A stretch of DNA of 36,183 bases from an uncultured Lachnospiraceae bacterium (lineage in GTDB: Bacteria > Bacillota > Clostridia > Lachnospirales > Lachnospiraceae). Position numbers and translations under genes: made by a program. Location of the stretch: assembly GCA_947178125.1 (NCBI GenBank), contig CAMWXB010000042.1, positions 1 to 36,183 of the forward strand, written 5' to 3'. Within the stretch, counting starts at the first letter, position 1, and every line of letters starts with the position of its first letter. Shown here piece after piece: positions 1 through 36,183 of this stretch. The notes under the pieces are model-generated. The model was not told the DNA's origin. It searched no databases and worked only from the letters and a program-made list of their open reading frames with translations.

Positions 1-128
1 TTCTGCGGGAGATGTTTTTTTGGGGGATCGGATAAAAAAATGTCATTACCCGACAACCCCTTTTATAATCTAATAACCATGCCTTTCTCATAGCCTGCGA
101 CATTTGTGTCTGAAAGGCACAAATTCGC

Positions 129-152
129 GGTTGAAAAATTTATTTTTCAACC
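129..152. terminator. Inverted repeat downstream of the GH25 gene
   Basis: Perfect 11-bp arms (129-139 and 142-152) separated by two bases lie just past the stop codon of the minus-strand muramidase gene. The stem is A/T-rich and has no clear trailing T-run on the minus strand, so termination is an inference from position. A second short repeat (TTTGTG...CACAAA, around 104-123) lies further on. Nothing else is recognised in positions 1-128. Confidence 0.4.
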
Positions 153-154
153 TA

Positions 155-1894
155 TCACTGTGCGATTAGATAACTGCTGACCGCATACACAGTCTGCCCG
201 TTATAATCAAGCTGTGACCAGCCGTTATCGCCGATGGCGGTTCTCGTGAGCGTCTCTCCGTTGTGGAGAAGGGCGACAATGGTATCGTCGCTCGCCGTAC
301 TTGGTTCCGTCCGCAGATTCGTTTCCATCTTGGCAGTTACCTGTTCATTGACCGGTGTGTAAACAGGGCCCTGAGGCGGCGCCTGCTGTCCGGTGTCCGC
401 CATATCGGTCGTCAGGTAACTCGTGACCGCATAAAGAGTCTGCCCGTTATAGATGACTCTTGACCAGCCGTTATGTCCAATTCCCGTTCTTGTGGCGGTG
501 TCGCCGTGCACCAGTTTGCCGACGATGGAGTCATCGTTCAGGGTGCTTGGTTCGGTCCGCAGGTTTGTTTCCTGCTTGGCGGTCACGGTTTCGTTCACTT
601 CGGTAAAAATGATACCGATTTCCGGGTTGGCCGTTACAGTTTCCGCGGGCGTTTCATCTTTTGCTTCTGCTTCCTGCAGATAACCGAAATAGGCAACATT
701 GACGTCGGTTTTTTTGGGAATGCCCGCGACGGTTCCCTGGCTGGTATACTGCCACATATCATGGCTGCCGGAATAGCTGGAAGAAGCCGTTTCGGGATAA
801 GGTTTTTCCGGGTACTGTGCTACCCAAATCTTATATTTGGCGGCCAGCGTGTCCGTATTCCACTGAGCGCTGCCCTCCAGTTCGCCTTTGGAGGCGTAGA
901 ACATGGGCGTGTAACCCGCGGCGGAAATCTCGTCCAGAAAAGCGCAGGCAAGCTCGGTCCGCTGCGTGGCGTCCAGCCCATATTGCCTGCTGTCCGGTGA
1001 CTGAAAATCTTCGCAGTTAAAGGCGACCGGATAGGTGATTTTATATTTGGCAATGATATTTGCGGTAAAGGCGGCTTCTTCTCTGGCTTCCTCTTTCGTA
1101 ACGGCGGAAGAAAAGAAGTAAGCGCCTATTTTAACGCCTGCCGCCTGTGCTTCCTGCATATTATATCTGGCAGCAGGGTCTTCAAAAATCTCTCCCGTGG
1201 ATTTGGCCCGGTAGCCTACGCGGATCATGGCAAAATCGACGCCGGATGCCTTGACTTCCGCCCAGTTGATGGTACCCTGATATTTGGAAACGTCGATGCC
1301 GAGCGTGACAGTGGAAGTTTCGTCTTTGCTGGCCTTTGAAACAGTCACTTCCGCGCCGGTTCCTTCATTGCCGGCGGCACCGGAGTTCTGCGGGTCCTCG
1401 GCATCGTCCAGCGCGCCTACGGAGATTTTTGCATCGTCCAATGCGCCTGCGGAGATTTCGGTATCGCTTTGTGCATCTGCGGAAGCGCCGGTTTGAATAT
1501 TGACAGATGACGGGGAAACAGTCAGAGCGATTTGAGATGGATTGACGGACAGAGCGGCGGCTTCCTGCTCTGCATTTTGGGAATATAATGTAAAAAGAAC
1601 TGCCACGGCGAGCAGGAGCAGTACACATGCTGCTGCCATGCCGGAAAGCAGTTTTTTGTTAACGGGAACACCAAATTCTTCTTCCCAGTCTTCTTCGTTG
1701 GCGTCCTTTTCCATATGTTCCCAATCCTCGTCCCAATCTTCGTCTAAATCCATTATGTCATGGAAGCGGGTTTCTTTGAGCGTGCGGTTTTTATAAGATG
1801 ATTTCTTACAGGATGATTCTTGATGAGACGATTTCCTGTGAGATGTATTTTTCCTTGTAACCTTTTTTTTCATTATTACATGGCCAGCTTTCAT
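155..1894 (-). CDS. Membrane-anchored GH25 muramidase with two C-terminal SH3 domains
   Basis: Predicted to cleave peptidoglycan outside the membrane. The 579-residue product has a cytoplasmic N-terminus that is first very basic (about 8-45) and then very acidic (about 47-74), one membrane segment at about 82-105, and a low-complexity linker holding two near-copies of ISAGALDDAK (147-166). The glycosyl hydrolase 25 domain spans about 197-410. It begins with the family's catalytic-Asp strand (GIDVSKYQG, Asp201) and carries an acidic NCEDF strand where the family's second acidic cluster lies. Two bacterial SH3 domains with matching NLRTEPST motifs follow (about 430-500 and 515-579); in this family they bind cell wall. 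The topology is type II with no cleavable signal. Neither the 1894 ATG nor the in-frame ATG at 1873 has a clear ribosome binding site, so the start is uncertain. A promoter with a palindrome sits directly upstream. Confidence 0.9.
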   Translation of the reverse strand: MKAGHVIMKKKVTRKNTSHRKSSHQESSCKKSSYKNRTLKETRFHDIMDLDEDWDEDWEHMEKDANEEDWEEEFGVPVNKKLLSGMAAACVLLLLAVAVLFTLYSQNAEQEAAALSVNPSQIALTVSPSSVNIQTGASADAQSDTEISAGALDDAKISVGALDDAEDPQNSGAAGNEGTGAEVTVSKASKDETSTVTLGIDVSKYQGTINWAEVKASGVDFAMIRVGYRAKSTGEIFEDPAARYNMQEAQAAGVKIGAYFFSSAVTKEEAREEAAFTANIIAKYKITYPVAFNCEDFQSPDSRQYGLDATQRTELACAFLDEISAAGYTPMFYASKGELEGSAQWNTDTLAAKYKIWVAQYPEKPYPETASSSYSGSHDMWQYTSQGTVAGIPKKTDVNVAYFGYLQEAEAKDETPAETVTANPEIGIIFTEVNETVTAKQETNLRTEPSTLNDDSIVGKLVHGDTATRTGIGHNGWSRVIYNGQTLYAVTSYLTTDMADTGQQAPPQGPVYTPVNEQVTAKMETNLRTEPSTASDDTIVALLHNGETLTRTAIGDNGWSQLDYNGQTVYAVSSYLIAQ

Positions 1895-1900
1895 ATTATA

Positions 1901-1949
1901 TTAGGCATTTGCCTAAATAATATATACCATATATCATTTGAAATGTCAA
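1901..1949 (-). promoter_or_regulatory. Promoter with overlapping palindromic operator for the GH25 gene
   Basis: On the minus strand TTGACA (1949-1944), a 17-bp spacer and TATATA (1926-1921) form a good sigma-A promoter. Four bases below the -10 lies a perfect palindrome, TTAGGCATTTGCCTAA (1916-1901), where transcription would begin. The -35 also overlaps the loop of a second inverted repeat (1935-1961; arms match at 10 of 11 positions). The arrangement suggests repressor control; the TTAGG/CCTAA ends recall DtxR-family boxes, but the regulator is not identified. Confidence 0.6.
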
Positions 1950-2004
1950 TCATTCCAAATGCCGGGAAGTTATTTCGGAAATTTCTTTGACCAATCGCTT
2001 CCGT

Positions 2005-2298
2005 TCAGACTTTGCTTTCTCCCGCCTTCAGCCAGTTGACATTCCGCATTTCCCGGACTTTTTCCGGGAAATCGACTTCTTTCCAGACGGAGCGCGTGCA
2101 TTTGCTTTTCGATTCGCACTGTTTACATGCCATTTTATTTGCATAGCGGATATCGCCGTTCTTCCGGGTAGATTTCTTCCGCAGTATCTCTCCGGTCGGA
2201 CAGTAAACGCGGTCTCTTTCCAAATCCCTTACAAAGTAACCTTCTGCCGCACGGTTTCGCATTTGTTCTTCAGTTAAAATCAAATCATCTTTTTTCAT
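2005..2298 (-). CDS. Short transposase-derived protein, zinc-ribbon fragment (IS1182-like)
   Basis: This 97-residue product contains VYCPTGEIL followed by CKQCESKSKCT, the cysteine-rich stretch seen inside DDE transposases of the IS1182 type. No DDE catalytic residues are present, so it cannot be a working transposase by itself. It starts four bases after the murG stop codon on the same strand, with an AGAAGGA sequence 14 or more bases upstream. I read it as a domesticated or leftover transposase piece, possibly co-transcribed with murG. No terminal inverted repeats were found around it. Confidence 0.5.
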   Translation of the reverse strand: MKKDDLILTEEQMRNRAAEGYFVRDLERDRVYCPTGEILRKKSTRKNGDIRYANKMACKQCESKSKCTRSVWKEVDFPEKVREMRNVNWLKAGESKV

Positions 2299-2302
2299 AG
2301 GA

Positions 2303-3382
2303 TTAATTCGTTCCTTCTGTTACGATATTTTCAAGAATAGAAATGATCGTGCCGATTGCATCTCGTTGGGAACTTTTGCCCATAGCATTGATATAGGTAA
2401 GTCTTGTAAAGTATAGTTCCTGAATTTTTTCGACTAAAAGTTTGCTTGTCAGATCGTCTTCATCCACGACAATACTGAATCCCTGTGCTTCAAAGGATTT
2501 TGCATTCAGAATCTGGTCTCCGCGGCTGTTAGCGGAAGGCAGAGGAATCAGGAGATTGGGTTTTTTCAGTGCCAGAAGTTCATTGATCGCATTGGCGCCC
2601 GCCCTCGAAATCACGATATCCGCCATCGCAAAGATATCTTTCAATTCGGATTTAATGTATTCAAACTGTTTGTAACCTTTGGTCGTCAAGAGAAGATTAT
2701 CCATCTTTTCTTTTCCGCACAGATGAACAATCTGGAAATCATTTAAAAGCGCCGGTAAAGAGTCCCGTACTGCCTGATTGATAGCGGCTGAGCCGAGACT
2801 GCCGCCGATTACCATGATGACCGGCTTGGAAGAATCGAATCCGCATAATTTATAAGCAGCTTCCTTATTGCCATGAAGCAGTTCTTCACGAATCGGAGAA
2901 CCCGTCAGGACCGCTTTGTCGGATGGCAGAAGTTTGAAAGTTTCCGGGAAATTACAGCATACTTTTCTGGCTACCGGGATACAGAGTTTATTGGCCAGTC
3001 CGGGTGTCATATCGGATTCATGAACGACACAGGGAACGCCCAGGGAAGCAGCAGCCCTGACAACGGGGACGCTGACGAAGCCGCCTTTGGAAAAAACAAT
3101 ATCGGGATTGATCTCCTTCAGATATTTTCTTGCTTCCGCCATACCCTTGAGTACGCGGAAAGGGTCTGAAAAATTTTTCGGGTCAAAATATCTGCGGAAC
3201 TTGCCTGTTGCGATTCCATAATAGGGAATATCGAAATCTTCAATTAATTTTTTCTCTATGCCGTCATAGGATCCCATATAAAAAATTTCATAGCCCAGTT
3301 CCTTTAACTTGGGGATTAAAGCAATATTGGGCGTTACATGTCCGGCCGTTCCGCCGCCGGTCAATACGATTTTTTTGCTCAT
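2303..3382 (-). CDS. murG: UDP-GlcNAc:lipid I GlcNAc transferase MurG
   Basis: Transfers GlcNAc from UDP-GlcNAc onto lipid I to make lipid II at the inner face of the membrane. The 359-residue length is normal. The N-terminal GGGTAGHVTPN loop (about 9-19) is the family's lipid I/phosphate-binding glycine motif. HESDMTPGLANKL (about 120-132), GGSLGS (about 193-198) and the sugar-nucleotide site ISRAGANAINELLALKKPNLLIP (about 258-280) are all present. A GGAGG site precedes the start. The gene is outside a dcw cluster: it follows the TSCPD gene by 33 bp and is followed after 4 bp by a transposase fragment. A second murG elsewhere in the genome cannot be excluded. Confidence 0.95.
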   Translation of the reverse strand: MSKKIVLTGGGTAGHVTPNIALIPKLKELGYEIFYMGSYDGIEKKLIEDFDIPYYGIATGKFRRYFDPKNFSDPFRVLKGMAEARKYLKEINPDIVFSKGGFVSVPVVRAAASLGVPCVVHESDMTPGLANKLCIPVARKVCCNFPETFKLLPSDKAVLTGSPIREELLHGNKEAAYKLCGFDSSKPVIMVIGGSLGSAAINQAVRDSLPALLNDFQIVHLCGKEKMDNLLLTTKGYKQFEYIKSELKDIFAMADIVISRAGANAINELLALKKPNLLIPLPSANSRGDQILNAKSFEAQGFSIVVDEDDLTSKLLVEKIQELYFTRLTYINAMGKSSQRDAIGTIISILENIVTEGTN

Positions 3383-3415
3383 ATAAAAAAAGCCTCCTGG
3401 AAATAGATATACTGT

Positions 3416-3664
3416 TTAGTTAGCACCTGCTGCAATCTGCTCAAGCGCACAAGCCAGTTGATCCGGACAGGATGTACTTTTGAAACCACATTTGATTCCC
3501 TTCAGTTTTCGGATGGCGTCTTCCGTTTTCATGCCGGTAACGAGGCTGGAAATTCCCTGTAAGTTACCGTTGCATCCGCCTACAAACGAAACGTGTTTGA
3601 TGATGTCGCCTTCCACTTCGATATTAATTGTATTAGAGCATACGCCCTGCGGTTTATATACCAT
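3416..3664 (-). CDS. TSCPD domain-containing protein, TIGR03905 type
   Basis: This 82-residue protein matches the small TSCPD family (TIGR03905), whose role is not established. The diagnostic motif appears as STSCPDQLACAL near the C-terminus, and the earlier GGCNGNLQGI stretch is typical of the family. TSCPD segments also occur at the ends of some vitamin B12-dependent ribonucleotide reductases, but here the domain is free-standing. The start at 3664 is chosen because GGAGGT lies 7 bases before it; the upstream in-frame ATG (3679) overlaps that ribosome binding site. It is the first gene of a probable unit with murG. Confidence 0.85.
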   Translation of the reverse strand: MVYKPQGVCSNTINIEVEGDIIKHVSFVGGCNGNLQGISSLVTGMKTEDAIRKLKGIKCGFKSTSCPDQLACALEQIAAGAN

Positions 3665-3703
3665 AATGATGACCTCCATTCATACACAGCCTGTAAAAAT
3701 TGT

Positions 3704-3733
3704 ATTATACAGTATGACCCCACTATATCACAA
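3704..3733 (-). promoter_or_regulatory. Predicted promoter for the TSCPD-murG unit
   Basis: Minus-strand TTGTGA (3733-3728), an 18-bp spacer and TATAAT (3709-3704) with a TG one base upstream of the -10. The position, about 40 bp before the start codon, fits. Confidence 0.5.
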
Positions 3734-3826
3734 ATTTATTACAGTTTCCAGTGCTTATGGGCAGAAATAGAAGAAATGCACACGAAATATGAAGAAATTT
3801 AGGGATGCCTTACACGTTCGGAATGA

Positions 3827-3855
3827 TTGAGATTCGTTTGTCTTCTGCCTATAAT
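3827..3855 (+). promoter_or_regulatory. Predicted promoter for the membrane protein gene
   Basis: TTGAGA (3827-3832), a 17-bp spacer and a consensus TATAAT (3850-3855), 26 bp upstream of the GTG start at 3882. It points away from the TSCPD gene. Confidence 0.6.
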
Positions 3856-3881
3856 AGATTTATAAATAAGGAAAGAAAGGC

Positions 3882-4604
3882 GTGATCATCGATATGCTGC
3901 AAATTATATTTAAACATCCCGAATTTATGATTCCTATCCTGATTTTATTGTCTCTTAGTATTATATGTCAGATCAGCATGGGTGTGCTCTGTCATAAACT
4001 GATCTGGGAATCGGAAAATATGTCATCAACAGCCAATAAATCTCTGCAGCAGCTGAAGTTGAAATTTTCAAGCTGTTGTCAGCTACATGAAGGAATGTCC
4101 AATATTTCCGTTTTTGTGGACAAGTATATGAATCAGTTGAAAATAGGCGGATTTTCCTTATCTGTTCTGAAGCATCTATCTGGCCAGCTTGTGTTATTGT
4201 CTATTTTGATTTCCGGGATTGGCGCCTGTCGGGGAATTATCATGGGAGAATCCGTTCTTTATATTGTTCCTTATTATATCATCAGTTTTCTGGGATTATA
4301 CTGCTATTTTGCAATTTCTTCCCTTGTTGATATTTCGGGAAAAACACAGATACTGCGCACGAATCTGATTGATTATCTGGAAAACCATCTGGTAAACAGA
4401 TTGGAACAGACGACATTGGATATGAAGCTTGTACAGGGAGAAGAGATGGCGGCAAAGGAAAATGTTCAGACGGAAGAAAACGCAAAGATAAGAGAAAGTG
4501 AGCAGGAAAAGAAAATGCAGGAGCAAAACGAAGCGGAGTCTGCGGTTCTTTCTCATACGGAAGCGAAGGAACTGGAATCGCTGCTCAGGGAATTTCTGGT
4601 ATAA
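3882..4604 (+). CDS. Unrecognised membrane protein with charged C-terminal tail
   Basis: I do not recognise the family. The 240-residue product has an N-terminal hydrophobic segment (about 15-37), two further ones (about 97-115 and 123-147), and a highly charged, Glu/Lys/Gln-rich tail from about 190 that could form a coiled coil. Between the first and second membrane segments is a soluble stretch of about 60 residues. The start is either the GTG at 3882, 6 bases after GGAAAG, or the ATG at 3894. It is a single gene with its own promoter, facing the end of the trp operon. No catalytic motif is visible. Confidence 0.7.
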   Translation: MIIDMLQIIFKHPEFMIPILILLSLSIICQISMGVLCHKLIWESENMSSTANKSLQQLKLKFSSCCQLHEGMSNISVFVDKYMNQLKIGGFSLSVLKHLSGQLVLLSILISGIGACRGIIMGESVLYIVPYYIISFLGLYCYFAISSLVDISGKTQILRTNLIDYLENHLVNRLEQTTLDMKLVQGEEMAAKENVQTEENAKIRESEQEKKMQEQNEAESAVLSHTEAKELESLLREFLV

Positions 4605-4630
4605 AAAATCGAGTGCCTGGGCACTCGATT
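4602..4630 (-). terminator. Rho-independent terminator of the trp operon
   Basis: Perfect 11-bp arms (4607-4617 and 4620-4630) around a 2-base loop. Read on the minus strand, the stem is followed by a T-run (TTTTTTAT), a textbook terminator about 70 bp after trpA. A second perfect 9-bp hairpin (4632-4640 with 4644-4652) precedes it. On the plus strand there is no T-run. Confidence 0.8.
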
Positions 4631-4697
4631 CAGAGAATGCTACGCATTCTCTCTGAAAGGATTTACATTGCTTTGCTGCACGGTTATGTTTTGGAAA

Positions 4698-5477
4698 TTA
4701 TGCAGTGGTTCGTAACGCATCTTTCATGGACTTAACATATTCTCCAATATATTCCGGTGCATCTTTTCCGTATTTCTCTAACAGTTTGATGATTGCAGAA
4801 CCGACGATGGCGCCGTCGGAAATCTTCGCCATTTTCTGTGCCTGTTCGGGTGTGGATATGCCAAAACCGATGGCACAGGGGATATCGGTATTCTGGCGGA
4901 CGACCTCGACAATGGATGCGAGGTCTGTTTTGATTTCGTTTCTCATGCCGGTAACGCCAAGGGAAGAAACGATGTACAGAAATCCTTCCGCTTCTTTGGC
5001 AATCATGGCAATGCGGTTTTCTGATGTAGGCGCGATGAGCGAGATTAAATCTACATTGTACGCATGGCAGGCTGACAGAAATTCTTCTTTTTCCTCAAAA
5101 GGCAGGTCGGGCAGTATCACGCCGTTGATGCCGATATCGCGACAGGTGGACAGGAACCGTTCGGTGCCGTAAGAAAAAATGACATTGGCATAAGTCATAA
5201 AGACAAAAGGCGTTGTAACATCCTGCCGGAGTTCTTTGACAAGGGAAAAAATCTTATCCGTTGTAACGCCGCCATTCAGGGCGCGGAGATTTGCTCCCTG
5301 AATGACAGGGCCTTCCGCTGTCGGGTCAGAAAAGGGTATGCCGAGTTCGATAAGGTCGGCGCCGTTCTCCACTGCTGCGCGGACGGCGGCTGCGGTCGTT
5401 TCCAGGTCGGGGTCGCCGCAGGTGATAAAGGCGATAAAAGCCTTTCCGTTCTCGAAAGCTGATCTTATATTATTCAT
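4698..5477 (-). CDS. trpA: Tryptophan synthase alpha subunit
   Basis: Cleaves indole-3-glycerol phosphate to indole and glyceraldehyde 3-phosphate and passes indole to TrpB through the alpha2-beta2 tunnel. The catalytic pair is visible in [14 protein letters not shown] (Glu near 43, Asp near 54). The phosphate-binding GFGIST and GSAI segments lie in the C-terminal half. The start at 5477 follows GGGGAGGAT by 4 bases and yields 259 residues, the usual size; a longer frame to 5579 reads into trpB and is rejected. The gene overlaps the end of trpB by 8 bp, which suggests translational coupling of the two subunits. It is the last gene of the operon. Confidence 0.96.
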
Positions 5478-6660
5478 GAATATCCTCCCCTCTGTAACGG
5501 GCAATAGCGGCGCAGTCTTTGTCGCCTCTTCCCGATATGGTAATGACGATGATCTGTTCTTGATCCATTTTTGGCGCAATCTTCATGGCATGTGCGATAG
5601 CGTGCGCCGACTCGATTGCGGGAATGATGCCTTCCGTCTTTGACAGGTATTCAAAAGCGCATACCGCTTCATCGTCTGTCACGGGCACATATTCCGCTCT
5701 GCCGGTATCGTGCAGATACGCATGTTCCGGGCCGATGCCGGGATAATCCAATCCGGCGGAAATCGAATAAACGGGCGCAATCTGCCCAAATTCATCCTGG
5801 CAGAAATAAGACTTCATTCCGTGGAAGATGCCGGCTCTTCCTGTATTGATGGTAGCGGCGGTCTCAAAAGTATCGATGCCCCTTCCGGCCGCTTCACAGC
5901 CGATGAGTTTTACGTTTCTGTCCTCAATAAAATGATAAAAGCTTCCAATCGCATTGGAACCACCGCCGACGCAGGCGATGACTGCATCCGGGAGTTTTCC
6001 TTCTTTGGCAAGAATCTGCTCCCTGATCTCTTTCGAGATGACCGACTGAAAATCGCGGACAATGGTCGGAAAGGGGTGGGGGCCCATGACCGAGCCGAGG
6101 CAGTAATGCGTATCTGCGATGTGGGATGTCCATTCGCGCATGGCTTCGGAAACGGCGTCTTTTAAGGTTGCAGTTCCTGACTTGACCGGAACCACTTCCG
6201 CGCCGAGCAGGCGCATACGATATACGTTAAGGGCCTGACGGATAGTATCTTCTTCTCCCATAAAGACAACGCATTCCATATCAAGCAAGGCAGCGGCGGT
6301 AGCCGTGGCAACGCCGTGCTGTCCGGCGCCCGTTTCCGCGATAAGGCGGGTCTTGCCGATTTTTTTGGCGAGCAGCGCCTGACCGAGTACGTTGTTGATC
6401 TTGTGGGAGCCGGTGTGGTTCAAATCTTCCCGCTTGAGATAAATTTTGGCGCCGCCGAGGCTGCGGGTCATTTTTTCCGCAAAATAAAGCCTTGACGGTC
6501 TGCCGGCGTATTCATTGAAAAGTTCTGATAATTCCCGGTTAAATGCGGGGTCGTTCTTATAACGATTGTATGCCTCTTCCAGTTCGATTACGGCGTTCAT
6601 CAGAGTTTCGGGGATATATTGTCCGCCGTGAGAGCCGAAACGGCCGTTTGGATTTGTCAT
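5470..6660 (-). CDS. trpB: Tryptophan synthase beta subunit
   Basis: Joins indole and L-serine to give L-tryptophan with pyridoxal phosphate. The PLP lysine is in GSHKINN, followed by [12 protein letters not shown], which binds substrate, and the phosphate loop GGGSNAIG. The sequence is the trpB1 type that pairs with TrpA. The start at 6660 (MTNPNGRFG) follows AGAAGGA and gives 396 residues; the in-frame ATG at 6684 lies upstream of that ribosome binding site. It is downstream of trpF (54 bp gap) and overlaps trpA by 8 bp. Confidence 0.96.
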
Positions 6661-6714
6661 GTTCTTTCCTTCTTTCTTATTCATGAATTTTTTTAATGCT
6701 TTTTCTTCGTTTTT

Positions 6715-7338
6715 TCATATACTGGTTGTTGTGTCGTCCAGGGACCTTACGGCATTGACAAAAGCCGTCATCTTGTTTCGGTCTTTATGGTCGTCTGTCT
6801 CAATGCCGGAGCTGACATCGACAGCATAGGGAGCCAGCGTCCGGACAGCGTTTTCGGCATTGTGGATGGTCAGGCCGCCGGCCAGAAAGTAGGGGCGGCT
6901 GACTTTTTTCAGCAGATGCCAGTCGAACGTCGTGCCGGTTCCGCCGTCGCCAGAATCGAGAAGCACATAGTCGGCGCTGCTTTCATTGGCGGCTTCGATA
7001 CCCTGTTTTGTATCGATGCGGAAGGCTTGAATGAGCGGCTTATCGGTAAGGTTTCGTAACTGGCGGATATAACTTTCGGATTCGCCGCCGTGAAGCTGGA
7101 CGATATCGATGATTCCGGCTTCCAGATATGCGGCGGTTGTTTCGGGATTTTCGTTTACAAATACGCCGACCGCCTTAATCGCGGAATCTAATCGTTTTTT
7201 CAGGGCGGCGGCCTGTTCCATGCTCACATAGCGTTTACTTTTCGGAGCAAAGACGAAACCGATATATTCCGGCTGTAACGCATTTGCCGCTTCGATATCG
7301 CAAGGTCTTGAAAGGCCGCAGAGTTTGATTTTTGTCAT
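6715..7338 (-). CDS. trpF: Phosphoribosylanthranilate isomerase
   Basis: Isomerises phosphoribosylanthranilate to CdRP, the third step from chorismate. The 207 residues form a single TIM-barrel. The N-terminal KLCGLSR carries the catalytic Cys, VQLHGGE lies mid-protein, and LLDSGDGGTGTTFDW carries the general-acid Asp region; LAGGL is the phosphate-binding loop. GGAGG lies 7 bases before the start. It is a free-standing gene, not fused to trpC as in enterics, and sits between trpC and trpB. Confidence 0.95.
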   Translation of the reverse strand: MTKIKLCGLSRPCDIEAANALQPEYIGFVFAPKSKRYVSMEQAAALKKRLDSAIKAVGVFVNENPETTAAYLEAGIIDIVQLHGGESESYIRQLRNLTDKPLIQAFRIDTKQGIEAANESSADYVLLDSGDGGTGTTFDWHLLKKVSRPYFLAGGLTIHNAENAVRTLAPYAVDVSSGIETDDHKDRNKMTAFVNAVRSLDDTTTSI

Positions 7339-7403
7339 GGAAATCCTCCGTTTTCTTCAAGTCTTTATTCAGATTTCGTTTGTGTTTTCCCCGTATGGAA
7401 TCG

Positions 7404-8210
7404 TCATCCGCTCCGCAGATTGGCGAGCGCCCCTTTTTTGTCCGCCGCCCGCATCAGCGTTTCGCCGATCAGGACTGCATCGGCGCCGATTTCCCGAAGC
7501 TTCTGAATGTCTGCTGCATTTTGTATGCCGCTTTCGGAGACGAACAGAACGCTGTCCGGTATCAGGGCGCGCAGGCGGCGGCTGTTTTCGGTATCGACGG
7601 AAAAGTCTTTCAGGCTGCGGTTGTTGACGCCGATGATGCGGGCTTTGGCATTCAGCGCCATTTGAACCTCGTGTTCGTCGTGCGCTTCCACCAGAGCCGA
7701 CAGGCCCAGTTCGTCGCAGATATCGATATATTCCCGAATCTGTGTTTCCGACAGGATGGAGCAGATCAGGAGTACAGCGGAGGCGCCCAGTAATTTTGCT
7801 TCATAAATCATATATTCATCGACAGTGAAGTCTTTCCGCAGGCATGGGATGGAAACGGCCTGCGCGATTTCTTTCAGATAGTCGTTGCTGCCGAGGAACC
7901 ATTTCGGTTCTGTCAGCACGGAGATACAATCCGCCTCGGCGGCTTCGTAATCCCTGGCAATCTGTAAATACGGAAAATCCGGTGAGATCAGTCCTCTGGA
8001 GGGGGAGGCCTTTTTGCATTCGCAGATAAAAGATATTTCCGGTCTTCGCAGCGCCTGCTCAAAAGGAAATTCTTGGCGGGTGTAAAGACGGGTGGGAAAT
8101 TCTTCGTAGGACTGCAGTGCCTGTTGTTTGATTTCTTTCAGTGATATTATTTTCTTTGCCTGCTCGACGCGTTCTTTCGCATGGCCGGCAAGCTGGTCTA
8201 AGATGGTCAT
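7404..8210 (-). CDS. trpC: Indole-3-glycerol-phosphate synthase
   Basis: Closes the indole ring of CdRP. All core motifs are visible in order: ECKKASPSRG, LTEPKWFLGS, LRKDFTVDEYMI with the catalytic Lys, VEAHDEHEV, IIGVNNRSLKDF, VSESGI and LIGE. The start at 8210 (MTILDQLAG) gives 268 residues and has AAAGGAGA upstream at a slightly long spacing. The frame also runs up to a GTG at 8246, which overlaps the trpD stop, but its GGAG is too close to work. The gap to trpD is 33 bp. Confidence 0.95.
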   Translation of the reverse strand: MTILDQLAGHAKERVEQAKKIISLKEIKQQALQSYEEFPTRLYTRQEFPFEQALRRPEISFICECKKASPSRGLISPDFPYLQIARDYEAAEADCISVLTEPKWFLGSNDYLKEIAQAVSIPCLRKDFTVDEYMIYEAKLLGASAVLLICSILSETQIREYIDICDELGLSALVEAHDEHEVQMALNAKARIIGVNNRSLKDFSVDTENSRRLRALIPDSVLFVSESGIQNAADIQKLREIGADAVLIGETLMRAADKKGALANLRSG

Positions 8211-8242
8211 TGTTCTGCGGTTCTCCTTTCGTAGTCCAAATT

Positions 8243-9265
8243 TCACTCCGGTCGATTGCTCACTTCGATTAAGTTTCGGAGCGTTTCTGCTGCCTTGCCG
8301 GAATCGATCAGTTCTGCGGCGAGGCGGATTCCTGCTTCCATGCTTTCGGCTTTTCCGCCGACATAAAGGGCAGCGCCCGCATTCATCAGAACGGCATTGC
8401 GTTTATGACCTTTTTCCCCGTTCAGAATGGCGTGTACGATTTCTGCATTCTCTTCCGGTGTGCCGCCGGCAAGGTCGGCTTTGGTACAGCGTTCGAATCC
8501 GAATTGTTCGGGGGTGATGACATAGGATTTGAACCAGCCGTCTTTTATCTCGCAGACAGTCGTCGGCGCGCTCATGGAAATCTCATCCAGTTTATCCTGA
8601 CCGTATACGACCATACCGCGTTCGACACCGAGATTGATCAGAACCTGTGCTAACGGTGCGGTCAGGTATTCGTCATACACGCCGAGAAGCTGCATCTTCG
8701 GGCTGCCGGGATTTGTGAGAGGGCCGAGGATGTTAAAGACGGTACGGAAACCGAGTTCTTTACGGATAGCGCCGACATATTTCATGGAAGTATGATATTT
8801 CTGGGCGAAAAAGAAACACATGCCGACTTCGTTCAAAAGTTCGATACAACGTTCAGGGCTTTGCTGAATGTTCACGCCAAGCGCTTCCAGACAATCGGCT
8901 GTTCCGCATTGTGAGGAAGCCGCGCGGTTGCCGTGTTTGGCTACTTTGACGCCGCCTGCCGCACAGACGAGGGCGGTGGTGGTGGAAATATTAAAGCTGT
9001 GCGCATTGTCGCCGCCCGTTCCGACGATTTCCATCAGTTCCATATCGGTCTCGACTTTCATAGCATGGTCTCTCATGGCAGCGGCACAGCCGGCAATTTC
9101 GTCAGTCGTTTCCGCCTTGGCGCTTTTGGTGGAGAGAGCCGAAAGAAATGCGGCGTTCTGTGTCGGCGTTGTTTCACCGCTCATAATTTCATTCATAACG
9201 GTGTATGTCTCATCATAGGTGAGGTCTTCTTTGTTTACGATTTTTACGATTGCTTCTTTGATCAT
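8243..9265 (-). CDS. trpD: Anthranilate phosphoribosyltransferase
   Basis: Transfers phosphoribose from PRPP to anthranilate. It has the PRPP/Mg motif [14 protein letters not shown] and the [21 protein letters not shown] segment that contacts both substrates. The length, about 340 residues, is that of a stand-alone TrpD with no fused glutamine amidotransferase (TrpG). The ATG at 9265 is preferred because GGAGG lies 8 bases before it; the ATG at 9271 is only 2 bases from that site. It is the first gene of the operon, so trpE and trpG are not encoded here; anthranilate must be made from genes elsewhere or be taken up. Confidence 0.95.
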
Positions 9266-9313
9266 GGTCATATCCTCCTACTTGTTTGAAATAATTGTGC
9301 AATAAGGTTGAGG

Positions 9314-9414
9314 GCATAAGCAGACTGTTGCATGTTGCTCGTCATAAACTTTCTGAGCCGGGTCTTCATGCAAGCATGATACCCGTCTCATAAAGTTTCT
9401 GACTCTGCTTATGC
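9314..9414 (-). repeat. Imperfect palindrome in the trp leader, between T-box terminator and trpD
   Basis: The outer arms (9314-9324 and 9404-9414) are a perfect 11-bp inverted repeat. Inside them a second pair (about 9341-9363 and 9381-9403) matches at 20 of 23 positions and closes on a small hairpin, CATGCAAGCATG. About 16 unpaired bases sit on one side. In the minus-strand transcript the whole 101-nt stretch would fold into a long hairpin about 50 nt before the trpD start codon. It could be an RNA regulatory structure or a small palindromic mobile repeat; sequence alone does not decide. Confidence 0.7.
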
Positions 9415-9423
9415 GCGCAAAAA

Positions 9424-9747
9424 AAGTCCTTGACAGATAGATTCTGTCAAGGACGAATAAACTTTTATCCGCGGTGCCACCTTGATTTACGGAAAGACTT
9501 CCGTACGCTTAGCAGGATACCAACATATCCCCGGCAACTGACGTATGCCTGCACGTTGCAGAATACTTTGCAAAATACAGGGTTTCTGTATGACAGTTCT
9601 GTGTAACAGAAAGCTGTATCCGCATTTGACTGCACCCTCAGCGGTCCATTTGACAACTTGTTTCTCCCCCGATTCTCAGCATCACGGGTTCTCTGTACAG
9701 GCATCATTGCCGTTATCTCCGCTTCAACGGTTTAGCATATTAAATTT
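9424..9747 (-). promoter_or_regulatory. T-box riboswitch (tRNA-Trp responsive), trp operon leader
   Basis: Read on the minus strand, the T-box core GGTGGCACCGCGG lies at about 9482-9470. A strong terminator follows: two 12-base arms (GTCCTTGACAGA and its complement) around a 5-base loop and a T-run ending near 9420. In stem I the pair AGCGG/CCGCT closes a specifier loop reading AAATGGACC, which places UGG (Trp) at 9648-9646. The AGAGA and GATG elements of the distal stem I are also present near 9695-9680. Uncharged tRNA-Trp would pair with UGG and the T-box bulge to prevent termination, matching the trp genes downstream. Confidence 0.93.
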
Positions 9748-9753
9748 TCGTTT

Positions 9754-9782
9754 ATTCTAGCACGCTCTTTTTGGGATGTCAA
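9754..9782 (-). promoter_or_regulatory. Promoter of the trp operon
   Basis: Minus-strand TTGACA (9782-9777), a 17-bp spacer and TAGAAT (9759-9754) form a near-consensus sigma-A promoter. Transcription would start near 9747, at the head of the T-box leader. Confidence 0.8.
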
Positions 9783-9801
9783 GAGGGGCGGAAAAATTTT
9801 T

Positions 9802-10002
9802 AAAGCGTGCGTAACAGTTCATCGTCCTGACCGGGCGGCGTATGGTTCCTTTGGAGGCACGCTTTCGCTCCGCGAAAAATCGCAGCGGTACTAAGTTCAA
9901 AAGGTGCAAGCACCTTTTTCACTAACTACCGGCGTTTTTCCAGGGCCTCCGCAGGAACCATACGCCGCCCGGTCAGGACGATGAACTGTTACGCGTGGCT
10001 TT
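9802..10002. repeat. Palindromic element with perfect 42-bp inverted arms and structured core
   Basis: Positions 9809-9850 and 9953-9994 are exact reverse complements over 42 bp. The pairing extends outward (AAAGC 9802-9806 with GCTTT 9998-10002) and inward (GGAGGC 9853-9858 with GCCTCC 9945-9950). The core adds three local hairpins: TTTCGC/GCGAAA (9863-9877), AAGGTGC/GCACCTT (around 9901-9916) and CGGTA/TACCG (9886-9890 with 9927-9931). The octamer TTTTTAAA occurs on both sides (9797-9804 and 10010-10017), possibly a target duplication, though it is low in complexity. No protein is encoded. It resembles a MITE-like or structured-RNA repeat; it may also terminate the DUF1266 transcript. Confidence 0.85.
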
Positions 10003-10022
10003 CCAATGCTTTTTAAACTGTA

Positions 10023-11246
10023 TTACCAGCTTTTCTCAAGCCTGCCGTTGAAATCTACACTGTATGGATTGTCCGAAGCGTTCTGCAGCTTCTCATAAAT
10101 TTCCCTTCTTGCGTCGCTGTCTCCTTCTGACCAGTATTCATATCCGGTGAAATAGCTTTCCATGTAATCGTCCCATGAATCAAAGCTTGCCTGAACTGTT
10201 TCTGCGATAAGCAGGGAAGCGTCAAGCGCTTCTTCCAGCGTATAGTATCCCGCCAGATAAAAGTTTGCGAGCTGGCTTAATGCGCGGTTATAATCCCAGC
10301 CCGATGCGGCATCTTCGCCGTATTTTTCATATCTGCCATACCATCTCGCATAATATTCGGCGCCTTCTTCGTTCAGGTCAAAGTTTTCAAGCAGGAAATC
10401 TGCTCTTTCATCTGCATCGATTTCACCGATTCCGGCGCTTTCAAGAATTTCCATATCCGCGGTAAAATCTATCCGATGGCCTTCGGAAAGCAGCCATTCC
10501 AGCGTTTCATCTGCCGAATCCTTATCCGTGACGCCCCAGCTGTTCTCCAGGACATATTTTGCGGCCGCCTGATTTGCTTCATTTGGTTCAAGGCCGCCAT
10601 AAATCTGATAATCCCACCTGTTCGCGTCGATCAATATGGCATTGGAAGCATTGAACCACCGGATCGTATCCGACAGTTCCGTATCAGAGGAGATTTTGGC
10701 CTCGATGATTTCTGCATTTTCCTTGAAAGAGGCGCATACGGATTCAAAATAATCATCGCTGTGCGGTTTTAATTTTGATTCGGCATTCATCAGCATATAA
10801 TGTGCGTAATCCGTTTCCCCATATACGACGCATATTTCATATTCCGTATTATTTTCCGTTACCTGATAGATGTATGCTTCGATATTATCAAACGCTGTAT
10901 TTGCCGGTGCGTCTATTTTTGTCCTGCCGGAAAGATTATTCGACTCTTCCGTAAACTCTATGACTTCTTTCAGACTCGAATAACCGCCCAAAAGACCGCC
11001 ATTCTTGGGGAATTGCATGACTGCTAATGCACTGGTATCCAATTTGTCAGGTGACTCTAATCCCAGCCAGTTTTCCATTCCCATATTGTCCGATTCGACA
11101 TAATTTTCGTCGGCTTCGAGGCTGTAGGTTCCGTCCTGTGAAGTAAATTCTTTCATGTTAACTGGGTTGACCTGTTTGCCGCAGCCCGTCAGGAGCAGCA
11201 GCGCAGAGATTGCTGCCAGTATCCTTATTTTTCCGATTTTTTTCAT
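10023..11246 (-). CDS. Lipoprotein with C-terminal DUF1266 domain
   Basis: The 407-residue product begins with a lipoprotein signal peptide ending in the lipobox LLTGC (Cys about 22), so it should be anchored outside the membrane. An N-terminal domain of about 150 residues is unrecognised; the C-terminal half, from about LSDTIRWFNASNAI, fits DUF1266, with the usual GWDYNRAL...AGYYTLEEAL...SWDDYMESYFTGYEYW pattern. DUF1266 function is unknown. The C-terminal half is clearly paralogous to the upstream gene (11291-12253), and both proteins end in LEKSW. GGGAGG precedes the start. The genes are co-directional, 44 bp apart, and probably share a transcript. Confidence 0.85.
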   Translation of the reverse strand: MKKIGKIRILAAISALLLLTGCGKQVNPVNMKEFTSQDGTYSLEADENYVESDNMGMENWLGLESPDKLDTSALAVMQFPKNGGLLGGYSSLKEVIEFTEESNNLSGRTKIDAPANTAFDNIEAYIYQVTENNTEYEICVVYGETDYAHYMLMNAESKLKPHSDDYFESVCASFKENAEIIEAKISSDTELSDTIRWFNASNAILIDANRWDYQIYGGLEPNEANQAAAKYVLENSWGVTDKDSADETLEWLLSEGHRIDFTADMEILESAGIGEIDADERADFLLENFDLNEEGAEYYARWYGRYEKYGEDAASGWDYNRALSQLANFYLAGYYTLEEALDASLLIAETVQASFDSWDDYMESYFTGYEYWSEGDSDARREIYEKLQNASDNPYSVDFNGRLEKSW

Positions 11247-11290
11247 GTTGTTTCCTCCCGTTTTATTAAATTATATTTCTAAATAAATCT

Positions 11291-12253
11291 TTACCAGCTT
11301 TTTTCGAGTTTCATGTTAAAGTCTATGCTGTATGGATTATCTTCGGCGCTTTGAAGAGCCTCGTAGTCTTCTGTCATTCCGGCGTTGGTATATCCTTGAG
11401 TCCAGTAATAATACACATATCCGATAAAATAGCTTTCTATGTAATCATCCCATGAGTCGAAGTTTGCCTGAATTGTTTCTGCTATGACAAGAGATGTATC
11501 AAGAGCCTCTTCCGATGTATAGTATCCTGCCAGATAAAGATTGGCGGTCATATATAATGCAAGGCTGTAATCCCAGCCTGCGAAGACCTTTTCACCGTTT
11601 TCCAGATATAAGTCGTATAATATTACATGATCTTTGGCGCTCTCTTCTGTTAATCCAAAAGAATCCATCAGGAAGGCGGCCCGTTGGTCTTTATCGATTT
11701 TTCCCATTCCGGCATCTGCAAAAAGGTTCATATCCTTTGCACAGTTTGTCCGATAGCCTTCGGAAAGCAGCCAATCCAGTGCTGCCTCTCCGGAAGCCCT
11801 GTCTGTGATATCGTATTTTGCACTCAGGGAATATTTTGCAACCAGTTGATTATCTTTATTTGGCTCAAAACCGCCATATAACTGATAATCTCCACCGTCT
11901 GAATAAATTTGGAGAGCATTGGCGGTGTTGAACCATCGGATTGTATCCGATATTTCTATGATCTCGACAACGGGATCAGGCTTTTCCTGTATGGTATCCG
12001 CATTTTCCGGCGCTGCGGTTTCTGTTGTTTCTGCTACATTGGAAACGCTGCCCTTTTCACGATTCGTCCAAAAATGCAATACGACCACAGCGGATATGAC
12101 TACCGTAACGCTGCAGACAAGAATTACCGCAGCCCATGCTTTGACGGTTTTCGGGGATTGCAGGTCGGGAAATTTTTTCTGCATTATATGAGGAATCATC
12201 AAGAACAGGAACCCTATTATAATAAATATAATTCCCAAGATAGATGAGAACAT
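11291..12253 (-). CDS. Membrane protein with C-terminal DUF1266 domain
   Basis: The 320-residue product has two N-terminal hydrophobic segments (about 3-22 and 39-65), a short linker rich in Glu, Thr and Pro, then a DUF1266 domain from about 102 to the end with the AGWDYSLAL...AGYYTSEEALDTSLVIAETIQANFDSWDDY core. The C-terminal domain is a close paralogue of the following lipoprotein; the N-terminal halves differ completely, one using membrane helices and the other a lipid anchor. The pair therefore looks like a duplicated domain placed on different anchors. GGAGG lies before the ATG. Function is unknown. Confidence 0.83.
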   Translation of the reverse strand: MFSSILGIIFIIIGFLFLMIPHIMQKKFPDLQSPKTVKAWAAVILVCSVTVVISAVVVLHFWTNREKGSVSNVAETTETAAPENADTIQEKPDPVVEIIEISDTIRWFNTANALQIYSDGGDYQLYGGFEPNKDNQLVAKYSLSAKYDITDRASGEAALDWLLSEGYRTNCAKDMNLFADAGMGKIDKDQRAAFLMDSFGLTEESAKDHVILYDLYLENGEKVFAGWDYSLALYMTANLYLAGYYTSEEALDTSLVIAETIQANFDSWDDYIESYFIGYVYYYWTQGYTNAGMTEDYEALQSAEDNPYSIDFNMKLEKSW

Positions 12254-12300
12254 CTTTTTTCCCTCCGCTTCCCGTTATATGAAACCGTTTTACAGAAAAA

Positions 12301-12329
12301 AGTATACCACAGAAAACCAGACAAATACA
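12301..12329 (-). promoter_or_regulatory. Possible promoter for the DUF1266 gene pair
   Basis: Minus-strand extended -10, TGGTATACT (core at 12306-12301), with a weak -35 (TGTATT, 12329-12324) at 17 bp. A short hairpin, CAGGGG/CCCCTG, lies just upstream near 12340-12358. Confidence 0.4.
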
Positions 12330-12477
12330 GTGGTCAATCAGGGGATTTTAACCCCTGCAACCGTCAGTTGACAGATTTCCAAGCGCTATTGATGGCTATT
12401 TTTTCAATCATGAGGTACAATTTATATACAACCGGGTTGATAAAATTTATTAGGAAAGATAGAAAGGGGATAAGAAA

Positions 12478-13260
12478 ATGACACTTGGAGAAAAGATTTA
12501 CAGACTGCGTTCGGAGAAGGGTCTCTCACAGGAAGCTTTTGGAGATATGCTTGGCGTATCCAGACAGTCGGTATCGAAATGGGAAACGGACCAGTCTCTG
12601 CCGGAACTGGAAAAAGTCGTTGCAATCAGCGAACTGTTCGGAATCAGCACTGATTATCTGTTGAAGGAAAATGAGGAAAAGCCGGAAGGTTTCGCCGCCG
12701 GGACAGGAAATGTCAGGTCAAAAAGACCGCATTATGAATATAAAAGTAAGAAGACGGTAAAAGGACTCCCGCTTGTTCATGTGAATTTTGGACTGGGCAT
12801 GTACCGCGCAAAGGGTATTTTTGCAATTGGAAACATAGCGACCGGCGTATTTGCATTGGGATTTATCTCCGCCGGGATGATTGATATCGGTCTGCTTGCT
12901 TTCGGCCTTCTGGCTTTCGGAACGATAGCGGTCGGGCTGGTCAGCATGGGTTCGCTGGCTGTTGGCTGTATTGCGTTTGGGGCCATTACATGCGGTATTT
13001 TTTGCATGGGAGCATTGAATTTTGGTCAGTTCTGTTTCGGTGCGCTATCCTATGGAAAGCAGGTCGCAGTCGGCGACGAAGCGCATGGGAAAATTGCGCT
13101 CGGATTCAGCCGGGCGGCGGGTGAGATTTATCAGGAGATAAATAAAGACGGAAACTTTGACTATCAGACGATAGAAAGGCTGATCGATGAAAATGTATCT
13201 CCTTATTGGTGGCCTTTCCGGGAGTGGATGAAGGGGATTGTTGGGAGGATGGGACTGTAA
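12478..13260 (+). CDS. XRE-family protein with sixteen glycine-ending pentapeptide repeats
   Basis: Residues about 4-60 form a helix-turn-helix of the XRE/Cro type (QEAFGDMLGVSRQSVSKWE), expected to bind DNA. After a basic linker (about 78-105) residues 114-193 form sixteen uninterrupted five-residue units ending in Gly, such as VFALG, LLAFG and TIAVG, with hydrophobic residues at positions 1, 2 and 4 and a small residue at 3. This strict period of five recalls pentapeptide-repeat beta-helices, but the consensus is not the usual A(D/N)LXX; the block is so hydrophobic that membrane insertion is an alternative. The C-terminal 65 residues are amphipathic. AAAGGGGAT precedes the start. It is followed by a tiny membrane ORF and the GH5 gene. 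Target genes are unknown. Confidence 0.85.
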   Translation: MTLGEKIYRLRSEKGLSQEAFGDMLGVSRQSVSKWETDQSLPELEKVVAISELFGISTDYLLKENEEKPEGFAAGTGNVRSKRPHYEYKSKKTVKGLPLVHVNFGLGMYRAKGIFAIGNIATGVFALGFISAGMIDIGLLAFGLLAFGTIAVGLVSMGSLAVGCIAFGAITCGIFCMGALNFGQFCFGALSYGKQVAVGDEAHGKIALGFSRAAGEIYQEINKDGNFDYQTIERLIDENVSPYWWPFREWMKGIVGRMGL

Positions 13261-13261
13261 A

Positions 13262-13345
13262 ATGCTCATGTTGTTCATAATGGGAATAGGAGTTTCCTTA
13301 GTTTTAACAGCGATAATGATAATAGGAATTGTATTTGGATTATAG
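13262..13345 (+). CDS. Very small hydrophobic peptide, 27 residues
   Basis: An ATG one base after the XRE gene stop opens a 27-residue frame that is almost entirely hydrophobic (MLMLFIMGIGVSLVLTAIMI and on to FGL) and would form a single membrane helix. GGGAGG lies about 13 bases upstream, at the end of the XRE gene, which is a long spacing. It would be coupled to that gene. I cannot identify it; it may be a true small membrane protein or a chance frame. Confidence 0.4.
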   Translation: MLMLFIMGIGVSLVLTAIMIIGIVFGL

Positions 13346-13358
13346 GAGAGCGAGGTCT

Positions 13359-14416
13359 ATGAAAAAAAGAAAAGTGATGATGGTTCTCTTGACGATTATT
13401 ATGCTTCCTTTTATTTTTATCATTATATTAATGATATTTGGAAATGGGAAACTTATTTTGCCGGTTGAAAAAAAGAAGCTTTTGAATTGTCAATAGATGA
13501 TGCATCATATGCACAGAAACTGACTGTGAAAGATGGTATAATTGTCAATGAACAGGAGAAACCGGTAATATTGCAAGGACTAATGGTGCCAGAAGCCAGA
13601 AGACTAAATCAAGAAGACAAATTTAATAAGGAATATTTTGAAGAAGTTTTTGCCTGTGGTGGGAATGTGATTCGGATTCCTATTCATCCGGAGGCATGGG
13701 AACAAGATGAATACTATCTATGGAGATACCTGGATCCTATCGTTGAATGGGCTGTGAAAAACAATAAATATGTTATCCTTGATCTGCATTTTATCGGAAA
13801 CATTGAAAACGGGAGAGGAGATGAAATGCCCAATATTAAAACGGAACCAATGGTTTTTTCCGTGGAGTTCTGGAAGCTTGTGGCCGGATATTTTAAAGAT
13901 GTACCCAATGTGATCTTTGAAATATATAATGAACCGGCGCTCATTGATAATAAGACCTGGAGCCAAAGCGCACAGCTTTTAGTAGATACAATCAGAGATA
14001 CCGGAGCAAAACAGATCATTATTGTCAGCGGAACAGAGTATTCTTATGATTTGTCCTATTGGGCTAAAAATCCGATGCAGGAATCAAATATTGTATATGC
14101 CACACATATATTTCCAAATAGAAAAAAGGGATTGCAGATATTGGATGAAATGTCTGATAACATACCGGTTATTGTAACAGAATGGGGATATATTTCGAAT
14201 GAAGAGCCGGCAAAACAGGACTATTTGGTAGGCGAACGGGATAATTACGGTATACCAATGCTTCAGCTAATGGAAAGAAAAGGCGTTAGTTGGGTTGCGT
14301 GTTGGTATGATGATAATTGGGAGCCACCAATGTTTTGCAAGAACAGCAATGAAAAAACAAATTGGGGAGAGTTTATTCTGGAGTATTTATCAGATGATAA
14401 GTATAAAGAAAATTGA
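13359..14416 (+). CDS. GH5-family glycosidase (cellulase-like), signal peptide joined by a -1 frameshift
   Basis: The catalytic part (from about 13469) is a GH5 TIM-barrel, with the acid/base Glu in FEIYNEP and the nucleophile Glu in VTEWGY. An ATG at 13359, preceded by AGGAGAGCGAGG, opens a 45-codon frame with a strong membrane/signal segment (MVLLTIIMLPFIFIIILMIF) that stops at 13494. The glycosidase lies in the -1 frame. The two overlap at GAA-AAA-AAG (13467-13475), which contains the slippery heptamer A-AAA-AAG; a -1 slip there gives ...PVEKKEAFELS and a continuous secreted or anchored protein of about 350 residues. Alternatives are one lost A in the A7 run (mutation or read error) or transcriptional slippage. 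Without the shift, only a TTG at 13487 could start the enzyme, with no ribosome binding site. The substrate is not predictable beyond beta-glycans. Confidence 0.8.
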
Positions 14417-14439
14417 TAGTTGCAAAGGAGGTCAGCTTT

Positions 14440-14658
14440 CTGCAAGAGCAGACAAAGAACAAGGATATTTTGTTGTGAATGCAGGAGATATATGGTAAAA
14501 TTTTAGTATTACAGAGAATGGCAGATTCTAAATATAAGGAAAAAAGAAATGAAATATTATATATCATTTCCAAAAGAGAATTTATTACAGCGATTATCTT
14601 AATAATAGGATTAATACTTTTATTTAGGGGAATCCATTCATACTATAAAACTTCCTAA
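14440..14658 (+). pseudogene. Remnant of a small membrane protein gene
   Basis: A strong AAAGGAGGT (14425-14433) stands 6 bases before CTG (14440), which opens a frame (LQEQTKNKDILL) interrupted after 12 codons by TGA. The same frame then restarts at an ATG (14479) and gives 59 residues with a basic segment and one membrane helix (FITAIILIIGLILLF) to the stop at 14658. The good ribosome binding site in front of a non-ATG codon and the in-frame stop suggest a decayed gene, although the 59-residue product may still be made. The family is not recognised. Confidence 0.45.
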
Positions 14659-15390
14659 TACATATATACCACATAGATATACAAATATATTACCCATATG
14701 AGAATATAGGGTAAAACGTCCGTTCGTGATGACTTGTGCAGCTAAAGTTTTTGTATCTGATTGAAATATAGTTTGCCTGTGCAAGTATGTTTCCTCTATT
14801 GTCAGCCACAATCGATATTCCATTGTTTGTGTGCCGAATGATATTGTTTCCATTTTCAACGGCGTATACAATCGCAGTTTTTGTGGCAATCAATGTCATT
14901 TCCTGCCAATCAGAAGCAGGAACCAACAAAATATCCACATTGCTTTTTCCTGCCTGCCGTATCTTTGATGCAAAAGCCATATTGGAGCATATGAACGAAG
15001 CAGGCTTCCCATATTCCGTATTGAAGCTTTGCAGTTCTCCGTCGCCTTTTTGACACAATTCTTCAATAGAACGTCCATACTTATAATATTCCGCCATCTG
15101 TTCCCCTGCGGATTAAATGCGATTGTTTTATTTTCTTTTAAACTTTCATAGGGCATTTTCACTAAAAGAGAAACAATCAGATTAATACCTTCTTCCCTGC
15201 AGTAATTGATGCTTTCTGCAAAAGTGCCGCTTTATCCCGCTTGAGAACTTCTCCATTCAGTTCAGACCAGAAAACGATCTTTGCGCCGGCTTCTGACTCC
15301 TGCTTTGTTTTGATGAAACATCCGTCACAGCCGCCAGTTTCTCTTGTGTGTTTGCCATATTTTCATCCGTAAAGGTATCTGTATAACGAG
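14638..15390 (-). pseudogene. Broken carbon-nitrogen hydrolase (apolipoprotein N-acyltransferase-like)
   Basis: Pieces in three minus-strand frames together spell the C-terminal nitrilase-type domain of an Lnt-like protein: AGAKIVFWSELNGEV (near 15285), INYCREEGINLIVSL (near 15200), TIAFNPQG (near 15115), GKPASFICSNMAFASKIRQAG with the Cys position, VDILLVPASDWQEM, ENGNNIIRHTNNGISIVADNRGNI, and finally TLYSHMGNIFVYLCGIYVLG. At least three frameshifts separate them: near 15215, at a GGGG run near 15105 (one more G restores the frame), and near 14775. The N-terminal membrane half is missing. Lnt homologues are normally about 500 residues. It is clearly inactive as it stands. Confidence 0.75.
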
Positions 15391-15392
15391 TA

Positions 15393-15527
15393 TTACAGAC
15401 AGCTCTGGGACCGACAGGGATGGTAAAGTTCCTGGAAGAATATGATAATGGCGGAAGCGGAGATTATACAAAGGAAAAATACGAACAGCCGGACTTATCA
15501 ATTGATGATATTTTAAATATGAAGTAA
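15393..15527 (+). pseudogene. 3' remnant of a small 'GDYTKE' family gene
   Basis: The plus-strand frame reads ALGPTGMVKFLEEYDNGG, then SGDYTKEKYEQPDLSIDD and a stop at 15525. The GP..MV.FL..Y..G.GDYTKE pattern is typical of a family of roughly 60-residue antitoxin-like proteins whose N-terminus is absent here. The frame closes just upstream, where sequence of the broken hydrolase (opposite strand) begins, so a recombination junction probably lies near 15380-15395. The ATG at 15420 has no good ribosome binding site. The family assignment rests on memory of the pattern only. Confidence 0.45.
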
Positions 15528-15533
15528 TAGAAG

Positions 15534-15564
15534 AGCAGCACCAATGTGGGTGTTGCTTTTTTTA
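15534..15564 (+). terminator. Rho-independent terminator
   Basis: AGCAGCACC (15534-15542), a 5-base loop and GGTGTTGCT (15549-15557), followed by seven T. It follows the truncated GDYTKE-family remnant. Confidence 0.8.
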
Positions 15565-15599
15565 TTCCTAACACGCAAATAAAATCCCCGAATAAGTGA

Positions 15600-15628
15600 T
15601 TGGTTTTTCGCCCGCCCTTGTTTACAAT
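15600..15628 (+). promoter_or_regulatory. Predicted promoter for the GNAT-methyltransferase pair
   Basis: TTGGTT (15600-15605), a 17-bp spacer and TACAAT (15623-15628), 25 bp before the start codon. Confidence 0.55.
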
Positions 15629-15652
15629 AGAGACAGGTAGGAGGAAGCAGTC

Positions 15653-16147
15653 ATGATACGAAAAGCACAGATCAAAGATATTTCCCGTCTGGCGGAAATA
15701 GAAGTTTTTGGAAAAAGAGTCGCGTACCGCCCAATCTTTCAGGATGATGACGGTTCGTTTAACCAGATTCAGGTCGGCAGTATCATCGAAGAATACCGGC
15801 AGAATCCGGCTCTGCTCGAACACATATCCGTGTATGATGACGGCATCGTGAAAGGTATCATCAACTGGAAAGATTACCCGGATAACGGCAGAACGGACGA
15901 AATAGAATTATTCTGTTTTTATGTGGAGCCTTTTTTCAAGGGGCAGGGAATCGGCTGGGCGCTGTTGCAATATTTATGTGAGGAAGCCATAAAACAGCAT
16001 AAGAAAACCCTGTATGCGTGGGTATTGAAAGAAAATGCCCCGGCAAGACGGTTCTATGAACGGAACGGTTTTGCGGCGGACGGCCGGGAAGGGCTGGTAG
16101 AAGGCACGACGGCTTATCATATGTGTTATGTGAAGAAATTATCTTAA
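15653..16147 (+). CDS. GNAT-family N-acetyltransferase
   Basis: Predicted to transfer an acetyl group from acetyl-CoA to an amine. In this 164-residue protein, residues about 80-150 carry the GNAT core: IELFCFYVEPFFKGQGIGWALLQYL has the acetyl-CoA-binding R/Q-x-x-G-x-G/A loop in the form KGQGIGWAL, and ENAPARRFYERNGF is the usual motif B. The substrate cannot be told from the sequence; the best guess is the broad ElaA/PhnO/RimI-like group. The ATG follows GGAGGAAGCAGTC. The next gene starts 20 bp after its stop, so the two are probably co-transcribed. Confidence 0.88.
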   Translation: MIRKAQIKDISRLAEIEVFGKRVAYRPIFQDDDGSFNQIQVGSIIEEYRQNPALLEHISVYDDGIVKGIINWKDYPDNGRTDEIELFCFYVEPFFKGQGIGWALLQYLCEEAIKQHKKTLYAWVLKENAPARRFYERNGFAADGREGLVEGTTAYHMCYVKKLS

Positions 16148-16167
16148 AAGAGAGGGGGGAAGGGCAA

Positions 16168-17289
16168 GTGTCAAGGATTCAACTGCGGATTTATGATTTG
16201 AGAAAAAGGAAACAGATTGGGCAGAGGGAGCTTGCGGAGCAGCTTAATGTATCGGTTCAGACGGTCAGCAAATGGGAAAATGAAATCAGTATGCCGGATA
16301 TTTCCCTGCTGCCGGACATTGCGGCATTTTTTCAGGTGACAGTGGATGAAGTTCTGGGGTTGAGACCGCTTCCGGGGGAAGAGTATATTCCCGTTCCGAG
16401 CGGAGAAAAGGATTATTGGGAATCCCGGCTGAATTATCTGAAAGCGTGCAGAAAATCTTTTTGGAATGAGGATTATCTGGAATTTCTGGTAGAAAAAGTG
16501 TGGAAGGTCGAGAGGCCCGTACGGATATTGGACTGCGGCTGCGGATTTGGATATGTGGGACAGATGCTTCTGCCGCTCTTGCCGGAGGGAAGCAGTTATA
16601 CGGGAATTGATTTCAGCCGGAATATGGTCGAAGAGGGGAAAAGGCTGTTCGAGGAAGCCGGACTGCGGGGAGATTTCATCTGCGATGATTTCCGGACTTA
16701 CCGTTTTCGGGAAAGTTATGATTTCGTGATCAGTCAGGCGGCGCTGCGCCATGCCGGAAATGCGCAGGCATTCCTGCATAAAATGGTCGAACAGGCCAAA
16801 AGCGGCGGTCTGGTGGCGGCGATCGATGTCAACCGGGAATTTGAATGTGACGGATTTTACCTGGACGGCATGGATTATCAGGAGCTTTGTGCCCGCGGCG
16901 GCTTTCGGAAAATGTGGAGCAGGGAGCTTCTTTGTCAGGACAGGGATTATGCTGTTGGGATGCGTCTGCCCGTCATGATGCGGAAAGAGGGACTTGTCGA
17001 TGTCGATGTGCGGATGAATGACCGGGTCAGCTTCGTAACGCCGGGTAAGGCGGATTATGCGGAGAGCGTGGAAAATCTTCTGGCGGAGAAACAGTGGGAG
17101 AAGGCATGCAGCGCGGAAGAAGAAGAAAAAGTCATTCAGCAGTTCATTAATCACGGCATGGACAGAAAAGAGGCGGAAAGTTATTGCCGGAAACAGCGGA
17201 AGATACAGGCTTATATGGAGGAGAACAGAGAAAATCTGACCTATCTGCAGTGGCGCGGGCTGGTCATTAGTTATGGATGGAAAGCGTAA
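16168..17289 (+). CDS. XRE helix-turn-helix domain fused to SAM-dependent methyltransferase
   Basis: Residues about 4-58 are an XRE DNA-binding domain (LAEQLNVSVQTVSKWEN). Residues about 110-270 are a Rossmann methyltransferase: motif I ILDCGCGFGYVG, the acidic end of beta-2 in YTGIDFSRNMVEEG, a post-I DDF, and FVISQAALRHAG followed by SGGLVAAIDV. The C-terminal 100 residues are unassigned. The GTG at 16168 is chosen because AGGGGGGAAGGG lies just before it; the longer frame to 16123 overlaps the GNAT gene. The product is 373 residues. Such fusions may let a regulator methylate a small molecule or sense SAM, but the substrate is unknown. Confidence 0.85.
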   Translation: MSRIQLRIYDLRKRKQIGQRELAEQLNVSVQTVSKWENEISMPDISLLPDIAAFFQVTVDEVLGLRPLPGEEYIPVPSGEKDYWESRLNYLKACRKSFWNEDYLEFLVEKVWKVERPVRILDCGCGFGYVGQMLLPLLPEGSSYTGIDFSRNMVEEGKRLFEEAGLRGDFICDDFRTYRFRESYDFVISQAALRHAGNAQAFLHKMVEQAKSGGLVAAIDVNREFECDGFYLDGMDYQELCARGGFRKMWSRELLCQDRDYAVGMRLPVMMRKEGLVDVDVRMNDRVSFVTPGKADYAESVENLLAEKQWEKACSAEEEEKVIQQFINHGMDRKEAESYCRKQRKIQAYMEENRENLTYLQWRGLVISYGWKA

Positions 17290-17339
17290 AGAACGAGAAG
17301 GGGTCTTTTTATGAAGGCTTTTATAAAGAAAGGATGCTC

Positions 17340-17368
17340 TTGACAGTTTTCGGTGAATCAGACATACT
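17340..17368 (+). promoter_or_regulatory. Predicted promoter for the dehydrogenase-deaminase unit
   Basis: TTGACA (17340-17345), a 17-bp spacer and CATACT (17363-17368), about 80 bp before the dehydrogenase start. The -10 is imperfect. Confidence 0.5.
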
Positions 17369-17448
17369 GGTGTGAAGAGAGTTTCTAAGCTTGCAAAGAG
17401 CGCAGATTAAGAAATTTAATCACTTTACACTATAAATGGAGGTTTTGC

Positions 17449-18408
17449 ATGAAACTTGTAGTTCTGGAACGAAACAGCGCGGGCACGGATATCGACGTGT
17501 CGTGCTTTGAGAAATTCGGAGAGGTGACTTATTATCCAAATTCGACGGCGGAAAATGCGGCGGAGAGGATTGGAGATGCGGAAATCGTTATTTCCAACAA
17601 GACACCGCTCAATGAAAGCAATTTGAAGGATGCGTCAAAGCTTGGACTGATCTGTTTGCTCGCCACGGGATATGATAATGTCGATCTGGCATATTGCAAG
17701 AGCCGGGGCATCAAGGTGGCCAATGTGGTCAATTACTGTACGCCTGCGGTGGCGCAGCACACGCTTCTGCTTGCGATGATGCTATCGGAGAAAATCGCTT
17801 ATTACGACGATTATGTGAAGTCGGGAGCTTACAGCGCACAGGACAGGTTTTCTCATTTTGACAGATTGTTTCACGATTTGGAAGGGAAAACATGGGGCAT
17901 CGTCGGCATGGGCAGTATCGGGCATAAAGTAGCTGAACTGGCTTCGGCGTTTGGGTGTAAGATCATTTTCTATTCCGCTTCCGGGAAAAGCACCTGTACG
18001 GATTATGAACGGGTGGAGTTTGATACTTTGCTGAGTGAATCGGATATTTTGTCGCTGCATTGTCCGCTCAGCGACAGAACAAGAAATCTGATCGATAAAG
18101 GCGCTTTTGATAAAATGAAGAAAACGGCGATTCTGATTAACGTGGCGAGAGGGCCCGTGGTCGATACGCAAGCTTTGTACGAGGCGCTCGTAGAAGAAAA
18201 GATTGCGGCGGCAGGACTGGATGTGCTGGAGAAAGAGCCGATGGAAGCTTCCAACCCGCTGCACCAGATCAAGGACAGCACCAAACTGATCATTACGCCG
18301 CATATGTCTTGGGCGAGCGTGGAGTCGAGAACTCGCCTGATAGAGGAAATTGTAAAAAATATCGAGGCTTTTCTGGACGGAAAGGACAGGAATATTGTAA
18401 ATTTATAG
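17449..18408 (+). CDS. D-2-hydroxyacid dehydrogenase (glycerate/hydroxypyruvate type)
   Basis: An NAD(P)-dependent oxidoreductase acting on D-2-hydroxyacids. It has 319 residues. The Rossmann motif GIVGMGSIGHKVAELA (about 147-162) is intact, as are the catalytic residues in VARGPVVD (Arg), VLEKEP (Glu) and ITPHMSWAS (His). The HMSWAS ending resembles glycerate dehydrogenases, so hydroxypyruvate is the likeliest substrate, but phosphoglycerate or other 2-oxoacids are possible. GGAGG precedes the start. The SAH deaminase follows after 33 bp, so the two are probably co-transcribed; a metabolic link between them is not obvious. Confidence 0.88.
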   Translation: MKLVVLERNSAGTDIDVSCFEKFGEVTYYPNSTAENAAERIGDAEIVISNKTPLNESNLKDASKLGLICLLATGYDNVDLAYCKSRGIKVANVVNYCTPAVAQHTLLLAMMLSEKIAYYDDYVKSGAYSAQDRFSHFDRLFHDLEGKTWGIVGMGSIGHKVAELASAFGCKIIFYSASGKSTCTDYERVEFDTLLSESDILSLHCPLSDRTRNLIDKGAFDKMKKTAILINVARGPVVDTQALYEALVEEKIAAAGLDVLEKEPMEASNPLHQIKDSTKLIITPHMSWASVESRTRLIEEIVKNIEAFLDGKDRNIVNL

Positions 18409-18441
18409 AAACCATTATATAAATCAGAGAGGAGAAGATAA

Positions 18442-19743
18442 ATGGGAATTGTCATTAAAAACGCACTGGTCATTGTGCCGCAGGGAGAAGAAGATATTAT
18501 TAAAGAAACAAGTCTTTATATTGAAGGAGACAGGATTACGGGTATCGGAGAGATGCCTTCCGGTTTTGCAGAAGATAAAGTCATAGACGGAACAGACAGG
18601 CTTGTCATTCCGGGACTGATCAACTGTCATACCCATTCTTATATGTCTTTTATGCGGAATGTGGCGGATGATCTGTCTTTTATGGATTGGCTGTTTGGAA
18701 CGATCGACCCGATCGAGCAGCAAATGACGGACGAGGATACTTATTGGGGCGCGAATCTGGCAATCATCGAGATGATGAAAAGCGGAACGACCTGCTTTAA
18801 CGATATGCAGATGAATATTCACCAGACAACGCGTGCAGTCAAAGAATCCGGTATGCGTGCGGTCATCAGCCGCGGGCTGGTAGGAAACGGGAATGATGAA
18901 GGCGGGCAGATGCGTCTGCGCCAGGCATATGAGGAAAGGGATGCGGCAAAAGACTGCGACCGGCTGACCTTTTTACTCGGCCCCCATGCGCCGTATACCT
19001 GTGATGAAGCATTCCAGAAAATCGTATCGGATGAAGCGAAGAAGAACGGAATGGGCATTCACATGCACCTTTCGGAGAGCGTGAGCGAGATTGAGCAGAT
19101 TCGGGAAAAGTACGGTTGTACGCCGATTGAACTGGCTGAGAGAGCGGGCATTTTCGATGTCCCGGCGATCATAGCGCATTGTGTGCAGGTAACGGATAAG
19201 GATATCGATATTTTGAAAGCGCACAATGTCAGTGTCGTGACTAATCCGGCAAGCAACATGAAGCTCGGAAACGGGTTCGCACCGGTTGCGAAGATGTTGG
19301 AGAAAGGCGTAAACGTCTGCCTCGGCACGGATGGCGCGGCGAGCAATAACTGCCTGAATATGTTCCATGAATTAAGCCTCCTGACCCTGATTCATAAAGG
19401 CACTGGCAAAACACCGCAGTGCATCAGCGCCAAAGAGGGATTCCGCATCGCGACGATCAACGGCGCTAAGGCGCTGGGCCTTGAAAAAGAAACGGGTTCC
19501 ATCGAGGTCGGCAAGAAAGCCGATCTGGCAATCTTAAATCTGAATACGCCTGCTCTGACGCCGAGAAATAATCTGATTGCGGGCCTTTCCTATTCCGCGA
19601 ATGGATCCGAAGTGGATACTGTCATCATCAACGGACAGGTCACGATGGAGGACCGGAAGATTTTGACGATGGACGAAGAACTGGTTTATCGGAAAATCAA
19701 TGAAATTATTGTCAGAATGGGACTGGATAAGAAAGTGTATTAA
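18442..19743 (+). CDS. mtaD: S-adenosylhomocysteine / 5'-methylthioadenosine deaminase
   Basis: An amidohydrolase that deaminates the adenine of S-adenosylhomocysteine, 5'-methylthioadenosine or related nucleosides to the inosine forms. Metal ligands are visible in NCHTHSYM, HMHLSES, AHCVQV and GTDGAASNN, the last with the catalytic Asp. The N-terminal strand and a C-terminal small beta-domain are both present; 433 residues is the family's usual size. GAGAGGAGA precedes the ATG. SAH hydrolase is encoded 5 kb downstream on the same strand. MtaD/DadD enzymes differ in substrate preference, so SAH, MTA or 5'-deoxyadenosine are all open. Confidence 0.88.
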   Translation: MGIVIKNALVIVPQGEEDIIKETSLYIEGDRITGIGEMPSGFAEDKVIDGTDRLVIPGLINCHTHSYMSFMRNVADDLSFMDWLFGTIDPIEQQMTDEDTYWGANLAIIEMMKSGTTCFNDMQMNIHQTTRAVKESGMRAVISRGLVGNGNDEGGQMRLRQAYEERDAAKDCDRLTFLLGPHAPYTCDEAFQKIVSDEAKKNGMGIHMHLSESVSEIEQIREKYGCTPIELAERAGIFDVPAIIAHCVQVTDKDIDILKAHNVSVVTNPASNMKLGNGFAPVAKMLEKGVNVCLGTDGAASNNCLNMFHELSLLTLIHKGTGKTPQCISAKEGFRIATINGAKALGLEKETGSIEVGKKADLAILNLNTPALTPRNNLIAGLSYSANGSEVDTVIINGQVTMEDRKILTMDEELVYRKINEIIVRMGLDKKVY

Positions 19744-19748
19744 AAATG

Positions 19749-19790
19749 TCGCCGGCATTTTCTCTATTATCGGGAAAAGCCGGCGATTTA
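19749..19790. terminator. Terminator between convergent mtaD and chemoreceptor genes
   Basis: Perfect 8-bp arms TCGCCGGC (19749-19756) and GCCGGCGA (19779-19786), with TTTTC/GAAAA pairing inside, then TTTATGTATTTT. It can serve mtaD; the A-rich left flank also gives a T-rich tail on the minus strand. Confidence 0.6.
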
Positions 19791-19860
19791 TGTATTTTAT
19801 AAAGAGTTTCTGTTTAATCTGTCATATAAGTAATTTTGCTTTCTTCTGTGATTTTAGGAA

Positions 19861-21954
19861 TCAGTTCTCATCCTTAAACATCTCAATGATCCGTTCCATA
19901 CGTTTCAGGTCTTCTTCATTGTGTTCTACCAGCTGGGCATTGCCCTGTACGGCGTCGGCAACTTCCAGCGTTTTCTGCGCAATTCCGGTTATACTGTCTG
20001 CTGATTCGCCTACGGTCGTATTGATGCCGTCCACGGAATCCGCTATGGATACGATGGCATCCAACAGGGATTCGATTTCCTGGCTGATAATCGTCATATC
20101 GCTTTCAAATTCAGCGGCATCCTGTGTATACTGATCTGCTACCTGCATAAATTCGTCATAATCTTTTAGAACGGTATGTTCCAGGAAGCCGGTGCTCTGA
20201 TTCAGGCAGTCGGCAAGATTGTGTACCGCAATAATGACATCGTCGATAATGCCTTTGATATCGCCTGCGGTGGAAGAGGTCTGGGAAGCCAGTTTGCCGA
20301 TTTCATCGGCAACGACTGCAAATCCGCGGCCGGCCTCTCCTGCTCTTGCGGCTTCGATAGAAGCATTGAGAGCCAGAAGATTTGTCTGACTGGAAATGTC
20401 CAGAATGGCCTGTGTCAGCTGGTTGATCTTCTCGACTGCTTTTGACTGTTCCATTGCTTCCGTGGCTTTCCGGCTGACCTCCTCATACATGGTGGTCGTT
20501 TTACTGCTTGCCGAATCGGTAGTAGATTTCAGGTTATCGGCACGGTTTCTGCTTTCGATGGAAGTGGTAAGACCTTCCTCGGAGCGTTCCTTGATGACTT
20601 TTGAACGTTCTTTGATATTGCCGAGCATTTGGTTGACGTTTTCCATCGTTGCGGCGGTCTGTTCCATAGCCGCTGCAAGTTCCTGTGTCGTATCCGAGTT
20701 TTCAAAACTCATCGTATTCACTTGTTCTGTCATTTCGGAAAGCTGGTTCATCGTATTCTGCAGATCGCTGTAAGTCTGCCGGATGTCTGCTATCATCGTC
20801 CGCAGATTTGCGCGCATATTATGTAGTGACTGGGCCATAACGCCGGTTTCATCCGCTCTTTTGAAGAGTTTGGCATTAGCCGGATCATGTGCGAAGTTAA
20901 ACTCTGCGGTTCTTTTTACGGCATCGGTAATCTGCGTGATCGGTCTGGCGATGCCGAGTGAGAGGATGATACCGATAATAGCAGACAGAACGACTGCTAC
21001 CAGAGCGCCGAGCAGAATAGCGATCGTATTGTTATTGGCCTGTGCCGTAAATTCTTTTTCCGGAACGGTCATGACATAGCGCATTCCGTTCGCTAATATT
21101 GTATAGAACATATCTTTGCGCTGTCCATTATAGGAATAAGTAACAAAGGTGTTTTCCTGTGAGTCGTCCGTGATGGCGGCGGCCGCATTGGCAAGACCGC
21201 TATCCGCATCTGCAAGAGAGGTTCCGACATCGAGCTCTTTATGGTACATGACCTTGCCGTCTGCGTTTGCCAGATAAGCGTAACCGGCATCAAAGATATT
21301 GGACTGGTCTATGATATCGGTAAAGGTGCTGAATTCAATGTCCATTCCGATAATACCGATGGATTCCTCGTTGATATAAATCGGAATGACATAGGATATC
21401 ATGTAAACATTGATGTTGGAATTTAAATAAGGTTCCATCCAGGTCGGCTTTTTGTTATTGACCGGAATATAATACCAGCCGACATGTTCAAGGTCATCCG
21501 GTTCATACATGGAGAAATCGGTCGGGGTTATGCTGGTAAATTCGCCGTCGCTGCTGTCCCTCGTATAGAAAAGACCGCTGGTCGGGTCCGTAAATTCCGG
21601 GTTAAAGCGGATATACGCCGTAAGCGTACCGCTGGTATTCTGTGCGATTTCAAGAAGAATATCGGCTATTTCTTCCGTGTAGCTCTCTACATAAGCCGGA
21701 TTTGTCTTAAATTCTTCTACATCGTCCAGTCTTTCTAAAGCAACGCTGTACAGATTTTCAACGGACAGCTCCACATTGCCCATCATACGGTCCAATACGG
21801 CACTCGCGTTCTGGGTGCAGAGCAGCATATATTCTCTTGACGTTTCATCGGAAACGGTCTTAGAAGTGAGAATGCTCAATCCGCCGCACACAATAGCCGA
21901 CAGAAGCGCACATAAAATGACGGAAGCAATGATTTTTACTTTGATCGTTTTCAT
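19861..21954 (-). CDS. Methyl-accepting chemotaxis protein with extracellular Cache domain
   Basis: A transmembrane chemoreceptor controlling CheA. In order: membrane segment (about 8-30), a periplasm-side sensor of about 260 residues with the double-Cache pattern ([18 protein letters not shown]...[15 protein letters not shown]), a second membrane segment (about 305-330), a HAMP domain starting [11 protein letters not shown], and a long coiled-coil signalling domain with the conserved tip [27 protein letters not shown] split over about 545-575. The ATG at 21954 has GGAGG 8 bases before it; the GTG at 21969 overlaps that site. The ligand is unknown; Cache domains commonly bind amino acids or carboxylates. 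It diverges from the proteolytic flagellin gene. Confidence 0.93.
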
Positions 21955-21973
21955 AGAAAATACCTCCACATTA

Positions 21974-21988
21974 ATTTGTCAGACAAAT
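21974..21988 (-). promoter_or_regulatory. 15-bp palindrome before the chemoreceptor gene
   Basis: ATTTGTC-A-GACAAAT is a perfect inverted repeat ending a few bases before the GGAGG of the chemoreceptor gene. It may be an operator or a leader hairpin able to mask the ribosome binding site. Further up, near 22045-22050, TTGTATAAT could be the -10. Confidence 0.4.
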
Positions 21989-22106
21989 ACTTCTGATTTT
22001 CTTTCAATCTATCCTTCGACCAATGTCGTATAAATTGACAATATTATACAACATCAGCAAGATATTGAAAATAAAAAAATAAAGAAAGAAAAAAGTAAAA
22101 AAAGAC

Positions 22107-22134
22107 TAATTTTAATGGCAGTGTATGCCGATAT
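22107..22134 (+). promoter_or_regulatory. Sigma-D (FliA-type) flagellar promoter
   Basis: The -10 GCCGATAT (22127-22134) is an exact match to the flagellar sigma consensus, with TAAT (22107-22110) as a -35 at 16 bp. Transcription would start near 22141 and give a leader of about 54 nt to the flagellin start. A run of nine G (22179-22187) lies in this leader, 7 bases before the ATG. Confidence 0.8.
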
Positions 22135-22194
22135 ACTTTAAAATAACACTGTCAATTTTTTACCTCGGATTTTTCTCTGGGGGGGGGCAAAGGA

Positions 22195-24060
22195 ATGCTT
22201 TCAGTTCAAACAAACATAGCGGCATGGAATGCCGAACGACAGCTTGGAATTACAACAAAGAAAACAGCAAAATCGACGGAAAGACTTTCGTCTGGTTATA
22301 AAATTAACCGGGCTGCAGATGATGCGGCCGGGTTATCTATTTCTGAAAAAATGCGCAGACAGGTCAGAGGTCTGACGCAGGCGACGCTCAATGCACAGGA
22401 CGGTATTTCTATGGTGCAGACGGCGGAAGGAGCCATGAACGAGATTCATGATATGCTCCACCGAATGAATGAATTGTCAGTCAAAGCGGCGACCGGAACC
22501 TTAACGGATTCCGACCGGATGATGGTGGATGCGGAAGTTCAGCAGTTGAAGACGGAGATTGACGGGATAACGGACCGGACGACTTTTAATGAAATCGATC
22601 TTTTTCCGGATAGCGGACATTCACCGTATTACGCATCCCAAATGGAATCGAAAAATTATGAATTGACCTATGATCTGACGAACGGTTCTATAGCCGTAAA
22701 CAGCATGGATGGCATGAACGGTGCGGCAGGCGTATCCCGCGCTGTACAGCCTGTTTCCAGCGGAAGCGTTCTGGCGGATACAATTGCAAATGAGTTGATT
22801 CCGAAAGCGGCAAAACAGATCATGGATGCTTTTCCGGCATTGAATACTGCGGTCGGTACGGATACGATCAAACTTGGATTGAGTGTTTCTTATATAGATG
22901 GGCCGAACCGTACGCTGGCATATGCTTCTTTCCGATTCTATAATAACGGAAAACCTTTCGGAATGGCGATTAAAGTGGATGCGGCGGATTTTAATGCGGC
23001 GGATGCTGAGGGAACAGGAAGCCGTGCGGAGGCGCTGCGCTCCACGGTAGCCCATGAGTTGATGCACTCCGTCATGCAGTATACGCTGACAGACGGTATG
23101 AGCGGCAGGAAAGGCAGTAAATTTCCGACCTGGTTCGCGGAAGGGACGGCACAGCTTGCCGGAGGCGGTTTTGCGACCGGCTGGAATGATGCGTTGACAT
23201 TTTATGCGGATAAGCTGACAAGTGAAAATGACACGAGTCAGGATGCGAATTTTAAGAAATACATACAGTATTATACGGTAGCGGGAAGGCCGTACGGACA
23301 TGGATATCTGGCTGCGGCTTATGCCGGTTATCTCTCGAATATAAAGAACGGCGGTTCGACCGCTGTCACTGGCCAGAATATCGCGGCCGGCATGAATAAG
23401 ATATTTGAAGACCTGCTGAACGGAAAGCGCCTGGATGCTGCTTTGAAGGACAATTCGGGATATTCGGAACAGCAGTTGAAGGATTTGTTCCAGAATGGCG
23501 ATGCCGACCTCGTGGAATTTGTAAGAAAACTGTCATACGAGTCGAAAGGCGGTGCGGGTTCCGTTATCACAAATGCGTTGAATGTCGGCGGTTCTTCCTT
23601 AATTGATACAAACGGCAGTGACAGTAGATTCTATGTTGACAGTGTCTTCGTCGATCTGAGCGGCCCGGTGGAAATCGGTTTACAGGTCGGCGCGGAGGCG
23701 GGACAGCATATAGAGGTGAACCTTTTCCAGATGAATACGATGGCGCTCGGACTGGAAGAGACGAACGTAAGGACGACAGAAGACGCCGATAATGCGATCA
23801 ATGCGGTCAAAGCGGCGATTACCGCAGTCAGCAGTGCAAGGAGTTATTACGGTGCGATACAGAACCGTCTGGAACATACGATCAACAATCTGGAGAACGT
23901 TACGGAAAATACGACGGCGGCGGAATCCCGAATCAGGGATGCAGATATCGCGGAAGAGATGGTTTGGTTTTCCAATAACCAGATTTTGATGCAGGCCGGA
24001 ACTTCCATGCTGGCGCAGGCGAACCAGCAGAGTCAGATGATACTCAGCCTGTTAGGCTGA
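22195..24060 (+). CDS. Proteolytic flagellin (flagellinolysin)
   Basis: A flagellin whose surface-exposed central region is a zinc metalloprotease. Residues about 1-140 are the flagellin N-terminal D0/D1 domain (SSGYKINRAADDAAGLSISE), and about 520-621 the C-terminal D1/D0 (RIRDADIAEEMV to ILSLLG). The insert has HELMH (287-291) and, 25 residues later, WFAEGTAQ with Glu316; this HExxH-plus-Glu arrangement is that of gluzincins and matches the collagenase-like peptidase of known flagellinolysins (first described from Clostridium haemolyticum). All zinc and catalytic residues are intact, so an active protease displayed thousands of times along the filament is likely. AAAGGA abuts the start and a nine-G tract precedes it. 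A sigma-D promoter lies upstream and a zinc-ribbon gene follows after 28 bp. Confidence 0.93.
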   Translation: MLSVQTNIAAWNAERQLGITTKKTAKSTERLSSGYKINRAADDAAGLSISEKMRRQVRGLTQATLNAQDGISMVQTAEGAMNEIHDMLHRMNELSVKAATGTLTDSDRMMVDAEVQQLKTEIDGITDRTTFNEIDLFPDSGHSPYYASQMESKNYELTYDLTNGSIAVNSMDGMNGAAGVSRAVQPVSSGSVLADTIANELIPKAAKQIMDAFPALNTAVGTDTIKLGLSVSYIDGPNRTLAYASFRFYNNGKPFGMAIKVDAADFNAADAEGTGSRAEALRSTVAHELMHSVMQYTLTDGMSGRKGSKFPTWFAEGTAQLAGGGFATGWNDALTFYADKLTSENDTSQDANFKKYIQYYTVAGRPYGHGYLAAAYAGYLSNIKNGGSTAVTGQNIAAGMNKIFEDLLNGKRLDAALKDNSGYSEQQLKDLFQNGDADLVEFVRKLSYESKGGAGSVITNALNVGGSSLIDTNGSDSRFYVDSVFVDLSGPVEIGLQVGAEAGQHIEVNLFQMNTMALGLEETNVRTTEDADNAINAVKAAITAVSSARSYYGAIQNRLEHTINNLENVTENTTAAESRIRDADIAEEMVWFSNNQILMQAGTSMLAQANQQSQMILSLLG

Positions 24061-24088
24061 TAGCAGTCGATGGATGAAAGGGGCATGA

Positions 24089-24463
24089 ATGGGCGAGATA
24101 AGGAAGATTACCTGTAAATCATGCGGCAGAGACTGGCAGGTGCAGACGGGATGTGGGCTGCGGCACGGCAAGTTGGAGAATGTTGTTTCCGTTTTCCCGA
24201 AGGTAATGCAGAAGGGAATCTATAAGAGCATAGAGGATATGGAATTTCCAATCTATGATTTTGCCTATCGGCCGGCGCATTGTGAATATTGCTGCAAGAT
24301 TGTGAGCGTTCCGGTCTTTACGCCGATGGGAAAATCGAGTTTTATCGGCGGGTGTCCTGTGTGCGGACATGATACGGAGTTGATTCAGAATGCGGAGGAA
24401 ACCTTATGTCCCGTATGTGGACAGAAAGCGCTCCGGGAAGAAGAGACAGGGCTCTGGGACTGA
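24089..24463 (+). CDS. Small zinc-ribbon protein of unknown function
   Basis: The 124-residue product has four C-x-x-C pairs (CKSC near 9, CEYC near 67, CPVC near 90 and CPVC near 108), enough for two zinc ribbons. No enzyme motif is seen between them. AAAGGGG precedes the ATG. The gene starts 28 bp after the flagellin stop with no terminator between, so it should be on the same sigma-D transcript. A role in export or assembly of the flagellin is conceivable but is only inference from position; it could equally be an independent housekeeping protein. Confidence 0.75.
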   Translation: MGEIRKITCKSCGRDWQVQTGCGLRHGKLENVVSVFPKVMQKGIYKSIEDMEFPIYDFAYRPAHCEYCCKIVSVPVFTPMGKSSFIGGCPVCGHDTELIQNAEETLCPVCGQKALREEETGLWD

Positions 24464-24546
24464 AAGGTTCAGGAGCTGTGGTAAAAAAGTTTGTGTATTA
24501 TGAAAGAAATGCTGGTAAAAAGCATGACTTTTATATACAATAAAGA

Positions 24547-24578
24547 ATAGTGATGATAGGACAGACGACCATCACTAT
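24547..24578 (+). other. Hairpin in the leader of ahcY
   Basis: Perfect 9-bp arms ATAGTGATG (24547-24555) and CATCACTAT (24570-24578) around 14 bases, about 50 bp before the ahcY start. It may end the zinc-ribbon transcript (no T-run) or be a leader structure. It does not match an SAH riboswitch as far as I can see. Confidence 0.4.
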
Positions 24579-24628
24579 AATAAAAATTCGGCTGGTTACT
24601 GTATTTTAATTTTGAAGGAGGAAATTTT

Positions 24629-25876
24629 ATGAGCAGCGAAATCAGAGACATTAACTTAGCCGAGTCAGGCGAAAGAAAGATTGAGTGGGTCAAAAGGAAC
24701 TGCGACCTGCTTCGTACTCTGGAGAAAGAGTTTTCCGACTCTAAACCGTTTGCAGGGAAAAAGGTAGCTTTGTCCGTGCATCTGGAAGCGAAAACAGCTT
24801 ATCTGTGCCTCGTATTAAAAGCGGGCGGAGCAGAAATGTATGTAACGGGTTCCAATCCGTTGTCCACGCAGGATGATGTGGCAGCAGCGCTGGTGAAAGC
24901 AGGACTGGAAGTACACGCATGGTATGATGCGACGCAGGAAGAGTATGAGAAACACATCCGCCATGTATTGGAGGCGGGGCCGAATATCATCATCGATGAC
25001 GGTGGAGATTTGGTCAATATGGTGCATAAGGATATGCCGGAGTTGATTCCGAATATCATCGGCGGCTGCGAAGAGACGACAACCGGTATCATCCGTCTGG
25101 AAGCGATGAACAAGGCCGGGGAATTAAAATTCCCGATGGTGCGCGTGAACAATGCTGCATGCAAGCATTTCTTCGATAACAGATATGGTACGGGCCAGTC
25201 TGTGTGGGATGGTATCAACAGAACGACGAACCTGATCGTAGCGGGCAAGATCGTTGTCGTAGCAGGTTACGGCTGGTGCGGTAAGGGAACGGCATTGAGA
25301 GCGAAAGGACTTGGCGCAAGGGTCATCGTTACCGAAATCGACCCGATTAAAGCGATCGAAGCGGTCATGGATGGATTCGATGTTATGCCGATGAAGGAAG
25401 CGGCGAAGGTCGGCGATTTCTTTGTTACCGTAACAGGTTGTGACGGCGTTATCGATAAAGAAGATTTTGCAGTTATGAAGGAAGGCGCGATTCTGTGTAA
25501 TGCAGGACACTTCGACTGTGAGATCGATATGGCATGGCTGAAAGCAAATGCAGTGGAAAGCAGAGAGCAGAGAAAGAATATTATGGGATATAAGCTTCCG
25601 ACCGGACAGTGGATTTTCGTTCTTGCGGAAGGAAGACTCGTTAATCTGGCGGCCGGAGACGGACATCCGGCGGAAATCATGGATATGAGTTTTGCAATTC
25701 AGGCGCTGTCCGCAAAATATCTGGTGGAACATGGAAGCGAACTGAACGAAAAGCTGATCGATGTGCCGGAGGAAGTAGACAAGGACGTTGCAAAACGGAA
25801 ACTTGCATTCCTCGGAAAAGAAATCGATGTGCTGACGCCGGAGCAGGAAAGATATTTGAACAGTTATTCTTTGTAA
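24629..25876 (+). CDS. ahcY: S-adenosylhomocysteine hydrolase (short, archaeal/Thermotoga-like form)
   Basis: Hydrolyses S-adenosylhomocysteine (or S-inosylhomocysteine) to homocysteine and the nucleoside with bound NAD. Visible are SNPLSTQDDVAAAL, the catalytic stretch NAACKHFFDNRYGTGQS, and the NAD-binding GYGWCGKGTALRAKGLGARV. At 415 residues it lacks the insert of the longer enzymes, and it ends ERYLNSYSL instead of the C-terminal PDHYRY tail of classical SAH hydrolases. AAGGAGG precedes the ATG. With the SAH deaminase at 18442 it may act on the deaminated product, as shown for the methanogen enzyme pair. A terminator follows. Confidence 0.93.
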   Translation: MSSEIRDINLAESGERKIEWVKRNCDLLRTLEKEFSDSKPFAGKKVALSVHLEAKTAYLCLVLKAGGAEMYVTGSNPLSTQDDVAAALVKAGLEVHAWYDATQEEYEKHIRHVLEAGPNIIIDDGGDLVNMVHKDMPELIPNIIGGCEETTTGIIRLEAMNKAGELKFPMVRVNNAACKHFFDNRYGTGQSVWDGINRTTNLIVAGKIVVVAGYGWCGKGTALRAKGLGARVIVTEIDPIKAIEAVMDGFDVMPMKEAAKVGDFFVTVTGCDGVIDKEDFAVMKEGAILCNAGHFDCEIDMAWLKANAVESREQRKNIMGYKLPTGQWIFVLAEGRLVNLAAGDGHPAEIMDMSFAIQALSAKYLVEHGSELNEKLIDVPEEVDKDVAKRKLAFLGKEIDVLTPEQERYLNSYSL

Positions 25877-25884
25877 AGACTTTT

Positions 25885-25917
25885 CCCCTTGTATTCTAAC
25901 GATACAAGGGGTTTTGT
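25885..25917 (+). terminator. Rho-independent terminator of ahcY
   Basis: Perfect 10-bp arms CCCCTTGTAT (25885-25894) and ATACAAGGGG (25902-25911), 7-base loop, followed by TTTTGTT. Confidence 0.85.
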
Positions 25918-25994
25918 TAACATAAGGACAGTTCGCGGAGCGTGCTGTCCGTTGTTTGTGATAAGAAGATTATAGAAAGGATATAGTTACAGGT

Positions 25995-27770
25995 ATGGAA
26001 CAACAGATAGAAGCGGTATCGAAATACAGCGCGGGGGAACTGCTGAAAAGATTTCTTCCGTATTACCGGAAATACTGGAAAATTGTTGTAATCGATTTAT
26101 TCTGTGCAGGGCTGACGACTATTTGTGAAATGGTCCTGCCCATGATCATGCGGTACATAACGAATACGGGTATGAATGATCTGGCGGCGCTGAGCGTTCA
26201 GGTAATACTCCGCATGAGCGCCCTGTACCTGGTGCTGAGGATTATCGATGCGATGGCCAACTTTTATATGGCATATACGGGCCATGTCATGGGAACCCAA
26301 ATGGAGACCGATATGCGGCGGGATGCTTATGCACATTTGCAGAGGCTTTCCGATACTTACTATAATAATACGAAAGTCGGACAGATCATGGGGCGGATCA
26401 CCAATGACCTGTTTGATGTGACAGAATTTTCCCATCACTGTCCTGAGGAATTTTTTATTGCGGCGATCAAGGCGGTCATTTCCTTTATTATTCTGTCCGG
26501 CATTAATTTCTGGCTGACGTTGATCATATTTGCAGTCGTGCCCGTTATGGTAATTGTCTGTACCATTATCAATCTGCGGCTGCGTGCGGCGTTCCGGAAG
26601 CAGAGAGTGCAGATTGGGGAACTGAATGCGAGGATTGAAGACAGCCTGCTCGGACAGAAGGTCGTCAAGGCTTTTACGAACGAGGAGAAAGAAAAGGAGA
26701 AATTCGAAGAAGATAATCAGAAATTTTTCCTGATCAAAAAAGAAACCTACAAATTTATGGCGGCTTTCGGAACGACGACGAGGGCATTTGACGGATTGAT
26801 GTATCTGATCGTCGTGGCGGCCGGTGGTATTTTTATGGTAAAAGAGCTGATTTCGCCCGGTGACTTGGTGGCATATGTCATGTATGTCTCCACGCTGATC
26901 GCGACAATTCGGAGAATTATTGAGTTCGCGGAGCAGTTCCAGAGGGGTATGACCGGAATCGAACGTTTTGTGGAAATCATGGACAGCGATATCGAGATTT
27001 TCGATGAGCCGGATGCCGTGCCCTGTGAGAATGTAAAAGGAGATATTTCTTTCCGGAATGTAAGTTTCGCTTATCCGGATGACCATAATATCGTTTTCCG
27101 GGATTTGAATCTGGATATTCATGCGGGGGAGAAAATCGCTATTGTGGGGCCCTCCGGCGGCGGAAAGACGACGCTGTGCAATCTGATTCCCCGTTTCTAC
27201 AATGTGGATGAAGGAGAAATCGTTTTGGATGGGCAGAACGTAAACCATTATACGATAAAGAGCCTGCGGCAGAATATCGGTATGGTACAGCAGGATGTCT
27301 ATCTTTTTTCCGGTACGGTCTATGAGAATATCGCATACGGCAGGGAAAAGGCAACGAGGGAGGAAGTCATGGAGGCCGCGAAGAGGGCCGGAGCGCATGA
27401 ATTTATAGAAACGCTGAAAGATGGGTATGATACTTATGTAGGGGAGCGGGGCGTCAAGCTTTCCGGCGGACAGAAACAGCGTATCAGCATTGCGAGAGTC
27501 TTTTTGAAGAATCCGCCGATTCTGATACTGGATGAAGCGACTTCGGCGCTGGATAACGAAAGCGAATTTCAGGTGGCAAGGTCTTTGCAGGAACTGGCTA
27601 AGGGCAGGACAACGATCACGATAGCGCACAGACTTTCCAGTATTCGTAATTCTGACCGGATTCTGGTATTGACGGAAGAAGGAATTGTGGAAGAGGGAAA
27701 TCACGAACAGCTGCTTGCGTGTCAGGGCATTTATTATCATTTTTATAAGACGGCAAATGAGCTGAAATAG
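25995..27770 (+). CDS. ABC exporter, fused permease-ATPase half-transporter (homodimer type)
   Basis: An exporter-type ABC protein of 591 residues: six membrane helices in about 1-325, then one ATPase domain. Walker A is GPSGGGKTT (about 385-393), the Q-loop VQQDVYLFSG, signature LSGGQ (about 489), Walker B ILILDEATSALD with the catalytic Glu, and the H-loop in TIAHRLSS. All are canonical, so it can work as a homodimer, unlike the pair downstream. AAAGGAT lies 13 bases before the ATG. The substrate is unknown (multidrug, lipid or peptide). No partner gene is adjacent. Confidence 0.92.
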   Translation: MEQQIEAVSKYSAGELLKRFLPYYRKYWKIVVIDLFCAGLTTICEMVLPMIMRYITNTGMNDLAALSVQVILRMSALYLVLRIIDAMANFYMAYTGHVMGTQMETDMRRDAYAHLQRLSDTYYNNTKVGQIMGRITNDLFDVTEFSHHCPEEFFIAAIKAVISFIILSGINFWLTLIIFAVVPVMVIVCTIINLRLRAAFRKQRVQIGELNARIEDSLLGQKVVKAFTNEEKEKEKFEEDNQKFFLIKKETYKFMAAFGTTTRAFDGLMYLIVVAAGGIFMVKELISPGDLVAYVMYVSTLIATIRRIIEFAEQFQRGMTGIERFVEIMDSDIEIFDEPDAVPCENVKGDISFRNVSFAYPDDHNIVFRDLNLDIHAGEKIAIVGPSGGGKTTLCNLIPRFYNVDEGEIVLDGQNVNHYTIKSLRQNIGMVQQDVYLFSGTVYENIAYGREKATREEVMEAAKRAGAHEFIETLKDGYDTYVGERGVKLSGGQKQRISIARVFLKNPPILILDEATSALDNESEFQVARSLQELAKGRTTITIAHRLSSIRNSDRILVLTEEGIVEEGNHEQLLACQGIYYHFYKTANELK

Positions 27771-27812
27771 AGAAAAGGAATGCAGAAAATCACGCACAGA
27801 TTAAAAAATCGC

Positions 27813-27841
27813 TTACATTTTCAATTTTTTAATGCTAAACT
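27813..27841 (+). promoter_or_regulatory. Possible promoter for the CarD-type gene
   Basis: TTACAT (27813-27818), a 17-bp spacer and TAAACT (27836-27841), about 75 bp before the start; a short hairpin, AGGAAAT/ATTTCCT, lies in the leader near 27878-27893. Confidence 0.4.
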
Positions 27842-27917
27842 AAAGATATGGGTTATAGAAGTAAAGAGTTGGTAAAGGAAATTTATTTCCTGTTTTTCGG
27901 CGTTAGGAGGCGAGAAA

Positions 27918-28427
27918 ATGTTTGAAGCAGGTGAATTGATTATGTGTGGGGGACATGGAGTATGCCGCGTTACGGCAGTTACCGGGAATCCGATTGACAA
28001 ACTGGATAAAAAACGGAAATATTATATTTTAGAACCGGTTTTTGAGAAAGGGAGCACCATTTATACGCCGGTGGACAATGAGAAGATCGTTATGAGAAAG
28101 ATTATGGACGAAAAAGCTGCGAAGCTGTTGATCGGAAGGATTCCGGATATTGAAACGGTCTGGATTAAGGAAGAAAAGACAAGAGAGCAAATGTATAAAG
28201 AGGCGATCAGAACGTATGACTGCCAGAGCCTTGTACAGATCATCAAGACTTTGTATCTGCGTAAGCAGGACCGGGTGCAGCAGGGCAAAAAAGTGCTTTC
28301 TTCCGACGAGCATTATTTGAAGAAGGCGGAAGAACTGCTTTACAGTGAAATGTCGCTCGCATTGTCAATTCCAAAAGAAAGCGTAGAGAGTTATATTTTT
28401 GATGAAATTCATAAAAGCGAGCAATGA
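27918..28427 (+). CDS. CarD/CdnL-family transcription regulator
   Basis: Residues about 1-60 form the RNA-polymerase-interacting (TRCF-type) domain, with the family's opening FEAGELIMCGGHGVCRV, YYILEPVFEKGSTIYTPVDNE and the valine/methionine-rich strand after it. The rest is a helical domain that in CarD/CdnL contacts promoter DNA upstream of the -10. The 169-residue length is typical. It is expected to stabilise open complexes. GGAGG precedes the ATG. It is monocistronic, closed by a hairpin at 28438-28463. The regulated promoters are not evident. Confidence 0.88.
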   Translation: MFEAGELIMCGGHGVCRVTAVTGNPIDKLDKKRKYYILEPVFEKGSTIYTPVDNEKIVMRKIMDEKAAKLLIGRIPDIETVWIKEEKTREQMYKEAIRTYDCQSLVQIIKTLYLRKQDRVQQGKKVLSSDEHYLKKAEELLYSEMSLALSIPKESVESYIFDEIHKSEQ

Positions 28428-28437
28428 TTCATAAAAT

Positions 28438-28466
28438 AAAGCGGGGCTGCAGCGCTCCGCTTTTAT
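28438..28466. terminator. Terminator between convergent CarD-type and ComFB-family genes
   Basis: AAAGCGG (28438-28444) pairs with CCGCTTT (28457-28463) around a GC-rich loop, followed by TTATT. The stem is A-rich on the left, so it can act on both strands. Confidence 0.7.
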
Positions 28467-28471
28467 TCGTT

Positions 28472-28798
28472 TTATTCTTCAGATGTATTGCCACTCGATG
28501 CGTTGTCTTCTGAAGATTTCTGATCTAAGGGAGCATGGTGCGGATGACTTCCGATGAGCTCGATTGCAGAAAGTACTACAGTCAGAATTTCAGCTTCCGC
28601 CTGTGCGGAAGAAGTATCGAAGCGATGAAGAATGGCGCCGGTACTGGTGCGCCCATATTTGGGATGCAAACGGTTCAGGGCATAGGTAGCCATGTCCAGT
28701 CTGCAGTCGTTACAGGAACAGATATGCGGCATGGTGGGCAGCAGTTTATCGAGCGTCCGCTCCACATTATCTTCCATCATATTCTTTAATCCTTCCAT
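28472..28798 (-). CDS. ComFB-family protein (late competence development)
   Basis: The 108-residue protein has the ComFB pattern: an N-terminal helix, then MPHICSCNDCRLDMATYALNRLHPKYG with the conserved cysteines near 27-32. In Bacillus subtilis comFB lies in the comF competence operon; here it is alone. Homologues in other bacteria are reported to bind cyclic dinucleotides, which would be relevant to motility or uptake, but nothing in this sequence proves that. The last 25 residues are polar and disordered. GGAGGGGG lies 6-7 bases before the start. It is convergent with the CarD-type gene. Confidence 0.82.
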   Translation of the reverse strand: MEGLKNMMEDNVERTLDKLLPTMPHICSCNDCRLDMATYALNRLHPKYGRTSTGAILHRFDTSSAQAEAEILTVVLSAIELIGSHPHHAPLDQKSSEDNASSGNTSEE

Positions 28799-28938
28799 AA
28801 GAATCCCCCTCCGAGTAAAAAAGTGTACATAATATTATGTTATAACAATATTGCTTGAGAATCAACATTTATTTTGCCGGGAACAGAAAATTTTGTCCAA
28901 AAACATAAAATCTTTTCTGTTTTTTTAAATTTTTTTAA

Positions 28939-28967
28939 TTGATTTCACTGGAAAATACAGGTAAGAT
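28939..28967 (+). promoter_or_regulatory. Predicted promoter for the heterodimeric ABC exporter
   Basis: TTGATT (28939-28944), a 17-bp spacer and TAAGAT (28962-28967), 31 bp before the start, in a very A/T-rich stretch. Confidence 0.6.
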
Positions 28968-28997
28968 AAAACGATATCAGAATGAAGGAGTGGGCAT

Positions 28998-31052
28998 ATG
29001 TTTAAAATCATGAAATATCTCGGAGAATTTAAGGCATCGGTCATTGCCGTAATTTTTCTTCTGATTCTGCAGGCATACTGTGACCTGTCCCTGCCGTCTT
29101 ATACATCGGATATCGTGGATGTGGGAATCGAGCAGGGCGGCATTGAGAATGCAGTTCCTGAGATCATGCGGGAGGAGACGTTTAACGGTATCTGCCTTTT
29201 GACGGCCGAGGATGTGCTGATTCGTGAGAATTATCAGCAAAACAAGGATGGAAATTACGAGTTGAAGGCGGAAGAGCCGGAAACGATCGCCGCGCTGGAT
29301 GAGGCGATGCGGGAAGCAATCGTAACGCTTTACCATCAGGGTAATGCGCAGGAAGAACTGAGCGATACAATGGCGGCGCAGATGGCAGTCATGTTCGTCC
29401 GGGCCGAATATGAGGCTTTGGGTCTGGACCTGAATGCCATTCAGACAAGATATCTCCTGACGACGGGAGGAAAGATGCTGCTCATGACGATTTTGATGAT
29501 GACGGCTTCCATCGCAGTCGGTTTTCTTGCGGCGAAAGTTTCGGCGGGAATCGGTATGCGGCTCCGTAACAGGGTATTCCGGAAAGTAGTTTCTTTTTCC
29601 CATGCGGAGATGGATAAATTTTCTACGGCTTCTCTCATCACGAGGAGCACGAATGATATTCAACAGGTGCAGATGGTCGCGGTCATGCTGCTTCGGATGG
29701 TCTGCTATGCGCCCATATTGGGAATCGGCGGCATTATAAAAGTGGTGAATACGAGAACGGGAATGGGATGGATCATTGTTGTGGCGGTTGTCCTGATTCT
29801 GGCGTTAGTTGGCACGCTGATGAAAATTGCCATGCCTAAATTCAAGCTGATGCAGACGCTTGTAGACAGAATGAATCTGGTGTCCAGGGAAATCTTAACG
29901 GGAATCCCGGTAATCCGGGCTTTCAGCCGTGAAAAATATGAAGAAGAACGGTTCGATAAGGCAAATAAGGAATTGATGTCCACGCAGATTTTTACCAATC
30001 GGGTCATGACATTTATGATGCCGACGATGATGCTCATCATGAATGCAATCGCAGTCGCAATCGTATGGTTCGGTTCGCAGGGAATCGATATGGGAAACCT
30101 TCAGATAGGCGATATGATGGCATTTATTACTTATTCCATGCAGATTGTCATGTCTTTCCTGATGTTGACGATGATTTCGGTCATGCTGCCGAGAGCCGGT
30201 GTGGCGGCGGAGCGTATCGAAGAAATCATCAATACGGAACCGACGATTCTGGATACAGCGCAGGTGCAGGACGAAAAGCTTACCGGGAAAGGTATCGTTG
30301 CTTTTGAAAATGTGAATTTCCGGTATCCGGGAGCGGAGGAAGATGCTCTGTCGGATATTTCTTTCGTTGCGGAACCGGGGAAGACAACGGCGGTCATCGG
30401 AAGTACCGGCTGTGGAAAATCCACATTGCTGCATTTGATTCCCCGTTTTTATGATGTGACGGGAGGAAGGATTACGATTGACGGAATCGATATCAGGGAA
30501 TTATCGCAGAAAAAGCTGCGCAGCATGTTGGGCTTCGTACCGCAGAAAGGCGTACTCTTTTCCGGAACGATAGCATCTAATCTGAAATTTGCCGGGGAAG
30601 AAAAGATTTCGGATGAAATGATGAGGGAAGCGGCCGAAATCGCGCAGGCTAAGGAGTTTATAGAGAGTAAGAATGAAAAATATGAAAGCCCGATTGCACA
30701 GGGCGGTACCAATGTTTCAGGCGGGCAGAAGCAGAGGCTTTCCATCGCAAGAGCAATTGCAGGAAGACCGGAAGTATTTCTTTTTGACGACAGTTTTTCC
30801 GCATTGGATTATAAGACGGATGCAGTGCTGCGTAAGGCGCTGCATGAAAAGATAGCCGATGCAACGGTGATCATTGTAGCGCAGCGTATCAGTACGATTT
30901 TACATGCGGATCAGATCATTGTATTAGATGATGGTAAGATAGCAGGTATCGGAAAGCACGAGGAGTTGTTGCAGAACTGTACCGCATATCAGGAAATTGC
31001 GAAGTCCCAGTTGTCGGAAGCTGAGTTGAAGGGAGGTACGCGCAATGAGTGA
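28998..31052 (+). CDS. ABC exporter subunit with degenerate ATP site (heterodimer, first half)
   Basis: A 684-residue permease-ATPase fusion. Between the first two membrane helices is an extra soluble segment (about 45-145) outside the usual fold. The ATPase has Walker A GSTGCGKST (about 468) and signature VSGGQ (about 573), but the Walker B run is VFLFDDSFSALD with Asp where the catalytic Glu should be, and the H-loop reads IIVAQRIST with Gln for His. Such changes mark the non-hydrolysing site of heterodimeric exporters like TM287/288. It overlaps the next gene by 8 bp (31045-31052), so the two are translated together. GAAGGAG precedes the ATG. Confidence 0.92.
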   Translation: MFKIMKYLGEFKASVIAVIFLLILQAYCDLSLPSYTSDIVDVGIEQGGIENAVPEIMREETFNGICLLTAEDVLIRENYQQNKDGNYELKAEEPETIAALDEAMREAIVTLYHQGNAQEELSDTMAAQMAVMFVRAEYEALGLDLNAIQTRYLLTTGGKMLLMTILMMTASIAVGFLAAKVSAGIGMRLRNRVFRKVVSFSHAEMDKFSTASLITRSTNDIQQVQMVAVMLLRMVCYAPILGIGGIIKVVNTRTGMGWIIVVAVVLILALVGTLMKIAMPKFKLMQTLVDRMNLVSREILTGIPVIRAFSREKYEEERFDKANKELMSTQIFTNRVMTFMMPTMMLIMNAIAVAIVWFGSQGIDMGNLQIGDMMAFITYSMQIVMSFLMLTMISVMLPRAGVAAERIEEIINTEPTILDTAQVQDEKLTGKGIVAFENVNFRYPGAEEDALSDISFVAEPGKTTAVIGSTGCGKSTLLHLIPRFYDVTGGRITIDGIDIRELSQKKLRSMLGFVPQKGVLFSGTIASNLKFAGEEKISDEMMREAAEIAQAKEFIESKNEKYESPIAQGGTNVSGGQKQRLSIARAIAGRPEVFLFDDSFSALDYKTDAVLRKALHEKIADATVIIVAQRISTILHADQIIVLDDGKIAGIGKHEELLQNCTAYQEIAKSQLSEAELKGGTRNE

Positions 31053-32886
31053 GAATCAGAGAAAGCCCCGGGGCCCTCATGGGCCGGGCGGTGGTATGAT
31101 GCCGGGAGAAAAGGCGAAGAATTTCAGCGGAACGATTAAAAAGCTTTTCAGTTATATGGGAGCATACAAATATGGTCTGATGGCAGTAGCCGTGTTTGCG
31201 GTGGGCAGTACCGTTTTCAATATTATCGGGCCCAAGGTGCTGAGTAAAGCGATTACGGAACTGTTCAACGGTCTGATGGCGAAATTATATCGTACCGGCG
31301 GCATTAATTTTGATAAAATCGGAGAAATTCTGTTGCTCCTGCTTGGACTGTATGTCGTCAGTGCTCTGCTGTCGCTGTTTCAGGGCTGGGTCATGACAGG
31401 CGTTTCGCAGAAATTGTGTTTTCGTTTCCGGCGGGAAATTTCAGAGAAAATAAACCGCATGCCGATGAAATATTTTGAGTCAAGGACGGTAGGCGAGGTG
31501 TTGTCCCGCATAACGAACGATGTGGATACGCTCGGCATGAGTCTGAATCAAAGCGTTACAACGCTGATCACATCGATCAGTACGCTGATCGGTGTGCTGA
31601 TCATGATGTTGAGCATCAGTCCGCTCATGACGCTGATCGCGCTCGTTATCCTGCCGGTATCCGGCGGCCTGATTGGTATTCTTGTAAAGTTTTCACAGAA
31701 ATACTTTGTGGCACAGCAGAGTTATCTTGGAAAAATTAACGGTCAGGTAGAAGAAGTCTACAGCGGCCAGAATATCGTTAAGGCTTTTAACCGGGAAGAA
31801 ACGGTCTTGAAGGAATTTGAAGAAACGAATGATATCCTTTATCAGTCTGCATGGAAATCGCAGTTCCTGTCCGGCATGATGCAGCCGATCATGACTTTTA
31901 TCGGAAATCTGGGCTATGTTGCGGTCGCTGTCAGCGGAAGCCTTCTGACGATCAGGGGGACAATTGAGATTGGGGATATTCAGGCTTTCATCCAGTATGT
32001 AAAGAACTTTACGCAGCCAATCCAACAGCTTGCCCAGGTGTCTAATATGCTGCAGTCTACTGCGGCGGCGGCGGAAAGAGTATTTGAATTTCTGGAAGAA
32101 GAGGAAGAAGAACAGATTGCTGCAGAGCCGGTGCATTTACAACAGATGGAAGGGCGCGTCAGTTTCGAGAATGTCCGGTTCGGATATAATCCGGATAAGA
32201 TCATCATTCATGATTTCAGCAGTGAGGTAAAACCGGGTCAGACGGTCGCTATCGTCGGGCCTACCGGCGCCGGAAAAACAACGATGGTAAAGCTGTTAAT
32301 GCGTTTTTATGATGTAAACAGCGGGAGCATCAAGGTGGACGGCCATGATGTCAGAGATTTTAACCGCAGCGAACTGCGGGAAAGCTTCGGTATGGTATTG
32401 CAGGATACATGGCTTTTCAAAGGAACAATCATGGAGAATATCCGCTACGGAAGACTGGATGCAACGGATGAAGAGGTCATTGAGGCTGCTAAAGCGGCTC
32501 ATGCCCATCGTTTCATACAGACTCTGCCGGGCGGTTATCAGATGGAATTGAATGAAGATGCCAGCAACGTATCACAGGGGCAGAAACAGCTTCTTACGAT
32601 AGCGAGGGCAATACTGGCGGATAACAGGATCCTGATCCTGGATGAAGCGACCAGCTCTGTCGATACGAGGACGGAGCAGCGTATTCAGAAAGCCATGAAC
32701 AATCTGATGAAAGGAAGAACCAGCTTTGTCATCGCCCACAGGCTGTCAACAATTAAAGATGCAGATTTGATCCTTGTGATGAAAGACGGCGATATCATCG
32801 AACAGGGCGATCATGAGCAGCTGCTTGCGCAGAAGGGATTTTATGCGGAATTGTACAATTCCCAGTTTGAGGATGTTACGGCCTGA
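31045..32886 (+). CDS. ABC exporter subunit with catalytic ATP site (heterodimer, second half)
   Basis: A 613-residue permease-ATPase fusion with a Gly/Pro-rich N-terminal tail (RGPHGPGGGMMPG) typical of this partner type. Walker A GPTGAGKTT (about 405), Walker B ILILDEATSSVD with the catalytic Glu, and IAHRLST with the His are intact; the signature is VSQGQ instead of LSGGQ. It supplies the catalytic Glu and His missing from the partner. Its own altered signature sits across from the partner's weak site, as expected. The substrate is unknown. It overlaps the first subunit by 8 bp. Confidence 0.92.
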   Translation: MSENQRKPRGPHGPGGGMMPGEKAKNFSGTIKKLFSYMGAYKYGLMAVAVFAVGSTVFNIIGPKVLSKAITELFNGLMAKLYRTGGINFDKIGEILLLLLGLYVVSALLSLFQGWVMTGVSQKLCFRFRREISEKINRMPMKYFESRTVGEVLSRITNDVDTLGMSLNQSVTTLITSISTLIGVLIMMLSISPLMTLIALVILPVSGGLIGILVKFSQKYFVAQQSYLGKINGQVEEVYSGQNIVKAFNREETVLKEFEETNDILYQSAWKSQFLSGMMQPIMTFIGNLGYVAVAVSGSLLTIRGTIEIGDIQAFIQYVKNFTQPIQQLAQVSNMLQSTAAAAERVFEFLEEEEEEQIAAEPVHLQQMEGRVSFENVRFGYNPDKIIIHDFSSEVKPGQTVAIVGPTGAGKTTMVKLLMRFYDVNSGSIKVDGHDVRDFNRSELRESFGMVLQDTWLFKGTIMENIRYGRLDATDEEVIEAAKAAHAHRFIQTLPGGYQMELNEDASNVSQGQKQLLTIARAILADNRILILDEATSSVDTRTEQRIQKAMNNLMKGRTSFVIAHRLSTIKDADLILVMKDGDIIEQGDHEQLLAQKGFYAELYNSQFEDVTA

Positions 32887-32952
32887 ATTTCTATATTGGA
32901 GTTTGCAGGCTGAGGCTTGCGGCACGAAAGTACGCGGTCGAGAAAATGCTGA

Positions 32953-33030
32953 TTGCGGGCGGAGCAATCCGTATAGTATACTGGAAACAGAACAAAAGAT
33001 ACTTTTCCGGCGGTAAAACGGCCGCCGGAA
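32953..33030 (+). promoter_or_regulatory. Possible promoter and leader hairpin before the acyltransferase
   Basis: TTGCGG (32953-32958), an 18-bp spacer and TATACT (32977-32982), then a perfect 9-bp hairpin, TTCCGGCGG/CCGCCGGAA (33005-33013 with 33022-33030), next to GAGGAAAGG. The hairpin may affect ribosome access. Confidence 0.45.
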
Positions 33031-33052
33031 GAGGAAAGGTACGGTCATTATC

Positions 33053-34363
33053 GTGAAGATTAAAACAGCCAGTATGAGATACGAAGATGTGCTCGCGCTT
33101 CCGGCGCCGGTTCATCAGAAACCTGTAAAGCAGCATTTCCTTTTCCGCGTTATTTTGTTTTTGTTGTCTATTTGGGATTTATTGGCGACCAGATTTACTT
33201 ATCGGACAATAGGACTTGAAAAACTTGACAGGAAAGAACCCTGTCTCGTATTGATGAACCATTCCAGTTTCATCGATTTGAAAATAGCGGCGAGGCTTTT
33301 GATTTCCAGGCCGTTTCATATCGTCTGTACGTCGGACGGATTTGTCGGCAAAAGGCGGCTGATGCGATATATTGGCTGTATCCCGGCCCAGAAATTTACA
33401 ACGGACGTGACGTTGGTGCGGGATATGGTATATGCGGTGAGAGAATTGAAGAGCTCCATTCTGATGTTCCCGGAGGCGAGTTACAGTTTTGACGGGACGC
33501 AGACACCGCTCCCGGAAAGTTTGGGAAAATGCCTGAAACTGCTCAAAGTTCCGGTCGTTATGATTCGGACGAACGGCGCTTTTGCGCGCGACCCGCTGTA
33601 CAATAATCTGCAGTTGCGGAAGGTCCGGGTTTCTGCGGAAGTAGAGTATCTGCTTTCGCCGGAAGAGATTGCACAGAAGTCCCCGCGGGAGTTGAATGCA
33701 GTATTACAGGAAAAATTTTCTTTTGACTATTTCCGCTGGCAGCAGGATAATAAAATCCGTATCGACGAGCCTTTTCGGGCGGACGGTCTGAACAGGATGC
33801 TGTATAAATGTCCGCATTGTAAGACGGAAGGACAGATGCGGGGGCAGGGGACCAGAATCCGTTGTGAATGCTGTGGGAAAGAATATGAACTGACAGAATA
33901 TGGCTATTTACAGCCGGTTGCCGTAGAGACGGGCGGCGTGCCGGCGGCGGATGAAAAGCAGATTGAAGAAGGATATGATTTCACGCATATCCCGGATTGG
34001 TACCGGTGGGAGCGGGAATGCGTCAGACAGGAGCTGTTGTCGGGAACCTATCGGCTGGAAGCGCCGGTCGCGATTTATGTTATGGTAAATATGGATCGTA
34101 TTTACCGGGTAGGAGAAGGAACGCTCATACATTCTCCCGACGGTTTTCATTTGACCGGATGTGACGGTAAGCTGGATTATGTACAGGAACCGCTGGCTTC
34201 CTACAGTCTGTATTCGGATTTCTACTGGTATGAAATCGGGGATGTGATCTGTATCGGGGATGCCCGGATACAATATTACTGTTTTCCGCAGAACTGCGGT
34301 GATATCGTTGCGAAGACCCGGCTGGCGGCCGAGGAACTTTATAAGTTGGTGAAAGCAAATTAA
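33053..34363 (+). CDS. PlsC-type acyltransferase with an inserted zinc ribbon
   Basis: The N-terminal half (about 40-215) is a glycerophospholipid acyltransferase domain: a hydrophobic segment (FRVILFLLSIWDLL, about 31-44), MNHSSFIDLK with the H-x4-D catalytic motif (about 73-82), and LMFPEASYS in place of the usual FPEGTRS (about 138-146). At about 250-282 lies a zinc ribbon, YKCPHCKTEG...RCECCGKEYE, followed by an unassigned domain of about 150 residues. It should acylate lysophosphatidate or a related lipid at the membrane. The start is GTG 33053 (AGGAAAGG 13 bases upstream) or ATG 33074. The downstream metal exporter starts 15 bp later. Confidence 0.85.
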   Translation: MKIKTASMRYEDVLALPAPVHQKPVKQHFLFRVILFLLSIWDLLATRFTYRTIGLEKLDRKEPCLVLMNHSSFIDLKIAARLLISRPFHIVCTSDGFVGKRRLMRYIGCIPAQKFTTDVTLVRDMVYAVRELKSSILMFPEASYSFDGTQTPLPESLGKCLKLLKVPVVMIRTNGAFARDPLYNNLQLRKVRVSAEVEYLLSPEEIAQKSPRELNAVLQEKFSFDYFRWQQDNKIRIDEPFRADGLNRMLYKCPHCKTEGQMRGQGTRIRCECCGKEYELTEYGYLQPVAVETGGVPAADEKQIEEGYDFTHIPDWYRWERECVRQELLSGTYRLEAPVAIYVMVNMDRIYRVGEGTLIHSPDGFHLTGCDGKLDYVQEPLASYSLYSDFYWYEIGDVICIGDARIQYYCFPQNCGDIVAKTRLAAEELYKLVKAN

Positions 34364-34378
34364 GAAAGCGGATAGGAT

Positions 34379-35233
34379 ATGTTGGATATCATTTTGGACA
34401 CGTTGTCGGATAGTATAAAATTATTGCCCTTTTTGTTTTTGACTTATCTGGCAATGGAATATCTGGAGCACAAAACAGGGGAAAAAATGCAGAATACGAT
34501 TCGGAAGTCCGGCAGGTGGGGGCCCGTCATCGGCGGGTTTCTGGGCGCTTTTCCACAGTGCGGCTTTTCGGCGGCGGCTTCTAACCTGTATGCAGGCAGA
34601 ATTATTACGCTGGGAACGCTGTTATCCATTTATCTGTCCACTTCTGATGAAATGCTGCCCGTATTGATTTCTGAAAATGCGGGAATCGGTATGATCATAA
34701 AAGTTCTGGGCGTTAAGATTCTGATCGGAATGGCGGCGGGTCTTATCATAGATGCCGCAGTCAGGTATCTGTTCCGTAAAGAAAAGGAAGGACTGCAGAT
34801 AGAGCATTTGTGCGAACAGCATCACTGTCATTGCGAGGAAGGTATCCTGAAATCCGCATTGCACCATACCATTGAGATTTTTTTGTATCTGCTGTTGATT
34901 TCGTTTGTTTTGAATATTCTAATCGATGTGATCGGGGAAGATTTTCTGGCGGGACTGATTCTGAATCGGCCGGTCATCGGGGAACTGGCGGCCGGTCTTA
35001 TCGGTATGATACCGAATTGTGCCGCTTCCGTTGTCATTACCCAGTTATATTTAAAAGGGATTCTGAGTGCCGGAGCCATGATGTCCGGTCTGCTTTCGGG
35101 TGCAGGCGTGGGTATTCTCGTACTGCTTCGCGTCAACGATAAACGCAAGGAAAATGCCCGGATCATCATGCTGCTTTATGTCATCGGCGTTCTGGCAGGA
35201 TTGTTCATCGAGCTGCTTGGCGTTCAATTTTAG
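34379..35233 (+). CDS. Putative heavy-metal/manganese exporter, ArsP_2 (10-TM) family
   Basis: A polytopic membrane protein of 284 residues with two similar halves, each containing the family's membrane motif: GAFPQCGFSAAASNLYAGR near 58-76 and GMIPNCAASVVITQLYLKG near 206-224. The central loop has a HCEQHHCHCEE-like His/Cys cluster (LCEQHHCHCEEG, about 143-154), a probable metal-binding site. Members are annotated as putative manganese or arsenical transporters, but the transported ion is unproven. It follows the acyltransferase by 15 bp and is likely co-transcribed. Confidence 0.85.
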   Translation: MLDIILDTLSDSIKLLPFLFLTYLAMEYLEHKTGEKMQNTIRKSGRWGPVIGGFLGAFPQCGFSAAASNLYAGRIITLGTLLSIYLSTSDEMLPVLISENAGIGMIIKVLGVKILIGMAAGLIIDAAVRYLFRKEKEGLQIEHLCEQHHCHCEEGILKSALHHTIEIFLYLLLISFVLNILIDVIGEDFLAGLILNRPVIGELAAGLIGMIPNCAASVVITQLYLKGILSAGAMMSGLLSGAGVGILVLLRVNDKRKENARIIMLLYVIGVLAGLFIELLGVQF

Positions 35234-35254
35234 GCAGACGGTTTCAAAAGAGAT

Positions 35255-36031
35255 TTATAACAGCGTTATGGCTTTTCCTGCAGTCGGTTTTACGACCGGA
35301 AGCTCCGGGTAATGTTCTGTCAGCGCTTTTTTGAGCGGTTTGGTATCGATATGACGGGAAATGGGCGGAAAAGCATCGTCAAAGTGGTCTAACAGTACCG
35401 TTCGAGGTTCAATGCGGGCAATGATGGAAAGCGCGGCCGATACAAGGTCTGTGGCTCCCTGATAGGGGAGTATGAGCATATCCACATATTTTGGATATTC
35501 CGTCGCCTCTTCCAGCGCCAGACTGCCGAGAACAAGAATCTTCTTACCGCCTGTCTCGACCAGAAAAGTAAGAGTCTCGTTTCCCTCCGCATAAGTATGG
35601 TTTCGGAAGAGCAGCGACAGAAAATTCGGAAAATACCGCAGAATGCGTAAATTCAGGAACGTATGCCGAATGAGCTTTGCATCAAATTTAATATGTTTTC
35701 CGGGTAAAGGAGTGACAGTTATCTCTCCAAAATGAAGTACATCGCCGGGGCGGATGATGACGATCTGGTCACTGTCCGCTTTTTTCTTTTCCAGCGTGGA
35801 AGCCGGAAGCGCGCTGCAATATACGGTAGCTTCCGAATTGCGGAGGATTTTGGGGATGCTGCCGAGATGGTCAATATGACCGTGTGTGACCAGGATGGAA
35901 TCTTCCTTCTGATAATCTAACAGAGACGGATGATTCTCAGAGCCTCTTAACGGTAAAAAGGGGTCGATCAAAATCCGGTCTTCTTCATTCTCGATTAACA
36001 GGGATGCGGTTCCGAACCAGGTGATTTTCAT
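35255..36031 (-). CDS. MBL-fold metal-dependent hydrolase
   Basis: A metallo-beta-lactamase-fold protein of 258 residues. It has VTHGHIDHLGS, i.e. the H-x-H-x-D-H metal motif (about 51-56), a later LPGKHI His, and DHFDD near the C-terminus. The strand pattern ITWFGTASLLIENEEDRILIDPF is typical of the UlaG/beta-lactamase-like group, so it may hydrolyse a phosphodiester, lactone or similar bond; the substrate is unknown. The start at 36031 follows GGAGG by 6 bases; a longer frame to 36097 reads into the tRNA terminator. It is convergent with the metal exporter gene. Confidence 0.88.
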   Translation of the reverse strand: MKITWFGTASLLIENEEDRILIDPFLPLRGSENHPSLLDYQKEDSILVTHGHIDHLGSIPKILRNSEATVYCSALPASTLEKKKADSDQIVIIRPGDVLHFGEITVTPLPGKHIKFDAKLIRHTFLNLRILRYFPNFLSLLFRNHTYAEGNETLTFLVETGGKKILVLGSLALEEATEYPKYVDMLILPYQGATDLVSAALSIIARIEPRTVLLDHFDDAFPPISRHIDTKPLKKALTEHYPELPVVKPTAGKAITLL

Positions 36032-36066
36032 AAGGCGCCTCCGATTTTTGATGGGAATCTGTTCTG

Positions 36067-36118
36067 AAAAAGAAAAAGCACCATCCCCAAAGCTCATACG
36101 TCCTCAAAAATGGTACTT
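36067..36118 (-). terminator. Terminator of the tRNA-Lys transcript
   Basis: On the minus strand GTACCATTTTTG and, after about 15 bases, TTTGGGGATGGTGC form a stem with several G-U pairs, followed by TTTTTCTTTTT. It lies directly after the tRNA. Confidence 0.6.
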
Positions 36119-36123
36119 TCAAG

Positions 36124-36183
36124 TGCGCCTTCAGGGGCTCGAACCCTGGACACCCTGATTAAGAGTCAGGTGCTCTACCAACT
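36124..36183 (-). tRNA. tRNA-Lys (anticodon CUU), 5' part outside the window
   Basis: Read on the minus strand from the window edge, the sequence gives the end of the D-arm (GTTGGTAGAGC), an anticodon arm with CCTGA/TCAGG around CTCTTAA (anticodon CUU, Lys), a T-arm CAGGG-TTCGAGC-CCCTG and a 3' acceptor strand AAGGCGC plus discriminator A. CCA is not encoded. The 5' acceptor strand lies beyond position 36183, so about 15 bases are missing. Confidence 0.9.

Follow-up and report, generated by a model that had tools for sequence, protein, structure and literature searches.

The window analysed here is the whole of a 36,183-nucleotide contig (C42, 1-36183) of a 4.14-Mb genome, G000, whose source is a gut-type bacterium. 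On its forward strand, an open reading frame at 22195-24060 encodes a 621-residue flagellin carrying a metallopeptidase insert, a flagellinolysin. It is followed 28 nt downstream, on the same strand, by the gene for a 124-residue double zinc-ribbon protein (24089-24463), referred to below as the partner. A run of nine G residues (22179-22187), the probable Shine-Dalgarno sequence, ends 7 nt before the flagellinolysin ATG. Further upstream, TAAT (22107-22110) and GCCGATAT (22127-22134), separated by 16 nt, form a forward-strand element at 22107-22134 which, from the consensus, we take to be a promoter of the sigma-28 (sigma-D) type. The pair of genes is flanked by a chemotaxis receptor gene on the opposite strand (19861-21969) and by the gene for S-adenosylhomocysteine hydrolase (24629-25876), and further flanking genes encode ABC transporters and a CarD-like protein. 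No other flagellar structural protein is present among the ten flanking proteins scanned, in agreement with an earlier note on this DNA.

Both ends of the protein are those of a flagellin. A Flagellin_N helical region at residues 4-139 (22204-22611) matches positions 1-136 of the 139-position Pfam model with 139 bits, and a Flagellin_C helical region at residues 536-620 (23800-24054) matches positions 2-86 of 86 with 99 bits. Since both models are covered over nearly their full length, the two polymerising ends are complete, as had been proposed. In the hypervariable region between them, alignment and AlphaFold2 prediction delimit a metallopeptidase core at residues 186-482 (22750-23640), for which the ten-residue AlphaFold2 means are 80-98 over residues 191-470, 78 at 471-480 and 34 at 181-190. 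This core contains HELMH, a zinc-binding and general-base motif, at residues 287-291 (23053-23067), and WFAEG from residue 313, which places Glu316 (23140-23142), the candidate third zinc ligand, 29 residues after His287. The motif and Glu316 lie on consecutive predicted helices, 278-297 and 312-323, in a confidently predicted region, and the earlier reading of an intact zinc protease motif within a flagellin is borne out, the outer region being of the gluzincin type. In addition, Asp262 (22978-22980) is a candidate for the calcium-binding aspartate of flagellinolysins; both it and Asp265 are conserved without exception across 54 aligned rows (the window protein and 53 relatives), a set from which rows lacking HExxH had been filtered out beforehand. 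The spacing of Asp262 and His287 differs from that of Asp206 and His233 in Clostridium haemolyticum.

Flagellinolysins were first described in 2017, in 74 species (PMC5595980), and a second member was characterised in 2020 (PMC7643111). The window protein scores 212.2 bits against the curated flagellinolysin model NF033876, barely over the cut-off of 205, and is the sole protein to pass it in 150 genomes of its bacterial family. By this measure, the open reading frame encodes a divergent member of the known flagellinolysin family, as the earlier note had recognised. The placement in MEROPS M9 that the note had entertained is not supported, as the family carries its own number, M101 (PMC7643111), and Pfam Peptidase_M9 gives no match at E values up to 1 for either the whole protein or its core. 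Among the cores of relatives, 4 of 29 match Peptidase_M9, the best at E = 0.0076; in a fold comparison bearing on whether a fold is shared with M9, the list was filled by flagellin cores.

As in FliA(H)/FlaMP of C. haemolyticum (PMC5595980), flagellin ends are combined in the window protein with a gluzincin insert bearing HExxH and a downstream Glu, and the His-to-Glu spacing is 29 in both proteins (His233/Glu262 in FliA(H), His287/Glu316 here). Unlike FliA(H), the window protein is a divergent member from Lachnospiraceae that clears the model cut-off by little. Its gene lies outside flagellar clusters, has a G9 run as its ribosome-binding site and is accompanied by the gene for the zinc-ribbon partner. 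HgrFlaMP of Hylemonella gracilis, an M101 member (PMC7643111), is likewise encoded away from flagellar genes and also has its peptidase insert, there zinc- and calcium-dependent, in the hypervariable region. For HgrFlaMP, a NUDIX hydrolase and a MarR regulator are named as neighbours, along with "others", and the main text mentions no zinc ribbon.

Relatives of the protease flagellin were collected by scanning one genome per species, which yielded 235, and the best 80 of these were kept. HExxH and a downstream Glu are present in 78 of these best 80 loci; because the search pattern included an EG[TM]A end, HExxH is the independent part of this conservation. Of the two exceptions, L124 has HGLMH in this place and L139 lies on a contig that begins after the motif. 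Given this conservation, the motif in the window protein is more than a chance occurrence.

Several variants were seen alongside these loci. Three non-flagellin proteins possess the same peptidase (L071, L073 and L205), all with signal-like N-termini by eye, and one of them, L071, also bears a type I dockerin. The donor of the peptidase insert, left unsettled by the 2017 paper (PMC5595980), may have these proteins among its relatives. Two protease flagellins, L070 and L072, are very large (961 and 988 residues) and have extra sequence after the peptidase. Genome G178 (L172/L199), which does not belong to the window's family, has flagellins arranged in tandem, and HExxH occurs in two of these. 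Finally, L206 (G789, 3677-5320) encodes a 393-residue flagellin with a partial peptidase insert lacking HExxH, and a zinc-ribbon partner adjoins it.

A genome-wide profile search of G000 revealed seven further Flagellin_N places, one of them weak, while the window's contig holds no second one. The window protein is therefore an extra flagellin, which supports its earlier description as an additional, specialised subunit and answers the suggestion to look for ordinary flagellin genes elsewhere in the genome. One further flagellin gene, at C45:25914-27635 (L051), is without a single continuous frame, a longer open frame also being listed. The genome contains one gene for FlhA, of the flagellar export gate. 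We infer that the flagellinolysin gene would be transcribed from its sigma-28-type promoter with the late flagellar genes, that the protein would pass through the flagellar export gate in an unfolded state, and that it would be built in as a minority subunit among ordinary flagellins, placing an active protease on the filament surface. In C. haemolyticum, the flagellinolysin is active both as a recombinant protein and in filaments, where it is the second most abundant protein, at up to 10% (PMC5595980). The earlier picture of the filament as a protease polymer is accordingly overstated.

The promoter-like element recurs among the relatives. GCCGATA[ATC] occurs near the start of 29 of 76 flagellinolysins and of 12 of 614 other genes at the same loci (Fisher p = 2e-21), four of the 80 loci having been left out because the leader was too short. 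Most of these sites have CTAA-like -35 elements at 16 nt, a spacer picked for best fit. No GCCGATA was found in the leaders examined of other flagellin genes in G000. In the flagellinolysin leader of G107 (L067/L119), a run of ten C lies 115 nt before the ATG, between a GCCGATAT site and the flagellinolysin start, within an inverted repeat that by eye is followed by Ts; this repeat might be an attenuator.

The G9 run at the ribosome-binding site is the window's only run of at least seven G. In the close relatives L085, L095 and L096, which have no run, a canonical GGAGGG occupies the same position with a similar spacer. For the G9 run, the energy of pairing with the 16S tail is -10.9 kcal/mol, compared with -5.6 kcal/mol for the AAAGGA adjoining the ATG. 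The pairing energy is saturated at 8 G and flat upward, so a change in tract length would not simply switch initiation off.

A run of 7-10 G at the ribosome-binding site is found in 12 of 75 flagellinolysin gene calls and 1 of 706 others. The lone exception is itself a flagellinolysin fragment (L103), short or split flagellinolysins of five loci having fallen among the "other" gene calls. The associated p-value of 3e-12 is too optimistic, because the sequences share descent. When the final 25 nt of 82 leaders are compared, the longest G run measures 1-5 in 68 leaders and 7-10 in 14, and no leader has a longest run of 6; the window is among the 14, and one record occurs twice. On the flagellinolysin tree, the presence of a run requires at least eight changes, seven of them forced by supported branches. 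Sister species differ, with G10 in L089, an interrupted run in L081 and G7 in L084. Runs also occur within the gene: L104 has a G9 run with the frame open, and L135 has a G10 run at a frame change just before the active-site codons.

A homopolymeric tract at a position where it could alter expression, one feature of poly-G phase-variable genes, is present at this locus, and the pattern seen in this comparison of one genome per species fits hypermutable contingency tracts. Replication slippage in the G9 run could tune or switch translation of the protease flagellin, so that part of the population would display the enzyme; we give this reading about an even chance. A comparable case is the pilus switch of Bifidobacterium breve (PMC9187656), a gut commensal in which replication slippage is reported to switch the genes of a surface appendage. 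It differs in that most tracts here form the Shine-Dalgarno sequence itself, and in that slippage here is a possibility suggested by sequence.

The second gene of the pair encodes a protein with four CxxC pairs and a C-terminal G-x-W-D, predicted by AlphaFold2 with a mean pLDDT of 94.6 and showing no signal peptide by eye. When nine partner proteins were compared with Pfam and NCBIfam, no family reached its own cut-off. An identity as CpXC (PF14353) was rejected at 13.4 bits (cut-off 25.4): there is a weak local resemblance to the N-terminal part of the partner, but the partner has four CxxC pairs and a conserved C-terminal WD, which set it apart from that family. A limited fold comparison retrieved no solved structure matching it.

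The partner gene is linked to flagellinolysin. A homologue adjoins the flagellinolysin in 65 of the best 80 of 235 loci, always on the same strand (65/65) and within 221 nt, 61 times downstream and 4 times upstream. By comparison, clustering of 833 gene calls placed the next commonest neighbour family at 15 of 80 loci. The 15 loci lacking the partner comprise L101, L120, where the contig ends inside the gene, and one clade of 13. At L128, the only partner remnant is a single open reading frame (4923-5324) in which the middle of a flagellinolysin is joined to the end of a zinc-ribbon partner, probably the remains of a deletion.

Linkage is mirrored by co-occurrence. Among 150 genomes sampled evenly from the family, strong matches to a partner profile (E up to 1e-25) arise in six (G000, G031, G054, G064, G097 and G107), and the same six are, among the matches listed, the genomes in which the flagellinolysin model hits the peptidase region of a flagellin, although the G031 flagellinolysin has an internal stop. 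The profile was built from copies adjoining flagellinolysins, with rows from five of these six genomes, so the strength of their matches reflects in part how the profile was made; no strong partner match occurs in the other 144 genomes, and this absence does not depend on the profile's make-up. Five more of the 150 genomes give weak matches (E 1e-14 to 5e-6), and in four of these (G047, G039, G122 and G144) no flagellin was seen nearby by eye. The single congener in the sample, G060, has neither flagellinolysin nor partner at the thresholds used.

In a quick tree of 75 flagellinolysins, labelling the partner as upstream, downstream or absent requires four changes. The partner is upstream in deep lineages (with L149, among them, having it downstream) and downstream in derived ones, and its absence is confined to one clade and L101; two long branches meet in this tree, and its deepest part is unsure. 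Searches of the whole genomes of the 13-member clade recovered no partner anywhere, and the same search recovered one partner in each of four control genomes. In the L101 genome, a single, weaker match (E = 4e-19) lies beyond the 13-kb locus.

Outside the family, the association takes several forms. In two genomes of another family (G777 and G789, from a 391-genome class sample), the partner lies directly upstream, and in three others (G651 and G739 from the class sample, G452 from the phylum sample) a shorter zinc-ribbon open reading frame of 104-106 residues lies directly downstream. The shorter proteins match the partner profile weakly (E 9e-5 to 5e-4), that of G452 aligning to the partner with an hhalign probability of 89.6. 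No partner is found within the 8 to 14 kb examined around the flagellinolysins of G178, G421, G467, G488, G510, G343 and G593, nor within the stretches examined around those of families f39, f104 and f166. Conversely, 398 phylum genomes contain partner-like proteins in eight besides G000. About 3 kb around seven of these genes hold no flagellinolysin, and in the eighth genome, G467, a flagellinolysin is present on a different contig. Zinc-ribbon relatives are also found next to unrelated genes in other families, the partner gene shows no linkage to ordinary flagellins, and no partner occurs in the 3.7, 10 and 13 kb examined around the non-flagellin protease relatives L071, L073 and L205. The zinc-ribbon family is thus wider than this role, its closest branch being the one that accompanies flagellin-borne proteases.

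Together, the lack of a signal peptide, the association with flagellin-borne proteases, and the absence beside non-flagellin relatives of the peptidase suggest as the simplest reading that the partner acts in the cytosol before export, as a guard or escort of the peptidase insert. The second gene product would then be a small cytosolic protein dedicated to the flagellin-borne protease. The function that we tentatively prefer is that of a guard, in which the zinc-ribbon protein would bind the insert before export and so keep it inactive and export-competent.

It is also possible, though rather doubtful, that the locus holds an ordinary flagellinolysin only, both the adjoining zinc-ribbon gene and the G run, as a strong Shine-Dalgarno sequence, being neutral. 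The 13 related genomes and, in the stretches examined, families f39, f104 and f166, in which flagellinolysin occurs without the partner, favour this view and indicate that the partner is dispensable. In the main texts on C. haemolyticum (PMC5595980) and H. gracilis (PMC7643111), moreover, the genes named nearby are different ones and do not include a zinc ribbon; the G runs, for their part, pair well with the 16S tail. Neighbour order is, however, otherwise poorly conserved, the pair is kept in both gene orders, and flagellinolysin and partner co-occur in six of six cases in the 150 genomes, while the runs recur on at least seven to eight branches, and 705 other gene calls have none.

A role for the zinc-ribbon protein as a regulator rather than a guard, for instance one that binds RNA or DNA and acts through the flagellinolysin leader, appears unlikely. 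A regulator gene beside its target is a common arrangement, and the partner locally resembles, below threshold, the zinc ribbons found in RNA polymerase and in proteins of translation. Yet none of these matches reaches a curated cut-off, and the partner also stays with flagellinolysins that have different leaders and no G run; L105 (Sporofaciens musculi), for example, has the partner and no poly-G run.

We consider it improbable that the protein is a metallochaperone loading zinc into the peptidase. A distant version of the partner, L175 (G452), does pass the Pfam model for HypA, a metallochaperone (30.3 bits against 28.9), but the match spans residues 45-100 and only the second half of the model. 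Moreover, flagellins are exported unfolded, so metal would need to be loaded outside the cell, and the protease relatives that are not flagellins have no partner in the surrounding DNA examined. Least probable of all is an inactive insert with the role of a surface or antigenic domain. Inactive relatives do exist (L124 and the partial insert of G789), but the motif is intact in the window copy and kept nearly throughout the best 80 loci.

Returning to the guard reading, it bears on a puzzle posed by flagellinolysins in general, namely how the cell escapes damage while building a protease into a flagellin, and why it would build one at all. A tightly linked partner gene offers a direct genetic handle on the first part of this puzzle, and the neighbouring genes, whose role the earlier note called poorly understood, prove the most informative part of the locus. 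A hypermutable ribosome-binding site, if confirmed, would mean that protease flagella are intended for part of a gut population, and such partial display would answer changing selection, for example by host immunity or competitors.

Taken jointly, the flagellinolysin, the two-gene unit and the regulatory reading are probably correct. The stronger proposal, that Lachnospiraceae flagellin-borne proteases form a dedicated phase-variable two-gene system with a guard or escort zinc ribbon and a slippage-prone poly-G ribosome-binding site, is speculative and, on the sequence evidence, somewhat unlikely. The protein kind is already known; any novelty would lie in the conserved zinc-ribbon partner and in the recurrence of the poly-G site. 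None of the terms "zinc ribbon", "zinc finger" and "phase variation" appears in the main text on C. haemolyticum (PMC5595980) or in that on H. gracilis (PMC7643111), and in the titles and abstract openings of the open-access literature on proteolytic flagellins and poly-G phase variation neither partner nor poly-G site is reported. If true, the proposal would describe, as far as these searches show, the first guard of a flagellin-carried enzyme, and also the first case of an enzymatic filament under hypermutable Shine-Dalgarno control.

Runs of G are also seen elsewhere in the same genome. Several G9 runs of G000 lie at frame changes of genes that by eye resemble membrane or surface genes (L055, L060, L061 and L063). 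On contig C12, six runs (five of G9, one of G8) share a strand within a 30-kb stretch (4840-34811; L055, L056); several of them are at the ends or frame changes of genes, and the stretch looks like a cluster of slippage-prone genes.
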